DNA of 64,000 bases from Natrarchaeobius oligotrophus (GTDB lineage: Archaea; Halobacteriota; Halobacteria; Halobacteriales; Natrialbaceae): the NCBI RefSeq assembly GCF_003841465.1, contig NZ_REFZ01000005.1:248001-312000 (forward strand), read 5' to 3'. This document shows positions 1 to 64,000 of this stretch, piece by piece (the stretch's first letter is position 1; each line of letters starts with the position of its first letter). Below the pieces are notes generated by a model. That model saw only the letters and a program-made list of their open reading frames with translations, was not told the DNA's origin and searched no databases. The position numbers were made by a program, and so were the translations under genes.

Positions 1-2018
1 GTTTCGATCCGCGAATACTCGAGCAGCCCCTCGATCATGTCGCGCATCCGGTCGGCACCGTCGATGGCGAACTCGATGAACTCCTCACCGTCCTCGTCGA
101 ACTCGTCCGCGTAGCGGCGCTCGATCAACTGGAGGTAGCTCGTGACCATCCGCAGGGGCTCTTGTAAGTCGTGTGAGGCGGCGTAGGCAAACTGTTCGAG
201 ACGCCTGTTGGATTCCTCGAGTCGCCGCTCGAACTGCTTGCGCTCGGTGATATCGGCCAGAGCGCCGGGGAACGTCGTCGGATTCCCGTCGTCGTCGTAC
301 TCGACGTGACCGCGCGCGACGACCCACCGGAGTTCGTCGTCCCAGACGCGGTACTCTTCTTCGTACTCCTCTCCCGATTCGATTGCGTCCTCAATCTTTC
401 GTTCGACCCGCTCGCGGTCGTCGTCGTGAATGGCCGAGGTGAACTCGTCGAGCGGTACGCCCTCGCTGGCCGCGTCTGGATCGATCCCGAACTTCTTGGC
501 GAAGGAAACGCTCGTGACCATTCGGTCGTCGGGAATATGCCACTCCCAGGTCCCGACAGCGCCGGCTTCGGTCGCCGCCTCCAGTCGCTCCTTTGCATCC
601 TCGAGATAGCGCTCGCGTTCGACCCGCTCGGTTACGTCGTTTGCCGCACCCAGCCACCGAGTAATTTCGCCATTCTCATCCAGAAGCGGTGTAGCACGCG
701 AGACGATCCAGGCTACTGTGCCATCATTACGAACGACCCGGTGTTCCAACTCGAAGCTGCTTTTCGTACGAACGGCTTCGTCGATGGTTTTCTGAACGCG
801 CGGCTGGTCTTCTGGCGGAACGGCTTTTTCGATCCACGGCGGCCCTTGCTCGTCGGTGTCAGCGAGGAAATCCGCCCCCTCTAACCCGTGCATCTCGCTC
901 CAGTCCGCGTTCGCACTGAACACCGCATCCGACGTGGTGGTGACCAACGCGCGAAAGCGCTCTTCGCTCTCACGCAGTTGTTCGTACGCCTCTCGTTTTG
1001 CCTCTTGGAGCAACTCCTGTCCGCGCAGTACGATGTCCGATGCGAGCTGTGATTCCTCCGATTCGAGCTGTGACTCCGACGTGTCTGAATCCTGTAACAG
1101 CTGCTGGTCGCCGTCTGCCTGGAGTTCCTGAACGATCGGAGTGATGTCCTCGACGCTGTGGACGATGTAGTCGAGTTTGCCAGCCGCGTCAAACACTGGC
1201 GAATTGATCGGATTCCACCAGCGTTCCTCGAATTCGTCACCATCGAACTCGCTGCGCTCGTCCGATGAGGATCGCCTCGCTTCGCTCGGCTCACCGCTGT
1301 CGGACTCGCGATCGGGGATCGGATAGTGTGTTACCGACATGGTGTCCGCTTCCCCGGTCTCCGCTACCCTCTCGAGCGACTCGCGTAGGTTCTCGACGCC
1401 CTCGGCTGGATCGTCGGGATTGTTCGGAAAGATCTCGAACAACGTCTTGCCCAGAATCTCCGCCCGGTCGGTCATCGTCGCATCCAGATACGCATCGCTC
1501 ACGGCTACGATTTCGTAGTCCCCTGGCTGTACGATGAGATAGTTGCCGGGAACGTTCTCGAACAGTCGACGAAAGGTCGCTTCGGTGGCTTCCGTTTCCA
1601 CCTGTTTGCGTGTGCCGGTTTCGCGAACGATTCCGATCGCTCCCTGTACGGTATCGCCCGCGTCGAGCACGTTTACCCGCACTTCACAGCGAACCCGTTT
1701 CCCCTCGGCGGTCTCCATGGTGAGTTCGAGTGGCTCGCTTTGGTCGGAGGCGTTCGCTCGAAGACGGTCGATCTCACGTTCGATCGACGCGCTGTCGCCG
1801 CCGAAGAGCGTGGACACGTGCTCGCCGAGCAGTTCCTCACGCGTGTACCCGGTTATCTCGACGATGACGTCGTTGACCGAGACGAGGCGGTCTTCGGCGT
1901 CGAGTCGATAGATCCCATCGTCGATCGTATTGACGAGCGTACGATAGTGCTGGAGGGCCTCGGTGTCGTCCGCCTCTCCCCATATCGTCACTTCAGAAGA
2001 CCCGGCCCGTTCGCTCAT
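1..2018 (-). CDS. Multi-PAS sensor histidine kinase, cut by left edge
   Basis: Cytoplasmic two-component sensor; only the N-terminal 672 residues are in the window. I translated it directly from the minus strand. Four PAS-like regions follow one another (about residues 20-135, 145-300, 350-470 and 475-600), with a Ser/Glu/Gln-rich linker near 310-335. A HisKA dimerisation helix follows, with the motif SHDLQEPLRMV; the phosphoacceptor is His616 (codon at 171-173). The ATP-binding domain lies beyond base 1. No membrane segment is seen, so it probably senses redox, light or a small ligand inside the cell. The ATG was chosen because a TATA-like CTTATC lies 26-31 bases upstream. The 158 bases before it are unusually AT-rich. 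Confidence 0.9.
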   Translation of the reverse strand, partial: MSERAGSSEVTIWGEADDTEALQHYRTLVNTIDDGIYRLDAEDRLVSVNDVIVEITGYTREELLGEHVSTLFGGDSASIEREIDRLRANASDQSEPLELTMETAEGKRVRCEVRVNVLDAGDTVQGAIGIVRETGTRKQVETEATEATFRRLFENVPGNYLIVQPGDYEIVAVSDAYLDATMTDRAEILGKTLFEIFPNNPDDPAEGVENLRESLERVAETGEADTMSVTHYPIPDRESDSGEPSEARRSSSDERSEFDGDEFEERWWNPINSPVFDAAGKLDYIVHSVEDITPIVQELQADGDQQLLQDSDTSESQLESEESQLASDIVLRGQELLQEAKREAYEQLRESEERFRALVTTTSDAVFSANADWSEMHGLEGADFLADTDEQGPPWIEKAVPPEDQPRVQKTIDEAVRTKSSFELEHRVVRNDGTVAWIVSRATPLLDENGEITRWLGAANDVTERVERERYLEDAKERLEAATEAGAVGTWEWHIPDDRMVTSVSFAKKFGIDPDAASEGVPLDEFTSAIHDDDRERVERKIEDAIESGEEYEEEYRVWDDELRWVVARGHVEYDDDGNPTTFPGALADITERKQFERRLEESNRRLEQFAYAASHDLQEPLRMVTSYLQLIERRYADEFDEDGEEFIEFAIDGADRMRDMIEGLLEYSRIE

Positions 2019-2176
2019 ATACCTGCTAGAGACCCCCGACTCGGATAAGTTCCTTGCTCAGACCTCTCCCTGTATTATTCGGCAAAGTGTGCATCGTTTC
2101 AGTCGTTACTATATACATTTAATTCACACCATTTTCTAAATACACCAAAGAAACTCATATCAATAAACCTAATATA

Positions 2177-2857
2177 TCAGGCGCGTCGCCGTCCATCGCC
2201 GCGAACGAGATCCGCGACGTCGTGGAGATCTTCGAGGTCGTAGGTCGGCGTGGCCTCGAGTTCCGTCCCCCGACAGTGCGGCCGGCGGACGAACGCCGAC
2301 TCGAGGCCCGCGCGCGTTGCGGCGACGACGTCGCTCTCGCTGTCGCCCACGTACAGCACCGATTCGGCCGACAGGTCGGCTATCGCCCGCTCGAGGTAGT
2401 GCGCGTTCGGCTTTTTCAGCTCGAGGCTCTCGATCGTCATCTCGCGGCCGTAGTACGTCTCGAACGCCCGCTCGAGGTCGAAGTACGCCAGGACGAACTC
2501 GATCGTGCTGTGGTGGTTGTTGCTGACGACGCCGCAGTCCACCGGGAGATCGACGATCGCGCTCACGTCGTCGTACCGGCCGCGGACGCCGCGTTCGAAC
2601 TCCTCGAGCTGGGAGCGCTCGTCGTGGCGCTCGCGGGCCTCCCAGAACGTCTCGGGCTCGAGGTCGTAGGCCGTACAGATCTCCTCGAGTTCGCCGACGG
2701 TGACGCCGTCGACGATCGCCTGGACGTGAGTCCGTGCCGGCTCGTCGATGCCAACTTCGTGAAACGCGGCCCGCGTGGCCGTTGACTGCGTCTCGGCCGG
2801 CGGGGGCTCGACGAGGATGCCGTCGCTATCGAACAGAACCGCGTCGTACTCGCTCAC
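2177..2857 (-). CDS. HAD-superfamily hydrolase
   Basis: 226-residue phosphatase-like protein of the phosphoglycolate phosphatase/beta-phosphoglucomutase branch of the HAD family. Motif I is LFDSDGILVEP near the N-terminus, so the nucleophile Asp is present. A helical cap follows (residues 20-80). Motif II is VVSNNH around 110, motif III Lys is in LKKPNAHY around 150, and motif IV is YVGDSESDVVAA around 168. The substrate cannot be read from the sequence. It is read in the same direction as the malate dehydrogenase upstream, about 115 bases away, so co-transcription is possible but unproven. Confidence 0.85.
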   Translation of the reverse strand: MSEYDAVLFDSDGILVEPPPAETQSTATRAAFHEVGIDEPARTHVQAIVDGVTVGELEEICTAYDLEPETFWEARERHDERSQLEEFERGVRGRYDDVSAIVDLPVDCGVVSNNHHSTIEFVLAYFDLERAFETYYGREMTIESLELKKPNAHYLERAIADLSAESVLYVGDSESDVVAATRAGLESAFVRRPHCRGTELEATPTYDLEDLHDVADLVRGDGRRRA

Positions 2858-2971
2858 GTCGAACCGGTTCGCAAAAATATCAGTTTACCGTTTCGATCGC
2901 GATCGTCCGGTCGATCCGCGTCCGAAGCTCCCTGAGCTCGTCCCGAATCTCCTCGCGACGGCCGGCCCGGC

Positions 2972-3886
2972 TCAGGCGATCTTGTCGTACTGCTCGGAGA
3001 GCTTCTCGGCGGCCTCGCCGAGCTGGTTGCGCTCGAACTCGGTGAGGTCCCACTCGACGATCTCCTCGACGCCGTTCGAGCCGAGCTTGACGGGGACGCC
3101 GAAGGCGGTGTCCTCGTGGCCGAACTCGCCCTCGAGTGTGACGCTTGCGGGCAACACCTCGCCCGTGTCGCGGAGAATCGCTTCGACCATGTGGCCAACG
3201 CCGGTCGCCGGCCCCCACTCGGTCGCGCCTTTCTTCTCGATGACGTTCATCGCCGAGGTCAGGAGTTCCTCGAGCAGTTCCGCTTTCTCGTCGTCGGTGA
3301 ACTCGAGGTCGCGGCCGTCGACGCGGACCTTCGAGAAGACGGGCACCTGCGCGTCGCCGTGCTCGCCGAGGATCGTCGCCTCGACGTTCTGGACGGGCGC
3401 GTCGTAGCGCTGGGAGATGACGTACCGGAATCGTGCGGAGTCGAGGCGACCGCCGAAGCCGATCACCTGCTCGCGGGCGCGGTCGCCCGCCTCGTAGAGG
3501 TGGCGGTTGAGCAGGTCGACGGGGTTCGACGTGGTGACGGTGATGAAGTCGTCGTTGTACTCCGCGAGCGAGGAGCCGATGTCCTCCATGATGGGTGCGT
3601 TGTCGCCCGCGAGGTCGATTCGGGTCTGGCCGGGCTGGCGGGGGATGCCGGCGGTGATGACGACGACGTCCGACCCCTCGGTTTCCTCGTAGCCGCCCTG
3701 TCTGATCGTCGTGTTCGAATCGTAGGCCGCTCCGTGGTTCGCGTCCGCGGCCTGTCCGATCGTGTCGTCTTTTTTGTCCGGAATGTCCACGAAGACGAGC
3801 TCGTCCGCGACGTCACGAAGCGCGATGTTGTAGCCTGCGGCGGCCCCGACCGTTCCGGCCGCGCCGACCACGCTAACTTTCGTCAT
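2972..3886 (-). CDS. mdh: Malate dehydrogenase
   Basis: NAD(P)-dependent oxidation of malate to oxaloacetate in the TCA cycle; 304 residues, of the lactate-dehydrogenase-like type found in haloarchaea. The N-terminal Rossmann glycine motif is [17 protein letters not shown]. Substrate-binding Arg residues are in [10 protein letters not shown] (about 85-94), and the catalytic His is in [12 protein letters not shown] (about 175). A TATA-like TTTAAC about 30 bases upstream of the ATG fits a very short leader. It is divergent from the FG-GAP lipoprotein gene, with about 170 bases between the two starts. Confidence 0.96.
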
Positions 3887-4027
3887 ACCACGTACGAATC
3901 CACCTCCCCTCGCGTTAAATCCGTCGAAACGGAGTCTCTCTCACGATTCGACGAGTTTCATACCGACGATCGTCGAAACCCCCACGGTGGATCGGAGCCC
4001 TCAAATTGGGAACAGGAAAACAAATAA

Positions 4028-4035
4028 TTTATAAT
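4028..4035 (+). promoter_or_regulatory. TATA box of the FG-GAP lipoprotein gene
   Basis: TTTATAAT lies 24-31 bases before the ATG at 4059. With archaeal spacing this places the transcript start at or next to the start codon, giving a leaderless mRNA. Confidence 0.6.
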
Positions 4036-4058
4036 CTATCGGAGACAGCCGATGTGGT

Positions 4059-5726
4059 ATGCGTTACCACGTGGGGATTGCCGCTATCGTACTCGCGGTC
4101 GTGTTGGTGGGGTGCGTCGGCGGAACCGCACAGGACGCCGGTCCGCTGGGGGACGATTCGCCCGAGCCGACGACCGACGACTACGGCTTCGAGGAGGTCG
4201 CACTCGAGGCCGGCTTCGAGTACGAGTCGATCAATATCGGGGCCGTGAACGGAAACGACGGCGTTTACGCCGTCGACTACACGAACGACCTCCGGACCGA
4301 TCTACTGGCGATCGGCGGCGGTGAACCCGTGCTGTTTCGAAACACCGGCGGTGCGTTCGAACGCTCCGACGATCTCCCGCCGGTCGAAGGAACGATCCAG
4401 GGAGCCCTCTTTTTCGACCACGACAACGACGGCTGGGAGGATTTGCTCCTGTTACGTCGGGGGGAGACGCCGGTCTTTTTCGAGAACGACGAGGGGACGT
4501 TCCGCGAGCGCGACGTCGGTTTCGACGACGAGTTCGTCGTTCCCGTCTCGGCCAGCGCCGCGGACGCGACCGGCGACGGCTGCCCCGACGTCTTCGTCGC
4601 CGATTACGGCGACTGGCTCGACGAGCATCCGAGAGGCTGGCACTATCAGCTCGCGTTCCCCGCCGAAGAGGACAACGGACAATCCAACGCCCTCTACACC
4701 GGCGACTGCGGCGAGTTCGAGCGCGTCGACGACGCGGGAATCGAAGGCGACCACTGGAGCATGGCGACGAGTTTCGTCGACCTGACGGGCAACGGCCACC
4801 CGGACGTTCACGTCGCCAACGACTACTTCGCGGACGAGATCCACTACAATCGAGGCGGCGGCACGTTCGACCGGGAGTACCTCGGAAACGAGACGAACCG
4901 CAACGGCATGTCCTCGAGCGTCGCCGACGTCACCGGTGACGGCCAACTCGAGATCTTCGTGACGAACATCTACTTCCCCCGCGACCGGTGGGGCGAGCTC
5001 CCCGACACCCAGCGACAGCTGTTCGCCGACTTCATGACCGCGCGAATCGGCGACCGCAATCAGGGGAACAACCTGCTCGTCCGTACCGACGACGGCTTCG
5101 TCGATCAGGGCGAGGAGCGGGGGCTGGCCGAAGGTGGCTGGGGCTGGGGCGCTGCCGTCGAGGACTTCGACGGAGACGGCCAGGTCGACGTCTTCCACGC
5201 GACGCAGTTTCAGGCGCGCTTCGACGAGGGTGAGCCGACGTTCGTCCGGCCGATGCTGTTCGCCCAGAACGACGGCCAGTTCCACCGTCTCGACGCGAGC
5301 GAACTCGGCCTGCAGGAGGTCGACGAACGCGGCGTCGCCGCTCTCGATTTCGACTCGAGCGGCTCGATGGACGTCGCCGTCGCGGGGAACGTGGCCAGCT
5401 ACCGCCTCTACAGCAACGAGGCCGAACAGGGCGACAGCCTCCAGGTCGTCGTCGCCGGCGCGGACGACCTCGATCACACCGTCCTCGGCACGACGGCCAA
5501 AGCGACCGTCGACGGCAACAGCCAGCTTCGAGTGCGAAACGCCAGGGCTGACTACCAGTCCCAGGAGACCCGGACGCTGCACTTCGGCTTCGGCGAGGCG
5601 GACGCCGTCGACGAACTCCGCGTGACCTGGCCCGACGGAACCGAACTGACGGTCGAGGACGTCGAGACCGGACAGCGAATACTGGTAACGCCCGACGGAA
5701 TCGCCGACCGTCACTCATACTCGTAA
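4059..5726 (+). CDS. CRTAC/ASPIC FG-GAP repeat lipoprotein
   Basis: Predicted secreted lipoprotein of 555 residues. The signal peptide ends in a lipobox, VLVGC, so the mature protein starts at a lipidated Cys near residue 20. Six or more FG-GAP/VCBS repeats carry calcium-type loops such as DHDNDGWEDLLL, DATGDGCPDVFV, DLTGNGHPDVHV and DFDGDGQVDVFH, which should form a beta-propeller. The C-terminus (about 470-545) is an ASPIC/UnbV domain containing LHFGFGEADAVDELRVTWP. The next gene starts 3 bases after its stop, so the two are almost certainly co-expressed. The family is associated with extracellular binding; the ligand is unknown. Confidence 0.9.
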   Translation: MRYHVGIAAIVLAVVLVGCVGGTAQDAGPLGDDSPEPTTDDYGFEEVALEAGFEYESINIGAVNGNDGVYAVDYTNDLRTDLLAIGGGEPVLFRNTGGAFERSDDLPPVEGTIQGALFFDHDNDGWEDLLLLRRGETPVFFENDEGTFRERDVGFDDEFVVPVSASAADATGDGCPDVFVADYGDWLDEHPRGWHYQLAFPAEEDNGQSNALYTGDCGEFERVDDAGIEGDHWSMATSFVDLTGNGHPDVHVANDYFADEIHYNRGGGTFDREYLGNETNRNGMSSSVADVTGDGQLEIFVTNIYFPRDRWGELPDTQRQLFADFMTARIGDRNQGNNLLVRTDDGFVDQGEERGLAEGGWGWGAAVEDFDGDGQVDVFHATQFQARFDEGEPTFVRPMLFAQNDGQFHRLDASELGLQEVDERGVAALDFDSSGSMDVAVAGNVASYRLYSNEAEQGDSLQVVVAGADDLDHTVLGTTAKATVDGNSQLRVRNARADYQSQETRTLHFGFGEADAVDELRVTWPDGTELTVEDVETGQRILVTPDGIADRHSYS

Positions 5727-5729
5727 CCG

Positions 5730-7076
5730 ATGCCATCCCGAACACCACCACGTGACGCCGACCCGAATCGATTCGGGACCGACGTTTCGCTCCGGCGAAG
5801 TCGCCGATCGTTTCTCGTCGCCGCCGGGACGACGGGACTCGTCGTCCTCGCGGGCTGTGCCGACGTGTACGGTGCCGATCGGGACGCCGTCGACGATCCG
5901 CTGTGTCTGTGGAACGAACGGTTCGTCGAGGAGATCCAGCACTTCCGGGGCGGAAACGTCGCGCCCACTCGACGGGGTGCGTTGCTCAACGTCGCGACGT
6001 TCGACGCGATCAACGGCGTCGCCGCGGCCGCGGGGGACGACCACTTCGAGCCGTATCTGGCCGATCCGTCGGCTGCACCCGCCGACGGGTCGCCAGTTGC
6101 CGCGCTCGCCGGGGCCGCCCACGAGACGATGACGTCGCTGTACGGTGGGGAGTTCGAACCCGCGCTCGAGGCGACGCTCGCGGCGGCCGGCGGGGGAGAC
6201 GTCGACGCGGGCGAGCGATGGGGGCGCGCCGTCGCGACGGACCTCCTGGCCCACCGCGACGACGAGTACGCGACGAGCATCTACGTCCCCTGCGACGACG
6301 CGACGGAGCCGGGGTGTTTTCGCGGTGACTGGAACCCAGTCCACGCCGCTATCGACCCGTGGACGCTGACGACGGCCGACCAGTTCGGTCCCGACGGGCC
6401 GCCGCCGCTCGAGAGCGAAGCCTACGCGGACGCCTGGTGGGAGGTGTACGAGCGGGGCAACGACGCAGACGATCGGCCACGGGAACACGTCGACGTCGCG
6501 TCGTTCTGGCGCGGCGCGCCGGGATCGCCCCGACCGCCGAACATGTGGAACGTCGTCACCCAGCGCCTCGTCGTCGACGAAGATCTCCCCTTGCTCGAGG
6601 AAGCTCGGCTGTTCGCGCTGTTGAGTCTGGCGCTGGTCGACGCCGGCATCGCGGGCTCGCGAGCGAAGTACGACTACGGCTTCTGGCGGCCCCGAACCGC
6701 GATTCACGAGGCCGACCGCGACGGAAATCAGGAGACGCACGCCGACCGGACGTGGAGACCACGGGCCGTCGGTGGCTCGCCCGAGTACACCTCGACGCTG
6801 GCCGCCTACGGCGGCGCGGCCTGTCACGTCCTCGAGGGGGTCCTCGCCAGCGGCGACTACTCCTTCGAACTCGGCGGCGACATCCGAACCGGCACCGCCG
6901 GCGAGGACGAGGGCGTGGTTCGATCGTTCGACAGCCTCGAGGACGCGCTTTCCGAGTCGCTCGACAGCCGAATCTACGTCGGGAACCACTTCCGATTCGC
7001 GCTCGAGGACGGCCGCGAACAGGGCGAGCGAATCGGCGAGTGGGTTCTCGACTCCGTCCTCCGACCGGTCGGGTGA
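5730..7076 (+). CDS. Vanadium haloperoxidase-like Tat lipoprotein
   Basis: 448-residue exported protein of the PAP2/vanadium-dependent haloperoxidase superfamily. The Tat signal RRSRRSFLVAAG ends in a lipobox LAGC near residue 47. Vanadate/phosphate-site residues can be placed: Lys313 and Arg320 (K-x6-R-P), then Arg414 and His420 in RIYVGNHF, with the usual R-x5-H spacing. The central Ser-Gly-His motif reads Ser355-Thr-Leu, so the acid-base His is missing. It may be a phosphatase-like or inactive relative rather than a working haloperoxidase. It forms a tight two-gene unit with the upstream ASPIC lipoprotein. Confidence 0.85.
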   Translation: MPSRTPPRDADPNRFGTDVSLRRSRRSFLVAAGTTGLVVLAGCADVYGADRDAVDDPLCLWNERFVEEIQHFRGGNVAPTRRGALLNVATFDAINGVAAAAGDDHFEPYLADPSAAPADGSPVAALAGAAHETMTSLYGGEFEPALEATLAAAGGGDVDAGERWGRAVATDLLAHRDDEYATSIYVPCDDATEPGCFRGDWNPVHAAIDPWTLTTADQFGPDGPPPLESEAYADAWWEVYERGNDADDRPREHVDVASFWRGAPGSPRPPNMWNVVTQRLVVDEDLPLLEEARLFALLSLALVDAGIAGSRAKYDYGFWRPRTAIHEADRDGNQETHADRTWRPRAVGGSPEYTSTLAAYGGAACHVLEGVLASGDYSFELGGDIRTGTAGEDEGVVRSFDSLEDALSESLDSRIYVGNHFRFALEDGREQGERIGEWVLDSVLRPVG

Positions 7077-7217
7077 GCCACAGGATCGCGTCGCTGAACG
7101 CCTTGCACGCCGGCTCGCGAATGGACGACAACGGTGGCCGTTCCGACGGTTCGAGTCCGGCCGATCGTGAACAGCGCTGTCCAGCAGTATCAAGTGCGTA
7201 GTCCCGAAACGAGCGGT

Positions 7218-7670
7218 ATGCGCGCAAGCGTCGTTGGCGGCGGAACGATCACGGACAGCGAGCGGGACCTCGCCGAAGCGGTCGGCCGGGAGCTCGCCGC
7301 CCGCGGCCACACGGTGGTCTGTGGCGGCCTCGGCGGCACGATGGCGGCCGTCTGTCGCGGTGCCAAACGCGAGGGTGGGACGACGATCGGCATTCTTCCC
7401 GGCGACCGAACGGCGGCGGCCAACGAGCACGTCGACGTGCCGATCGCGACCGGACTCGGCCACGCCAGGAACGCCCTCGTCCCACTGAACGGCGACGGGG
7501 TCGTCGCGCTCGCCGGCAGCGCCGGCACGCTCTCCGAGATCGGGTTCGCGGCGGTCTACGACAGACCGATCGTCGGTCTCGGCACCCACGAGATCGACGC
7601 CCTCGAGATCGAAGTCGTCGAAACGCCCGCGGCGGCGGTCGACGCGCTCGAGGCAGCCCGACTCGAGTAG
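7218..7670 (+). CDS. SLOG-fold (TIGR00725-type) protein
   Basis: 150-residue Rossmann-like protein of the LOG/SLOG nucleotide-binding group. Motifs seen are GGGTITDSE near the N-terminus, CGGLGGTMAAVCRGA around 39-53, GILPGD around 62, and AGSAGTLSEIGFA around 103-115, the last being the Gly-rich PGGxGTxxE-like loop in this group. The family relates to cytokinin phosphoribohydrolases and molybdenum cofactor carrier proteins, but the role of this branch is not known. The ATG gives the protein its natural beta-strand start (MRASVVGGG). Confidence 0.85.
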   Translation: MRASVVGGGTITDSERDLAEAVGRELAARGHTVVCGGLGGTMAAVCRGAKREGGTTIGILPGDRTAAANEHVDVPIATGLGHARNALVPLNGDGVVALAGSAGTLSEIGFAAVYDRPIVGLGTHEIDALEIEVVETPAAAVDALEAARLE

Positions 7671-7750
7671 CGACGCCGAAACTCACCTCGTCACCGATCG
7701 GCGGGCAGTCTGTCGCAGCTTTTTCGACATTCCGGCACATCTAGATGGGT

Positions 7751-8446
7751 ATGAGCGACTTCGACAAGGAAGCCGAGCGCGAGAAGCTTCGGGAGAAGTA
7801 CGAACGCGACAAGAAAGAGCGCGAGGCCACCCAGCGGATGAGCGACCTCCTGCTCAAGGGGGCGACGATGACGAACACGCACTGCGGGACCTGCGGCGAT
7901 CCCCTGTTCTCCCAGAGCGGAACGACGTTCTGTCCGAGCTGTCACGGCGGCCCCGACGCCGTCGAGGGACAGCCGCCGGCCGATGCGGACCGAACGGCAG
8001 ACGACGTCCCGACCGAGGGGGCCGACGCGGATGCGACGGACGCGGGAGCGACGACGGACCGTCCGGAGACCGACGAACCGACGACGATCGAACTCGACGA
8101 CCGCGACGCCGAAACGGGAGGAACTTCCCGGCCGACGGAGAAAACAGCGTCCGACGCCCGCGTGGACGACCGATCCACGCCGGGTAGCGGCGACGAGGCG
8201 GTCCGCCCGTCGGAACCGGAGTCGAATTCCGACCGTTCTTCGCCGTCCTCGAGCGAGAGACCACCCCGCCGTTCGCCGTCGCCGCCGTCGGCGGTCGAGG
8301 GCGACCTCGAGTCCGCTCGCGACTCGCTGGTCAGGGCCCTCGAGAAGTTCGCCCGCGAAGCCGCCGCTACCGACGATCCCCGGTACGCGACCGAGTGCCT
8401 CGAGGCCGCTCGGGAGGCGAGCGAGACGCTGAACGCGTTGCGATAA
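7751..8446 (+). CDS. Sjogren/scleroderma autoantigen-like zinc-ribbon protein
   Basis: 231-residue protein. A charged N-terminal helix rich in Lys/Glu (about 1-40) is followed by a zinc ribbon, CGTCGDPLF then CPSCHGG (about 47-65). This is the arrangement of the autoantigen p27 family, common and uncharacterised in archaea. The middle is a long acidic, Thr/Ser/Pro-rich linker (75-185), and the C-terminus is a helical segment (about 190-230). A second ATG two codons upstream (7745) is equally possible. A binding role with nucleic acid or protein is only inferred from the zinc ribbon. Confidence 0.8.
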   Translation: MSDFDKEAEREKLREKYERDKKEREATQRMSDLLLKGATMTNTHCGTCGDPLFSQSGTTFCPSCHGGPDAVEGQPPADADRTADDVPTEGADADATDAGATTDRPETDEPTTIELDDRDAETGGTSRPTEKTASDARVDDRSTPGSGDEAVRPSEPESNSDRSSPSSSERPPRRSPSPPSAVEGDLESARDSLVRALEKFAREAAATDDPRYATECLEAAREASETLNALR

Positions 8447-8671
8447 TTCTTCACGCGGACGCGGTTCCCCGTTCGATCGTCGTTCGCGTCGTTCGTTTCC
8501 GCGACGAGCGTTTCCAGCGTCGTCTCGCTGATCGTCCCACTGACGATACGCTCACACCGGTCGACGGGAGAATCCATCGTGACCTAGGATCGATCCGGCA
8601 GAGATATTTCCACAACCAAATAGGCAAATTATTTATATTCTCCGTTGACACGTTAGTCCGCCCTTGACACG

Positions 8672-9832
8672 ATGAAACCGCTAGATTGCCGCTTCACACT
8701 GGTCCTCGTAGTGGTCGTACTGCTCGCCGGTATCGTCCCCGCCGTCGCGGCCGCGGGTGACGCCGGATCGGATACCGACGTCACGTTCGACCGAAACGTC
8801 TGGGCGGCGTGGGACGGAGAGACGGTCCCCGTCGAGATGGAGATCGACGGCGACGATCGAATTACGCTGGTCGTCGCAGAAGACCACGCCCCCGAAAACG
8901 AAGCGTTCGAAGCCGAGGTGACCGTCGAAGACGCGAACGAGAACGGGACGGCGACCGTCCTGCTCGATACGGGCGCACTCGGCGTCGACTCCGTCGACGA
9001 CGCCATCCGGCCGGGTCCGGGAACGGAGCTTTCGGATCGGTCTCAGACCGATCTCGACGACTCGCTCGCGGTCGGCGTCTACGACGTCACAGCGTTCGTC
9101 GACGGCGAGCAAGCCGCCCTCTCCACGCTCGACGTCGTCGAATCCGAAACTCCGGACGAACCGGAAGACGAGGACGAACCGACGAACGATTCCGTTCTCG
9201 AGCACTCGCTCTGGGAAGTCGATCGCGGCGAGTCGGTGACGATCGATATTCCCCTCGCCGACGCCGATTCGGCCGCGATCCTGCTCACCGGACGGACGGT
9301 CGGCACCTACTACGACGCGAAGGCGACCGCGAAGGACGCGAACGGAAACGGAACGGCGACCGTCGTCGTCGAGACTGCGGGACTCGGGGACGATCCGATC
9401 GACGACGTTCTCGAGGCGGGCGACGGGACAGAGCTGACGGAGACGGAACAGCTCGTGCTCGACCGCGATTATCCACCCGGATACGACGACTGGTTCTACC
9501 AGTTCGAGGTACGTGACCCGGACGATGAGCCGGTAGACGACGTCTCCCTCGTTCTTTGGGAGGATGGCGACGAATCGACTGACGGAACGGACGACGGTGC
9601 CGGCGACGCGGAGAACAACGACGACACCAAATCCGGCGGAGACGGCGATGGCACCCGGTCCGACGCGGCCGACGCCGACGGATCGGAGACCGACGGCGAC
9701 GCCGACACCGAAGACGACGCTGGCGGAAACGTCGCCGACGACCTTCCCGGATTCGGCGCGATCGTCACGCTCGTCGGAATCGCGGCGCTGGCGCTCGGAT
9801 TCGCCGGACGAGCTGGCGCGTCGCAACACTGA
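8672..9832 (+). CDS. PGF-CTERM surface protein with two Ig-like domains
   Basis: 386-residue cell-surface protein. An N-terminal signal peptide (hydrophobic LVLVVVVLLAGIVPAVAAA) is followed by two related beta-rich domains, about residues 35-140 and 170-290. Both contain the segment DAN-NGTATV followed by L-D-TG/V-TAGLG, so they look duplicated. An acidic Asp/Gly/Thr stalk (about 300-355) leads to a C-terminal PGF motif (DLPGF), a membrane helix and basic residues, the archaeosortase A processing signal. TATA-like ATTTATATT lies about 32-40 bases upstream. The partner or substrate is unknown; a role in the S-layer or envelope is inferred. Confidence 0.85.
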   Translation: MKPLDCRFTLVLVVVVLLAGIVPAVAAAGDAGSDTDVTFDRNVWAAWDGETVPVEMEIDGDDRITLVVAEDHAPENEAFEAEVTVEDANENGTATVLLDTGALGVDSVDDAIRPGPGTELSDRSQTDLDDSLAVGVYDVTAFVDGEQAALSTLDVVESETPDEPEDEDEPTNDSVLEHSLWEVDRGESVTIDIPLADADSAAILLTGRTVGTYYDAKATAKDANGNGTATVVVETAGLGDDPIDDVLEAGDGTELTETEQLVLDRDYPPGYDDWFYQFEVRDPDDEPVDDVSLVLWEDGDESTDGTDDGAGDAENNDDTKSGGDGDGTRSDAADADGSETDGDADTEDDAGGNVADDLPGFGAIVTLVGIAALALGFAGRAGASQH

Positions 9833-9945
9833 ACGCCCGCCGTCGGGTTTTGCTCGGCGAGCGGATCGACGCCCATCGATCTCGAGTCGACCCGACGCGT
9901 TCGCTCGCGCCGATCACCAGACACTCGCGCGTTCGCTCGCGCCGT

Positions 9946-10374
9946 TCAGTCCAGAAACCGCGAGCGAACGTCCTCGCTCGGCATCATGCACTGATCTTTC
10001 TTCCCCCAGATCCGATACCGGTTCGCCGCGACGACGTCGTACCCCCAGTCGCGGAGCCGACGCGGGAGAACGCCGAGCGGCCGCGCGAGCGCGTAGACGC
10101 CGCCGAGGAGGGAAGCGATGCGGATCACCGCGGACGATTTCACGTAGGCGTCGTCGCCGTCGATCAACACGATCGAGTCCAGTTCGTCGCTCGAGAGGCC
10201 GTGCTCCTCGCGGAGGCGCTCGCCGACGTCCGACTGGAGCGAGGCGAAGTAGAACGTCCCCTCCGGATCGCGGGGGATGAGAAACTGCACGAACCCGGTA
10301 CAGAGGTTACAGACGCCGTCGAAGAGGACGACCGCTCCGTCTTCGGGGATCTCCGTCTCGGTCTCTTCGGCCAT
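9946..10374 (-). CDS. DCC-family thiol-disulfide oxidoreductase
   Basis: 142-residue thioredoxin-fold-like protein (DUF393). The signature DGVCNLC lies near residue 20, followed by FASLQSDVG and the C-terminal YDVVAANRYRIWGKKDQCMMP. Members are thought to act in redox chemistry, but the reaction is not established. The gene lies immediately downstream of the HTTM membrane protein. A GTG at 10419 overlaps the HTTM stop as GTGA and could be the true, translationally coupled start; the ATG used here fits the domain boundary better. Confidence 0.87.
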   Translation of the reverse strand: MAEETETEIPEDGAVVLFDGVCNLCTGFVQFLIPRDPEGTFYFASLQSDVGERLREEHGLSSDELDSIVLIDGDDAYVKSSAVIRIASLLGGVYALARPLGVLPRRLRDWGYDVVAANRYRIWGKKDQCMMPSEDVRSRFLD

Positions 10375-10415
10375 CGATACTCGCGTTTGGCGGGGTGGAC
10401 AGTTCAGGATTCCGG

Positions 10416-12017
10416 TCACCGGACGTCCTCCGGCGGCGGTGCGATCTCCTCGGGTTCGTGATCGCCGCAGGCGTTTCGCTGTATCAGGTGGACGTCCGTC
10501 TTCCGCTCGCTCGGCGTATCGATCGTCTCCAGCGTGATGTCTTCGTTCACGTAGTACATGTCGATGTGAGTGAGCTCGATGCCGTACTCCTCCTCCCAGG
10601 TTTCACACAGGTGCTCTGCGAGCACGTCGGGTGCGTCGTTGCCGGCGCTCGAGCCGCCTCGACGGACGCTGTTCATGTAGAATCGCTCCCGATACGTTCC
10701 GTACTGTTGCTGTAGCTCGTCGTGGGGGCGATCGTACGAGAGCGGCCGCTCGTTGTAGACGTCGATCAGGTCGCCGTCGGCGGTTCTGGCCGGGAAGACG
10801 TAGTACCGATCGGTCGTCCGTGGATGCGGGGCGAAGATGGTCCAGGTCGGCTGGTCGACCGAAACCGTCGAGGCGACGTCGTCGACGTGTCGATCGGGTC
10901 TCACGTCGTCGCCGACCACCGCCCCCACCGGCGCGTACGAAAAGAGCAGGACGACGATCAGCGACGCGGCGACGACCGCGAGGCTGACGTCGTAGACCGC
11001 CGATTTGACCTCCCGCCATCCCTCGGAGTCGATCCGGAGTTCGGGGACGGACGCCGCCACCCGCTCCAGTCGGGAGAGCCGGTCGGCGATGCGCGCCGGC
11101 TCGAGGCCGGCGTACCGCAACAGCGTCTTTCCGTCCTCCCACACTTGGCCCTGGAAGAACAGGAGCAGGCCCGCCCACGCGACGTACGCGAACGCGCCGA
11201 TTCGGACCGTCACGGCGAACGTGGCGTGACCGCCGACGAACATCAGCGCAAAGAGCATCCGCTGTCGGCCGACGAGCAACAACAGGAGCCACGAGAAAAG
11301 CAGCATGTAGTACCACGTCAGCCCGCCGAACTGGAGCAGCGTCGGGAACGTGCGGACGGTTTCGCCGAGCAGGAACGTCATGTCGTCGAGTCCCAGGATC
11401 AGCGGCGTGGCCTCCCCGCCGGTCCACAGCTCGGATTCGCGCTTGTGGATGCCGTTGATGAAGTACATCAGGACCATCTGGGTGAGGATCAGCGCCGGCG
11501 CGATTCCCGTGACGCTCGCACGCGGCGTCCGGTCCGCGTGTACGGCGTCGATCGACCACCGCTCGCCCAGCGGGAGGAAGATCGCCCAGAACAGCAGCAG
11601 TCGGAACAGCACGTCGGCGTAGCTCGTCACCAGCGGGTTGTGGTGATCGAGCGAGATGACGAGCAGGAACGAGAGGATCGTGGCGATCCGGGTCTTGTAG
11701 CCGACGATCAGCTGAATCGCGATCAGAATCTGGACGACGAACAGCGCGGCGATCACCGTCGGATCGGACGTGTAGTGGTAGACCGAGAACACGCCGTCGG
11801 ACGAAAGGTCCTGGGCGAGCCACTGCGGGACGACGCCGGTGTCGGTGTAGAAGTACGAGAAGTTGCGACTCCGGAGCACGATATCCGCGACGATGAGCAG
11901 GCCAACGAACACCCGGAAGACGGCGAGCGTTCGCGTATCGATCCGGGTGCGATCGGCGATTCCGCGCCGAACGCGCTCGAGGTACTCCGAGCCGGAAGAC
12001 GACAACTCCGGAGTCAT
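10416..12017 (-). CDS. HTTM-domain integral membrane protein
   Basis: 533-residue multi-pass membrane protein of the HTTM family, whose membrane domain is shared with vitamin-K-dependent gamma-carboxylase. About eight hydrophobic segments lie between residues 28 and 360, for example TLAVFRVFVGLLIVADIVL and IAALFVVQILIAIQLIVGY. The C-terminal third (about 370-533) is soluble and probably faces outside. HTTM and DCC domains are often neighbours or fused, and here the DCC gene follows directly. The activity is unknown; an envelope modification step using the DCC protein as redox partner is plausible. Confidence 0.85.
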   Translation of the reverse strand: MTPELSSSGSEYLERVRRGIADRTRIDTRTLAVFRVFVGLLIVADIVLRSRNFSYFYTDTGVVPQWLAQDLSSDGVFSVYHYTSDPTVIAALFVVQILIAIQLIVGYKTRIATILSFLLVISLDHHNPLVTSYADVLFRLLLFWAIFLPLGERWSIDAVHADRTPRASVTGIAPALILTQMVLMYFINGIHKRESELWTGGEATPLILGLDDMTFLLGETVRTFPTLLQFGGLTWYYMLLFSWLLLLLVGRQRMLFALMFVGGHATFAVTVRIGAFAYVAWAGLLLFFQGQVWEDGKTLLRYAGLEPARIADRLSRLERVAASVPELRIDSEGWREVKSAVYDVSLAVVAASLIVVLLFSYAPVGAVVGDDVRPDRHVDDVASTVSVDQPTWTIFAPHPRTTDRYYVFPARTADGDLIDVYNERPLSYDRPHDELQQQYGTYRERFYMNSVRRGGSSAGNDAPDVLAEHLCETWEEEYGIELTHIDMYYVNEDITLETIDTPSERKTDVHLIQRNACGDHEPEEIAPPPEDVR

Positions 12018-12382
12018 AGGTTCGCTGTTGCTGGACGGGTAAGCGGGTGCTCTGTTCGGGCGTTTCGAATCCGTTCGTTCGTGATCCGAGGTCCTGTCTC
12101 GAGTGTCATCGTGGCGAGATCCGGTCGCACTCGAACGCCACGGTCGGCGCTCGAGCGAGTTCCCGATCGGGATGAGTCGGCAGGCCGACTCTGGAGGGCG
12201 GATCGGGTGTCTCTCGCAGTATCGAGAGTAGGAGTATATATATCTTTTCGTTCACAGGATCCCGAACGAAGGTCGCTCGTCACCGGGGGATCGTAGTGGC
12301 GATCGCATCGCGGTACTGACCGCCCGGGCTCGATCCGATCGAGCCTCTCCCCGTCGGTGTCGAGGACTCTTCCTGGTGGGGA
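12018..12382. other. Gene-free stretch with strong TATA and palindrome
   Basis: No convincing gene. It holds a very AT-rich GTATATATATC (12234-12244) preceded by CTCTCG-N6-CGAGAG (12211-12228). Read on the minus strand the box would start a transcript near 12205-12210, about 190 bases before the HTTM gene. Read on the plus strand it would drive an RNA towards the 3' end of hef. Either way a leader or small RNA is implied, but no product is proven. Confidence 0.4.
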
Positions 12383-14836
12383 TCAGTTTCCGCCCGCGTA
12401 CTCGCTGCCGATGACCTCGCGAATCCGTTCGGCCGTCACCCGGCCGACGCCGTCGGCCTCCTGAAGTTCGTCCTCGGTCGCGATCATCACCGCCTCGACG
12501 GTGCCGAACTCCTCGAGTAACGACCGCGCGGTGACGGGACCGATCTCGGCGATCGAGGAGACAACGTACTCCTGTTGTTCCGCGAGCGTCTTGGTCCCTT
12601 TCTCGCCGTGGACCGACACCTCGCGGTCTGCCATCGTCTGCTCGCGGCTCGCGATCACCGCGAGCAGCTCCGTCGTCTCGTCTTCGTCGTCGGTTCGCAG
12701 GACGCTCGCGCCGAAGTCGACGGCCAGACTCGAGAGCGCGCCCCGGATCGCGTTCGGGTGGACGTCCCGCTGGTCGTACAGGTTCGCCCCCTCGACGACG
12801 ACGACGGGTCGCGAGTAGTGGCGGGCCATCGCGCCGACCTGCTCGAAGACGGATCGGTCGCCGCCGACCAGCGAGTCGACGAAGTCGGCCGCCGACTTGC
12901 GCTCGACGACCACGCGGTCCGAGCAGACGTAGTCGCCCACCTCGAGCGTCTCGAGGCGAATTTCTATCTCCTCGCGCCTCGAGAGATCGCGGGCGATGTT
13001 GGCGTCCATCTCGCGTTGGTCGGCGACGATCTCGACCGCCTCGCCGTCGGCGGATGGCTCGCGCGGTTCGACCTCGTCGCCCGTCTCTTTCCCGCCGCTT
13101 TCGGTACTCGGATCCGAGTTCTCGTCGGCGAACTCCTGGAGTCCTGGCTGAGTCACAGCCCCCTGGCTTCCACTGGAATCACCACCGCCCGCATCGGGTT
13201 TTCCGGCCTCGTCGTTCACTTTCACTTCGCCCTCTCCGTCGAACTCGCCGAGCGACAGCTGGGGAGCCTCGAGTTCGTCGGCCAGGTCGGCGGCCATCCC
13301 CTTGAGGTCGCGCAGTTCGCTTTCCATCTCCTTTTCGCGACGCCGGGAGATCCAGAAGTAGGCCTCGTCGCGCGTGTCTTCGGCCATCAGCACGACGACC
13401 CGTCCTTCGGATTGGCGACCGGTTCGGCCCTTGCGCTGGATCGACCGGATCGCCGTCGGCACTGGCTCGTAAAAGAGGACGAGGTCGACCTCGGGGACGT
13501 CCAGCCCTTCTTCGGCGACGGACGTCGAGACGAGCACCTCGAACTCGCCGGCCCGGAAGTCGTCGAGCACTTCCTGTTGCTGGTTCTGGGTCATCCCGTC
13601 CGACCCCTCGCGGTCGCCCTGTCCGACGAACCGCTTTGCGTCGAAGCTCTCCGAGAGGAAGTCGGTCAGCGCTTCGGCCGTATCGCGCGACTCGGTGAAG
13701 ACGATGACGCGCTCGCCGCCCTCGAGTCCCAGCGTCTCGGCGAGCAGCATCCGCGCCTTCCGGTATTTGGGGTGGAGTTCGTCGAAGCTCTCGGCCCGAC
13801 GCATCGCTTCGCGAACCCGCGGATCGGAGACCATCCGCTGGCTGGCCTTCGAGGCACCCGAGGAGCGAGCCTGGTTGCGCTGGCGCTCGAAGTATCGCCG
13901 GAGTGCCTCGACGCTCTGGGTTTCGACCAGCGTGACCGCCTGGCGGAGCTTCATCACCTCGGCGTGGACGGACATTCCCTCGAACCCTTCCGACTGGTCG
14001 TTGTCGATCAGCTGCTGGAGCTGTGCCCGCATCCGATTGAGGTCCGTCTGGGACTGGTCGGGCTGGGTCGAGCGCGCAACGCCGAGTTCCTTCAGCTTCT
14101 CGAGGCGGTCCGTGATCACTTCGTTCAGCGCGTCCCGGATCTCCAGTACTTCCTCGGGGAGGTCGATACGCTCCCACTCGACGTCGGTCTCGTGGGTGAA
14201 CTGGGCGACGTCGGCGTCCTCTTCGGTCATCACCTCGACCTCGCGGATGCCGAGATTTTCGCACACCTCGAGGATCGCTTCCTCGTCGCCGCCGGGCGAG
14301 GCGGACATCCCCGTAACGAGCGGCCGCTCGGCGTCAGCGTGGTAGCGTTCTGCGATGTAGTTGTACGCGTAGTCGCCGGTCGCGCGGTGACACTCGTCGA
14401 AGGTGAGGTGGGTCACGTCCGACAGCGAGATCCGCGAGCCGACGAGGTCGTTTTCGATCACCTGCGGCGTCGCCATCACGACGGTCGCCTCTTCCCACGT
14501 CGTCGCGCGATCCTCGGGGCTGACGTCGCCGGTGAAGACGACGATCTCTTCGTCCGGAATCTGCAGCGCCTCGCGATAGAACTCCGCGTGTTGCTGGACG
14601 AGCGGTTTGGTCGGAGCGAGCATCAACGACGTGCCGCCGACCTCCTCGAGCCGGCGAGCCGTCACCAGCAGGCTCACCGTCGTCTTCCCCAGCCCGGTGG
14701 GCAGGCAGACGAGCGTGTGATCGTTCGCCGCGGTTCCCGCGAGTTTCAGCTGGTAGAGTCGCCGCTCGAGAAAGTCGGGCTCGAGAAGCGGGTGATCGAT
14801 CGTGGGAGGCTCCCCGCTCTCGTCCGTGGTCGCCAT
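12383..14836 (-). CDS. hef: Hef-type helicase/nuclease
   Basis: 817-residue archaeal Hef (FANCM/XPF-like), which acts on stalled and branched replication forks. The N-terminal SF2 helicase has Walker A PTGLGKTT (about 48) and the DECH box FDECHRAT (about 145). The helicase C-terminal part contains QRKGRTGRQSEGRVVVL. An acidic, low-complexity linker (about 540-610) joins it to an ERCC4 nuclease with the active-site motif ERKSAADF (about 660). The C-terminal helix-hairpin-helix pair has IGPVTARSLLEEFG and ADGVGRVTAERI. The ATG gives the usual N-terminus. It is divergent from the ABC transporter genes across about 160 bases. Confidence 0.95.
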   Translation of the reverse strand: MATTDESGEPPTIDHPLLEPDFLERRLYQLKLAGTAANDHTLVCLPTGLGKTTVSLLVTARRLEEVGGTSLMLAPTKPLVQQHAEFYREALQIPDEEIVVFTGDVSPEDRATTWEEATVVMATPQVIENDLVGSRISLSDVTHLTFDECHRATGDYAYNYIAERYHADAERPLVTGMSASPGGDEEAILEVCENLGIREVEVMTEEDADVAQFTHETDVEWERIDLPEEVLEIRDALNEVITDRLEKLKELGVARSTQPDQSQTDLNRMRAQLQQLIDNDQSEGFEGMSVHAEVMKLRQAVTLVETQSVEALRRYFERQRNQARSSGASKASQRMVSDPRVREAMRRAESFDELHPKYRKARMLLAETLGLEGGERVIVFTESRDTAEALTDFLSESFDAKRFVGQGDREGSDGMTQNQQQEVLDDFRAGEFEVLVSTSVAEEGLDVPEVDLVLFYEPVPTAIRSIQRKGRTGRQSEGRVVVLMAEDTRDEAYFWISRRREKEMESELRDLKGMAADLADELEAPQLSLGEFDGEGEVKVNDEAGKPDAGGGDSSGSQGAVTQPGLQEFADENSDPSTESGGKETGDEVEPREPSADGEAVEIVADQREMDANIARDLSRREEIEIRLETLEVGDYVCSDRVVVERKSAADFVDSLVGGDRSVFEQVGAMARHYSRPVVVVEGANLYDQRDVHPNAIRGALSSLAVDFGASVLRTDDEDETTELLAVIASREQTMADREVSVHGEKGTKTLAEQQEYVVSSIAEIGPVTARSLLEEFGTVEAVMIATEDELQEADGVGRVTAERIREVIGSEYAGGN

Positions 14837-15001
14837 TACCGGAGCTTCTCCCTCGTCGCGAATAAGGGTTCCCGTACCGCGGTGAAAGTAGAGTCGACGC
14901 GTGGGGCCGGCGGTCGGCCGCGGGGCGAGCATCCGCGACCCGTTTTCCGTCCCGGCGAAGCGCCGACGAACCTTTTTACCGGCCTCCGTGGTCGGATGGG
15001 T

Positions 15002-15907
15002 ATGGCGCGTTCGGGAACCGCTGTCGTGCTCGAGGACGTTCGCAAGACGTACGAACTGGCCGAACCGGTCCACGCCCTCGACGGCGTCACTCTCGAAGTG
15101 TCACGCGGCTCGTACACGGCGATCATGGGACCCAGCGGCTCGGGAAAGTCGACGCTGATGAACCTCGTCGGGTGTCTGGACACGCCGACGGAGGGCCGGG
15201 TGGTCGTCGACGGCCAGGACGTGACGACGCTCGACGGGCGCGAGCGAACCGACCTCCGCGGTACGCAGGTCGGGTTCGTCTTCCAGACGTTCAACCTGAT
15301 GCCGCGGCTCACCGCGCTCGAGAACGTCGCGCTTCCACAGTTGTTTCAGGGAGTCGGCCGCGGGGAGCGCCGCGAGCGCGCGCGAGAACTGCTCGAGCGG
15401 GTCGGGCTCGCGGACCGGGCCGACCACCTGCCCAGCGAGCTCTCCGGCGGCCAGCGCCAGCGGGTGGCGCTGGCGCGGGCGCTCGTGAACGAACCCGCGA
15501 TCGTGCTGGCAGACGAGCCGTCCGGAAACCTCGACACGGAGACCGAAGCCGACGTGCTCGACCTCTTCGCCGAGTTTCACGACGCCGGGACGACGCTGGT
15601 CGTCGTCACCCACGAGCGCCACGTCGCCGAGCGCGCAGAGCGAATCGTCCACCTGCTGGACGGAACGATCGAACGCATCGAGAAACTCGAGTCGACCGGC
15701 GAGCCGACCTCCCCGCCGGGACCGGGAGTCGGTCCTCGGTCGTCTCGAGACGCCGACGCGGGAGCCGACGGTGAAACTCCCGGCGGCGACGGAGGCGATC
15801 GAGGTGGTGACGACCCGACGTCCGACGCGGACGGGCCCGGAACCGCGTCCGACGACCGCGACGCCGATTCGTCGACGACCGACCGCGACGACGACGGCGG
15901 GAACTGA
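15002..15907 (+). CDS. MacB/LolD-like ABC transporter ATPase
   Basis: 301-residue ATPase that powers the permease encoded 6 bases after its stop. Walker A is GPSGSGKST (about 42), the Q-loop is FVFQTFN, the signature is LSGGQRQRVALARAL (about 147), Walker B is IVLADEPSGNLD, and the switch His is in VVVTHERH. The last 70 residues are an acidic, Ser/Thr/Asp/Gly-rich tail beyond the ATPase fold. The substrate is unknown; relatives export peptides, lipoproteins or drugs. An ATG two codons upstream (14996) is an alternative start. Confidence 0.93.
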   Translation: MARSGTAVVLEDVRKTYELAEPVHALDGVTLEVSRGSYTAIMGPSGSGKSTLMNLVGCLDTPTEGRVVVDGQDVTTLDGRERTDLRGTQVGFVFQTFNLMPRLTALENVALPQLFQGVGRGERRERARELLERVGLADRADHLPSELSGGQRQRVALARALVNEPAIVLADEPSGNLDTETEADVLDLFAEFHDAGTTLVVVTHERHVAERAERIVHLLDGTIERIEKLESTGEPTSPPGPGVGPRSSRDADAGADGETPGGDGGDRGGDDPTSDADGPGTASDDRDADSSTTDRDDDGGN

Positions 15908-15913
15908 TCGTCG

Positions 15914-17221
15914 ATGAACCCGCTCGAGCACCTCCGTCTCTCCTGGCGCTCGATCCGGGGGCACAAGCTTCGATCGGCGCTGACGACGCTTGGAATCGTC
16001 ATCGGGATCGCGGCGGTGATCGCGTTCGTCACGCTCGGCGCGAGCCTGCAGGCCGGCATCATCGGCGACATCAGTCCGGACGACCAGCGAAACCTGTACG
16101 GATGGGCGGCCGATCCCGACGCCGAAGGCGGCCCCCTCGCGGGCGCTCAGCCGGTCGTGAGCCAGGACGATCTCGCGGAACTCGAGCGGTTCGACGAGGT
16201 GGCGGCGGCCTACGGCTACGCGACGATCCAGACGCAGGCGGTCTCGGACGGTGACGAGCGGGTCGCCCAGGGCGACGGGCTGATCGCGTCGGGACCGTCG
16301 TACGTCCGCGAGGAGAGCCTCGCGGAGGGTAGACAGTTCGAGATGGGCGAACGTGAGGCGGTGCTCAACCCCGCCGCCGCGGAGCAGTTCGAGTCGAACG
16401 TCACGGTCGGCGACGAGTTGACGATCGTCGCCCTCGGCGGACAGCAGTTGTCGGTCGAGGTGGTCGGTATCACCGACACCGCCGAGGGACTGAGCCCGTT
16501 CGAAGGGTTCGAGGCCGCGCCCCGGATCTACGTCCCGACGGATCCCTACTACGTCGAAGGTGCCGCGAGCGCCGGTCTCGCTGGCGGTGACGGGGAGACA
16601 GACGATCCGGGTCAGTCGGCCGACGACGACCCGTCGGACGACGTACGCTATCTCGCCGTCGTGATCGAAGCGCAGTCGGCAACCGAGTCGGACGTCGACG
16701 CCGCTCGCGACCGATCGATCGCGTACCTCGAGAGCGACGACGCCGACGCCAACGAGTTCGTAGACGACGAGGACCTCGAGGTGACGCTCCAGACGAGCAC
16801 CGAACTCCTCCAGCAGCTCCAGGACGTCCTCGACCTCCTGCAGAACTTTATCGTCGGCATCGCGGCCATCTCGTTGCTGGTCGGGTCGATCGGCATCGCG
16901 AACATCATGCTCGTCAGCGTCACCGAGCGGACTCGCGAGATCGGGATCATGAAGGCGGTCGGCGCGCAAAACCGCGACGTCCTCGGGCTGTTTCTCGCGG
17001 AGGCGATCGTTCTCGGCGTCGTCGGCGCGATACTCGGGACGGCCCTCGGTCTCGCCGCGGGCTACGTCGGCGCGCTGTACGTCGACCTCCCGCTCGTCTA
17101 CCCCTACGAGTACGTCGCGCTTGCGATCGCCGTCGGCATCGTCGTCGGCGTGCTCTCCGGGCTGTATCCGGCCTGGCGCGCGGCCAGGACGGACCCGATC
17201 GACGCGCTGCGATACGAGTGA
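15914..17221 (+). CDS. MacB-like FtsX-family ABC permease
   Basis: 435-residue permease. One N-terminal membrane helix (about 20-45, LTTLGIVIGIAAVIAFVTLG) is followed by a large extracellular MacB periplasmic-core-like domain (about 50-300). Three C-terminal helices make up the FtsX domain: FIVGIAAISLLVGSIGIANIML, then LFLAEAIVLGVVGAILGTALGLAAGY, then ALAIAVGIVVGVLSGLYPAWRAA. Such pairs work by mechanotransmission instead of classical import. An acidic Asp/Gly insertion sits near residues 220-240. Confidence 0.93.
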   Translation: MNPLEHLRLSWRSIRGHKLRSALTTLGIVIGIAAVIAFVTLGASLQAGIIGDISPDDQRNLYGWAADPDAEGGPLAGAQPVVSQDDLAELERFDEVAAAYGYATIQTQAVSDGDERVAQGDGLIASGPSYVREESLAEGRQFEMGEREAVLNPAAAEQFESNVTVGDELTIVALGGQQLSVEVVGITDTAEGLSPFEGFEAAPRIYVPTDPYYVEGAASAGLAGGDGETDDPGQSADDDPSDDVRYLAVVIEAQSATESDVDAARDRSIAYLESDDADANEFVDDEDLEVTLQTSTELLQQLQDVLDLLQNFIVGIAAISLLVGSIGIANIMLVSVTERTREIGIMKAVGAQNRDVLGLFLAEAIVLGVVGAILGTALGLAAGYVGALYVDLPLVYPYEYVALAIAVGIVVGVLSGLYPAWRAARTDPIDALRYE

Positions 17222-17235
17222 TCGACCGGCGACGG

Positions 17236-17877
17236 TCAGCGCTCCGATCCGTCCTCCCGATCCTCGCGCCAGCGCGTCGGCTCCGTCCGCTCGTCTCGAC
17301 CCGCTCCCGTCCCCGACCCGTTCGTGCTCGAGTCCGCGTCCCCCGGCGGATCGTCCCGGTCCGGATCGCGGTCGTCGGCCGACCTCGGTCGATCCCGATC
17401 CCGGGTCCTCCGCGCTCGGCTCCGGTCCCGCCCGCGCCGCTTCGGCGCGTCCGTCTCGAGCGCCTCGTCTTCGCTCATCCCGATCGTTCGACGCGCGTTC
17501 GTCCGTTTCTCGGGGTACTCTCGCGCGAGGTAGGCACCGAGGTAGCCACCCAGCAGCGCGAGGCCCACGGTGTACAGCAGCACGAACGTCGAGCCGACGG
17601 CGATAACGAACAGGACGAACGCGAACCCGCCCATCGGGACGGCCGCGACGCCGAACCCGAACCCGAGGAAGCTGATCGCGAACAGCGCGAAGAACGCGAA
17701 GGGGACGAACGTGATCAGCCCGGCCAGCGCGCCGACGACCGCCCCGTCTCGCCCGTCCGGCCCCTCGAGAAAGCCCGCGACCGCGCCGCCGATCGCGGTC
17801 GAGAGGGGCACGAACGAGAGCACGACGCCGACGACGGCGCCGATGACCGCGTGAATTACGGTTCGTCCGGTGACCAT
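17236..17877 (-). CDS. DUF5518-like membrane protein
   Basis: 213-residue haloarchaeal membrane protein. Four hydrophobic, glycine-rich segments fill residues 5-125, including VIHAVIGAVVGVVLSFVP and FVLLYTVGLALLGGYLGAYL. The C-terminal 85 residues are a soluble tail of alternating Arg/Asp/Glu (RDRDRPRSADDRDPDRDD and similar), probably cytoplasmic. The function is unknown. It converges with the ABC permease gene, with only 14 bases between their ends. Confidence 0.75.
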   Translation of the reverse strand: MVTGRTVIHAVIGAVVGVVLSFVPLSTAIGGAVAGFLEGPDGRDGAVVGALAGLITFVPFAFFALFAISFLGFGFGVAAVPMGGFAFVLFVIAVGSTFVLLYTVGLALLGGYLGAYLAREYPEKRTNARRTIGMSEDEALETDAPKRRGRDRSRARRTRDRDRPRSADDRDPDRDDPPGDADSSTNGSGTGAGRDERTEPTRWREDREDGSER

Positions 17878-18047
17878 ACCGATCCGGACGACGGGCAACG
17901 GGAAAAGTATCCGTGGTCCAACCGGCCTTCCGGCGAGCGGGACGTTCCGGCGCACTCGAGTGGGTCGTTCAGACGTCCGTTGGCCGTCGGTACCGACGCA
18001 ACCGCGACCGTCCGGGTTACACCGGTAGATCGGTGCACCAGTCCGTC

Positions 18048-19166
18048 TCAGTCGTCGGCCGTCCGGGAACTCGACTCCTCGAACGCCGTCTCGGCGTCCA
18101 TCGAGACCTCCTCGCCCGGGCCGTCGGTCTCTGCGTCCATCTCGAGGAGCTCCGAGACTTCGGGGTCTCCGTTCACCTCGTCCGCGAGGAGGTCGACGGC
18201 TTCGACGAAGACGGCGACGATCAGCGGTCCGACGACGATCCCGATCGCTCCGAGCGTGAACAGGCCGCCGGTGAACCCGACGAAGTAGAGGCTTCCCGGG
18301 AGTCCGGCCGACCGCCGCGCGAGTCGCGGGCGGACGGCGATGTCGGGCAGCCAGGCGACGAGCGCGACGCCGAGGACGCCCACCAGGAGCGCGGCCGCCA
18401 GTTCGCCTGCGGTGACGTGATAGATCGCGATCGGGACGATCAGCAGGCTGGGTCCGATGATCGGAACGAACTGGAGGATCGCGGCGACGATCGCGAGCGT
18501 GAACGCCATGTCGTAGCCGAGCGCAAGAAACAGCGGGTAGCCGATGAGAAGCGTCGCGACCGAGGTGGCGAGCTGCAGGACGTAGATCGCGTACAGCGTC
18601 TCGCGCACTCGCTTTGCCAGTGCGTCGACGACGTCCCGGTACTCGACCGGAACCGGTGCGATCGCCGCTCGAGCCGCGTCGTCGCCTTTGAGCACCAGCG
18701 CGAACAGCAGAATAACGAACAGTGCGAACTTGATCGCGAGCACCGGCAGCGCCGACGCGAACGAGATGGCGACGTCCGTGAGGAAGTCGATCGCCATCGA
18801 CTGGACGACCGCGACTTCGACCGTGTACGTCACGTCGAACGCGGTGATCGGAATCTCGGCCGGGAGCTCCTCGACGACCGTGACGATCTCGTCGATCCGG
18901 AAGTACAGCGTCAACGCGATCGGCGAGAACACCGCGACGGCTCCGACGAATCCGAGGACGGTCGCGACGGCGGCACCGGTCCACTCGGAGAGTCCGCGCC
19001 TGACGAGCCACTTCTGCAACGGGACCAGCACGTACGCGACCGTCAGCGCGAAGAGGATCGTTCCGAGGACCTCGAGCAGGATCGCGCCGGTGAGCACGCC
19101 GAGCGCGACCACGACGCCGCCGAGGACGTACCGACGAGACCGGTTCGATTGTGCGTTCGATACCAC
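18048..19166 (-). CDS. AI-2E family transporter (PerM-like)
   Basis: 372-residue membrane protein of the AI-2E/PerM family. Paired hydrophobic segments at the N-terminus (YVLGGVVVALGVLTGAILLE, LFALTVAYVLVP) lead to a soluble region, then a cluster of helices at about 150-320 with the family-type segment LQFVPIIGPSLLIVPIAIY and GFTGGLFTLGAIGIVVGPL. Members range from sodium/proton antiporters to autoinducer exporters, and the substrate cannot be told here. The start codon is GTG. It is divergent from the solute-binding protein gene. Confidence 0.88.
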   Translation of the reverse strand: MVSNAQSNRSRRYVLGGVVVALGVLTGAILLEVLGTILFALTVAYVLVPLQKWLVRRGLSEWTGAAVATVLGFVGAVAVFSPIALTLYFRIDEIVTVVEELPAEIPITAFDVTYTVEVAVVQSMAIDFLTDVAISFASALPVLAIKFALFVILLFALVLKGDDAARAAIAPVPVEYRDVVDALAKRVRETLYAIYVLQLATSVATLLIGYPLFLALGYDMAFTLAIVAAILQFVPIIGPSLLIVPIAIYHVTAGELAAALLVGVLGVALVAWLPDIAVRPRLARRSAGLPGSLYFVGFTGGLFTLGAIGIVVGPLIVAVFVEAVDLLADEVNGDPEVSELLEMDAETDGPGEEVSMDAETAFEESSSRTADD

Positions 19167-19255
19167 GATCGCGACTCACACCGAACGGTGAAAGTCTTTC
19201 TCACTGGTGAGCGAACGCCACGATCCTTAAGCCTCCGCGGCGTGACACGTAACCA

Positions 19256-20536
19256 ATGAGACGACGGGCCTTCGTCCGCGGTGCCGGCGGCGCGACGCTC
19301 GCGAGCCTCGCCGGTGCCGGCTGTCTCGAGCGCGAGAACGACGACGACCCTCCGGAGGAAGACCTCGACGAAGAGGACGACGGAACGCTCCGCGTGGCGA
19401 CGTACTCGTCGATGGTCCGCGGCGAGGAGTCCGCCGGCCGGTGGATCGCGGAGGCGTTCCAGACCGAGTTTCCAGACGCCGAAATCGTCTGGACCGTCCC
19501 CGATGCGGGCATCGACCACTTCGTCCAGCGCGCGCGCCTCGACGCCGACCTCGGCGCGGACGTCTACCTGGGGTTGACCGCCGCCCAACTCGTTCGCGTC
19601 GACGAGGCGCTCGAGGGACGGCTGTTCGAATCGCTCGAGCGCGATCGCCTCGAGCGCGACGGGCGCATCCGGGACGACCTCGAGTTCGACGATCCGTTCG
19701 AACGCGTCGTTCCGTTCGACACGGGCTACGTCAGCGTCGTCTACGACGAAACCGAACTCGACGGCCCGGAGTCGTTCGACGACCTGCTCGATCCGGCGTT
19801 CGAGGACGGACTGCTCGTCCAGGATCCGCGACGTTCCGATCCCGGACGCGCGTTTCTCCTGTGGACCGTCGCGGAGTACGGCGACGGGTTCGTCGACTAC
19901 TGGCGTGCGCTCCGGGACAACGGCGCGGCCGTCTCCGACCGGTGGACGGAGTCGTACGTCGACGGCTACCTCGAGGGCGAGCGACCGATGGTCGTCTCCT
20001 ACTCGACCGATCGGGTCGGTGCGGTCGCCGCCGACAGGAGCCTCGAGCGTCATCAGGTCGCGATGCTCGACGGCCGGGGCTACGAGAGCCGCGAAGGAGT
20101 TGCCGTCTTCGAGGGGACCGAACGACCCGGGCTCGCCTACCAGTTCGTCGACTTTCTGCTCTCGAGCGACGTGCAAGTCGAGATCGCGGTGCGAAACGCC
20201 CAGTTTCCTGCGGTCGAGCGCGACTACCTCGAACTGGGGGCCGAGTTTACGACGTACGCTCGCGAACCCGAGGAGACGGTCCGGTTCACGTACGACGAGC
20301 TCCGGGGCAACCTGGACGACGTGATGGCGGCCTGGGTCGACGTCTGGGAGGAAGAACTCGAGGACGACGACGTCGAACTCGACGACGTCGTGACCGACGA
20401 GGGCGACGATCCGGGAGCGAACGGGTCCGACGACACCGAAACGAACGAGTCCGCCGATCCCGACGCGACCGACGCCGGGGACGATTCCGGAACCGGTGGC
20501 GCCACGGCGACGGACGACGCCGACGACGAGCCGTGA
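19256..20536 (+). CDS. Tat lipoprotein, thiamine-type ABC solute-binding protein
   Basis: 426-residue extracellular substrate-binding protein, closest in motifs to the thiamine/iron type (class II fold). The Tat signal RRRAFVRGAGG ends in a lipobox AGAGC near residue 22. Domain motifs include LRVATYSSMVRGEESAG at the first strand and VPFDTGYVSVVYDE about residue 155. The last 55 residues are an acidic Asp/Glu/Thr/Gly tail. No permease or ATPase gene is adjacent, so it is an orphan here. CCTTAAG about 30 bases before the ATG suggests a leaderless start. The 3' end lies in expanded repeats in which the sequence coding Glu-Pro-stop recurs twice more. Confidence 0.85.
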   Translation: MRRRAFVRGAGGATLASLAGAGCLERENDDDPPEEDLDEEDDGTLRVATYSSMVRGEESAGRWIAEAFQTEFPDAEIVWTVPDAGIDHFVQRARLDADLGADVYLGLTAAQLVRVDEALEGRLFESLERDRLERDGRIRDDLEFDDPFERVVPFDTGYVSVVYDETELDGPESFDDLLDPAFEDGLLVQDPRRSDPGRAFLLWTVAEYGDGFVDYWRALRDNGAAVSDRWTESYVDGYLEGERPMVVSYSTDRVGAVAADRSLERHQVAMLDGRGYESREGVAVFEGTERPGLAYQFVDFLLSSDVQVEIAVRNAQFPAVERDYLELGAEFTTYAREPEETVRFTYDELRGNLDDVMAAWVDVWEEELEDDDVELDDVVTDEGDDPGANGSDDTETNESADPDATDAGDDSGTGGATATDDADDEP

Positions 20537-20580
20537 ACGGGACGCCGATGAGCCGTGAACGGGCGACGCCAACGAGCCGT

Positions 20581-20700
20581 AACGGGACGCCGACGACGGG
20601 TCGCAATCAGACGGCGCAACCGACGGCGGGTCGCGACCAGACCACCCAACCGACGACGGGTCGCGACCAGACCGCCCAACCGACGACGGGTCGCGAACGG
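20581..20700 (+). repeat. Four 30-bp tandem repeats after the solute-binding protein gene
   Basis: Four successive units share the core CGACGACGGGTCGCGACCAG with few changes; the last three are almost identical. The block starts 45 bases after the stop codon. A 21-24 bp repeat carrying GAGCCGTGAACGGG lies between, at 20528 and 20550, with a variant at 20574. The period is a multiple of three, and one plus frame reads as a 10-residue repeat (GRDQTAQPTT), but no start signal supports a separate gene. Confidence 0.8.
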
Positions 20701-20842
20701 GCCGCGATATCGCGGCCTCGAGTCGAGGTGACCGATCGGAACACCGACCGGCTCGTTCCCGCCGCGTAGGGAGCGGCTAACTCGAGTCGAACTGGCGGGC
20801 GGAGCGCAGTTTTATCACCGGGAACGTGGTACGTCGTCAAGC

Positions 20843-21208
20843 ATGGCGCTCCAACGGCTACTCAGCGGCGATCCGTCGAAGAGCTCGAAGCTCTACCTCG
20901 CGATCGGCGTCCTCTCGCTCGCGAAGGCGATCGCGGTACGAAACGATCAGGAACGGTTTCGGCGCGAATTGCTCGACGCCGGACTCTTCATCGGCGTCGG
21001 CATCGCACTCCGAAAGTACAGCCAGCTCAAAGCGGAGAAACGCGCGGAACTCGAGTCCCAGCTGCCGGGCTGGGTCGGCGGCTCGGAAGGCGGAACCGAG
21101 TCCCCCGCGGCCGGACTCCAGTCCTTCGCGAAACGACGGCTGCAGGACCAGTCCGAGACGGAACCGACCATCCGAGATCGGGCCCGGGGAATCGTTCCGT
21201 CGCTGTAG
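20843..21208 (+). CDS. Conserved haloarchaeal hypothetical protein
   Basis: 121 residues; not recognised beyond a haloarchaeal look. One hydrophobic stretch (YLAIGVLSLAKAIAV, about 17-31) and another (AGLFIGVGIALRKY, about 46-59) could be membrane-associated helices. The rest is charged, with Lys/Glu and a Pro/Gly/Ser-rich region. TTTTATC lies about 30 bases upstream, so the gene probably has its own promoter. Confidence 0.7.
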   Translation: MALQRLLSGDPSKSSKLYLAIGVLSLAKAIAVRNDQERFRRELLDAGLFIGVGIALRKYSQLKAEKRAELESQLPGWVGGSEGGTESPAAGLQSFAKRRLQDQSETEPTIRDRARGIVPSL

Positions 21209-21325
21209 GATCGAACGGACGGACGAACCGACGCCGGCAAGCGGACGAATCCTCTCCTCTGTTCGTCGGTCCCGACCGTCCGTCTCGGGACGTGCGTCGC
21301 GGCTCGCGTCGCCCGTCGCGGCTCG

Positions 21326-22672
21326 TCACGACGGAATCGGCTCGAGGCCCGCCGTGAAGTGACGAAGCTCCGCGATCTCGGGCTCGGAAGTGATCTCGAG
21401 GCCCGAAACTCGCTCTCGCTTCTCGAGGACGCGCTCTGCGGTCTCGGCGACGTGTTCGAAGTGCTCGCGGTGGTAGGTTCGACGCGGGACCGCGAGTCTG
21501 ACGAGTTCCGGCCGGTCGGTGTCGGGAAAGGCGAAGCTCCCGAGTTCGACGCCGCGGACGCCCCCCTCTCGGTACAGTTCGCAGACGAACGCCTGGCCGG
21601 GAAAGACCTCACACGGAAGGTGCGAGAGCGCGGTTCCCGCGTCGAGGTAGACCGCGTGGCCGCCGACCGGCTCGTACACCGGTACGCCGACGTCCGCGAG
21701 CATCGAGCCGAACTCGTCGACGGCGTCGATCCTGTCGAAGACGTACGACTCCTCGACGGCCTCCCGAAGCCCGACGGCCATGGCCGCGATATCCCGGCCG
21801 GCCATCCCGCCGTAGGTCGGGAACCCCTCGTAGAGGATCGCGCGCTCTTTGCACCGCTCGTAGAGGTCGGGATCGTCCGTCGCGACGAAGCCGCCGGCGT
21901 TCACCAGCCCGTCTTTTTTGCCGCTCATCACGACCGCGTCCGCGTAGCTAAGCTGTTCGCGCGCGATGGCCCCGACGTCCTCGCCGACGAACTCCGCTTC
22001 GCGACGGCTGACGAAGGCGGCGTTTTCCGCGAACCGGCAGGCGTCGACGACGAACGTCGCGTCGATCTCGTCGGCGAACTCCCGAACCCGGCGGGTGTTT
22101 TCGACGCTAACGGGCTGGCCCGCCGTGGAGTTGTTCGTGATCGTCTGGACGATCAGCGGGACGCGTTCGGTTCCGACGTCGTCGACCACCTCGCGCAGGC
22201 GAGCGAGCGAGGTGTTTCCCTTGAAGGGGTCGTCGGCGTCCGGATCGAACGCGACCTCGACCGGGCAGTCGACCGGCTCGCCACCCTGGTTCGCGACGTG
22301 CGCTCGCGTCGTGTCGAAGTGGGTGTTGTTCGGGACGACGTCGCCCGACGAAAGCAGCGTGCCGTACAGGACGTTCTCCGCTCCTCGTCCCTGGTGTGCC
22401 GGAATCACGTGCGAGAACCCCATCACGTCCGCGACGGCCGACTCGAGCCGGTCGAAACTCCGCGATCCGGCGTAGGACTCGTCGCCGCGGATCAGCGCAG
22501 CCCACTGGGCGTCGCTCATCGCGCCGGTTCCGCTGTCGGTCAACAGATCGATGAACACCTCGTCCGCGTCGAGATTGAAGACGTTGTAGCCGGCGGCCTC
22601 GAGGTTTCGCTCGCGGCGGTCTCGAGAGGGGAGCGAGATCGACTCGACCATCTTCGATTTGAACGCGACCAT
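21326..22672 (-). CDS. tnaA: Tryptophanase
   Basis: 448-residue PLP enzyme of the beta-eliminating lyase family (tryptophan indole-lyase or tyrosine phenol-lyase). It cleaves tryptophan to indole, pyruvate and ammonia. Family motifs include NTHFDTTRAHV (about 115), PLIVQTITNNSTAGQPVS (about 175), DACRFAENA (about 215) and the PLP-lysine segment MSGKKDGLVNAGGF (about 255). The start was placed at MVAFKSKMVESI, the usual N-terminus. Trp against Tyr specificity is not fully settled by sight. Confidence 0.9.
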   Translation of the reverse strand: MVAFKSKMVESISLPSRDRRERNLEAAGYNVFNLDADEVFIDLLTDSGTGAMSDAQWAALIRGDESYAGSRSFDRLESAVADVMGFSHVIPAHQGRGAENVLYGTLLSSGDVVPNNTHFDTTRAHVANQGGEPVDCPVEVAFDPDADDPFKGNTSLARLREVVDDVGTERVPLIVQTITNNSTAGQPVSVENTRRVREFADEIDATFVVDACRFAENAAFVSRREAEFVGEDVGAIAREQLSYADAVVMSGKKDGLVNAGGFVATDDPDLYERCKERAILYEGFPTYGGMAGRDIAAMAVGLREAVEESYVFDRIDAVDEFGSMLADVGVPVYEPVGGHAVYLDAGTALSHLPCEVFPGQAFVCELYREGGVRGVELGSFAFPDTDRPELVRLAVPRRTYHREHFEHVAETAERVLEKRERVSGLEITSEPEIAELRHFTAGLEPIPS

Positions 22673-22800
22673 GGACGCCGTTGAACGCCGAAACAGTTCA
22701 AATCGAGTGTCTGTACCTGGTTGTCGACGATCCGACGGGTCGAGCGACGGACGAGTGTGGACAGCGATGGCGACTTTCGTCCGCCGACGAACGATCGCAC

Positions 22801-23415
22801 TCACCGCGCCGTCTCGAGTTCGCCTCCCGACCACAGAAACTCCGTCTCGGTTCCCGGTGCGGTGTTCGCCTCGACGCCGCCGAACGCATCGTCGGGAACG
22901 CGGTCGGGAACCGGGTCGGGGCCGACGAGCGTCGGTTCGCCGTCGGCTCGTCTCTCCGCCGATCCGTCCCCGGCTCGGTCGTTCGCCGGTTCGTCGCCCG
23001 GTCGGCCGCTCGTCGCCGACGCGCTCGGCGGGTGCGCGATCGCCTCGTCGTCCGACCGGATCGTTACGGTCGGCGCGCCGACGAGCACCGCCGTCGCGTC
23101 GAGGGCGTCCCGTGCGGGACCGTCGGTCGGTCGTCCCTCCTCCGGGGGAGACGCGTCCGCTTCGCCACTCGAGCGCGTCGATTCGGCACCGGTTCGTTCC
23201 AATCGCTCGGCATCGACCTCGACCGATTCGAGTTCCGCGGCGAGGGCCTCGAGGTCCGCGTCGACCGCGTCGATGACCTCGTCGTCGTCGGGGTCGTGAG
23301 CGCCACCCGCCTCGAGGAGGTCGTCCGGCGAGTCGATACCCGCCGCTTCGAGAACCGCGTCTGGATCGGGCTCGACGTCGGTGAACACGTCGGTTACTGT
23401 GGGTTCGGTGGGCAT
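22801..23415 (-). CDS. Acidic hypothetical protein
   Basis: 204 residues; not recognised. The N-terminus (TVTDVFTDVEPDPDAVLEAA) and a repeated Asp/Glu/Ala helix (DAVDADLEALAAELESVEVDAE, about 55-80) suggest a helical region. The centre is low complexity (Arg, Pro, Gly, Asp, Ser). The C-terminal segment FLWSGGELETAR is compact and looks conserved. It is followed by the tnaA gene in the same direction. Confidence 0.6.
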   Translation of the reverse strand: MPTEPTVTDVFTDVEPDPDAVLEAAGIDSPDDLLEAGGAHDPDDDEVIDAVDADLEALAAELESVEVDAERLERTGAESTRSSGEADASPPEEGRPTDGPARDALDATAVLVGAPTVTIRSDDEAIAHPPSASATSGRPGDEPANDRAGDGSAERRADGEPTLVGPDPVPDRVPDDAFGGVEANTAPGTETEFLWSGGELETAR

Positions 23416-23479
23416 ACCTCCGTATCCCACAGTCCGCCTCTTGGTTACGGCCCGATTTCTGCAGAATAATGTCGTACTA

Positions 23480-23494
23480 ACCGTTCGAAACGGT
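23480..23494. repeat. Palindrome ACCGTT-N3-AACGGT
   Basis: A perfect 6-bp-arm palindrome around TTCGAA between the aspartate kinase stop and the downstream hypothetical gene. It lies about 65-80 bases before that gene's start. Confidence 0.5.
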
Positions 23495-23546
23495 ATCGGT
23501 CGAGAACGACGACCCCCGTCTCACTACCGCTCTAGTCGGTTCGTAC

Positions 23547-23564
23547 CGACGGTTCGAACCGTCG
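23547..23564. terminator. 18-bp perfect palindrome after aspartate kinase
   Basis: CGACGGTTCGAACCGTCG is self-complementary end to end and lies 30-47 bases past the aspartate kinase stop on the minus strand. It could form an RNA hairpin or be a DNA-binding site. It shares the TTCGAA core with the palindrome at 23480-23494. Confidence 0.4.
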
Positions 23565-23593
23565 ACCTCGAGACCGACGAAGCCGACCGGCGC

Positions 23594-24772
23594 TCAGAAC
23601 AGATCCTGGGTCAACTCGAGGGTCTCCTCGCGATCCTCCCAGTTAACGAACAGCGCGACGCTGGTCGCGCTCGTGATGACGTCCTGGAGGTGGATCCGCG
23701 CGTCGGCCAGCGGGCTGATGATGTCGCTGACGATGCCCGGCTGGTTGGGGAGTTCGCCGCCGGTCACCCGGACGACCGCGATGGGCGAGTCGACGGTGAC
23801 GCTCGAGAGCTCGTCGCGGGCGATGACCTCGCGGTGGAGGATGTTCTCGGCGCGCTCGGCCTCGTCCTCGTCGATGTAGAAGGTGATCGTGTCCATCCCG
23901 CTCGCGACGGCGTCGATGTTGACGTCGCTTTCCGACAGGGCGGCCGAGAGGTGGTGGAAGACGCCCGGCTGGTTGCGAATCGCTCGGCCGGCGACGGTGA
24001 TGCAGGCCAGCGGGCGCTCGCGGAGGTCGACGAGGCTCTTGAACTCGCCTTCGATGCTCGTCCCGCCCGAGAGGAGGTCGCCGTGTTGGTAGTGGACGAC
24101 GCGGACGTTGAGTCTGCCGTCTTTGTACGACAGCGCCGACGGAGCGACGACTTCGGCTCCCCGGAACGAGAGGTTCCGAAGTTCGTCGACCGAGATCTCG
24201 CCCACGTTTCGCGCGCCTTCGACGACGCGCGGGTCGCCGGTCATGACCCCTTCGACGTCGGTCACGATGACGACCTCGTCGGCTTCCATGTACTTGCCCA
24301 TCATGACGGCGGTCGTATCGCTGCCGCCGCGGCCGAGCGTGGTGATCGAGCCCTCGGGCCCTTCCGCGAGAAATCCGGTGAGAACCGGCACCTGTTCGTC
24401 CATCGTCTCCGCGACCTCGAGGGCCCGACGCTGGGTTTCCTCGACGTCGACCTCGCCGTACTCGTCGGTGACGACCGGCCAGCCCTCGGATCCGGGCTCG
24501 AAGAACTGGGCGTCGATGCCGCGGGACGACAGCGCCGCCTTGAGCATCCGGACGGACGTGCGTTCGCCCATGCTGACGATCTGGGCGCGGTCGGCTTCGT
24601 CGGTCTCGAAGGTGATGTCCTCGAGTAGGTCGTCCGTCGTCGACCCCATCGCGCTCGCGACGACGGCGATCTCGTGACCGTCCTCGACGGCGGCGGCGAC
24701 CGAGTCGGCGGCGCGATCGATCCGCTCGCCGCTGCCGAGGCTCGTTCCGCCGAACTTGGCTACGACGCGCAT
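23594..24772 (-). CDS. Aspartate kinase
   Basis: 392-residue enzyme that phosphorylates aspartate, the first step to threonine, methionine and diaminopimelate-route lysine. The N-terminal motif KFGGTSLGSGERI is followed by the amino-acid kinase fold with LGRGGSDTTAV (about 175) and a nucleotide-site region IVTDVEGVMTGDPR. Two C-terminal ACT domains (from about residue 245, including VNIDAVASGMDTITFYI) suggest allosteric feedback. The threonine synthase of the same pathway lies 20 kb away. Confidence 0.95.
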   Translation of the reverse strand: MRVVAKFGGTSLGSGERIDRAADSVAAAVEDGHEIAVVASAMGSTTDDLLEDITFETDEADRAQIVSMGERTSVRMLKAALSSRGIDAQFFEPGSEGWPVVTDEYGEVDVEETQRRALEVAETMDEQVPVLTGFLAEGPEGSITTLGRGGSDTTAVMMGKYMEADEVVIVTDVEGVMTGDPRVVEGARNVGEISVDELRNLSFRGAEVVAPSALSYKDGRLNVRVVHYQHGDLLSGGTSIEGEFKSLVDLRERPLACITVAGRAIRNQPGVFHHLSAALSESDVNIDAVASGMDTITFYIDEDEAERAENILHREVIARDELSSVTVDSPIAVVRVTGGELPNQPGIVSDIISPLADARIHLQDVITSATSVALFVNWEDREETLELTQDLF

Positions 24773-24969
24773 GCTGGCACCTCACAGCGCACTCGTGGTT
24801 GGCTACCGGTGGCGTGGCTCATACACCGCCGTTACCAGAGCGGGCAGATAACTGTGTCCCATTGGTCCCGTTTTTGTCGTCTCCCGTCCGGCGGGACCGT
24901 CGTCCCCGAGACTCGCTCCGAAGCGAGCGGGGTAACATTCACGTTCGTGCGTAGCATTACCACACGACG

Positions 24970-25410
24970 ATGAACGTACGGGACGCACTCGAGGCCGACG
25001 CGGACGCGCTCGCCGCGATCGCGGACTCGCCGACCGACGTGATGCGCAATCTCGTCCACGATCGGACGGTGCGCGTGGCCGAAGACGGGAGCCACGATCC
25101 GAACGCCGACGTCTCGACCTCCCAGTACGGCGGCTCGGACCCGGAGGATCTGCTCGGATTCATCAGCTTCGACGCCAGAGAAGACACCGTTCACGTCACC
25201 CAGCTCGACGGGACGGGCGAGGCCTGCAAGCGTCTGCTGGCGGAGCCCGTGCGCTTTGCCGAACGGGAGTCGATGGCCGTCGAACTGCTGGCGTCGACCG
25301 ACACGGGCGTGGTTCGAACCGCCGCGGAGGAACTCGGCTTCGAGCGGACGGGCACCGGCCCGCGGTTCGACGGTGCGCGCACCGTGCGCTTTCGACTGGA
25401 ACCGGCGTGA
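24970..25410 (+). CDS. GNAT-family N-acetyltransferase
   Basis: 146-residue acetyl-CoA-dependent acetyltransferase-like protein. The N-terminus NVRDALEADADALAAIAD is the usual GNAT helix. The acetyl-CoA loop is less canonical: QLDGTGEACKRLLAEPVRFAERE (about 73-95) occupies the position of the Q/RxxGxG/A helix. The C-terminal strand-helix GVVRTAAEELGFERTGTGP is clear. The acceptor substrate is unknown. Confidence 0.8.
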   Translation: MNVRDALEADADALAAIADSPTDVMRNLVHDRTVRVAEDGSHDPNADVSTSQYGGSDPEDLLGFISFDAREDTVHVTQLDGTGEACKRLLAEPVRFAERESMAVELLASTDTGVVRTAAEELGFERTGTGPRFDGARTVRFRLEPA

Positions 25411-25484
25411 ACGGCTACGATCGCGGCGACGTCTCCGGACGCTCGAGTGACGACCCGGCTCCGCGAGCGTCGGTTCCGTCGGGG

Positions 25485-27146
25485 CTAGCTGAACTTCTGA
25501 ACCGTGACGTCGAGCGTGTCGAGGTCGACGATCGGCGCGTAGCCCGAGTCGGGATCGATGTTGACGCTCTTCTGGAAGTCGGTCTGGGCCTGCCAGCAGC
25601 CGGAGTTGATCGCGAGAACGTTGTGGTACTTGCCGAAGCCGAGCTTGTGGACGTGGCCCGTATGAAAGATATCGGGCACCTCGTCGATAACGAGGTAATC
25701 CTTCTCTTCGGGTGCCAGCCGGGTGTGGCCCCCGAACTGCGGGGCGACGTGGCGTTTCTTCAGAAGCTGGTACATCGCCTTGTGAGGCTCGTCGTAGCTC
25801 GCTTTCTCCTCGGGGAGCTCCGCGATGACCTCGTCCAGCGAGACGCCGTGATACAGCAGCACGGAGACGCCCTCGAGCGTGACCGTCGAGGGGTTGCTCA
25901 CGATGCGGGCGTCGTGTGCGGACATGATCTCCCGGAGGTCCTCGTCGAAGCCGGGCTGGGGTTCGGCCAGCCGGACGGCGTCGTGGTTTCCCGGGATCAT
26001 CACGATCTCGACGTCTCCCGGAACCTCCTTGAGGTACTCGTTGAACGCCTCGTACTGCTCGTAGATGTCGACGATCTCGAGTTCCTCGTCCTGGTCCGGG
26101 TAGATGCCGACGCCCTCGACCATGTCGCCGGCGATCAGCAGGTACTCGACGTGCTGGGCCTCGGCCGTGGACAGCCAGTCCGCGAACCGACTCCAGGCGT
26201 CGGCCATGAACTCCTCGCTGCCGACGTGGACGTCGCTGATCAACGCCGCCTGTACGTGGCGGTCCGCCGTCGACGGCTGGTGCGTGCGCGGCACGTCCGG
26301 AAAGTGCATCGAGTCGACGAAGGCGATGCCCGCGTCGTCCGAGAGCGTCCCCTCCATCGCCAGCACCTCGTCGCGGAGCAACTCGTCGACCAGGTCGACG
26401 TACTCGCGGTCTTTCATCACCAGCCACGGGAACGTCCCCGTCGCGTCCTCGAGTTCGATCAGCCAGTGACCGCTCGCGGTCGACCGGACGTCGTTGACCA
26501 GCCCGACCATTCCGACCTCGCTCCCGCCGGGCATGCTCTGGATGGCGGTCGCCGGTCGGTGGTTGATCCGGCTCCGAAGCGACGAGCCGAGGCGTTCGAG
26601 CCGATCCCGAAACACCGCGACGAAATCCTCGTACGCGCCCGTCCCCGTGCTCTCGCCGGTCATGTCGCCGTCGATCTCGAGCGAGCGCAGGTCGGGGTCG
26701 ACGGAGCGACCCGCTCCGTTCCCAGACCCCTCCGTTTCAACTGGAGATCGGTCGCTCGATTCGCCGGCCGTCGGTGCCTCGGTTCCAGTTGAAACGGAGG
26801 GGTGTGATCGCGCGCCGGCGTCGTGGTCGTCACCCTCGCCGCTCCCTCCGCCGGCTCCGTCGTCGCGACCCGTCGTCGCACCGCCGGACGCTGTTGCACC
26901 GACCCGGTCGTCGCTTCCGTCTCCCGCGTCGTCGTCTCCACCGCCGACCGGGCCGGTGCGCTCGAGCGCCGAATCGACGTGATCCGTCCGCACCACGAGC
27001 GCGTCCGCCGGGAGCTCCTCGACGACGCGCTCGAGCAGCGCCTCGGGGTTCTCCGCGGCGGCGATTCGCGTCACGGCCTCGCGCTCGGCGTTGTAGCCGC
27101 GGCTCGTGAGTTCGCTGACGATCCGCGCCGGCCCCTCGAGTGGCAC
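25485..27146 (-). CDS. polB: DNA polymerase D small subunit (DP1)
   Basis: 553-residue exonuclease subunit of replicative polymerase D. The C-terminal half is a calcineurin-like phosphoesterase domain with metal ligands in LISDVHVGSEEF, LLIAGDMVEGVGIYP, VMIPGNHDAVR, YHGVSLDEV and HTGHVHKLGFG (about residues 265-530). It is preceded by an OB-fold (about 170-260). The N-terminus PARIVSELTSRGYNAEREAV is the family's helical domain. Between them lies a Gly/Asp/Ser/Thr-rich linker (about 70-150), typical of haloarchaea. The GTG start fits this N-terminus; an ATG at 27206 would add 20 unrelated residues. Two inverted repeats lie in the linker DNA. Confidence 0.95.
   Translation of the reverse strand: MPLEGPARIVSELTSRGYNAEREAVTRIAAAENPEALLERVVEELPADALVVRTDHVDSALERTGPVGGGDDDAGDGSDDRVGATASGGATTGRDDGAGGGSGEGDDHDAGARSHPSVSTGTEAPTAGESSDRSPVETEGSGNGAGRSVDPDLRSLEIDGDMTGESTGTGAYEDFVAVFRDRLERLGSSLRSRINHRPATAIQSMPGGSEVGMVGLVNDVRSTASGHWLIELEDATGTFPWLVMKDREYVDLVDELLRDEVLAMEGTLSDDAGIAFVDSMHFPDVPRTHQPSTADRHVQAALISDVHVGSEEFMADAWSRFADWLSTAEAQHVEYLLIAGDMVEGVGIYPDQDEELEIVDIYEQYEAFNEYLKEVPGDVEIVMIPGNHDAVRLAEPQPGFDEDLREIMSAHDARIVSNPSTVTLEGVSVLLYHGVSLDEVIAELPEEKASYDEPHKAMYQLLKKRHVAPQFGGHTRLAPEEKDYLVIDEVPDIFHTGHVHKLGFGKYHNVLAINSGCWQAQTDFQKSVNIDPDSGYAPIVDLDTLDVTVQKFS
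26701..26719. repeat. Hairpin ACGGAGCG-N3-CGCTCCGT in polB
   Basis: A perfect 8-bp-arm inverted repeat inside the linker-coding part of polB. It ends only 6 bases from a larger inverted repeat. Confidence 0.6.
26726..26803. repeat. 20-bp perfect inverted repeat in polB linker
   Basis: Arm ACCCCTCCGTTTCAACTGGA (26726-26745) is the exact reverse complement of 26784-26803, with 38 bases between. The reading frame passes through without interruption. The encoded protein pairs VSTGTE and VETEGS segments in the disordered linker. It could be an RNA or DNA hairpin, or the scar of a small mobile insertion. Confidence 0.75.
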
Positions 27147-27435
27147 ACGCCTCGCATTCGCGACCGTGCAGAAAAGGGTAGCGAAAGGTCGGTTCCCCGA
27201 CGCCATCGCGGCGACTCGATCGTCGAATCGCGCCCGGAGCGGACGGGAACTCGAGCGCGACTCGGGTTCGGCGATTCGCGACGTGCACTCGATGCGAAAC
27301 GCGGCGAGGAGGGTTCCCCGTCGACGCTCTTTCACCGACCGAGGAGTGAAGATCGAGACCGCCGACCGATCACGACCCGCGGGTCGACGCCGGCGAGGGG
27401 AAAGTTGATTGCTCACCCCCGTAAAAACCAGTCCA

Positions 27436-28371
27436 ATGAGTCCCCCCAGTTCCGGCGATTCCGGATCTGACGGCTCCGACGCCGCAGATGACCCCTCCGA
27501 CGGAACCGGTTTCGGATCCGGCGATTCCGACGGTGGCGCGTCCCGGACGGCCGATTCGTCCGCCGCTGACGCGTCCGACTCGAGCCCAGCGGGTGGCTCG
27601 AGCGACGGTGGCACCCCGTCGAGTTCGCGAGACGGCGGTCGGTCCCGCTCGGACGACGTAACCATCGAAGACGACGGCGTCGTCAGGTGGTTCCTCGGAA
27701 CCGACGACGGGACGGTCGTCGTCGTCCGCGACGTCCTGAGTAGCGTCGCCCTCGTGGCGGTCATCGGGCTGATACTGTTCGCAGCCAGCGGCATCTGGCC
27801 GCCGCTGGTCGCCGTCGAGAGCGGCAGCATGGAGCCGAACATGGAACGCGGCGATCTCATCTTCGTCGTCGACGACGACCGCTACGCGGGCGACGGGGCG
27901 GTCGACGGCACCGGTATCGTCACCCACGAGAACGGCGACGATCACGAGAAGTTCGGCCAGCCCGGCGACGTCATCATCTTCAAACCCGACGGCAGCGAGT
28001 ATCGGACGCCCATCATCCACCGGGCGCATTTCTGGGTCGAGGAAGGCGAAAACTGGGTCGACTCCAGTGCGAACGAGGAGTACCTCGGCGGAGCGACCTG
28101 CGACGAGGTTCCGACCTGTCCCGCGACTCACGACGGCTTCGTCACCAAAGGCGACGACAACAGCGGCTACGACCAGTACGGCGGAGCCGCGACGGACGTC
28201 GTGAAACCCGAGTGGGTGACCGGCAAGGCGATGATCCGCGTTCCGTGGCTCGGCCACGTCAGGCTGTTGTTCGACTCGCTGCTCGGCGGACTGCTCGTCC
28301 CCCAACCGACGATCGACGGCGTCGTCCTGTCACCGACCCAGCCGGGCGTTTCGCCGTCCCCAGCTTCCTAG
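27436..28371 (+). CDS. Signal peptidase I (archaeal S26B type)
   Basis: 311-residue membrane peptidase that cleaves Sec signal peptides. A Ser/Asp/Gly-rich, probably disordered N-terminus of about 85 residues precedes a membrane helix (LSSVALVAVIGLILFAASGI). Catalytic Ser131 lies in ESGSMEPNM, and the archaeal His that replaces the bacterial Lys is His195 in PIIHRAHF. An Asp in TKGDDNSGYDQY (about 240) completes the set. It is divergent from polB across about 290 bases. Confidence 0.93.
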   Translation: MSPPSSGDSGSDGSDAADDPSDGTGFGSGDSDGGASRTADSSAADASDSSPAGGSSDGGTPSSSRDGGRSRSDDVTIEDDGVVRWFLGTDDGTVVVVRDVLSSVALVAVIGLILFAASGIWPPLVAVESGSMEPNMERGDLIFVVDDDRYAGDGAVDGTGIVTHENGDDHEKFGQPGDVIIFKPDGSEYRTPIIHRAHFWVEEGENWVDSSANEEYLGGATCDEVPTCPATHDGFVTKGDDNSGYDQYGGAATDVVKPEWVTGKAMIRVPWLGHVRLLFDSLLGGLLVPQPTIDGVVLSPTQPGVSPSPAS

Positions 28372-28647
28372 CGCCCGTCCTTCGGAATCTGGACCGATTC
28401 GATTCTCGACTCGTCGTGTCACCGTGGCCCACAGCGCGTCTCGTCGGAGACACTTGCCGGTACCGATGACGCGTCGGCGACGACGGCGAGAGAGACGACC
28501 CGCTCGAGCCCTCGAGCGACGTTTCGCCTCGTTCCGGACGATCGACCGGTGATATTCGAGGCAATACTTTCCTGATCGGGCGACCGACGTCAGGTATCGC
28601 CACATTACGGAGAGGTATACCTGCGGGGCGTTTTTACCCGCCAAACG
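28372..28647. other. Intergenic region before the reductase operon
   Basis: No gene is seen. Near the right end GGTATACCT (28612-28620) is a likely TATA box, 28-36 bases before the ATG of a 22-codon ORF. A GC-rich imperfect hairpin with a T-run (around 28622-28640, GCGGGGCGTTTTTACCCGCC) lies between the box and that ATG. Confidence 0.4.
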
Positions 28648-28716
28648 ATGGCTCTTGAGTACCTCGTTGTGGCCCTGTCCGCGGATCGACGCTCGAGCGG
28701 ACGGTGGTTCGCGTGA
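28648..28716 (+). CDS. 22-residue leader ORF overlapping the reductase start
   Basis: A short ORF (MALEYLVVALSADRRSSGRWFA) sits at the right distance (about 30 bases) behind a TATA-like box. Its TGA stop overlaps the GTG start of the siroheme reductase gene as GTGA. It could be a leader peptide that couples translation to the reductase. No homology is claimed, and it may be chance. Confidence 0.35.
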   Translation: MALEYLVVALSADRRSSGRWFA

Positions 28717-30413
28717 ACACCGTCGAACAGCACAAACAGGAGAAACACCCCCTCGACGTGATCGAGGACGTCTACGAGTACGCCGAGGAGGGTCTCACGT
28801 TCGAGGAAATCGAAGACCGCGCCGGCGGCGGCGAGTGGGAGCGCCTGAAGTGGGCCGGCATGTACGCCCAGAAGCAGGAGGGGTACTTCATGATCCGGAC
28901 GAAAGTCCCCGGCGGGAAGCTCACGCCCGAGCAGGCCGAAGTGATCGGCGAGGTCACCGACGACCTCGCGGTCGCTCCCGAGGAGTACGGCGGCGAGGAG
29001 CAAAACGAGTTGTGGGGCGACGCCTACCTCGACATCACGACGCGCCAGGACATCCAGAAACACTGGATCCGGGTCGAGGACGTCCCCGAGATGTGGGACC
29101 GCTACGACGAGGTCGGCCTCACGACGGTCCAGGGCTGTGGCGACTCCGCCCGGAACGTACTCGGCTGTCCCGCCGCCGGGATCAGCGACCACGAGTGTTT
29201 CAACGCACAGCCGGTCGTCGACGCCGTCTCCGATTACTTCACCGGCAATCGCGAGTACGCCAACCTCCCGCGGAAGTTCAAGCTCACGATCACCGGCTGC
29301 GCCCACGACTGCGCGCAGTCCCAGATCAACGACGTCGGCCTGGTGCCGGCGAAAAAGGAACTCGAGGGAGAGTACTACTACGGCTTCCACGCCCGCGTCG
29401 GCGGCGGCCTCTCGGACGGGCCGCGGATGGCCTCGGAACTCGACGTCTTCATCCCGCCGGAAGACGCCGTCGAGTTCGTCCGCGCCGTCGCCCAGACGTT
29501 CAAGGAACTCGGCGACCGCAACAACCGCGGCGTCTGCCGCATGCGCTATCTCGTCGAGCAGATGGGGCCCGAGAAATTCGAGGAGGCGGTTCGCGACCGC
29601 TGTACCGTCGACCTGCCGACCGGCGGCGAGAACCTGACCGTCGGCTACCAGGGCGACCACGTCGGCGTCCACGACCAGAAACAGGACGGCCTCAAATACG
29701 TCGGCTTCAACGTCATCGCCGGCCGCATGGGCGGCGACGAGTTCGCCCAGGCGGCCCGAGCCGCGAAGAAGTACGGCACCGAGGACGCCTCGGTCCGCCT
29801 CGCGACCGATCAGAACTTTCTCATCTCTCACATTCCCGAGGAGAACGTCGACGACCTCCTCGCCGAGCCGTTCGCCCGAGAGTACCAGCCCGATCCCGGC
29901 CCGTTCTCCCGCGGTGCCGTCGGCTGTACGGGCAACGAGTTCTGCAACTACGCCATCATCGAGACGAAAAAGCGCACCAAACGCTGGGCGCGCGAACTCG
30001 ACGACCGCATCGACGTTCCGGACGACATCGAGGCGATCCGGATGCACATGTCCGGCTGCTCGGCGTCGTGTGCACAGCCACAGATCGCGGACATCGGCTT
30101 CCGCGGCGAGACCGTCAAACTCGAGGACGAAAACTCGCCCAACGACGAGGGCGACAACATCGTCGAGGGAATGGACTTCGGTCTCGGCGGTTCGCTCGGC
30201 GCGGACAACGAGTTCCTGGACTGGGTCGAAAACGCCGTGCCCGCCCACGCCGTGATCCCGGCGCTCGAGCAGCTGTTCGACGCCTACGCGGCGGACCGAC
30301 GCGACGGCGAGGCGTTCTACGCCTGGTGTCGCCGCGTCGACAACGAGCGGCTCCGGACCATCATGCAGGGGGCCGACGCCCCGGTCGCCGGAGGTGTCGC
30401 ACATGGGGACTGA
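28713..30413 (+). CDS. Siroheme nitrite/sulfite reductase
   Basis: 566-residue one-chain siroheme, 4Fe-4S reductase that carries out six-electron reduction of nitrite or sulfite. The two ferredoxin-like halves are visible: DITTRQDIQKHWIRVEDVP (about 108) and TTVQGCGDSARNVLGCPAAG in the first, and VGFNVIAGRMGGDEFAQA (about 330) in the second. The siroheme/cluster cysteines are VGCTGNEFC (about 405) and MSGCSASCAQPQIADIG (about 445). The TTRQ-x-IQ-x-HW segment looks more nitrite-like than sulfite-like, but I would not fix the substrate. The GTG start overlaps the leader ORF; a GTG at 28704 is also open. The next gene overlaps its 3' end by 11 bases. Confidence 0.9.
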   Translation: MNTVEQHKQEKHPLDVIEDVYEYAEEGLTFEEIEDRAGGGEWERLKWAGMYAQKQEGYFMIRTKVPGGKLTPEQAEVIGEVTDDLAVAPEEYGGEEQNELWGDAYLDITTRQDIQKHWIRVEDVPEMWDRYDEVGLTTVQGCGDSARNVLGCPAAGISDHECFNAQPVVDAVSDYFTGNREYANLPRKFKLTITGCAHDCAQSQINDVGLVPAKKELEGEYYYGFHARVGGGLSDGPRMASELDVFIPPEDAVEFVRAVAQTFKELGDRNNRGVCRMRYLVEQMGPEKFEEAVRDRCTVDLPTGGENLTVGYQGDHVGVHDQKQDGLKYVGFNVIAGRMGGDEFAQAARAAKKYGTEDASVRLATDQNFLISHIPEENVDDLLAEPFAREYQPDPGPFSRGAVGCTGNEFCNYAIIETKKRTKRWARELDDRIDVPDDIEAIRMHMSGCSASCAQPQIADIGFRGETVKLEDENSPNDEGDNIVEGMDFGLGGSLGADNEFLDWVENAVPAHAVIPALEQLFDAYAADRRDGEAFYAWCRRVDNERLRTIMQGADAPVAGGVAHGD

Positions 30414-32022
30414 CGAAAACGGCGACGACCGCTCGAACCGTCACTTCCCCGGCGTTCCCGACTCGAGCACGGACGACGACGCCGTCGTCGTTCCCGACGC
30501 TGGAAGCACACCGCCGCGCTCGCGCGAGGGAACCGACCACGCTCGAGACGGCGCGATTCGGACGGACGGTGCGGACGCGAGCGCCGAGACCGGCGACGGC
30601 TGTGCGCCCGACGCCTGTACCTGCGGCGAGAAGACGCCCGCCGGGAGCGGATCGAAGCCCGTCGCCACGGACGGCGCGGGCGTCGCGAACGTCGACGAGG
30701 GCGGCGAACTCGGCGACCTCGAGTTCACCGAACCCGCCGAGAACGTGAGCCAGGACGTCTACGACGACGCGCCCGACACCCGCGTCGGCATCCCCGAGGG
30801 GGTCGACCTCGAGACGCCCGAGTACTCCATCAGGTCGGAGATGAACGACATCGAGACGCCCGACGAGAAGACCTGGTTCCACGAACTCGACGAGGCGGTC
30901 ATCGACGACGGTCGCTGTATCCAGTGTGGGACCTGCGTCGCCGCCTGCCCGTCGGACTCGATCGGCGTCGGCGACGACGACCTGCCCAAGCTCGTGAAGA
31001 TGTGCACCGGCTGTTCGATGTGCTGGGACTTCTGTCCCCGCGGCGGTCTGCGCTACGAGCGCCAGTGGAAGATCACCGGCGGCGAGGACAACGTCAAGGG
31101 CGCGGGCGACCCGATCACGGAGTTCTCCGCGAAGGTCGACGACGACTGGACCGACGGCGCACAGGACGGCGGCGTCGTCACCGGCATCCTCGCGACGCTG
31201 CTCGAGGAGGGCGAGATCGACGGCGCACTCATCGCCACCGAGAGCGAGGACGAGCCCTGGAAGGCCGAGAGCTTCCTCGCGACGACCGAGGAGGAGCTCA
31301 TCGAGAACGCCGGCACCGTCTACAACCAGACGCTCGCGCTCGGCAACCTCGACCTGAAACGGTGGGAGCACAAGCTCCCCGACAAGGACTGGGACGACAT
31401 CAGCCTCGCGCTCGTCGGCACGCCCTGTGAGATCGAAGGCATCCGCGCGCTCCAGGACTTTGACTGGGACTACCAGGCCCAGAACGAGGGCATCCGCGCC
31501 GTCGAGTACACCATCGCGTTGATGTGTACGAAGAACTTCAACTACTACAGCCTCATCGGCGAGCAACTCGAGGAGAAACGCGACATCTCGCCGGCGGAGA
31601 TCGGCAAGATGGACGTCCTCCACGGCAAGATGATGGTCTACGACCACGACGGCGAGATGATCCTGGAAGAAGACGTCGAGAACTTCCACGACGCCGCGCT
31701 CAAAGGCTGTGACGAGTGTGCCGACTTCACCGGCTTCTGTTCTGACGTCACCGTCGGCTCCGTCGGCTCCTCCGACGAGTACTCGAGCGTCATCCTCCGG
31801 ACCGAGCAGGGCGTCAAAGCCTGGGAGCTCACCGAGCCGAAACTCGACTACCACGACCTGGAGGACCGCTCGGCCGTCGGCAAGCTCCAGGGCTGGGACA
31901 AGAAGAAGGCCTTCGAGAGCTTAGAGCGGCCGTTCGATCCCGACGCGCCCCGGTTCATCGACTACACCGACCACGCGGAGAACTACGGGACGGCGATGAA
32001 CCCGCACGACCAGGCCCACTAG
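30403..32022 (+). CDS. FrhB-like iron-sulfur flavoprotein (F420 or ferredoxin donor)
   Basis: 539-residue protein. An acidic N-terminus with a Cys-rich patch (CAPDACTCGEK, about 67-77) is followed by a double 4Fe-4S ferredoxin domain, CIQCGTCVAACP and CTGCSMCWDFCP (about 172-215). An FrhB/FdhB-type FAD and F420 domain makes up the rest, with GTPCEIEGIRAL (about 340) and CDECADFTGFCSDVTVGSVGS (about 430). Relatives oxidise reduced F420 or pass ferredoxin electrons to a partner. Overlap with the siroheme reductase gene makes it the likely electron donor for that enzyme. The ATG was chosen over a GTG 9 bases upstream. Confidence 0.9.
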   Translation: MGTDENGDDRSNRHFPGVPDSSTDDDAVVVPDAGSTPPRSREGTDHARDGAIRTDGADASAETGDGCAPDACTCGEKTPAGSGSKPVATDGAGVANVDEGGELGDLEFTEPAENVSQDVYDDAPDTRVGIPEGVDLETPEYSIRSEMNDIETPDEKTWFHELDEAVIDDGRCIQCGTCVAACPSDSIGVGDDDLPKLVKMCTGCSMCWDFCPRGGLRYERQWKITGGEDNVKGAGDPITEFSAKVDDDWTDGAQDGGVVTGILATLLEEGEIDGALIATESEDEPWKAESFLATTEEELIENAGTVYNQTLALGNLDLKRWEHKLPDKDWDDISLALVGTPCEIEGIRALQDFDWDYQAQNEGIRAVEYTIALMCTKNFNYYSLIGEQLEEKRDISPAEIGKMDVLHGKMMVYDHDGEMILEEDVENFHDAALKGCDECADFTGFCSDVTVGSVGSSDEYSSVILRTEQGVKAWELTEPKLDYHDLEDRSAVGKLQGWDKKKAFESLERPFDPDAPRFIDYTDHAENYGTAMNPHDQAH

Positions 32023-32043
32023 GGTCGATTTCGGATCTCTCGA

Positions 32044-32165
32044 TCCGTCTCGACTGTTCTACCGACCCGGTTCGTCTCGACGATTTTGCCGACCCGGTTT
32101 CTCCCCATCCAGTTCGTCCCGACGGTTTTACCGATCCAGTTCGTCCCGACGGTTCTACCGACCGG
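32044..32165 (+). repeat. 27-bp tandem repeats after the FrhB-like gene
   Basis: Four degenerate 27-bp units at 32044, 32071, 32113 and 32140 share the pattern TTCGTCYCGACGGTTYTACCGA plus CCNGG/CCAG; a 15-bp partial unit lies between the second and third. They begin 22 bases after the FrhB-like stop. On the minus strand one frame reads as a 9-residue repeat (VGTNWIGKT), continuous with no clear gene. Confidence 0.75.
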
Positions 32166-32191
32166 TACGGGGCAGTCTGGCGTCGAAGCCC

Positions 32192-32725
32192 TTATCGTTC
32201 CCTTCGCGATCGACCGGTCGGCAGCCACCGCGGAACCCGCTCGCGATACCGCTCGTATGCGTCGCCGTGTTTCTCGGCCAGGTGCGGCTCTTCGTACCGG
32301 ATCACCCGGTTGTGAAAGCCGAGCCAGCAGCCGACCGCCCACCAGAGGACGGATACGGACCGCCGGCGGAGCGCCTGGCCGAGGACGACCAGGACCACGC
32401 TCACGTACATCGGATTTCGCGTGTACGAGTACGCTCCGGTTGTCACGAGCGCTCCGGGTTCGTCGGTCGGCGACGGCGTTCCGTCGCCCTCCACTCCGAA
32501 CCGCTCTGCGGTGTGTGCGTACAGGAGCGCCCCCAGCGCGATCGACAGCGTCCCGACCGCGTTCGCCGCGTAGGAATCGACCGGAAGCCGCGGATGGGGC
32601 CGCCACCGAGCCAGCAGTTGCGGAACGGCCACGGCGACCGTCCCGGGGATCAGGATCGTAAACAGCACCGTTTTCGAACGGACGCGAAGGGAGGTCACGA
32701 GCCCCCGTACGGCTCGCTCGCGCAT
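32192..32725 (-). CDS. Isoprenylcysteine/phospholipid methyltransferase-family membrane protein
   Basis: 177-residue membrane protein of the PEMT/ICMT type, which methylates lipid or isoprenylated substrates using S-adenosylmethionine. Hydrophobic helices at about 18-38, 55-72 and 107-135 surround the family motif TTGAYSYTRNPMYVSVV (about 93-109). The C-terminal cofactor segment is RYEEPHLAEKHGDAYERYRERVPRW. The ATG was chosen as the start just before the first helix. The substrate is unknown. It converges with the reductase operon across the repeats. Confidence 0.85.
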   Translation of the reverse strand: MRERAVRGLVTSLRVRSKTVLFTILIPGTVAVAVPQLLARWRPHPRLPVDSYAANAVGTLSIALGALLYAHTAERFGVEGDGTPSPTDEPGALVTTGAYSYTRNPMYVSVVLVVLGQALRRRSVSVLWWAVGCWLGFHNRVIRYEEPHLAEKHGDAYERYRERVPRWLPTGRSRRER

Positions 32726-33309
32726 CAAACTACGGACGCGATGGTCACGCACGACGCTGGATCACCGCCGCTCGAGCGTTTCCGTGCCCGCAACGAGACG
32801 TCTCCGTCCGCCCTCTCCCTCCAGCTCACGGCCCGTATCTTTCGTCGCGCGTTCGCGCTTCGGGCCGGCAGCCTCCGACTCGATCGAGACGGTCGTTCGA
32901 GTCCCGATCGCTTCGCCCCGGCCGCCGGCGTCCGATGGCCGCGCGAGACCGGAGACGAACGGCGTTCCGTCACGAGCCGCCGGAGCCGTTCGTTCGAAAC
33001 TCGAGCCGCAAATAATTCGAATATAGAAGTAACTTCGACTCTCGAAGTAATAGTAGAGAGGAGCTCACTCGATACCCGGCCCGGTTTCGCTGATGCGACT
33101 CCTGGGGTGTCGAACGAAGCCGCCCCGGCCGAGCGCGAACGGCGGACGCTCGGTCCGTTCGTTCGGGCCCGGAACGCGCGGCCGTCGATCCGGCGATCTC
33201 TTCGACAGTGCTGGCGACGCGAGGCCGACGGCGGGATCGAGTCGTCGATTTCGCGAACGCGCTGCGTGCTGTTCGAAACTGGATCTAGCTCAAACGGACG
33301 TTTCACCCA
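32726..33309. other. Gene-free stretch
   Basis: No supported gene in about 580 bases. An AT-rich island (33010-33060) contains ACTTCGA-CTC-TCGAAGT (33032-33048), a perfect 7-bp hairpin. Long frames cross the area but show no family signal and have poor codon use. Confidence 0.5.
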
Positions 33310-33332
33310 GTGGAACGAATTTATCGTTCCAC
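33310..33332 (+). promoter_or_regulatory. Palindromic operator over the TATA box
   Basis: GTGGAACGA-ATTTA-TCGTTCCAC is a perfect 9-bp-arm palindrome. Its centre (AATTTAT) is the TATA-like box, 27 bases before the GTG start at 33347. A protein bound here would block TFB/TBP, so negative control of the lipoprotein gene is expected. Confidence 0.65.
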
Positions 33333-33346
33333 CTCGATTACCGAAC

Positions 33347-34129
33347 GTGAAACGACGGACCCTCCTCGGAAGCGTTTCGGTGTCGGTGGCCCCGTTCGCC
33401 GGCTGCTTGAGCGCTATCGGGACCGAAAACGGGGAGTCGGACGACGGAGACGACGATTCGGCCGACGAACCCGCCGGTGACGACGATTCGGCCGACGAAC
33501 CCGACGGAGAATCGACCGCCGACGTGGATTACGAGCGGTGCGAAAACCGCATCGTCAGCGTCTCGAACGTGCCCGAACCCGCGGCGGACGAGGCGACGAC
33601 GGCCGTCGACGACGGCGAGTACGAGACCGACGGCGAACTCCTCCTCCCGGAGGTGATCGCCGTAGACGATGCGTACCTCAGCCGCGACGACGAGTACTAT
33701 CGGGCCGAGATCGCGGAGAACGCCGACGCGACGATCCTCCGGCTTACGGAGGCGGTTCCCGTCTTCGCGGAGCCCGTGACGCTGGAAAACGTGACCGACG
33801 AGACGGTCTCGGTAACCCTCACCGTTACGCGCGAGGAGTCGGACGAGGTCGTCCTCGAGGAGGCGGACGACCTCGAACCGGCCGATCGCATCGTGCTCAA
33901 CGAGGACGTCGAGTTCCACTACGGAACCTACCGGATGGAGGTCGACGGCGACGACCTCTCGGAGGACGGGACGTGGGATCTCACGTGGGAGCTGGACCAG
34001 CGGTTCGAATCCGGATACGAGTATCCGATCGAACTCGACGACCACGGCGTCTTCGAAGATCCCGTCGACAGGGACAGTACGCACGGCCCCTGCTCGTGGA
34101 CCGACGACGGCGAGGTTAGAACGGGGTAG
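33347..34129 (+). CDS. Acidic Tat lipoprotein, unknown function
   Basis: 260-residue predicted lipoprotein. A short N-terminus, MKRRTLLGSVSVSVAPFAGC, has twin Arg and a lipobox Cys at residue 20. A very acidic linker contains two repeats of DDDSADEPxG (about 30-50). The mature domain is beta-rich, with EPVTLENVTDETVSVTLTVTRE (about 145-170) resembling an Ig-like or bacterial lipoprotein fold. Cys62 and Cys251 might pair. No enzyme motif is visible. The GTG start and the upstream palindrome are unusual. Confidence 0.75.
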   Translation: MKRRTLLGSVSVSVAPFAGCLSAIGTENGESDDGDDDSADEPAGDDDSADEPDGESTADVDYERCENRIVSVSNVPEPAADEATTAVDDGEYETDGELLLPEVIAVDDAYLSRDDEYYRAEIAENADATILRLTEAVPVFAEPVTLENVTDETVSVTLTVTREESDEVVLEEADDLEPADRIVLNEDVEFHYGTYRMEVDGDDLSEDGTWDLTWELDQRFESGYEYPIELDDHGVFEDPVDRDSTHGPCSWTDDGEVRTG

Positions 34130-34180
34130 ATCACCGTCCGCCGGGGACACCGTCCCGAACGCACACCGGAGCGAGCCGAC

Positions 34181-36205
34181 CTAGTTCGCGTCGACGGCCT
34201 CGACGCCGCGGAACGCGAACGCGGTACCGTCGTCGTCTTCCGCCACGCCGACGTCCCAGCCGTGGGCGTCCGCGATCCGCTCGAGGAGGCCGAGCTGGAC
34301 GTCCGTCGGATCGTCGTCGAACCGGCCCGAGTCCGGATCCGTGTCCCGGCTCGCTCCGTCGCTTCCCGACGGCCTGTCGCCGGCCACGTAGAATCCGTCG
34401 TCGGTCGTGCCGACGGTGACGGTGATCGACTCGTCGGCCGGCTCGTCCTCGCGTTCGACCTCGATCACCGCCTGCAGGGCGTACTCGAACAGCTCCCGGA
34501 GTCCGTCGCGGTTCGCCTCGATGATCACGTCGCCCTCGGTGGCGAGCGTCGCGTCGCGGGTGTCGACGTCGATCCAGGCCAGTTGCGCGACCTCCTGGAC
34601 GGTGACCGGCTCGGTGGCGTCGCCGTCACCGCTTGCGACCTCGTTCAGCGTCTCGAGGTGAGCCGACAGCCGATCGTGCGCCGCTTCGACGGTCTCGAAG
34701 TGCTCGCGGTCGCCGGTCTTCTCCGCGAGTTCGAGGTAGCCGTCGGCGGCGTTCAGCGAGGGCCGCCCCTCCTCGTCGATCAGCTCGACGATCGTCTCGA
34801 GACGGCTCGCGGCGGCCGCGAGCGTCCGCTTTCGTCGCCGCGACTCGGTGACGTCGTCGTAGACGACGAGTCCGTCCGCGGAGGTGGGCGCTTCCTGGCC
34901 GCTCGCTCCTGTCTCGAGCGGGACGACGGTGATCACGAACTCCCGGACGCCCTCGACGGTGTCGCGACGACACGACAGCTGACGCTGCTCGCCGGCCCGA
35001 ACCGCGTCGACGAGCGTCGCGGCCGCCTCCGCCAGACCGTTCGGGACGGCGTACTCCGCGAGCGGGGTTCCCGCGACCGCCTCGGCCTCGTCGCCGAAGA
35101 CCACCTCGAGGGGCTCGTTGACGTCGGCGACGACTGGCCGCCCGTCGACGAGTTCGTACCGGATCGTCGGCTCCGAGACGTTCGCGAGCAGCGAGACGAG
35201 CGCGTTTCGCTCCTCGACGATCCTCTCTCGCTCGTCGGTCAGGCGATCGTACTCCTCGGTCAGCCGCTGGCGGTCGCGGCGCAACCGGTCTCGCTCGTTG
35301 TCGATTCCCGTCTCGATCCAGTTGCGCTCGAGGATCGCCGCCGCCGTCCCACAGAGCCCCTCGAGCAGTTCGAGATCCGTCGCGTCGAAGGCGTCCGGTA
35401 ACTCCGACGCCACGTAGAGGACGCCGACGTCGCCGACCGGAACGCTACACAGCGATCGGACGTGTTCGAACGGCGGCGCGACCGCCTCGAGCGGTTCGAG
35501 GTCGGCGATGCGAATCGGCTGGCGCGCTCGAAACGAGACGCTGAGCGGATCCTCGAGGGGGATCGGTCCCAGCTGATCGTCGGGAACCGCAGCCGCGGTC
35601 GCCCGCGGGACCAGCGTCCCGAAGTTGATCGTCGCGACCCAGCAGTACTCGAACTCGAGGATGTCGACCACGCCGCCCACGAGCCGATCGAACAGTCGGT
35701 CGCGATCGCGACAGGTCGCGACGTCGGTGGCGACTTCGAGTACGGCCGCGTCCGTCCGAGCGCGAGCGCCACCATCCGGAGACTCGTCCGTCGACCGATC
35801 GGCTCCGCGTTCGCACAGCCAGACGATCTCGTCGAGGAGGTGAACCGCGGCGTCGTCGGCGTCTCGGCGGACGAAGCCGTCGAACACCTCGCTCGAGGGG
35901 ACCGCCGGCGATCCCTCCGAAAACAGCACGAGCGGCGTCGACCCCGAGGCGTCGACGGCCTCGAGCAGGTGCGAGTCGCTGTCGTCGGCGAGCGGCTCCG
36001 CGAAGACGACGCAGTCCGCGTCGGCCGCCGCGTCCCGTATCTCCTCGACCGACGCCGCGGGGTGGACCGCCCGATCGGGGCCGTCGCTGATGGCCTCGAG
36101 CGCGTCCGCCCCGTCGCCCGCGCGCTCCTCCGTCGCGGCTACGTAGAGAATCTGGAGGGGGTGCGACTTCGGTGTCGAATGTGCCATCGATGTCATCGAA
36201 TCCAC
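34181..36205 (-). CDS. Receiver-GAF-PAS-kinase-like protein with lost active residues
   Basis: 674 residues with the layout of a haloarchaeal hybrid sensor kinase. A receiver-like domain (about 15-135) has VVFAEPL where the phospho-Asp is expected. A GAF domain spans about 155-300, a coiled helix 300-350, a PAS domain about 345-450, and a HisKA-like helix starts at about 468. The H-box reads IDEEGRPSLNAADGYLELA, where functional relatives have a His-Asp-Leu-Arg-Asn-Pro-Leu-Asn core. The ATP lid is also changed: EANRDGLRELFEYALQAV for the N-box, and FYVAGDRPSG for the G1 box. The C-terminal segment GLLERIADAHGWDVGVAE is well kept. It is probably a non-phosphorylating sensor or scaffold. Later ATGs at 36196 and 36187 are possible starts. 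Confidence 0.85.
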   Translation of the reverse strand: MDSMTSMAHSTPKSHPLQILYVAATEERAGDGADALEAISDGPDRAVHPAASVEEIRDAAADADCVVFAEPLADDSDSHLLEAVDASGSTPLVLFSEGSPAVPSSEVFDGFVRRDADDAAVHLLDEIVWLCERGADRSTDESPDGGARARTDAAVLEVATDVATCRDRDRLFDRLVGGVVDILEFEYCWVATINFGTLVPRATAAAVPDDQLGPIPLEDPLSVSFRARQPIRIADLEPLEAVAPPFEHVRSLCSVPVGDVGVLYVASELPDAFDATDLELLEGLCGTAAAILERNWIETGIDNERDRLRRDRQRLTEEYDRLTDERERIVEERNALVSLLANVSEPTIRYELVDGRPVVADVNEPLEVVFGDEAEAVAGTPLAEYAVPNGLAEAAATLVDAVRAGEQRQLSCRRDTVEGVREFVITVVPLETGASGQEAPTSADGLVVYDDVTESRRRKRTLAAAASRLETIVELIDEEGRPSLNAADGYLELAEKTGDREHFETVEAAHDRLSAHLETLNEVASGDGDATEPVTVQEVAQLAWIDVDTRDATLATEGDVIIEANRDGLRELFEYALQAVIEVEREDEPADESITVTVGTTDDGFYVAGDRPSGSDGASRDTDPDSGRFDDDPTDVQLGLLERIADAHGWDVGVAEDDDGTAFAFRGVEAVDAN

Positions 36206-36462
36206 TTGTTCGCTATACGTAGTGTCCGTCTGACCACGATAAAATTCTGCTGGGCGTTTCGATCGGTGAGCCGTCGTCCTTGCCGGTATATTTCGACAGA
36301 CATCGAATCATAGGGCGACGATTGACGATTCGCCGACCGAACGACCCACGACGAACGACCCACGACGGACGTCGACGCCCGACGCACGGTTCGTTTCGGT
36401 CGATCCTCAGCGGATGAACGTTGCGGAACTGTTTTAGGCGCTCGCTGGCCAACACACCTATA

Positions 36463-39237
36463 ATGAGCGAACTGGCGGACGAGTACCGCCTCGAGTACTT
36501 CGAGGAGGAAGGGTTCGTGCGAACGGAGTGCTCCGAGTGCGGAGCGCACTTCTGGACGCGCGACGAGAGCCGGGAGACCTGTGGCGAACCGCCGTGTGCG
36601 GAGTACGATTTCATCGACAACCCCGGCTTCGAAGCGGAGTACAGTCTCGAGGAGATGCGCGAGGCGTTTCTCTCCTTTTTCGAAGAGCGCGATCACGAAC
36701 GAATCGATCCCTATCCCGTCGCCGCCAATCGCTGGCGCGACGACGTCCTGTTGACCCAGGCGTCGATCTACGACTTCCAGCCGCTGGTCACCTCCGGCGA
36801 GACGCCGCCGCCGGCGAATCCGTTGACGGTCTCCCAGCCGTGCATTCGGATGCAGGACATCGACAACGTCGGCAAGACGGGTCGTCACACGATGGCGTTC
36901 GAGATGATGGCCCACCACGCGTTCAACGCGCGCGAAGCGGCCGGTAATCGGTACGCCTACCAGGGCGAGGTGTACTGGAAGGATCGGACCGTCGAACTCT
37001 GTGACGAGCTGCTCGATTCGCTCGGTGCCGACGTCACCGACGTCACCTACATCGAGGATCCGTGGGTCGGCGGCGGGAACGCCGGTCCCGCGATCGAGGT
37101 CATCTACCGTGGACTCGAGCTGGCGACGCTCGTCTTCATGTGCATGGAGCAGGATCCGGACGGCGAGTACGAGCTCAAAGACGGCAACCGTTACTCCTAC
37201 ATGGACACGTACATCGTCGACACCGGCTACGGCCTCGAACGCTGGACCTGGATGAGCCAGGGAACGCCGACCGTCTACGAGGCGATCTACCCGGAGATGA
37301 TCTCCTTTTTGAAGGAAAACGCCGGCATCTCCCACACCGACGAGGAGGCCGCCCTCGTCAACCGCGCCGCCCACCTCTCCGGCCAGCTCGACATCGACGA
37401 CGTCGACGACGTCGAGGCCGCCCGCGACGACCTCGCCGCACAGCTCGACGTCTCGACCGACGAGCTTCGAACGCTGCTCGAACCGCTCGAGGACATCTAC
37501 GCGATCGCGGATCACTGCCGGACGCTCGCGTACATGCTCGGGGACGGCATCGTCCCCTCGAACGTCGGCACCGGCTACCTCGCCCGAATGGTGCTCCGGC
37601 GAACCAAGCGCCTCTGTGACACCGTCGGCGTCGACGCGCCGCTCGACGAACTCGTCGACATGCAGGCCGACCGACTCGGCTACGAAAACCGCGACACGAT
37701 CCGCGATATCGTCCGCACCGAGGTCGAGAAGTACCGCGAGACGCTCGAGCGCGGCGGTCGTCGGGTCGAGTCGCTCTCCGAGGAGTACGCGGCCAAAGGC
37801 GAGCCGATCCCGACCGACGAACTGATCGAACTCTACGACTCCCACGGCATCCAGCCCGACATGGTCGCCGAGATCGCAGACGACGTCGGCGCGGACGTCG
37901 ACGTCCCCGACGACTTCTACAGCCTCGTCGCACAGCGCCACGACAGCTCCGGGGCGCTCGAGTCGACGACCGAGGAGGAGGACGAACGGTTCGAGGACCT
38001 TCCGAAGACGGAGAAGCTCTACTACGACGACCAGCAGCGAACCCAGTTCGAGGCCGTCGTCCTCGACGTCTTCGAGCGCGATGAGGGCTACGACGTCGTC
38101 CTCGACCAGACGATGTTCTACCCCGAAGGCGGCGGCCAGCCCGCCGACACGGGGACGCTCTCGACCGACGACGTCACCGTCGACGTCACCGACGTCCAGA
38201 TCGAAGACGGCGTCGTCCTCCACCGAACCGACGACACCCCCGGCAAGGGCGAATTCGTCAACGGGCAGGTCGACACCGGACGGCGTCGCCAGCTCATGCG
38301 CCACCACACCGCCACGCACGTCGTCATCCACTCGGCGCGCGAGGTCCTCGGCGAGCACGTCCGCCAGGCCGGCGCACAGAAAGGCGTCGACTCTTCGCGC
38401 ATCGACCTGCGCCACTACGACCGGATCGACCGCGACGACGTCAAGGAGATCGAACGCATCGCCAACGAACTCGTGATGGACAACACGGCCGTCACCCAGG
38501 AGTGGCCGGATCGCCACGAGGCCGAGGCCGAACACGGCTTCGACCTCTACCAGGGCGGCATCCCGCCGGGCGAGCAGATCCGCCTCATCCACGTCGCGGA
38601 GGACGTCCAGGCCTGCGGGGGGACCCACGTCGCCCGCACCGGCGACATCGGCGCGATCAAGATTCGCTCGACCGAACGCGTCCAGGACGGCGTCGAGCGC
38701 ATCACGTTCGCGGCCGGCGAGGCCGCCCTCGAGGCGACCCAGGCGACGGAAGATGCCCTCTACGAGGCGGCCGAGGTGCTCGACGTCTCGCCCGCGGACG
38801 TCCCCGAGACCGCGGCGCGGTTTTTCGAGGAGTGGAAAGACCGCGGCAAGCAGATCGAGGAGCTGACAGAACAGCTCGCCGAGGCTCGCGCGGGCGGCGG
38901 CGACGGCGCGGACGAGGTCGACGTCGGCGAGACGACCGCGGTCGTCGACCGGATCGACACCGACGTGGACGAACTCCGGGCGACCGCGAACGCCATCGCA
39001 GAGGAAGGGACGATCGCCGTCCTCGGCAGCGGGGAAGACAGCGCGCAGTTCGTGGTCGCGGTTCCCGACGGCGTCGGCGTCAACGCCGGCGAGGTCGTCG
39101 GCGAACTCGCCGCGAAGGTCGGCGGCGGCGGCGGCGGTCCGCCCGACTTCGCACAGGGCGGCGGCCCCGACGTCGACGCCTTAGACGAGGCGCTCGAGGA
39201 CGCGCCCGACGTGTTGCGTCAGATCCAGGACGCCTGA
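36463..39237 (+). CDS. alaS: Alanyl-tRNA synthetase
   Basis: 924-residue enzyme that charges tRNA-Ala and edits mischarged Ser and Gly. The class II catalytic core contains [23 protein letters not shown] (about 85-108) and [19 protein letters not shown] (about 125). The editing domain has [15 protein letters not shown] (about 612) and a distal [13 protein letters not shown] (about 717). A coiled region and C-Ala domain follow, ending in a Gly-rich stretch. The length fits archaeal AlaS. CCTATAATGAGC at the start indicates a nearby promoter and the ATG used. Confidence 0.97.
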
Positions 39238-39352
39238 TCCGGATCTCGGTACTCGATAGTAGTTTTTCACACACGGAAGCCTGGTGGTAGCGATTTCTCC
39301 GTCGGCTGACCCCACAGATTTTGAGGCTAGCTGTCGTTTTATAACGGGTGTT

Positions 39353-39433
39353 TGGGACGGAAAACCTTTCACTCGTCATTGGGACGGAAAACCTTTCACT
39401 CGTCATTGGGACGGAAAACCTTTCACTCGTCAG
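39353..39433 (+). repeat. Three identical 27-bp repeats before hicB
   Basis: TGGGACGGAAAACCTTTCACTCGTCA/T is present three times without a mismatch apart from the last base (39353-39379, 39380-39406, 39407-39433). The array ends directly at the first hicB ATG. It is in frame with hicB (WDGKPFTRH) but no start codon lies just upstream, so a regulatory reading is favoured. Confidence 0.85.
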
Positions 39434-39670
39434 ATGGTGGTAGTAGACATGGGAGTTCAACCCCGGCGTGACAACAACAGCGATACTATCACTGTTACCC
39501 GTAGTGGTGACTGGTACGTCGCTAAAGACGAAGCGACCGGGGTTGCGAGTCAAGGTGAGACGAAAATTGAAGCAATCGAGAACCTTGCTGAAGCACTCGA
39601 GTTGCACACTCGCCCCGAACCAGAAGATTCTGACGGAGAAATCGAAGAATCCACGGCTCCGTGGTTCTAA
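39434..39670 (+). CDS. HicB-like antitoxin
   Basis: 78-residue HicB-family antitoxin-like protein. The core ITVTRSGDWYVAKDEATGVASQGETKIEAIENLAEALEL (about 18-56) is the RNase-H-like HicB fold with its GE(T/S)xxEAxxNL motif, quoted here across two segments. The C-terminus is acidic (PEPEDSDGEIEE). It normally binds and blocks HicA. The toxin gene follows after 67 bases. The DNA is more AT-rich than its neighbours, a sign of transfer. A second ATG at 39449 is possible. Confidence 0.8.
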   Translation: MVVVDMGVQPRRDNNSDTITVTRSGDWYVAKDEATGVASQGETKIEAIENLAEALELHTRPEPEDSDGEIEESTAPWF

Positions 39671-39737
39671 GCACGAGTTTCACTTTCGGTCCCGTGCGGG
39701 AACCCTTATTCACTTCCGCGAGAAATAGTGAAATATC

Positions 39738-39983
39738 GTGACACGAGGGACGTACTCCGGCCACGACATCATCAAAGCTCTCGGGAACTGGGGCTTCCAC
39801 AAGGTCGATCAGACCGGGAGTCACGTGAAGCTGAAATACGTCCATCCGGACACAGGCAAGACGAGATACGTCACTGTTCCGCTGCACGATGAACTCGCTC
39901 CTGGTACGCTTCGATCAATCGCAGATCAGGCCGGTGCTGAGGATTCCCAGGCGTTCCTCGACGAGATGGACAAAATGGTCTGA
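39738..39983 (+). CDS. HicA-like mRNA interferase toxin
   Basis: 81-residue double-stranded-RNA-binding-fold toxin that cleaves mRNA. The family core is visible: IIKALGNWGFHKVDQTGSHVKLKY (about 10-33) with the catalytic His in TGSHVK, then VTVPLHDELAPGTLRSIADQAG (about 45-66). The start codon is GTG. Antitoxin first, toxin second is less usual than the classical hicA-hicB order, but it is known. An IS-like sequence begins 8 bases after the stop. Confidence 0.85.
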   Translation: MTRGTYSGHDIIKALGNWGFHKVDQTGSHVKLKYVHPDTGKTRYVTVPLHDELAPGTLRSIADQAGAEDSQAFLDEMDKMV

Positions 39984-39990
39984 CCTAAAC

Positions 39991-40033
39991 CACGGCAGAG
40001 CCGTGAACGAGTAGGGTGGGGAGGAAGTCACTG
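39991..40033 (+). mobile_element. IS200/IS605-like right-end remnant
   Basis: Hairpin CACGGC-AGA-GCCGTG (39991-40005) is followed by GGTGGGGAGGAAGTCACTG (40015-40033), which matches 17 of 19 bases of the minus-strand motif at 63856-63874 next to the hairpin of the element at the right edge. No transposase or TnpB gene is left here; hicB-hicA take its place. Confidence 0.45.
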
Positions 40034-40098
40034 CCAGAGTCCGACCGCTACCGCGTAGAACCGAAACCGTCGCCTTCCTCCGGGTACTTCCAGTCGGT

Positions 40099-40899
40099 AT
40101 GCCCACCGCCACGAACGGCGACGTCTCGCTGTACTACGAGCGCGACGGCGATCCCGACGCGGAGTCGATCGTCTTCGTCCCCGAGGCCGGCCTCGGAGGT
40201 TGGCTCTGGGGCTGGCAACACGCCGGACTCGCCGGCCCGTTCGAGACCGTCGTCTGGGACCTCCGGGGAACCGGCCGCTCCGACGCGCCGCCCGGTCCGT
40301 ACGCTCTCGAGGACCTCGTCGCCGACCTCGAGGCGGTGCTTTCGGACTGCGAGATCCGAAACGCCCACCTGGTCGGCTGCGGCCTCGGCGGCGCGGTCGC
40401 GCTCGGTGTTGCCCGCGCGACGAACCGGGTCGAGACGCTGACGCTGCTCGCCACCGCGGCCCGCGGGGACGAGTACGACCTCGAGTCGCTGTTCGCCCCG
40501 CCGGACGACCGCGAGGCGCTTCGTCGGTCGCTCGAGACGGCGCTCTCGGGCGACTTTCGCGAGGCACAGCCCGACGTCGTCTCGGGGATCGTCGACTGGC
40601 GCGCCGACGGCGACGCCGACCGCAACGGGTGGGAGGCCCAGGTCGCCGCGCTCGAGGACTTCGACGCGACCGACTGGCTGCTCGAGGTGACACGGCCGAC
40701 GCTGGTCTTTCACGGAACCGACGACGAACTCGTTCCGCCCGCGGCGGGCCGCGATCTCGCCGACGGCCTCCCCCGCGGCGAGTTCGTCCCGCTCGAGGGC
40801 GCGGGACACCTCGCGCTCGTCGAACGATCGCGGACGGTCAACGATCGGATCGCGGGGCTGTTCGAGGAGCGGACGGACGGCAACCGCACTGGCCGTTGA
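40099..40899 (+). CDS. Alpha/beta-hydrolase-fold protein with no nucleophile
   Basis: 266-residue member of the alpha/beta-hydrolase superfamily, similar in layout to MenH-type esterases. Oxyanion region VVWDLRGTGRSDAPPGPY (about 50-67), acid loop FHGTDDELVPP (about 205) and the catalytic His in GAGHLALVE (about 235) are present. The nucleophile elbow reads Gly93-Cys-Gly-Leu-Gly, so the Ser at position 95 is replaced by Gly. It may be a non-hydrolytic lyase-like or binding form. The next gene encodes a degenerate adenylation-domain protein in the same direction, 87 bases on. Confidence 0.85.
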   Translation: MPTATNGDVSLYYERDGDPDAESIVFVPEAGLGGWLWGWQHAGLAGPFETVVWDLRGTGRSDAPPGPYALEDLVADLEAVLSDCEIRNAHLVGCGLGGAVALGVARATNRVETLTLLATAARGDEYDLESLFAPPDDREALRRSLETALSGDFREAQPDVVSGIVDWRADGDADRNGWEAQVAALEDFDATDWLLEVTRPTLVFHGTDDELVPPAAGRDLADGLPRGEFVPLEGAGHLALVERSRTVNDRIAGLFEERTDGNRTGR

Positions 40900-40986
40900 A
40901 CGGGTTACTCACCGTTCGCCCTCGAGGGGCCGCCGCTTGCGAGTGTCCGCTCGCCTACTACGGGGGTGTGCGCCGTACGGTCCGTC

Positions 40987-42315
40987 GTGACCCTCTCGGT
41001 GGCCCAGCGGGCGCGGCGGTTTCCCGACCGAACGGCGGTCGTCGACGTCTCCGAGGAGCGGCTGTACGCGCCGGCCGAGACCGTCCACGAGGACCGCGTC
41101 ACCTACGCCGAGCTATCGGAACTGGCCGACGACGTGGCCGCCCGACTCGCGGCGCTCACGGTCGACGCCGGCGACACCGTCGCACTCGTCACCCGAAACC
41201 GGGTCGCCTCGCTCGCGCTGTTTTTCGCCTGTCGTCGCCTCGGCGCGACGTTCGCGCCGATCTCCCACCGACTCACGCCGGTCACCGTCGAGCGACCGTT
41301 CGACGCCATCTCGCCCGAGATCGTCGTCTTCGAGGCCGCACAGCGCGACCTCGTTCGGTCGATCCCCCACGACCGGTCGATCACGCTCGAGAAGCTGGCG
41401 ACCGTCGCCCTCGACGCCCGGATCGGCGCGGAGCGAACCGCCGGACTCACCGAACTCGACGACGACGTCGGCTCCGATTCCACGGCGGGAGACGACGACC
41501 GACCGCTGCTCGTTCTCCACGGCGAGGGCGGACGCCCGGCGGCCGCGTTTTCGGAGCGCTCGCTCGAGCGAACCTGCGCCTCCGCACTCGTGACCTGGGG
41601 GCTGTCGGCCGACGACGTCGCGCCGGTCGTCACGCCGCTTTCGGCCGCTGACGGGTTCGTTCGCGTCGCGCTCCCGTTGCTGTACGTCGGCGGTCGGCTG
41701 CTGCTCGACCGCGCGTTCGACCCCGGCGATACGCTGGCCGCGATCGAGACCGAGGGGGCGACGTTTCTCGCCGGTCGAACGATCACGTTTCGCGAGTTGG
41801 CAACGGAATCCGGGTTCGACGACGCCGTCGGCTCGCTCGAGCGGGCGGTCCCCGATCACTCCGTTCCGGCGACGTTCCTCGAGCCCTACCGCGAGCGGGA
41901 CGTGACGGTCACCCGCGCCTACGGGAGACTCGAGTGTCCGACGGCGCTGTGCGAGACGGACGACGCGGTCGGTTCCGGGTCCGACGGTGTCGCCGACTGC
42001 GACGACGCCGTCGGGTCTACGGGAACCGCCGTCGGCGTCCCCGTCCCCGACTGTCGCGTCAGGCTGGTCGACGAGGACGGAACGGCTCTCGCAGGGTCGG
42101 GAACCGGCCGACTGCAGCTCTCGGGGCCGGTCGTCGCGGACGGCTACGTAAACGCTGCCGCTTCCACCGACGCGGATGGGTCCGACGAGTGGGACGCCGT
42201 CGACCGGACCACCGAACGCGAGGCGGGCGACTCCGCCGGGGAATTCGTCGACGGCTGGTTCGACGCCGGCGACCGCGTTCGCCGGGACGACCGCGGCGTC
42301 TACGTTCTCGAGTAG
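40987..42315 (+). CDS. Truncated, P-loop-deficient AMP-ligase-like protein
   Basis: 442-residue protein with the fold pattern of acyl-CoA synthetases (MenE-type). The N-terminal ligase region VTYAELSELADDVAARL (about 37) and RRLGATFAPISHRLTP (about 80-95) are clear. The nucleotide loop, normally a Thr-Ser-Gly-rich motif ending in Lys, is LLVLHGEGGRPAAAFS (about 173-188). The hinge motif GWFDAGDRVRRDDRGVYVLE is the last thing encoded, so the small C-terminal domain with the catalytic Lys is absent. It probably has no adenylation activity. The GTG at 40987 is preferred; 40966 is an alternative. Confidence 0.8.
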   Translation: MTLSVAQRARRFPDRTAVVDVSEERLYAPAETVHEDRVTYAELSELADDVAARLAALTVDAGDTVALVTRNRVASLALFFACRRLGATFAPISHRLTPVTVERPFDAISPEIVVFEAAQRDLVRSIPHDRSITLEKLATVALDARIGAERTAGLTELDDDVGSDSTAGDDDRPLLVLHGEGGRPAAAFSERSLERTCASALVTWGLSADDVAPVVTPLSAADGFVRVALPLLYVGGRLLLDRAFDPGDTLAAIETEGATFLAGRTITFRELATESGFDDAVGSLERAVPDHSVPATFLEPYRERDVTVTRAYGRLECPTALCETDDAVGSGSDGVADCDDAVGSTGTAVGVPVPDCRVRLVDEDGTALAGSGTGRLQLSGPVVADGYVNAAASTDADGSDEWDAVDRTTEREAGDSAGEFVDGWFDAGDRVRRDDRGVYVLE

Positions 42316-42494
42316 CTCCGTCCTCGTGCGCTCACACCGAGGAACGCGGCCTCGAGTCATCGATCCGTACCCGACGTCGGGCCGTAACGCTCTCTCGTCC
42401 GAGACAGTACGGTCGTCCGATCGATCGTCGCCGGTCGCGGCAACGTCGACGCCGGACAGAAGGTCTATCCGTCCGGAGGGGCCACTGTGGAACG

Positions 42495-43277
42495 ATGAGT
42501 CACCTCCGTATCGCCGTCCTGGACGCCACCCACCGGGACGAAAACGCGAGGCGAAACTTCCGGCGCGAACTCGCCGGCTCGCTCGCTGAGTTCGACGTCA
42601 CCGACGGATCGGTTCCGGACGACTTCGCGTTCGACGCCGCGGTCGTCACCGGCTCGCGGTCGTCGGTCTACTGGGACGAGGCGTGGATCGAGTCCACCAA
42701 AGCGTGGGTTTCCGAGGCGATCGACCGCGACATTCCGTTTCTCGGCGTCTGTTGGGGACACCAGCTGCTCGCGGACGTCCTCGGCGGCACCGTCGAGGAC
42801 ATGGGTGCCTACGAGGTCGGCTACAGCGAGATCGAGCGGACGGCCGATTCGCGGCTGTTCGACGGCATCTCCGAGACGTTCACCGCCTTCACCAGCCACT
42901 CCGACGCGGTGTCGGAACTGCCGCTGGGGGCCGACGCGCTCGCGAGGAACCACTACTCGAATCACGGCTTCCGAAAGGACCGGGTCTTCGGCGTCCAGTT
43001 CCACCCCGAGTACGACACGAAGACCGCTCGCGATCTCGTCCACACCAAGGAGCTCTCGGACGAGCGCCTCGAGTCCGTCCTCGCGGAGATCAACCGGGAG
43101 AACTATCGCGCAGCCTGCGAGGCGAAACTCGTCTTCGGGAACTTCCTCGAGTTCGTCCGGGAGACGACCGAGACGGTCGCGGTCGAAGCCGGCGACGCGA
43201 CGGCGGTCGGTGCCGGCAGCGACGTAGCGACCGACGGGTCCGGCGACGATTCGGCCGCGACGGGGCGCTCGGACTGA
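42495..43277 (+). CDS. Class I glutamine amidotransferase-like protein
   Basis: 260-residue protein of the GMP-synthase/amidotransferase class. The nucleophile elbow is GVCWGHQLLADV with Cys86. The His-Glu pair is in FGVQFHPEYD (about 170), and SHSDAVSELP (about 136) is a typical loop. The C-terminal extension past about residue 215 is low complexity. No synthetase subunit is next to it, so the ammonia acceptor is unknown; it may be a stand-alone glutamine amidotransferase or a peptidase-like protein. Confidence 0.87.
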   Translation: MSHLRIAVLDATHRDENARRNFRRELAGSLAEFDVTDGSVPDDFAFDAAVVTGSRSSVYWDEAWIESTKAWVSEAIDRDIPFLGVCWGHQLLADVLGGTVEDMGAYEVGYSEIERTADSRLFDGISETFTAFTSHSDAVSELPLGADALARNHYSNHGFRKDRVFGVQFHPEYDTKTARDLVHTKELSDERLESVLAEINRENYRAACEAKLVFGNFLEFVRETTETVAVEAGDATAVGAGSDVATDGSGDDSAATGRSD

Positions 43278-43281
43278 CGAG

Positions 43282-43638
43282 CTACCGGACGAGTCTCCGT
43301 AGCCGCTCGAGCGGACCCGACGCCGCTCTCTCAGCGGTGCCGTCTGTTTGTTCGGACGTTCGGTCCTCGAGCACCTGTTCGTACCGGACGACGACGTCGC
43401 GGTGGCGGCGTTCGCGCGCCGCGAGTTCCCGCTCGAGCGCGGCGACGCGAGCGCGTAGCTGCGTTCGTTCGATGCGGGACGGAAGCGACGCTCCGGAGCG
43501 ATCGTCGGACGAGGAGTGATCGTCCGAGCACACCGGGGAGACGTCGGACCGAAACTCGAGTTCGAGTCCTCGGCTCGGATCCGTCGTCCGCTCGTCTTCG
43601 GCGGGGGTGGAGTCGACTGACCGTTGTTCGACGGACAT
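43282..43638 (-). CDS. Small coiled-coil hypothetical protein
   Basis: 118 residues; not recognised. The N-terminal 60 residues are Ser/Asp/Glu-rich. Residues 60-90 (QLRARVAALERELAARERRHR) form a strong coiled coil, and the C-terminus is basic (PLERLRRLVR). It converges with the amidotransferase gene. Confidence 0.55.
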   Translation of the reverse strand: MSVEQRSVDSTPAEDERTTDPSRGLELEFRSDVSPVCSDDHSSSDDRSGASLPSRIERTQLRARVAALERELAARERRHRDVVVRYEQVLEDRTSEQTDGTAERAASGPLERLRRLVR

Positions 43639-43683
43639 GCTACCCACTGCCACGGACGTGGGGAAAAAGCTCAGTCAGTCGGG

Positions 43684-43701
43684 CGTCAGACGGGTCTGAC
43701 G
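43684..43701. terminator. Hairpin past threonine synthase
   Basis: CGTCAGA-CGGG-TCTGACG is a perfect 7-bp hairpin 20 bases past the threonine synthase stop on the minus strand, before the next minus-strand start. Confidence 0.4.
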
Positions 43702-43720
43702 GGGGTCGTGCGTCCGTCGT

Positions 43721-44983
43721 TCACTCCCCCTGCAGGTGTGCGAGCACGCCCTCCGTGTCCGCGGGCACCGGCTCGGGGTCGCGACCCGCGGCGGCGGCAG
43801 CGTCGGGGTCTTTGAGTAGGTGGCCGGTCGTCAGGCAGGCGACGCGCTCGTCGTCCGAGACGACGCCGTCGGCCCGCAGCTTTCGCAGGCCGGCGACCGA
43901 CGCCGCGGACGCCGGTTCGACGCCGATCCCCTCGCCCGCCAGGTCGCGCTGGGCCGCGGTGATCTCCTCGTCGGTGACCGAAATCGCGGTGCCGCCGGTC
44001 TCGCGGATGCCGGGAAGCGCCTTCGGCGCGTTGACCGGGTTGCCGATCCGGATGGCCGTCGCCCGCGTTTCGACGTCGTCCCAGCGGCGCACCTCGTCGG
44101 CTCCGTTCTCGATCGCTTCGACCATCGGGGCCGCGCCTTCGGCCTGGACGCCGACCAGTTTGGGCACCTCGCCCTCCTCGAGTTCGCCCGCCTGAACGAG
44201 TTCGCGGAAGGCCTTGTACAGCGCCGACGTGTTCCCCGCGTTACCCACCGGCAGCACGATCCGGTCCGGCACCGCGTCGTAGTCCGCGAGAAAGCCCTCG
44301 AGGATCTCGAGGCCGATCGTCTTCTGGCCCTCGAGCCGGAAGGGGTTCAGCGAGTTCAGCAGGTAGGCCTCGCCCTTCGCGGCGAGCTCCTGGACGACGT
44401 CGAGGCAGGCGTCGAAGTTGCCGTCGACCTCGAGGATGCGCGCGCCGTGGAGGCTCGCCTGGGCGACCTTACCGGCGGCGACCTTGCCCGCCGGCAGGAG
44501 CACGAGGGTCTCCATCCCGCCGCGGGAGCCGTAGGCCGCGAGCGCGGCGCTCGTGTTTCCGGTCGAGGCACACGCCAGCCGGTCGACGCCGAGTTCCTTC
44601 GCGACGGCGACGCCGACGGTCATGCCCCGGTCTTTGAACGAGCCCGTCGGGTTCATCCCCTCGTGTTTGATCCGCAACGCCTCGACGCCGACCGACTCCT
44701 CGAGCCGGGGCACCTCGTACAGCGGCGTCGCCCCTTCCCGGATCGTCACTCCTTCCTCGAGGGGCAGGGAAGCGCCGTAGCGCCAGACGCCCCGGCCCTC
44801 GAAGTCCGCGAACGTCGGGAGGTCGGCGTACCGTACCTCGAGCAATCCGTCGCACTCGTCGCAGGTGTACCGGACGTCCTCGAAGGGCGCGAACGTTTCG
44901 CCGCACTCGATGCACTCGAGCCAGACGCCGTCGTCGGCGTCGGCCGGCACCGCCGGTTGATCGGCGGAGAGACTGAGACTCAT
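43721..44983 (-). CDS. thrC: Threonine synthase
   Basis: 420-residue PLP enzyme that converts O-phosphohomoserine to threonine. An N-terminal zinc ribbon (CIECGETF, then CDECDGLLEV, about 24-50) is followed by the PLP-lysine motif MNPTGSFKDRGMTVG (about 115) and CASTGNTSAALAAYG (about 145). The C-terminal VEPASAASVAGLRKL is also typical. It is co-directional with the arginine cluster but separated by about 280 bases. Confidence 0.95.
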   Translation of the reverse strand: MSLSLSADQPAVPADADDGVWLECIECGETFAPFEDVRYTCDECDGLLEVRYADLPTFADFEGRGVWRYGASLPLEEGVTIREGATPLYEVPRLEESVGVEALRIKHEGMNPTGSFKDRGMTVGVAVAKELGVDRLACASTGNTSAALAAYGSRGGMETLVLLPAGKVAAGKVAQASLHGARILEVDGNFDACLDVVQELAAKGEAYLLNSLNPFRLEGQKTIGLEILEGFLADYDAVPDRIVLPVGNAGNTSALYKAFRELVQAGELEEGEVPKLVGVQAEGAAPMVEAIENGADEVRRWDDVETRATAIRIGNPVNAPKALPGIRETGGTAISVTDEEITAAQRDLAGEGIGVEPASAASVAGLRKLRADGVVSDDERVACLTTGHLLKDPDAAAAAGRDPEPVPADTEGVLAHLQGE

Positions 44984-45094
44984 TGTCGCTCGAGAGGGCG
45001 GGCACGGGCAAAAAGAACGTGGATTCGTCCGTCGAATCGGTGGTGACAGTCACGGAGATGCAAGGAGGATTCCCTCGATGTCAGTCGGGTAAAT

Positions 45095-45121
45095 GACTCG
45101 AGCAGCCAGCTCAAAAGTGCC
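45095..45121. repeat. Partial copy of the argF 3' end
   Basis: GACTCGAGCAGCCAGCTCAAAAGTGCC is nearly the same as the argF terminus at 45267-45292, with two differences in the overlap. It lies about 175 bases beyond argF in direct orientation. In the copy the stop codon is changed, so the frame reads ALLSWLLESF. Confidence 0.7.
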
Positions 45122-45264
45122 CTGACTGCCACCTTTTTTCGCTCGGGTTCGGTCCCCTCACCCTCACGAAAAAATCTGTCTGGCGAGCGCGTCGCTCTCG
45201 CCGACCGTCGCCTCACTTCGTTCGGCGAGAGACGGAAAAACCGCTCGCTTCGTTCGCGGGACAC

Positions 45265-46194
45265 TCACTCGAGCAGCCAACTCAAAAGCGCCTTCTGTGC
45301 GTGCAGACGGTTCTCGGCCTGGTCGAAGACGATCGAGCGATCGCCCTCGACGACGTCGTCGGTGATCTCCTCGCCGCGGTGGGCGGGCAGACAGTGCATC
45401 ACCGACGCGTCGGGCGCGTGGTCGAGCAGGTCGGCGTTGACCTGGAACCCCTCGAAGTCGTTCATGCGGACGTCGCGTTCGTCCTCCTGGCCCATGCTGA
45501 TCCAGACGTCGGTGTAGATGACGTCGGCGTCGGTTGCCGCCTCGACGGGATCGTTCGTGAGCGTCGGCTCGCCGCCGAGCGCTCGAGCGCGTTCGTTGAC
45601 GTCGTCGTCGATGCCGTAGCCCGCCGGCGTCGCGATCGTGAGGTCGATGCCGGCCAGCGCAGCGCCGACGGCGAACGACTGGGCGACGTTGTTGCCGTCG
45701 CCGATCCAGGCCACCGACACGCCGTCAAACCCGCCTTCGTGCTCGCGGATCGTCAACAGGTCCGCGAGCGTCTGGCAGGGGTGGGCGTCGTCGGTCAGTC
45801 CGTTGACGACCGGCACCGAGGCGTACTCCGCGAGCACCTCGATGTTGTCGTGTTTGAACACGCGGCCCATCACGGCGTCGACGTACCGCGAGAGGGTCCT
45901 CGAGGTGTCTTTCAACGGCTCGCCGTGACCGAGTTGAATGTCGTCCTCGCCGAGAAAGACCGCGTGCCCGCCGAGCTGGGTCATGCCCGTCTCGAAGGAG
46001 ACGCGCGTTCGCGTACTCGGCTTCTGGAAGATCATCCCAAGCGTCTGGCCGTCGAGATCTTCGTGGTCTTCGCCCTCGTTCTGGGCGTGTTTGTACGCCG
46101 TTGCACGATCGAGGATCGACTCGAGTTCATCGTTCGTGACGTCGTCGATCTCGAGAAAGTGTCTCGGCCGCGTCTCGTCCGTATCTGGTGTCAT
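45265..46194 (-). CDS. argF: Ornithine carbamoyltransferase
   Basis: 309-residue enzyme that joins ornithine and carbamoyl phosphate to give citrulline. The carbamoyl-phosphate motif STRTRVSFE (about 58) and the ornithine-side HCLPAHRG (about 272) are intact. It is the last gene of the minus-strand arginine cluster. Its upstream neighbour lysK ends 29 bases before its start. The last 26 bases recur downstream as a partial direct copy. Confidence 0.97.
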   Translation of the reverse strand: MTPDTDETRPRHFLEIDDVTNDELESILDRATAYKHAQNEGEDHEDLDGQTLGMIFQKPSTRTRVSFETGMTQLGGHAVFLGEDDIQLGHGEPLKDTSRTLSRYVDAVMGRVFKHDNIEVLAEYASVPVVNGLTDDAHPCQTLADLLTIREHEGGFDGVSVAWIGDGNNVAQSFAVGAALAGIDLTIATPAGYGIDDDVNERARALGGEPTLTNDPVEAATDADVIYTDVWISMGQEDERDVRMNDFEGFQVNADLLDHAPDASVMHCLPAHRGEEITDDVVEGDRSIVFDQAENRLHAQKALLSWLLE

Positions 46195-46223
46195 TGTCTG
46201 TAAACTCGTGTGAATATCTGCGT

Positions 46224-47294
46224 TCAGTTCTCGGTGAGCGTCCGCGCGACGCGCTCGAGGATGGCGATCGACCGATCGAACTCCGACAGCGAGAGCCGCT
46301 CGTCGGGTGCGTGATCGAGATCGGAGTTGCCCGGGCCGTACGTCACCATCGGGCAGTCCCACGCTCCGGCAAAGATGTTCATGTCGCTGGTTCCGGTCTT
46401 TCGGACCAGACGTGGATCTTCGCCTTCCGCCCGGATGGCGACGCGAAACGCCCGTGCGACCTCCGTTCGGGGACTCATCATCACGGGCGCAACCTTGTCC
46501 TTCCAGGTCACCGTTCCGACCTCGAGTTCGCCTTCCGCGGCCTCCCGGACGGTCTCGACGGTGAGCGCCGGCGGGACGCGAAGTTGGACGTCCATCGTCG
46601 TCTCGACGGAGAGGCCGTCGTCGCTGACGCCGCCCTCGATGGCGACCGGCTTGGTCGTCACCTGCTCGAAGACGGGTTCGTACTCGTCGCCTTCGAAGTA
46701 CTCCTCGACCGAGGACCACCAGCGGACGGCGTGTTGGATCGCGTTCGGATCCGGACGGGACGTGTGTCCGGATTCGCTGGTCGCGACGTAGGTGCCGGCG
46801 AGCAGCCCACGATAACCCAGCGTGATCCCGTCAGTCCCGGATGGCTCGCCGTTGACGACGGCGTCGGGGGCGACGTCCCGGTTGTCGACCAGATAGCGCG
46901 AGCCGCGCGAGTCGATCTCCTCGCCGACGACGCCCGCGAACGAGACGCCCGTGCTGACGGCGGCGGCCGCCATCGCGGCGAGCGGTCCCGTCGCGTCGAC
47001 GCTGCCGCGACCCCAGAGGATCTCGTCGTCACCGGTTTCCTCGGTTTCGACCGGGATATCCCCCGGCACGGTGTCGATGTGTGAGGTCAACAGGACGGAA
47101 TCGTCGGCGGGCGCACGGACGTTGCCGACCGCGTCGAGCCACACCTCCCGGTTGTGTGCCTCGAAGAAGTCGACGAGCCGTTTGGCTGCTTCGCGTTCCT
47201 CGCCCGTCGGCGAGGGAATCGAGACGAGGTCGACCAACAGCTCCCGCGCGTCAGCCTGCGGTACGTCCGTCGGTTCGCTCGTCCTCGCGTTCAT
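46224..47294 (-). CDS. lysK: [LysW]-lysine/ornithine hydrolase
   Basis: 356-residue zinc amidohydrolase of the M20 family that frees ornithine (or lysine) from the carrier protein LysW. Metal-site motifs are LLTSHIDTVPG (about 68-78), GRGSVDATGPLAAM (about 95-108) and GVVGEEIDSRGSRY (about 123). The ATG overlaps the stop of the aminotransferase gene as ATGA. In haloarchaea, where lysine is made by the diaminopimelate route, the physiological product here is most likely ornithine. Confidence 0.93.
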   Translation of the reverse strand: MNARTSEPTDVPQADARELLVDLVSIPSPTGEEREAAKRLVDFFEAHNREVWLDAVGNVRAPADDSVLLTSHIDTVPGDIPVETEETGDDEILWGRGSVDATGPLAAMAAAAVSTGVSFAGVVGEEIDSRGSRYLVDNRDVAPDAVVNGEPSGTDGITLGYRGLLAGTYVATSESGHTSRPDPNAIQHAVRWWSSVEEYFEGDEYEPVFEQVTTKPVAIEGGVSDDGLSVETTMDVQLRVPPALTVETVREAAEGELEVGTVTWKDKVAPVMMSPRTEVARAFRVAIRAEGEDPRLVRKTGTSDMNIFAGAWDCPMVTYGPGNSDLDHAPDERLSLSEFDRSIAILERVARTLTEN

Positions 47295-48439
47295 GAGTCG
47301 GTGTCGGGTTCGATGATCGCGCCCAGCGCGTCCACGAGTCGATCCGCCTCTTCCTCCCCGATCACGAGCGGCGGCAGCAGGCGGAGGACGGTCCGACCCG
47401 CCGGAAGCGCGAGAATCTCGTGTTCGAGCGCCAGGTCGCGGGCGACGCGATTCGCCCCGCGTTTCAACTCGATGCCGACGAGCAGCCCCTCGCCGCGGAC
47501 CTCGCGAACCTCGTCGCCGAGGGCCGCCTCGAGTTCGTCGACGAGGTAGTCGCCGACCTCGGCGGCGTGGGCGGGCCACTCCTCTTCGACCAGCGTCGAG
47601 ATCGTGGCGTGGACCGCCGCGGTGACGACGGGGCCGCCGCTGAACGTGGCGTTGTGCGAGGCCGCGCCGTCGGCGATCCAGTCCCGGACCGCGACCGCGC
47701 CGACGGGCAGACCGTTGCCCAGTCCCTTTGCGGTCGTGAGGATATCGGGCGTGACGCCCGCACCTTCGCAGGCCCACATCTCGCCGGTTCGTCCCATGCC
47801 GGTCTGGACCTCGTCGAAGACGAGCGCAGCGCCGGCCTCGTCGGTCAGTTCGCGGGCGGTCTCGAGGTAGCCCGCGGGCGGAACGTTGATTCCCCCTTCG
47901 CCCTGGATCGGCTCCAAGATCACGGCCGCGGTCTCGTCGTCGACGGCGTCGGCGAGTTCGTCTCCGTCGCCGTAGGGGACGAACGCCACGTCGCCGGCCA
48001 GCGGCTCGAACGGTTTCTTGTACTTGTCCTTCCAGGTCGCCGCGAGCGATCCCATCGTCCGGCCGTGGAACGAGCGGGTCGCGGCGACGATCGTCGACTC
48101 GCCGGTCGCCGACCGGGCGAACTTCAGCGCGGCCTCGTTGGCCTCGGTCCCGGAGTTACAGAACCAGGCCCCATCCAGGCCGTCGGGCGTCGACGTGACG
48201 AGCGCCGCGTAGGCGTCCTCGCGCGATTGGACGGGATACGAGGAGTCGACGAAGGTCAACTCGCCGACCTGCGTCTGTACCGCGTCGACGACCGCCGGAT
48301 GGCTGTGTCCCAGCGGCGTACACGCGTAACTCGCGCCCGCGTCGAGGTACTCGGTGCCGTCGGTCGCGTAGAGGTACGGTCCCTCGCCGCGCTCGATGCC
48401 GATCGGCTTACCGCCGGAGACGAAGTCGTGATCGCTCAT
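47291..48439 (-). CDS. argD: LysW-linked acetylornithine-type aminotransferase
   Basis: 382-residue class III PLP aminotransferase that converts the LysW-bound glutamate semialdehyde to the ornithine form. Motifs are NSGTEANEAALKFAR (about 95), FHGRTMGSLAAT (about 124), LVFDEVQTGMGRTG (about 205) and the PLP-lysine TAKGLGNGLPVGA (about 233). It overlaps the kinase gene upstream and the hydrolase downstream by ATGA, a sign of coupled translation. Confidence 0.95.
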   Translation of the reverse strand: MSDHDFVSGGKPIGIERGEGPYLYATDGTEYLDAGASYACTPLGHSHPAVVDAVQTQVGELTFVDSSYPVQSREDAYAALVTSTPDGLDGAWFCNSGTEANEAALKFARSATGESTIVAATRSFHGRTMGSLAATWKDKYKKPFEPLAGDVAFVPYGDGDELADAVDDETAAVILEPIQGEGGINVPPAGYLETARELTDEAGAALVFDEVQTGMGRTGEMWACEGAGVTPDILTTAKGLGNGLPVGAVAVRDWIADGAASHNATFSGGPVVTAAVHATISTLVEEEWPAHAAEVGDYLVDELEAALGDEVREVRGEGLLVGIELKRGANRVARDLALEHEILALPAGRTVLRLLPPLVIGEEEADRLVDALGAIIEPDTDS

Positions 48440-49308
48440 TTCGTGGCCTCCTGTGCGGTTTCGTTCGCGTCCTCGTCCGCGAGCGCGCCGGGCTCGAGCG
48501 TCGTGCCCGCGCCGGAGAGCGCGTTCGTGATCGGTTCGTCGACGTTCGCACTGGCGACGGTGACCGACGCCGCGCCGCCCTCGAGGGCCTCCTCCGCGGC
48601 CATGACCTTCTTCGTCATGAACCCTTCCGCGGCGTCTTTGACCGCGTCGAACGCCGCGGGCGTCGAGGCGGAGTCGAACTTCGTGGACTCGTCGTCGGGA
48701 TCGGCGTAGATGCCCGAGACGTCCGTCAGCACGACGAGGTCGGCCTCGATCGCACCCGCGATCGCGGCGGCGGCGCGGTCGGCGTCGGCGTTGACCGCGG
48801 TGTAGCCGCCCTCGCGCTCGCGGCCCAACACGGGCACCGAGACGACGGGCGTGTAGCCGGCCGACAGTAACGTCTCGAGTAAGTCCGCGTTGACGGACTC
48901 GATCGTGCCCGAGTGGTCGCCGCGTTTGATCTTCTTCTTGCCGTCCTCTTTGACGCGGACGGCGGACTTGCGCTTGCCCTCGAGTACCTTGCCGTCCGTC
49001 CCGGAGAGGCCGACTGCGTTCACGCCCTCGTTGTGCAGGCTCTCGACCAGGTCGGTGTTGAGCTTGCCCGGCATCACCATCTTGAAGACGTCCATCGTCT
49101 CCTCGTCGGTAAACCGTCCCACCACTCCGCCGGGGGTCTCGACGTAGGTCGGTTCCCGACCCAGTGCCTCGAGCGTTTCGTCGACGGCTGTCGAGCCGCC
49201 GTGGGTGAGAACCACGTCCTCCCCGTCGGCAACGAGGGAGGCGACGTCGGCGAGCGCCCCTTCGGGGTCGACGGCGCGCGCGCCGCCGATTTTGACCACT
49301 ACCGTCAT
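48436..49308 (-). CDS. argB: LysW-glutamate (acetylglutamate-like) kinase
   Basis: 290-residue amino-acid kinase that phosphorylates the side-chain carboxylate of the glutamate (or aminoadipate) attached to LysW. N-terminal VVVKIGGARAVD, LTHGGSTAVDETL (about 34) and LTDVSGIYADPDD (about 196) are typical. An inserted basic stretch KSAVRVKEDGKKKIKRGDHS (about 114-133) may help dock the acidic carrier. Confidence 0.94.
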   Translation of the reverse strand: MTVVVKIGGARAVDPEGALADVASLVADGEDVVLTHGGSTAVDETLEALGREPTYVETPGGVVGRFTDEETMDVFKMVMPGKLNTDLVESLHNEGVNAVGLSGTDGKVLEGKRKSAVRVKEDGKKKIKRGDHSGTIESVNADLLETLLSAGYTPVVSVPVLGREREGGYTAVNADADRAAAAIAGAIEADLVVLTDVSGIYADPDDESTKFDSASTPAAFDAVKDAAEGFMTKKVMAAEEALEGGAASVTVASANVDEPITNALSGAGTTLEPGALADEDANETAQEATK

Positions 49309-50385
49309 TTACGGTGCCCCCACGGGGTGTAGCCCCGCGAACTCGAGTCCGGCCGTCTCCTCTAAGCCGAGCGCGATATTGGCGGCGTGGACCGCCTGTC
49401 CGGCCGATCCCTTCATCATGTTGTCGATGGCCGAGAAGACGACGATCCGCTCGTTCGACGGATCGAGTTCGAAGCCGACTTCGGCGTAGTTCGTTCCGGC
49501 GACGGCCTTCGGCTCGGGGTAGCGGTAGACGCCGGAGCCGCCGGCGGCCATGCGGACGAACGGCTCGTCTTCGTAACAGCCCCTGTAGGCTTTCCAGAGC
49601 TCCCCCTTCGAGACCGGTCCCGAGGGGAAGACGTGGCTCGTCGCGCTCGCGCCGCGGATCATGTCCACGGCGTGGCAGGTAAAGGCGACCGAGGTGCCGA
49701 GGAACTGCTCGATCTCGGCCTCGTGGCGGTGGCCCGTCGGCGCGTAGGGGCGAACGACGCCCGAGCGCTCGGGGTGGCTCGAGGCCTCGCCGCCGCCCGC
49801 GCCGCCTTCCGAGGAGCCGACCTTGACGTCGACGACGATCTGCTCTCCACCGTCGAGGATTCCGTGTTCGAACAGCGGATAGAGTCCGAGGATCGACGCG
49901 GTGGCGTTGCAGCCGCCGCCCGCGATGAGTTCGGCTCCCGCGAGGTTCTCGCGGTTGATCTCGGGCAGCGCGTACTCCGCCTTCTCCAGGTACTCGGGTG
50001 CGTCGTGGCCGTCGTACCACTCGTCGTACTGCGCTTCGGTCTCGAGGCGGAAGTCGGCCGAGAGGTCGACGACGGTGTCCGCGACGTCGAAGAAGTCGTC
50101 GATCTGCCCCATCGAGACGCCGTGTGGCGTCGCCGCGAACAGCACGTCGACGGACTCGAGGTCGTCGGGTTCCGTAAAGCGAAGGTCCGCCCCGCGAAGC
50201 GGCGGGTGGACGGAGCCGACGCTCTTGCCGGCTTTCGACCGGCTGGTCACTTCTGCGATCTCGAGGGTCGGATGGGAAGCGAGCAGGCGAAGCAGTTCGC
50301 CGCCCGTGAAGCCGGAGCCGCCGACGACGCTCGCGGTGATGCCCTCCGCTCCGTCGTCGGCGTCGGCCTCGGCTTCGACCGCCAT
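49309..50385 (-). CDS. argC: LysW-glutamyl-phosphate reductase
   Basis: 358-residue NADPH-dependent reductase that makes the glutamate semialdehyde on LysW. The glycine motif VVGGSGFTGGELLRLLASHP lies near residue 20. The catalytic Cys is in GGGCNATASILGLYP (about 157), and the His-bearing segment is around SSHPERSGVV and HRHEAEIEQFL. Its ATG overlaps the LysX stop by one base. Confidence 0.94.
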   Translation of the reverse strand: MAVEAEADADDGAEGITASVVGGSGFTGGELLRLLASHPTLEIAEVTSRSKAGKSVGSVHPPLRGADLRFTEPDDLESVDVLFAATPHGVSMGQIDDFFDVADTVVDLSADFRLETEAQYDEWYDGHDAPEYLEKAEYALPEINRENLAGAELIAGGGCNATASILGLYPLFEHGILDGGEQIVVDVKVGSSEGGAGGGEASSHPERSGVVRPYAPTGHRHEAEIEQFLGTSVAFTCHAVDMIRGASATSHVFPSGPVSKGELWKAYRGCYEDEPFVRMAAGGSGVYRYPEPKAVAGTNYAEVGFELDPSNERIVVFSAIDNMMKGSAGQAVHAANIALGLEETAGLEFAGLHPVGAP

Positions 50386-51308
50386 CAGTGGGTCACCTCG
50401 AGTCCCTCGTCGGCCGCGTCGACCGCCTTCGTCTCGAGCCAGTCGACGACGGTGGCGGCGACGTCGGTGTCGACCGCGCCGTCGAGGGCCTTGAACTCGA
50501 CGGTGTGGTTGACTTCGTGGACGGTGTACCGCTGGCCAGACTCCGTCTGGCTGCCCTCCGAGTGTGACTCGGAGACGTCTTCAGTTTCCATCAGGTCGAT
50601 CCCGAGCAGCCCGCCGCCGACGGCGTCGCTCGCCTGTGCGACGAGCTTTCTGGCCTCGTCGTCGGGTTCGAAGACGTCCGTCTCGGCACCTTTGGCCGCG
50701 TTCGTGATCCAGTGGTCCGACGAGCGAACCATGCCGGCGATCGGCTCGCCGTCGGCCGCGAGCACGCGAATGTCGCGACCGGGTTTCTCGACGAACTCCT
50801 GGACGTAGAACACCTTGTGCTCGTAGTGGCCGAGCGTCGCCTTGTGCTCTAAGATCGCCTCGGCGGCGTCCGGCGAGTCGATCTTGGCCATCAGCCGACC
50901 CCAGGAGCCGACGACGGGTTTGAGCACGCAGGGGTAGCCGAAGCTCTCGATGGCGTCCATCGCGGTCTCTTTCGTGAACGCGACTTTCGTCGCGGGCGTC
51001 GGCACGCCCGCCTCCTCGAGCGCGAGGCTGTTTTTCACCTTGTCCGCGCAGATCTCGGCCGTCTCGTGGCTGTTGATCACGGGCACGCCGTACGCCTCGA
51101 GGAACTTCGTGGCGTACAGGCTGCGGCTCGTGGCGAGACAGCGATCGACGACGACGTCGACCTCCGAGAACTCCTCGGGAACCTCGCCGACGTCGAACTC
51201 CTGTTTGCGGACGTCGATCTTCTCGACCTCGTGGTCGCGCTCGCGAAGCTCGTTGAGCAGCAGCTTCTCGTCCTTGCGGATTCGGGAGTAGAGTATTCCT
51301 ACCTTCAC
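50385..51308 (-). CDS. lysX: LysX-type ATP-grasp ligase
   Basis: 307-residue RimK-family ATP-grasp ligase that attaches glutamate (or aminoadipate) to the C-terminal Glu of LysW. VGILYSRIRKDEKLLL at the N-terminus, GYPCVLKPVVGSWGRLM (about 130) and the metal-binding HEVNHTVEFK near the C-terminus fit LysX. A Ser/Glu-rich insertion (about 240-260) precedes the last strand. The GTG start gives the compact N-terminus; GTG at 51317 is an alternative. Glutamate specificity is inferred from the arginine neighbours. Confidence 0.94.
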   Translation of the reverse strand: MKVGILYSRIRKDEKLLLNELRERDHEVEKIDVRKQEFDVGEVPEEFSEVDVVVDRCLATSRSLYATKFLEAYGVPVINSHETAEICADKVKNSLALEEAGVPTPATKVAFTKETAMDAIESFGYPCVLKPVVGSWGRLMAKIDSPDAAEAILEHKATLGHYEHKVFYVQEFVEKPGRDIRVLAADGEPIAGMVRSSDHWITNAAKGAETDVFEPDDEARKLVAQASDAVGGGLLGIDLMETEDVSESHSEGSQTESGQRYTVHEVNHTVEFKALDGAVDTDVAATVVDWLETKAVDAADEGLEVTH

Positions 51309-51366
51309 TCGAACCACCCCTGACGGGGATCAGCCAAACGCGGCTGTGTCGCGACCGTCTGCAAGG

Positions 51367-51531
51367 TCACTCACCCCAGTCCTCTTCGAGCTCGGGGGCT
51401 CGCTCGAGGACTGGCGGCTCGGTGTCGACGACTTCCAGTTCGGCTCCGCAGGTGGTACAGTCAACGATCTCTCCAACCTCCAGATCGTCGTGAAGGGACA
51501 CCTCGGCCCCACACTCGACGCATTCGGTCAT
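51367..51531 (-). CDS. lysW: Amino-group carrier protein LysW
   Basis: 54-residue acidic carrier to which intermediates are bound through the C-terminal glutamate. Found by direct translation. The zinc ribbon is CVECGAE and CTTCGAE, and the end is EEDWGE, the exact LysW terminus. It sits directly upstream of its ligase LysX. GCTTTAAGGG about 35 bases upstream suggests its own promoter, separate from argG-argH. Confidence 0.96.
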   Translation of the reverse strand: MTECVECGAEVSLHDDLEVGEIVDCTTCGAELEVVDTEPPVLERAPELEEDWGE

Positions 51532-51717
51532 TGTACTCGCAACTGCGCGCCGATCACCCTTAAAGCCTTCGAACTTAACAGCAAAATTATACTATCTGCA
51601 CCGTCCTCTATCCGACCGCTGACGCCATTTCACCGCAATTTCAGTTTGACATATCATGTAGTGATTATTTCGTCCCCTCGCGGGGACCGCCGCCGCGGCG
51701 TCGGACGTGAAACGACG

Positions 51718-53253
51718 TCAGACATAGTCGTTCACCTCCGTCCGAAGCGCCTCGTGAGCCGCCTCGAGCGCGTCCGTCGCAGCGTCCGTCGCCTCCCGAT
51801 CGGCCGAGCGCGCCGCGCGCGCGGATTCGAGTTGCGTCGCGACCTCCTCGGGGGCGGGTCCACCGCGGGAGTTCCGACTCGCGACGCTCTCGGCCGGTTC
51901 GAGGGCGTCCTCGACGGCCTCGCGGTCGACGTAGGACTCGAGTGGCTCCTCGAGGACGGCCTCGGCTGCGGCCGCTATGTCGGCGTACTCGTCGCCTCGT
52001 TCGGCGGCGACGGCGACGACCTCGTGGGCCGTCCGGAACGGCAGCCCGTTCGCGGCGAGCAGGTCGGCGACGCCGGTCGCCGTCGAAAAGCCCGCGCCGG
52101 CTTCGTCGGCCAGGGCGTCCCCGTTCCAGTCGGCCGTCGCGACCGCGCCGGCGGCGACCTCGCTCGCCTCGGTGACCGCGTCGGCGGTCTCCCAGGCGTG
52201 GGTCGTCGCCCGCTGGAGGTCGCGGTTGTACGCGCGGGGCAGCCCCTTGAGCGTCGTCGTCAGCCCCTGGACGCCGCCCGCCGCGTTGCCCGCGACCGCG
52301 CGGACGAGTTCGAGCGTGTCCGGGTTCTTCTTCTGGGGCATGATCGACGACGTCGAGGAGTAGTCGTCCGCGAGGTCTACGAAGCCGCGGTTCGCGAAGA
52401 CGACCAGGTCCTCCGCGAGCCCCGACAGCGTCGTCGCGTGCGTCGACAGCGCCTGGGTCGTCTCGAGCAGGAAGTCCCGGCTCGAGGCGGCGTCCATCGA
52501 GTTCTCGACGAGGCCGTCGAACCCGAGCAGTTCGGCGGTGCGCTCGCGGTCGACGTCGAACGTCGTTCCGGCGAAGGCGGCCGCGCCCAGCGGCGACTCG
52601 TTGATCCGGTCGTACGCCTCGAGCAACCGCGCGGTGTCGCGACGGACCGCTCCCTCGTAGGAGAGCGCCCAGTGTGCGACGGTGGTCGGCTGGGCCGGCT
52701 GGAGGTGGGTGTAGCCGGGCATGATCGTCTCGCCGTGCTCGGCCGCGACCGCACACAGCGACTCGCGGAGCGCGAGCGTCGTCTCGACCGCGTCGAGAAC
52801 GTCCTCGCGCAGTCGGTAGCGGATGCAGGTCGCGACCTCGTCGTTGCGCGAGCGCGCGGTGTGCATCCGGCCACCCTCCTCGCCGACGCGCTGGATGACG
52901 GCCGTCTCGATCGCCTCGTGGACGTCCTCGCCGTCGGGCAGCGAGCCGTGGCCGTCGACTTCGATCGCGTCGAGCGCGGTGAGGACGTCGCCGGCCACGC
53001 CGTCCTCGACGATTCCCCGCTCGGCCAGCATGACGACGTGCGCGCGGTCGACCTCGAGGTCGGCCTCGAAGATCCGCTCGTCGGCTGCAAGCGAGGAGAG
53101 GAAGCTCCGGGCGGGGCCGCCGCTGAAGCGGTCCCGGCGGACGACGCCCGACCCGTCGTCCCGGCGATCCGAAGACGGCTCGCCGCCGTCGGTCGCGACC
53201 GCGGGCTCGAGTTCGGAGCGGCCGTCGTCGTCGCGAGCGCTCTCCTCGGTCAT
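51718..53253 (-). CDS. argH: Argininosuccinate lyase
   Basis: 511-residue enzyme that splits argininosuccinate to arginine and fumarate. The family motifs HTARSRNDEVATC (about 130) and PGYTHLQPAQPTTVAHW (about 175), and the signature SSIMPQKKNPDTLELV (about 300), are intact. It begins two bases after the argG stop, so the two are co-translated. The first 35 residues form a low-complexity extension beyond the usual N-terminus. Confidence 0.96.
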   Translation of the reverse strand: MTEESARDDDGRSELEPAVATDGGEPSSDRRDDGSGVVRRDRFSGGPARSFLSSLAADERIFEADLEVDRAHVVMLAERGIVEDGVAGDVLTALDAIEVDGHGSLPDGEDVHEAIETAVIQRVGEEGGRMHTARSRNDEVATCIRYRLREDVLDAVETTLALRESLCAVAAEHGETIMPGYTHLQPAQPTTVAHWALSYEGAVRRDTARLLEAYDRINESPLGAAAFAGTTFDVDRERTAELLGFDGLVENSMDAASSRDFLLETTQALSTHATTLSGLAEDLVVFANRGFVDLADDYSSTSSIMPQKKNPDTLELVRAVAGNAAGGVQGLTTTLKGLPRAYNRDLQRATTHAWETADAVTEASEVAAGAVATADWNGDALADEAGAGFSTATGVADLLAANGLPFRTAHEVVAVAAERGDEYADIAAAAEAVLEEPLESYVDREAVEDALEPAESVASRNSRGGPAPEEVATQLESARAARSADREATDAATDALEAAHEALRTEVNDYV

Positions 53254-53255
53254 GA

Positions 53256-54440
53256 CTAGTCGTCCTCGTCGATCACGCTGTTCGCGAGGCGGCGCTGGAA
53301 GCCGTGGTACTTCGCGACGCCGGTCGCGTCCTCCTGGTCGATCTTGCCGACCGACTCGGTGTCGAAGGAGGCGTGCTCGGCCGAGTAGGCGGCGTACTCG
53401 CTGTCGCGTGCGACCGCGCGGGCCTGCCCGCCCTCGAAGCGGATCGTCACCGTTCCCGTGACGCGCTTTTGGGTCTCGTCGATGAAGCCCTCGAGCGCGC
53501 TCACGAGCGGCGCGTCGATCAGCCCCTCGTAGCCCTTCTTCGCCCAGCGCTGATCGATCAGCTGTTTGAACTCGCGTTCTTCCTGCGTGAGCACGAGCCC
53601 CTCGAGCGCTTCGTGGGCGTTGAGCAGCGTCGTCGCCGCCGGGTGTTCGTAGTTCTCTCGGACCTTCAGCCCGAGCATGCGGTCTTCCATCGAGTCCGTG
53701 CGACCGACGCCGTAGGTGCCGGCGACCTCGTTCAGGTGCTCGATCAGCGAGACGGGATCCATCTCCTCGCCGTCGATGGCGGTCGGATACCCGTTCTCGA
53801 ACGTAATCTCGATCTCTTCGGTGTCGCCCGAGGGATCGTCCGTCCAGTCGTAGATCTCCTTCGGCGGGACGTAGTTCGGGTCCTCGAGTTCGTCGCCCTC
53901 GACGGAGCGGCTCCAGAGGTTGGTGTCGATCGACCAGTCGCCGCCGCTGCCGCCCTCGACGGGGAGGTCCTTCTCGTCGGCGTACTCCTGTTCCCACTCG
54001 CGGGTGAGCCCCAGTTCGCGCACCGGCGCGATGACCTCGAGGTCGGAGTCGCGCCAGACGGCCTCGAATCGCAGCTGATCGTTTCCTTTCCCGGTGCAGC
54101 CGTGGGCGATGCCGGTACAGCCCTGTTCCTCGGCGACCTCGAGGATCGCCGACGCGATCACGGGGCGAGCGAGCGCCGTTCCCAGCGGGTACCCCTGGTA
54201 GGTCGCGTTCGCGCGAACGCTGTCGAAACAGAGGTCCGCGAACTCGGCTTTCGCGTCCACGACGTAGTGTTCCAGGTTGAGCGCTTCGGCGGTTTCCTCG
54301 GCTTCCTCGAACTCCTCGGCCGGCTGACCGACGTCGACGGTCACGCCGATTACCTCGTCGTATCCGTACTCCTCCTCGAGCAGCGGGACACAGACGGTCG
54401 TGTCGAGCCCGCCTGAGAACGCAAGTGCAACGCGTGTCAT
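53256..54440 (-). CDS. argG: Argininosuccinate synthase
   Basis: 394-residue ATP-dependent ligase that joins citrulline and aspartate. The pyrophosphatase motif LAFSGGLDTTV (about 6-16) and HGCTGKGNDQLRFE (about 113) are intact. Start and length fit the family. TTTAAG about 31-36 bases upstream of the ATG indicates a promoter and a short leader; it is the head of the arginine cluster. Confidence 0.97.
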   Translation of the reverse strand: MTRVALAFSGGLDTTVCVPLLEEEYGYDEVIGVTVDVGQPAEEFEEAEETAEALNLEHYVVDAKAEFADLCFDSVRANATYQGYPLGTALARPVIASAILEVAEEQGCTGIAHGCTGKGNDQLRFEAVWRDSDLEVIAPVRELGLTREWEQEYADEKDLPVEGGSGGDWSIDTNLWSRSVEGDELEDPNYVPPKEIYDWTDDPSGDTEEIEITFENGYPTAIDGEEMDPVSLIEHLNEVAGTYGVGRTDSMEDRMLGLKVRENYEHPAATTLLNAHEALEGLVLTQEEREFKQLIDQRWAKKGYEGLIDAPLVSALEGFIDETQKRVTGTVTIRFEGGQARAVARDSEYAAYSAEHASFDTESVGKIDQEDATGVAKYHGFQRRLANSVIDEDD

Positions 54441-54757
54441 GTCGTACTCGAGTACAGCGTGAGGACGGACTTAAATTCACTGATTTAGATTAAGAATTTT
54501 AATTGTAGAGCGGGTGCTGCGTGAGAAACAGGCATTCTCGGGAACTGGAACGTTCGATCGATCGACGGCGGTGGTGGAGTAGAGTACGGGCTCAGCGAGC
54601 CCGTCGCCGGGGTCGTCGCGATCGCGGCGGAGAAACGGTCCCGTCGGTACCGATCGCGGCGGATACGGACCCGACGGAGCGACTCATTGGGGTGCGATAG
54701 TGAGCGGTCAGTATTAAGTCCTGCTACTCGTCCGCCCGCGGCGAGGGGCCGTTCGCG
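54441..54757. other. Gene-free region with argG promoter
   Basis: No gene is seen. The argG side is AT-rich (54471-54511), with TTTAAG at 54471-54476 in the minus strand as the likely TATA box. The remaining part shows only GC-rich simple sequence. Confidence 0.5.
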
Positions 54758-55945
54758 CTACTCGTCGTCCGGTAGCGAAAGCACGTTCTCGCGGCCGATC
54801 CGGAACACCTCGATCTCGCCGTCCTCGCGCAGGCCGCTTACGACCTGGCTCGTCTTCGCTTCGGTCCACTCGAGTTCGGAGACGACCTCCTGCTGTTTGA
54901 TCCGCCCGCCGTGCTCCTCGAGCAGCCGAAGGACGCGCTCTTCGTTGCTCAACAGCTCTGCCGGCGGGCCGTTCGGTTGGCCCGCGTCGTCCGTCGACCC
55001 GTTCGGGGCTGGCGGCGTCTCGGCGGGTGGTGTGGCGGTCGGTGTCCCGCCATCGCCCGCACGGTGTCTGATGAGCCAGCCGACGGTGCCGGCGAGCGCG
55101 AGCAGCGCGAGCGCACCGCCGACGGCGAGCCAGGGCATCGACGGGCTCTGTTCCGGTTCGACGGGTTCGTCGGCCGGGCTGCCGTTTTCGATCAGGACGA
55201 TCCACGGCTGTTCGTCGGTGAACTCGGTTCCGTCGCCGTCCCAGAAGATCGAGTTGTCCGGCGGATCGTCGGGGGAGGGATCCACCTCGCGGACGGCGTA
55301 CGATTCGGGCCAGAACAGCTGCAGGGTCGTATCGTCGACGAGCGTAAAACCGGCGAGCGCGTCGCCCGCTTCGATCCGGTTCAACTCGACGTGGGCGAAC
55401 GACGACCACTGGAACGTAAACTCGACGTGGCCGAGGTTCCGCGGCGCGGAACTCGTGTCCGTCTCCACCCCGACGTTCGAAATCTCCATCTCACGGCCGG
55501 TTTTGTTCTCCCCTTCGACCAGAATCTCGTTCCAGTCCGATCGTTCGCGGTCCGCGTACTCGTCGGGATTCGCCTCGACGTCGTCTCGCAACGTCTCCCA
55601 GTTTCCGGCCGAATCGTTGTCGAACCGATAGTCGACGACGAACGTCGCGGATCCGTTCTCGTGCAGGAATACGTCGATGTGTACCTCCTTGGCATCGTCG
55701 AGCCGAGCGCTCTCGTCCGGCTCTTCGTCCTCGTCTTGGCCGTCATCGGGATCGTCTTCGTCGGCTTGTTCGCTCTCGTTTAGCGCCCCGTCGTCCTGGT
55801 CGCTCTCGGCTGGTTCCTCCTGGAGCACGGGACTTCCCGTGCCGGCGTCTGCCACCACAGCAGCCGAAACCGACGGAACGAGCGCGATCGAGCACCCAAG
55901 CACCACGAGCACACAGACGAGGGCCCGTAGCCCCCTCGCATCCAT
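54758..55945 (-). CDS. Membrane-anchored winged-helix protein with outer domain
   Basis: 395 residues. A signal peptide (LVCVLVVLGCSIALVPSVSAA) is followed by an acidic stretch (about 40-85) and an extracellular beta domain (about 85-275) with VDYRFDNDSAGNW and VEFTFQWSSFAHVE. One membrane helix (PWLAVGGALALLALAGTVGWLI, about 280-302) is followed by a Pro/Thr linker. A cytoplasmic winged helix makes the C-terminus (about 332-395; SNEERVLRLLEEHGG, KQQEVVSELEWTEAKTSQVV, then EIEVFRIGRENV). The layout suggests a one-piece transmembrane regulator. The signal and target genes are unknown. Confidence 0.85.
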   Translation of the reverse strand: MDARGLRALVCVLVVLGCSIALVPSVSAAVVADAGTGSPVLQEEPAESDQDDGALNESEQADEDDPDDGQDEDEEPDESARLDDAKEVHIDVFLHENGSATFVVDYRFDNDSAGNWETLRDDVEANPDEYADRERSDWNEILVEGENKTGREMEISNVGVETDTSSAPRNLGHVEFTFQWSSFAHVELNRIEAGDALAGFTLVDDTTLQLFWPESYAVREVDPSPDDPPDNSIFWDGDGTEFTDEQPWIVLIENGSPADEPVEPEQSPSMPWLAVGGALALLALAGTVGWLIRHRAGDGGTPTATPPAETPPAPNGSTDDAGQPNGPPAELLSNEERVLRLLEEHGGRIKQQEVVSELEWTEAKTSQVVSGLREDGEIEVFRIGRENVLSLPDDE

Positions 55946-56031
55946 TATGAAGACATGTCGTAGCCGACTAAATAGGTCTTTCCGACCGCGACGACGGTGC
56001 GTTTTTCACACAGTCACGCGAAGCTGAACGT

Positions 56032-56217
56032 ATGGACCGTACTCGCGGATCGATCGAGGTCGAAACGCTGCTGAAGATCGTTCTCGCGCTGGTCGCCGTT
56101 CTCCTCGTGATAGAGGTTCTGAGCGCGCTGATCAGCGGACTGCTCGGGCTCGTCAGACCGCTGCTGATGGTCGCAATTTTGCTGGTCATCGTTCTCTGGT
56201 TGTTCGACCGCCTCTAA
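56032..56217 (+). CDS. Small two-helix membrane protein
   Basis: 61 residues. It is mostly hydrophobic: KIVLALVAVLLVIEVLSALI (about 15-34) and PLLMVAILLVIVLWLFDRL form two membrane helices with a short basic loop. This fits a haloarchaeal DUF7554-like group, though the family name is from memory. Function unknown. It is divergent from the winged-helix membrane protein, 86 bases away. Confidence 0.75.
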   Translation: MDRTRGSIEVETLLKIVLALVAVLLVIEVLSALISGLLGLVRPLLMVAILLVIVLWLFDRL

Positions 56218-56308
56218 CCCTCGAGCCACCGCGTTGTCGCCTCGAGCCACCGAAGCTGTCGTCTCGAAACGCCACACTCATAGGTCGACGGCCCGTACCT
56301 CCGTCGAA

Positions 56309-56809
56309 GTGTACAGCGTCAACGTTCCGGTTCCCGGACGCGTTCGGACCCTCGCGAACGACCTCTATCCGGAACTCGTCGGATTCGATAGCGTCCGCGA
56401 GGACCACTCCTGTCTCCTCAAGCGCCTCGGCGACGCCGATCACGTCTCACAGCTCCAACACCGCGCCCACCGGGCGCTCGAGGGTACGCCGGCGGTCGAA
56501 GCGCGAATCGACGGCATCGACTACTTCGCCGACCCGCCGCTTGGAGCCGCCCCCGTCGTCTACCTCGCCGTCGAGAGCCCCGGACTCGAGTCGATCCACG
56601 CGGACCTCACCGAGACGTTCGACGCGGTCGACGGACTCGAGGGAAGCGATTACGTACCCCACGTAACGCTGGCCCGCGGCGGCGACGCCGCCGACGCCAG
56701 ACGGCTGGCCGGCCGCGAGATCGAGCCGATCACCTGGACCGTCAGCGAACTCGAGTTCTGGGACGGCGCGTACCGGCTCCCGGTCAGTCGGGTGTCGCTG
56801 CCCGCCTGA
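56309..56809 (+). CDS. 2',5' RNA ligase-like (2H phosphoesterase) protein
   Basis: 166 residues with the LigT/2H fold: a first strand YSVNVPVPGRV, and a second catalytic motif VPHVTLARGG (about 112-121). The first His motif reads REDHSCLLKRLG (about 29-40), so His is kept but the expected Thr is Cys. It could still bind cyclic phosphate ends. The GTG start is chosen because earlier sequence has no family match. Confidence 0.8.
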   Translation: MYSVNVPVPGRVRTLANDLYPELVGFDSVREDHSCLLKRLGDADHVSQLQHRAHRALEGTPAVEARIDGIDYFADPPLGAAPVVYLAVESPGLESIHADLTETFDAVDGLEGSDYVPHVTLARGGDAADARRLAGREIEPITWTVSELEFWDGAYRLPVSRVSLPA

Positions 56810-56876
56810 TCGATCTGATCCTCCTGGAGGATCGGCCGGAAGCTATTACGTCACGGTGTTGCTATCTCCACTCAGT

Positions 56877-57230
56877 ATGCGCCGACGTGCATTTATTGCA
56901 CTTTCGACAGCGACCGCGCTCGCAGGGTGTAGCGGCCTACTCGGCGGCGGTGTCGACGCCGAAATCGGACAGAACGAACGGGTGGAGTTCTCCGCCGACG
57001 AGGGCGCGGAGCTTTCGGTCTCGGTCGAAGTGACGGAGATCATCCAGCCCGACGAGGACGAGAGCGACCAGGAGCGCGACGCGCTGACCTTCCGTCTCGA
57101 CCACGCGGACGAGGGCGTCGTCGACGTCTGGAGCGTCGAAGACTCGAAGACGTTCGACGTCACGATCGAAACCGGCGGAACCCACTACGCGATGATCGTC
57201 AACGGCGTCGCCGACGTCACCATCGAGTAG
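56877..57230 (+). CDS. Small Tat lipoprotein, unknown
   Basis: 117-residue predicted lipoprotein: RRRAFIALSTATALAGC with a lipobox Cys at residue 17. The remainder is an acidic beta-rich domain without an enzyme signature. No partner gene is evident. Confidence 0.75.
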   Translation: MRRRAFIALSTATALAGCSGLLGGGVDAEIGQNERVEFSADEGAELSVSVEVTEIIQPDEDESDQERDALTFRLDHADEGVVDVWSVEDSKTFDVTIETGGTHYAMIVNGVADVTIE

Positions 57231-57257
57231 CCGGCTCGTCGCAGCTCCCGTCGTCGA

Positions 57258-59426
57258 TCACGGAGACGGCGGATCGCCGTCGTACCGGCCGTGGTCGGCG
57301 TAGAAGTTCAACATCGCGAACTTGAGCTTCTCGGGATCGATGTCGAGCAGCTCCTCGCGCTCTTCGTGGGGAAAGCTTCCGTTGACGCTGTACTTGCCGA
57401 GATCCGATTTCGCCTCCCTCGAGTAACGCGCGTCGAGCAACGCGCGCACGCCGACGTCCTCGGGCGAACGGATCACGCGGCCGAGGGCCTGTCTCGTCTT
57501 TCGGACGGTCGGAATCTCGACGGCGTACCGCCAGCCGGTGTCGGTCCCGTCGAACGCGACGTCGTAGGCCTCCTGAACCGCTTCGGCCCGGTCGTCGAGG
57601 TGCGGATAGGGAACCCCGACGACGAGCACCGTCCGCGCGTCGTCGCCGTCGAAACTCACGCCCTCAGCGAGCGTTCCCCACAGCGACGTACAGAGGATTC
57701 CGCCGTCGTCGTCGACGAACTCCCGGCGCAGTTCCTCGACGGCGGTGCCGGGTTCGTCCAGGTACACCGTTTCGCCCCGTCGCTCGAGGCGATCCGCGTA
57801 CCGGCTGGCCTCGCCGTAGTTGGGAAAGAACGCGAGCGCGTTTCCGGGTGTCATCCGGACGGCGTCGTGGATGGCCTCGGCGACCGTCTCCTGGACCGCC
57901 GGATCGTCCCGGTCCGAGGAGAAAAGCGGCGGCGTCTCGACGGCGTACGTCCGGCGGTTCTCCGCAGGGAACTGCAATCCGTAGGCCATCGTCACCGCAT
58001 CCTCGAGGCCGAGGACGTCCTCGGTGACGTCGAACGGCTGGAGGGTCGCGCTCATCAGGACGGTCGCGTACACCTCGTCGAACAGCCGGCCCGTCACCTG
58101 CCGCGGGAGACACGTGTACAGTTCGGCCCGGCCGTAGACCTCGTCGGTGCCGGCGTCGCGGGTGACCGAGACGACCGGATACAGCCCCTCTTTCGACCCC
58201 TCGTTCAGCCACGCGCTGACGAACGCCGCGGCCTGCAGGGTCTGACACTCCGTCCGCGTCGCCGTCTCCCCCTCGCGATAGGCCTCTTCGTACCCCTCGT
58301 CGAGTTCCTGGCCGAGCTTCATCGCGGCCTCGAGATCGTCGTCGATTCCCCGCCCGGAGTACCGCTGCAAGAACTCGAGAGTGAGATCGTCGCGCCGGTC
58401 TTCGTTGGCGATGGGGACGTCCTCCCAGTTCTCGTCGATCCGCTCTCGCTGGCCGAAGCCGAACGACTCCTCGTAGGTCTCGACCAGCGCGCGGTGAAAC
58501 GCCGAGAGGACGTTCGTGGCGTCCTCCGATCGTGGATCGCCGGTCTCGGCGAGTTCGTCGATCGCCGACTCGAACGTCCGTTCGGAACAGGTTCGAGTCG
58601 CGTGCTCTCGCGCGGCGTCCTCGACGTTGTGGGCCTCGTCGAAGACGGCGATCACGTCCTCGGGATCGCGCCCGAGCCACCGGAAGAACTGCTCGCGGAT
58701 GGTCGAATCGAGCAGGTGGTGGTAGTTACAGACGACCAGATCGACGCCCTCGATCCCCTCCTTCAGCAGTTCGTAGCCGCAGAACTCCTCGCGCTCGGCG
58801 CGCTCGTAGATCTCCTCGGGCGTGCGGACGTCCTCGAACAGCCAGGCGAAGAAGTCGTCCGTTTCTTCGGTCAGGTTGTTCCGGTAGTACTCACAGACGT
58901 TCTGCGCTTCGAGATCCTCGAGGCGCTCCTCGATCGTCTCGAGTTCGTCCATGACGGCGCTTCGGGCGTCGGCCGCCCCGCCGTCTCCCTCCTGGCTCTC
59001 CGCGAGCAACTCCCGCTGACGGCGCTCGAGCTGGTGCCGATCGCGTTCGGCGTCGACCAGCGCCCGCGTGTTGTCCCGCAGCGCCTGACACTCCTCGTAA
59101 CCGACGTCGATGTGACACATCGATGACTTCCCCTTGAAGACGATCGCCTGGATCGACTCTTCGCGGGTGATGGCGCGGGCTTCGGCCACGAACTGGCGCA
59201 TCTGCTGGTGGACGTCCGTCGTGATGACGACCGTCTTGTCCTGCTCGCGGGCGACCTCGAGTGCGGGTGCGAGCGACGAGAGGGTCTTTCCCGTGCCACA
59301 GGCCCCCTCGAAGAGGACGTTCTGGCCGCGAACCAGCGTGTTGTAGATGCGGTCCATCGCCTCGCGCTGGTTCTCGTAGGGCTCGTCGTACGGGAAAAAC
59401 CGCATGTAGCCACTCGTCTCGGACAC
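57258..59426 (-). CDS. XPD/DinG-like iron-sulfur helicase
   Basis: 722-residue SF2 helicase of the ERCC2/XPD branch, which acts in DNA repair. Walker A is GACGTGKT (about 41-48), and the Fe-S domain holds spaced Cys in KSSMCHIDVGYEEC, NVCEYYRNN and EFCGYELL (about 97-215). The DEAH box is VFDEAHNVED (about 258). Helicase domain 2 includes LCTSLWGTLAEGVSFDGDD and RQALGRVIRSPEDVGVRAL (about 645). The start is GTG (MSETSGYMRFFPYDEPYENQ). A Glu-rich coil (about 120-170) fits the arch domain region. Confidence 0.93.
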   Translation of the reverse strand: MSETSGYMRFFPYDEPYENQREAMDRIYNTLVRGQNVLFEGACGTGKTLSSLAPALEVAREQDKTVVITTDVHQQMRQFVAEARAITREESIQAIVFKGKSSMCHIDVGYEECQALRDNTRALVDAERDRHQLERRQRELLAESQEGDGGAADARSAVMDELETIEERLEDLEAQNVCEYYRNNLTEETDDFFAWLFEDVRTPEEIYERAEREEFCGYELLKEGIEGVDLVVCNYHHLLDSTIREQFFRWLGRDPEDVIAVFDEAHNVEDAAREHATRTCSERTFESAIDELAETGDPRSEDATNVLSAFHRALVETYEESFGFGQRERIDENWEDVPIANEDRRDDLTLEFLQRYSGRGIDDDLEAAMKLGQELDEGYEEAYREGETATRTECQTLQAAAFVSAWLNEGSKEGLYPVVSVTRDAGTDEVYGRAELYTCLPRQVTGRLFDEVYATVLMSATLQPFDVTEDVLGLEDAVTMAYGLQFPAENRRTYAVETPPLFSSDRDDPAVQETVAEAIHDAVRMTPGNALAFFPNYGEASRYADRLERRGETVYLDEPGTAVEELRREFVDDDGGILCTSLWGTLAEGVSFDGDDARTVLVVGVPYPHLDDRAEAVQEAYDVAFDGTDTGWRYAVEIPTVRKTRQALGRVIRSPEDVGVRALLDARYSREAKSDLGKYSVNGSFPHEEREELLDIDPEKLKFAMLNFYADHGRYDGDPPSP

Positions 59427-59521
59427 GGTACGTGATTGGTTCCCGCTTCGATAAAAGCGTTCGTCTCGTTCCGACGTCGAAGCTCCCGGCTCGTCTCGAG
59501 CGATCCCCCGCGCCGCCGGCG

Positions 59522-59890
59522 CTAGCCGGAATCGGACGCGCTCAGCGCGTAGCCGGCGGCCGCGAGGCCGAACCCGACGATGACCCCGATCCCGACCGCG
59601 CCGAGGGTACCGATCGGCTCGAGGCTGGCCCCGCCGAAGGCCCCGCCGACGAAGCCGACGCCGAAGCCCACGACCACGCCGGCGGTTCGGCGCTGGCGTG
59701 GCGGTACGCCCTCCTCGAGGCCGATCGTCGCCACGATCGTCACGGCGAGCCCGGCTACGGTTCCGGCCATCAGCCCGAGCACGAGCGGAAAGTCGATCCA
59801 GTGGACGGTGACGGCGGTCACGCCCATTCCGACGGCGAAAAACGCCGCGAGGCCCGCGACGAGCGCGACGATTCCGGTCTTGAGCGACAT
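59522..59890 (-). CDS. Small glycine-rich membrane protein
   Basis: 122 residues with four hydrophobic helices: GIVALVAGLAAFFAVGMGVT, PLVLGLMAGTVAGLAVTIVA, AGVVVGFGVGFVGGAFGG and GAVGIGVIVGFGLAAAGYAL. Function unknown; no family recognised. Confidence 0.75.
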   Translation of the reverse strand: MSLKTGIVALVAGLAAFFAVGMGVTAVTVHWIDFPLVLGLMAGTVAGLAVTIVATIGLEEGVPPRQRRTAGVVVGFGVGFVGGAFGGASLEPIGTLGAVGIGVIVGFGLAAAGYALSASDSG

Positions 59891-60082
59891 CGTTCGTCCG
59901 CGCCTTCGACCGGACGCACAAGAATACTGTCGCTTCCGGTACTCGGTCGAAGACCGGATCCGTCCTCGGCTGGACCGCCGTTCGCCGTCCGGTTCGGCCG
60001 ACGCGATCGTTCCCCTCGACGACCGGGAGGGCCGGCTACTGCGCGGTGTACCGCCTTGCCCCTCGAGTGCTTTCCCTCGGAT

Positions 60083-60487
60083 ATGCCAATCCCCGGGTAC
60101 GATTCCGGCACCGTCGCGGAGTTTTCCCACGACCCCGTCGGCGCTCGATTCGACGTGGTCGCGGGCGTCGTCCCCGACGACGTCGCCCTCGAACGAAGCG
60201 TCTCCGATCCGCCGGTCGACGTGCTGTCGGAGCCGGTCGATCTGGTCGGTCTCGACGGGCTGAAAGCGGTCGAGGCGATCCGCATCGAACTGGCGTACGC
60301 GCCGTCGCGGTTGCCGCCCGGTGCGAGCCCGACCGACGTCGCGGTCGTCGTCGACGCCGACGGCCGCTGGACTCCCCTCGAGTCGACCGTCGACCTCGAG
60401 GAGACGACGGTCACCGCGGTGTTGAACGATCGGCCGCCGGGATCGACCGTCGTCGCGGCCTACGACGACGACTCGAGCGTCGTCTGA
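60083..60487 (+). CDS. Conserved haloarchaeal hypothetical protein
   Basis: 134 residues, beta-rich, no signal peptide or zinc motif. DVVAGVVPDDVALERSVSDPP and VDLVGLDGLKAVEAIRIELAY are the most conserved-looking parts. Not recognised. Confidence 0.6.
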   Translation: MPIPGYDSGTVAEFSHDPVGARFDVVAGVVPDDVALERSVSDPPVDVLSEPVDLVGLDGLKAVEAIRIELAYAPSRLPPGASPTDVAVVVDADGRWTPLESTVDLEETTVTAVLNDRPPGSTVVAAYDDDSSVV

Positions 60488-60540
60488 GGGTTGCGCACTC
60501 CGGGCTCGCGTTTACCGGGCTCGCCGTCTACCGTCCGGGT

Positions 60541-60936
60541 ATGAGCGAACGAAACCCGGACGCCGCGTACACCGAGCTCACGCCCGACGCCTGGCACCAG
60601 GACGACGAGGGAAACTACACCCTCGACTGTCCCGAGTGCGGCTCCGCCGCGACGCTGATGAACGTCGTCCAACACGGCCGGTGTAACGGCTACCTCGACC
60701 GACGGGAAGCTGAGACGGCGGTCGACGAGGAGCGAATGGAGTGTACGGCCAAACTCTGGCTCGAGCTGGGATACGTCTCCGATCCCGGCGACGACTCGAG
60801 CGAGGGGGCGGGTGGCGAATCGATCGAGGACGGCTCCGAAAACGTGGAGTCGGACGACGTCGATCCGGACGAGGGTGTCCGCGGCGAAGGACAGCCGCCG
60901 GGCGCCGACGGCGCGGTCGACGACGCCCAGCACTAA
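60541..60936 (+). CDS. Zinc-ribbon-like hypothetical protein
   Basis: 131 residues. An N-terminal zinc-ribbon half CPECG (about 31-35) is followed by a Cys in GRCNGYLDRRE and one in MECTAKLWLELGY; the last 45 residues are an acidic tail (SDDVDPDEGV and similar). It could bind zinc and nucleic acid. No family recognised beyond that. It starts 53 bases after the preceding gene, in the same direction. Confidence 0.65.
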   Translation: MSERNPDAAYTELTPDAWHQDDEGNYTLDCPECGSAATLMNVVQHGRCNGYLDRREAETAVDEERMECTAKLWLELGYVSDPGDDSSEGAGGESIEDGSENVESDDVDPDEGVRGEGQPPGADGAVDDAQH

Positions 60937-60952
60937 CTCTCGGTCCGCCGGG

Positions 60953-61471
60953 TCACTCTCGCCCGTCGATGCGTCGTGCGGGAACCCCCGCGACGGTCGT
61001 CCCGGCCTCCACGTCGTCGGTGACGACCGATCCGGCGCCGACGGCGGCGTCCGCACCGACCGTGATGGCTCCCAGCAGCGTCGCGTTCGCGCCGATCGTG
61101 ACGCCGTCTTCGATCGTCGGATGACGCTTGACTCGCTCGTTCGTATCGCCGCCGAGGGTGACGCCGTGGTACATGTGAACGTCGTCGCCGACCTCGGCCG
61201 TCTCGCCGACGACGACGCCCATGCCGTGGTCGATGGTCACCCGACGACCGATCCGCGCCGCCGGGTGGATTTCCACGCCGGTCAGCAGCCGCACGACGTG
61301 TGCGAACAGCCGCGCGACGAGTCGAAACCCCCTGTTCCAGAGCCGGTGTGCGATCCGATGTCCCCAGATCGCGTGCACGCCGGGATAACAGAGCGCGACC
61401 TCGAGACACCCCGTCGCGGCGGGGTCGCGTTCGCACATCGCTCGCGTGTCTTCGCGGAGCCGTCCGAACAT
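60953..61471 (-). CDS. cysE: Serine O-acetyltransferase
   Basis: 172-residue enzyme that makes O-acetylserine, the cysteine precursor. The left-handed beta-helix hexapeptide repeats are clear: [20 protein letters not shown] (about 83-102) with the catalytic His, then YHGVTLGGD and [19 protein letters not shown]. The N-terminal helix domain is short, as in the CysE type of archaea. Confidence 0.93.
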
Positions 61472-61601
61472 CCATCGTCGCGTACCGACGCGGGTCGCAT
61501 AAAACGGTTGTTTTCCGCCGAGGGCTCGTCTCGGTCCACCTCCTCGCCCTCGGCTCCACGCATTTCCGTCTCACATTCGTCCCGGCGCACTTCCGTCTCG
61601 C

Positions 61602-62270
61602 TCACTTCCCGCGCGCGAGCCGTCGGCCGATCCGTACCGGCAGTCCCGCTTCGTTCACCGCCTCCCGGACCGCGTCGACGTCGTACTCGACGCGGTGGGT
61701 TTCGACGGCCATCGCCTCGAGGTCGACGACGGCGTACCCCGCCCGCGGATCGCCGTCGCGCGGCTGACCGACGCTCCCCGGGTTGACTACGATTCCCTCC
61801 GCGTACTGCGAGGCCCCCTGGACGTGGGTGTGTCCGAGCACCAGCACGTCCTCGTCCGCGAGCAGCCGCGGCGAGAACTCCTTCGGGTACGTATACCGCG
61901 TGTAGCGGTCCGGATCGTCGGGGTGACCGTGGACCAGCTTCACCCTGCCGTCGCACTCGAGGCGTTCGGTCGGGAGGGACGCGAGCCACCGGCGTTGCTC
62001 GTCGGTGAGTTCCTCCCGGGCGTGTTCGACGCCCGCTCGAGCCATCCCGTTGAACCGAAACGGTGCGTCCCCGACGACCGCGGCGTCGTGGTTCCCCATC
62101 ACCGTCGGCACGCCCCGGGCCCGAAGCTCGTCGACGCACTCGCCCGGCCAGGGGTTGTAGCCGACGACGTCGCCCGCACAGCACAGTTCGTCGACCGGCG
62201 GCATGTCCGCCAGTACGGCCTCGAGCGCCACGAGATTCCCGTGGACGTCCGAGATGAGCCCGACTTTCAT
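61602..62270 (-). CDS. Metallophosphoesterase
   Basis: 222-residue calcineurin-fold phosphatase of the YfcE/phosphodiesterase kind. Metal-binding motifs are LISDVHGN (about 5-12), CCAGDVVGYNPWP (about 30), VMGNHDAAV (about 57), KLVHGHPDD (about 109) and LGHTHVQG (about 144). Length and order are standard. Substrate not known. Confidence 0.93.
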   Translation of the reverse strand: MKVGLISDVHGNLVALEAVLADMPPVDELCCAGDVVGYNPWPGECVDELRARGVPTVMGNHDAAVVGDAPFRFNGMARAGVEHAREELTDEQRRWLASLPTERLECDGRVKLVHGHPDDPDRYTRYTYPKEFSPRLLADEDVLVLGHTHVQGASQYAEGIVVNPGSVGQPRDGDPRAGYAVVDLEAMAVETHRVEYDVDAVREAVNEAGLPVRIGRRLARGK

Positions 62271-62395
62271 AGCCGAAACTAACCGGCTCGAGCGGTATGT
62301 AGATTGTCCACCGATCCGACGTGCCCGGGGACGGCAGACGCTTCGTCGGTTCCAGAACCGTGACGGACGTCCTGATCCGGCGGCTCTCGCGGCGA

Positions 62396-62983
62396 TCAGT
62401 CGCCGTTTTCGATCGCCGTCTCGAACCCGGCGTCGGTCCGGGCGACGCCGGCCGCACAGACCGCGTGTTCGAACTCGAGATCGTACGCGTCGCTCGCCGC
62501 GTCGCCGGCCGCCTCGGCCGCGAAGTCGATCGACTCCGGTGCGTTCTTCTCGTAGGTCGCGACCAGCGTCGGCTCGTCGACGGTCTCGACGAGCAACGCG
62601 TCCCTCCTGACGGTGCCGATCAGCGCCTCGTCGTCGCCGATCGTCGCGGCGATACGCGGCGTGTCGTAGTCGTCTTTCTCGTAATCCAGCGCGAGCAGGC
62701 TCTCCGCCAGCGCGTCGCGGGCCGGGTAACCCAGTTCGAGTTTCTCCGCGATCGGATCGACGTGCGAGCCGTTGCCGAAGGCGGCCGTCTCGCCGGTCGG
62801 CGTCTCGACCACCCGCAGGCAGTTGTACGAGACGTACGGGTTATCCGTCTCCGGGGCGTCCTCGGTGGGGCCGACGGTGAGCGCGTCGTCTCGAGCGACG
62901 ATCTGGCGGTTGGGAAACGATCGCGAGGAGACGCGGTAGGCACCGACGTCCGGGCCGACGACGACGAATCGTCCGACGTACAT
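62396..62983 (-). CDS. purO: IMP cyclohydrolase (archaeal PurO)
   Basis: 195-residue enzyme for the last step of purine synthesis, FAICAR to IMP. It belongs to the archaeal PurO family. The N-terminus [25 protein letters not shown] and the segment [11 protein letters not shown] are the PurO pattern. The start of the HNH gene is 81 bases away on the opposite strand, so the two share a short promoter region. Confidence 0.95.
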
Positions 62984-63033
62984 ATTCGTACGTGGGCAAG
63001 AGGCGGGAAAAGGGATATCGATTCGTCCTCGAG

Positions 63034-63040
63034 TTTATAT
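63034..63040 (+). promoter_or_regulatory. TATA box of the double-HNH gene
   Basis: TTTATAT lies 24-30 bases before the GTG at 63064, the spacing of a leaderless archaeal start. This decides the start: an upstream GTG at 62992 would lie before the promoter. Confidence 0.65.
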
Positions 63041-63063
63041 CCGATGGGGCGGCCAACCCGGCC

Positions 63064-63849
63064 GTGACGACCGAGGACGAGTGCCTCAAGGCCTTGCGGC
63101 GAGCGGCCGACGAACTCGGCGAGTCGCCGACGAAAGCACAGTACGAGGAACTGGGATTGACGCCGGCGTCCGCGACGATCATCCGGACAGTCGGGGGATG
63201 GAACGCTGCAAAAGAAAATGCGGGGCTGGAAACCAGCTACTCGAGGGGGTCTCGCGTCGGTCCGAAACCGGACGATGTCGACCTTCCGCAGGGTACGTCG
63301 TGGACGGCCCTCTCCGTCGATCAACGATGGCATTACAGAAATACCGAGTGGAACAGTGAGCGAACGTTACAGCGTCGATCTCGACTTCGGTCGTGGCTCA
63401 ACGACCGAAAGCGCGACCGTGGTTGTTCACGGTGTGGCGTCGATGCCGCGGCCTGTTTGGACTTTCACCATACCGATGAACACACGAAGGAAATGGCGGT
63501 TAGCCGGATGGTCACCTTCGGTTACGGAAAAGATGCACTTCGTGAAGAGATCAAAAATTGCAAGGTCCTGTGTGCCAACTGCCACCGACGACTTCACTAT
63601 TCCTCGCCGGAGCGCGAACTACGCCGATGGGTTCACGACCGAAAACGTGACGCGGGCTGTCGCCGGTGTGCAGAATCGGATCCAGAGTGTTTAGATTTCC
63701 ATCACCCTGGTGATACCAAGGAGGCGACCGTCTCGGAACTCGTCTCGGAGTCGAAGCCAAAACAGCGGGTTTCCCTCGAGACCGAACGCTGTCTGGTTCT
63801 CTGTGCGAATTGCCATCGGAAGGAACATCACGATGCTCCGCGTTCCTAA
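63064..63849 (+). CDS. Protein with homing-endonuclease repeat and two HNH domains
   Basis: 261 residues. A helical HNH-associated repeat comes first (about 18-56, SPTKAQYEELGLTPASATII plus GGWNAAKENAGL). Two HNH zinc-finger copies follow, each behind a basic DRKRD segment. Copy 1 has CSRC (121), LDFHH (132-136) and CANCHRRLHY (170-179). Copy 2 has CRRC (199), LDFHH (210-214) and CANCHRKEHH (247-256). The two copies align well, so this is a tandem duplication. DNA cleavage or binding is expected. The partner target is unknown. Confidence 0.85.
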   Translation: MTTEDECLKALRRAADELGESPTKAQYEELGLTPASATIIRTVGGWNAAKENAGLETSYSRGSRVGPKPDDVDLPQGTSWTALSVDQRWHYRNTEWNSERTLQRRSRLRSWLNDRKRDRGCSRCGVDAAACLDFHHTDEHTKEMAVSRMVTFGYGKDALREEIKNCKVLCANCHRRLHYSSPERELRRWVHDRKRDAGCRRCAESDPECLDFHHPGDTKEATVSELVSESKPKQRVSLETERCLVLCANCHRKEHHDAPRS

Positions 63850-63855
63850 CGCTCA

Positions 63856-64000
63856 CAGTGACATCCTCCCCGCCGTGAACGGCGGGGCTTCCCTACAAAG
63901 GGAATCCAATCTGGCAGGTTTCAGTCCGAGTACGCCGCGAGCGTCATCTCCGAGGATTTCTCGCTCGTCTCGCGGTGGACTGTGGCGCTGTCACCGGCGC
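63856..64000 (-). mobile_element. IS200/IS605-type element right end, cut by window
   Basis: On the minus strand a perfect 8-bp hairpin CCCCGCCG-TGAA-CGGCGGGG (63868-63887) is followed by GAGGATGTCACTG, the type of right end that haloarchaeal IS200/IS605 elements carry. The coding part would lie to the right. The end is 6 bases after the HNH stop codon, so the element sits against the 3' end of that gene. The class call rests on the end structure only. Confidence 0.6.
63921..64000 (-). CDS. C-terminus of an edge-truncated ORF, possibly tnpB
   Basis: The minus-strand frame ends AGDSATVHRETSEKSSEM-TLAAYSD and stop, with normal codon use for the organism, 34 bases before the hairpin. The position just inside the element end is where TnpB coding ends in such elements. 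No motif of TnpB itself is in the window, so the identity is a guess. Confidence 0.35.
   Translation of the reverse strand, partial: AGDSATVHRETSEKSSEMTLAAYSD

Follow-up and report, generated by a model that had tools for sequence, protein, structure and literature searches.

A class 2-like hicBA operon with a triplicated candidate hicB promoter region beside alaS in Natrarchaeobius oligotrophus, followed by an IS200/IS605 remnant

Background

Hic toxin-antitoxin modules whose antitoxin lacks a DNA-binding domain have been described as the most prevalent, and how such modules are controlled without the domain has been raised as a question (Gerdes 2024, PMC10865869). As class 2 is set out in that paper, hicB precedes hicA, the two genes are closely linked or overlap, HicB has 60–90 aa and no DNA-binding domain, and HicA has 60–85 aa. 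Two operators or two promoters are described for the hic operons Y. pestis hicA3B3 and E. coli hicAB, which are bacterial, have hicA first and encode a HicB with an RHH or HTH domain (PMC11594946). For haloarchaea, CGAAA has been proposed as the BRE and TTWT as the TATA element, and 72% of the protein-coding transcripts of Haloferax volcanii are leaderless (PMC4983044). In Haloquadratum walsbyi, a 1500-bp TnpB element has been reduced to 52 bp (PMC3119063).

Here we describe a hicBA operon located in a 64-kb stretch of the Natrarchaeobius oligotrophus genome (the window). The toxin-antitoxin pair is of a known kind, with a patchy distribution in relatives, and it is followed by an IS remnant of a published kind, whereas the arrangement of its control DNA is new. 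The operon resembles class 2 hicBA in gene order, in protein size and in the lack of a DNA-binding domain in HicB, but differs in two respects: i) the genes are not closely linked or overlapping but are separated by a gap carrying a candidate promoter for hicA alone, and ii) a conserved motif, putatively the hicB promoter, is present in three tandem copies. Multiple control elements recall those of the Y. pestis and E. coli operons, although exact tandem triplication is not among the features that PMC11594946 describes in treating their control regions. We consider it probable that a compact hicBA operon of the class without a DNA-binding domain entered the site between alaS and a hydrolase gene (unless relatives have lost it), that the core of its hicB promoter was triplicated, and that the IS remnant behind hicA has nothing to do with hicA expression or mobility.

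Organization of the locus

The window has homologues in named haloarchaea. The region between the end of alaS (39237) and the start of an alpha/beta hydrolase gene (40099) is 861 bp long and contains, in order, three exact 27-bp units, hicB and, 67 nt further on, hicA, which is followed by an IS remnant of 48 bp. The features are as follows.

36421–39237, + strand: alaS (alanyl-tRNA synthetase), upstream neighbour (PF01411, E 6.8e-117), its first codon being the choice of the open-reading-frame listing
39259–39351: spacer of about 93 bp from the alaS-side junction to the repeats, with a TTTTATAA box at about 39335–39344
39352–39378, + strand: putative 27-bp promoter unit, copy 1 (motif 39359–39374)
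39379–39405, + strand: putative 27-bp promoter unit, copy 2 (motif 39386–39401)
39406–39432, + strand: putative 27-bp promoter unit, copy 3 (motif GGAAAACCTTTCACTC at 39413–39428, at -36 from the hicB ATG)
39449–39670, + strand: hicB antitoxin gene, 73 aa (PF24113, DUF7387, E 3.5e-14), with a further in-frame ATG at 39434
39698–39711, + strand: GGGAACCCTTATTC, a candidate promoter for hicA alone, some 40 nt ahead of the hicA GTG start
39738–39983, + strand: hicA toxin gene, 81 aa, GTG start (PF07927, E 1.3e-16; GSH motif at residues 27–29)
39984–40031, + strand: 48-bp terminal-only IS200/IS605 remnant (PATE), a putative left-end tip fused to a right end
40099–40899, + strand: alpha/beta hydrolase gene, downstream neighbour (PF00561)

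The G+C content of 39259–40031 is 0.532 compared with 0.667 for the whole window, a value matched in only about 0.08% of 2530 tiled 773-bp windows, while the flanking alaS and hydrolase genes have 0.670 and 0.727; this bears out the original prediction, made from the letters of this DNA, that the block is more AT-rich than its neighbours. The 93-bp spacer had no convincing match in 392 genomes of the order at E up to 1 (best non-self match E 1e-3 over 23 bp) and is possibly diverged ancestral intergenic DNA. No tRNA gene that could serve as an integration site was found in the window, and no structured RNA was matched by Rfam at 39200–40120 (E 0.1).

The domain matches agree with the predicted order of hicB followed by hicA. 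HicA was not matched by NCBIfam or PADLOC at E 0.01, PADLOC had no match for HicB either, and no solved structure was found for either protein by sequence. No DNA-binding domain was detected in HicB by Pfam or in its AF2 model (mean pLDDT 70.8), which has a b-b-b-a core, a tail of low confidence and no extra domain. The top PDB fold matches of this model, 2yzt and the antitoxin 3k6q, are HicB-like but non-significant (E 0.14 and 0.49); the 73-aa product likely adopts a HicB-like partial RNase H fold. By analogy with His23/24/28 of the HicA proteins treated in PMC11594946, the GSH motif may have a catalytic role. A second, degenerate hicBA-like copy is present outside the window (G000:C32:2636-3046), with a HicA fragment (a 51-aa frame, 62% identity over 29 residues) and a hicB DNA match of 71%. 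Among 66 candidate stretches on viral contigs, one partial hicB relative (residues 31–62) was found, which is uninformative as to a viral origin.

Tandem repeats and a conserved motif upstream of hicB

The 27-bp unit TTGGGACGGAAAACCTTTCACTCGTCA occurs as three exact tandem copies at 39352–39432. The array had been predicted to end at the hicB start, and it stops 1 nt short of the in-frame ATG at 39434 and 16 nt short of the one at 39449, which is conserved in homologues. With a 100% match, it had the second highest TRF score in the 64 kb (162), the highest (172) belonging to an array only 89% matched. Its 21-bp core gave three matches within 3 mismatches, against 0 expected from 100 shuffles. 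Since the three units are exactly identical, the triplication appears to be recent.

Each unit contains a motif that is present as a single GGAAAnCnTTTcAC copy 36–37 nt before the hicB ATG in homologues. Here the copies lie at -90, -63 and -36, with copy 3 at the conserved position. The tandem motif pattern was found in one of the 392 genomes of the order, namely that of N. oligotrophus, and in none of the other 391; within its own genome, the exact motif pattern is confined to the three array copies. When the upstream regions of 20 loci (this one and 19 homologous loci) were scored, 8 of the 12 other Natrinema-like/Halorussus regions had one strict motif each at -36/-37 of the hicB start. At this position, L119 (Halorussus) has the BRE/TATA-like CGGAAAATCTAT in place of the strict motif, and L126 and L080 (one site) have GGAAGGCATTTTAC; the hicB promoter of L072 shows weak likeness. 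The three Haloferax homologues have the BRE/TATA-like CCGAAAATCTATA at an equal distance from the hicB start, and boxes of the CCGAATGSTTAT type are present near the motif position in the four Halorubrum loci. In L118 (Haloferax marinum), a palindrome, CATACCATGGTATG, lies just before position 3001, between the TATA-like box and the hicB start codon; it is a different candidate operator.

The motif is 16–19 bp long and, counted from the conserved hicB ATG, spans about -37 to -20. In eight upstream regions, mean pairwise identity is 0.18–0.41 upstream of GGAAA and 0.95, 0.86 and 0.77 in the three successive 5-bp blocks from GGAAA; the conservation of the hicBA module thus starts at the motif, and it ends at the hicA stop codon. 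Among 125 genomes of the family, 9 contain the pattern GGAAARCNTTTSACNC, with 13 places in all. Three of these are in the present array, eight precede other hicB genes by an equal distance, and two belong to unrelated AT-rich DNA; a reversed control pattern had 4 matches. As the pattern was derived from hicB promoters, its enrichment before hicB is partly by construction. Among the open-licence PMC articles (no preprints) listed for archaeal hic promoters or tandem control repeats, beyond those cited here, none on this motif was found.

Considered as the core promoter of a leaderless gene, the motif has its candidate BRE/TATA at a conserved position (-37/-36), with a near-consensus box in the Haloferax homologues; the TATA-like part (CTTTCA here, ATTTCA in relatives) is weaker than the haloarchaeal TTWT consensus. 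Together with that consensus, the high proportion of leaderless transcripts in Haloferax volcanii makes the motif fit a promoter from which transcription begins right at the start codon. We therefore infer that the repeats are a multiplied hicB promoter region. The original prediction was that they may be the operator or a transposon end, of which a role in operon control stands; a transposon end is contradicted by the single copy found before hicB in genomes without such an IS end after hicA. The TTTTATAA box near 39335 could, against the promoter reading, give rise to a leadered transcript starting inside the repeats.

If the hicB promoter core does stand in place of the BRE and TATA of a leaderless mRNA, its triplication as an exact 27-bp unit would provide three start signals (or binding sites) spaced by 27 bp. 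From the copy nearest hicB, a leaderless hicB(-hicA) mRNA would arise as in relatives, and the two copies further upstream would each start an additional transcript, with a leader of about 27 or 54 nt. In all nine homologous hicB-hicA gaps that were read, hicA is preceded at a comparable distance by a T-rich box, which, together with GGGAACCCTTATTC, makes a separate hicA message possible. Since only the hicB promoter is multiplied, the balance may be shifted towards the antitoxin, with a gain in antitoxin-first transcription over what the separate hicA promoter supplies. The most likely effect of the triplication is to raise or retune antitoxin-first transcription.

A possible reading, compatible with the above though held with much less confidence, is that the motif serves as an operator. 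The dyad GAAA-N3-TTTC, which is present in most motif copies and overlaps the BRE/TATA, would be the site of a repressor or activator, either a host regulator or the HicA-HicB complex acting through another surface, and three copies would give cooperative or tighter control. The near confinement of the motif to hicB promoters, which account for 11 of its 13 places in the 125 genomes, argues for this, as do the two known operators of Y. pestis hicA3 (PMC11594946) and the fact that regulation of hic modules without a DNA-binding domain is treated as an open question in section 6 of PMC10865869. In addition, the weak TATA part and the long, specific motif with its dyad favour an overlapping operator over a plain core promoter. 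However, the arms of the dyad are only 4 bp long and one is broken in L112, the Haloferax homologues have a plain BRE/TATA-like box and no such dyad, and HicB, lacking a DNA-binding domain, is unlikely to bind the repeats in the classical HicB manner.

Somewhat less probable still, in our estimate, is that the three copies arose by slippage, neutral or at the level of the assembly, and have no effect. Their exact identity, indicating recent origin, and their occurrence in one genome only would suit this, but the unit includes the operon's most conserved non-coding stretch, and three exact copies in 81 bp give no obvious sign of misassembly. We also regard as unlikely a more elaborate proposal, in which the GGAAAnCnTTTCACnCGTC motif would be the control site of hicBA without a DNA-binding domain, where a trans-acting factor would read it at the BRE/TATA, and the array would act through slippage as a copy-number-variable switch setting the antitoxin:toxin ratio in this lineage.

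The alaS-hydrolase gap in other genomes

It had been suggested that empty sites be sought beside alaS. AlaS loci from 30 genomes (N. oligotrophus and 29 others), each reaching 1500 bp past the match, were compared. Within this distance, neither HicA nor HicB was found beside alaS in any of the 29 others, and 12 of these have the hydrolase gene beside alaS without hic. The block is absent from the syntenic site of a genome of the same genus, G003 (AlaS fragment 89% identical), in which the hic-free gap of 148 bp aligns at both ends: the alaS side matches over 30 bp about the end of that gene, as far as ..TACTCGAT, and the other side matches from GAGnnCGACCG until the hydrolase gene begins. By this alignment, hicBA is extra DNA relative to G003, the net extra length being 713 bp, with 632 bp from the repeats to the hicA stop and 48 bp of IS remnant. 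Since G003 is the single close alignable genome with an empty site, gain here and loss in G003 are not separable. G002, also of the same genus, shares about 57 bp of gap with G003, followed by other DNA with small frames (L068), so the alaS side of the gap may be prone to insertion. The gap of G001 differs.

The IS200/IS605 remnant behind hicA

A hairpin had been predicted after hicA, and CCACGGCAGAGCCGTG does start 7 nt past the hicA stop. As single-stranded DNA, the remnant is predicted to form a hairpin that is not exceptional (z -1.1). It consists of CCTAAACC (39984–39991) and a right end (39992–40031) ending in GTCAC. When the block was searched against 125 family genomes, matches were found in 63, mainly to hicBA homologues and to a 33–37-bp piece (window 39998–40034) with up to 97% identity in many genomes; a 71-bp piece had matches in 64 of the 392 order genomes at E 1e-4. 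The matching places are IS200/IS605 right ends, ..CCCCACCCTCAAGGAGCGAACGGCGnnAGCCGTGAGCGAGTAGGGTGGGGAGGAAGTCAC, with flanks that diverge beyond. Among 47 loci scanned, 27 distinct contexts with different flanks end in GTCAC, of which GTCA was preset by the search pattern, so that loci without the pattern are uncounted. Intact copies encode a DUF2080 protein and TnpB (L099: NF033496, E 1.5e-17; NF040570, E 2.6e-78). The motif is therefore a true right end, as the original prediction of an IS200/IS605-like end implied.

A left end, TTAC-CTAAA(t/c)CGAGG or close to it, precedes the tnpB operon in 6 of 11 element loci examined, and a seventh locus, L104, has it in a short form that lacks tnpB; none was seen in the other four. 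In the plus strand of the 64 kb, CCTAAA occurs once, at 39984, straight after hicA and abutting the right end. We regard CCTAAACC as a left-end tip with moderate confidence, since it comprises only 8 bp. The bases to its left, TGAC, are one base off the TTAC target. The single CCTAAA at this position and the lack of a left end to the left of hicB indicate that a remnant of about 48 bp lies downstream of hicA, with hicBA outside it.

The remnant resembles haloarchaeal IS200/IS605 elements with a DUF2080 protein and guided TnpB (L099–L107) in its right end AGCCGTGAnCGAGTAGGGTGGGGAGGAAGTCAC (up to 97% identity over 33–37 bp) but has no tnpB, no left-end hairpin and no left arm of the outer stem. 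With the terminal-only PATEs of H. walsbyi (ISHwa23, HqIRS46, down to 52 bp; PMC3119063), it shares a near-terminal palindrome, fused tips, a length of about 50 bp and the absence of target duplication; it differs from them in its IS family, in being present as one copy in the genome and in its left tip of only 8 bp. Other short tnpB-less forms of the same IS family are L158 (about 80 bp; G130:C1:3918679 region), with a longer left-right fusion than that of the remnant, and L104 (G015:C29; about 180 bp). A repeat family matching window 39992–40021 shares ACGGCnnAGCCGTGAGCGAGTAGGGTGGGG and continues as TAGTTTACTC or similar, not as AGGAAGTCAC; with 30-bp matches such as L153–L157 in many order genomes, it apparently represents a sister IS right end. 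The right end of the remnant's IS family occurs once in its own genome.

The original prediction had also compared the end motif with another IS end in the window.

63856–63874, - strand: right end of a separate TnpB element, sharing the terminal GGGGAGGAnGTCAC; tnpB, on the - strand, runs past the window end

The match of 17 of 19 bases is as described and reflects a terminal motif shared by different subgroups, since the element at 63856 belongs to another TnpB subgroup (NF040570, E 4.8e-36) and has only this motif in common with the remnant. Its TnpB frame (L065:1922-3022, 366 codons) matches mainly positions 159–387 of the 389-position profile, its N-terminal part being unusual.

We think it improbable that the remnant was at the site first and provided the junction at which hicBA joined by illegitimate recombination. 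In favour of this, the hicA stop and the left-end tip are directly adjacent (TGAC-CTAAA), with TGAC one base from the target; but homologous hicBA modules elsewhere also lose similarity at the hicA stop, so a join needs no IS, and G003 has neither remnant nor hicBA. Least credible is the small mobile cassette originally proposed, with hicBA in place of tnpB as cargo of a non-autonomous IS200/IS605 element (right end at 40031, left end near 39259): the true right end where the hydrolase-side flank begins, the low G+C content and the empty site in G003 would fit it, but 39238–39360 contains no left end (blastn against the 11 element loci gave only chance matches of 9–11 bp), the tip is at 39984 instead, an arm of the outer stem is missing from the right end, no IS end follows hicA in any of the 7 informative homologues among 8 3'-flank rows (the L119 row not being a hicA alignment), and Y1 TnpA (PF01797) was not found in the 69-contig draft genome (99.4% complete; controls positive in 5 of 14). 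In our preferred reading of a hicBA operon with a triplicated promoter core, the 48-bp remnant of a TnpB element is probably unrelated to hicA expression or mobility.

Conclusions

The analysis of this locus advises caution, since an IS end beside a toxin-antitoxin pair does not make the pair a cassette. It also draws attention to a short, strongly conserved DNA element that is found at a fixed place before haloarchaeal hicB genes and almost nowhere else in 125 genomes. Its natural triplication in N. oligotrophus provides a testable case for how hic modules without a DNA-binding domain may be controlled.
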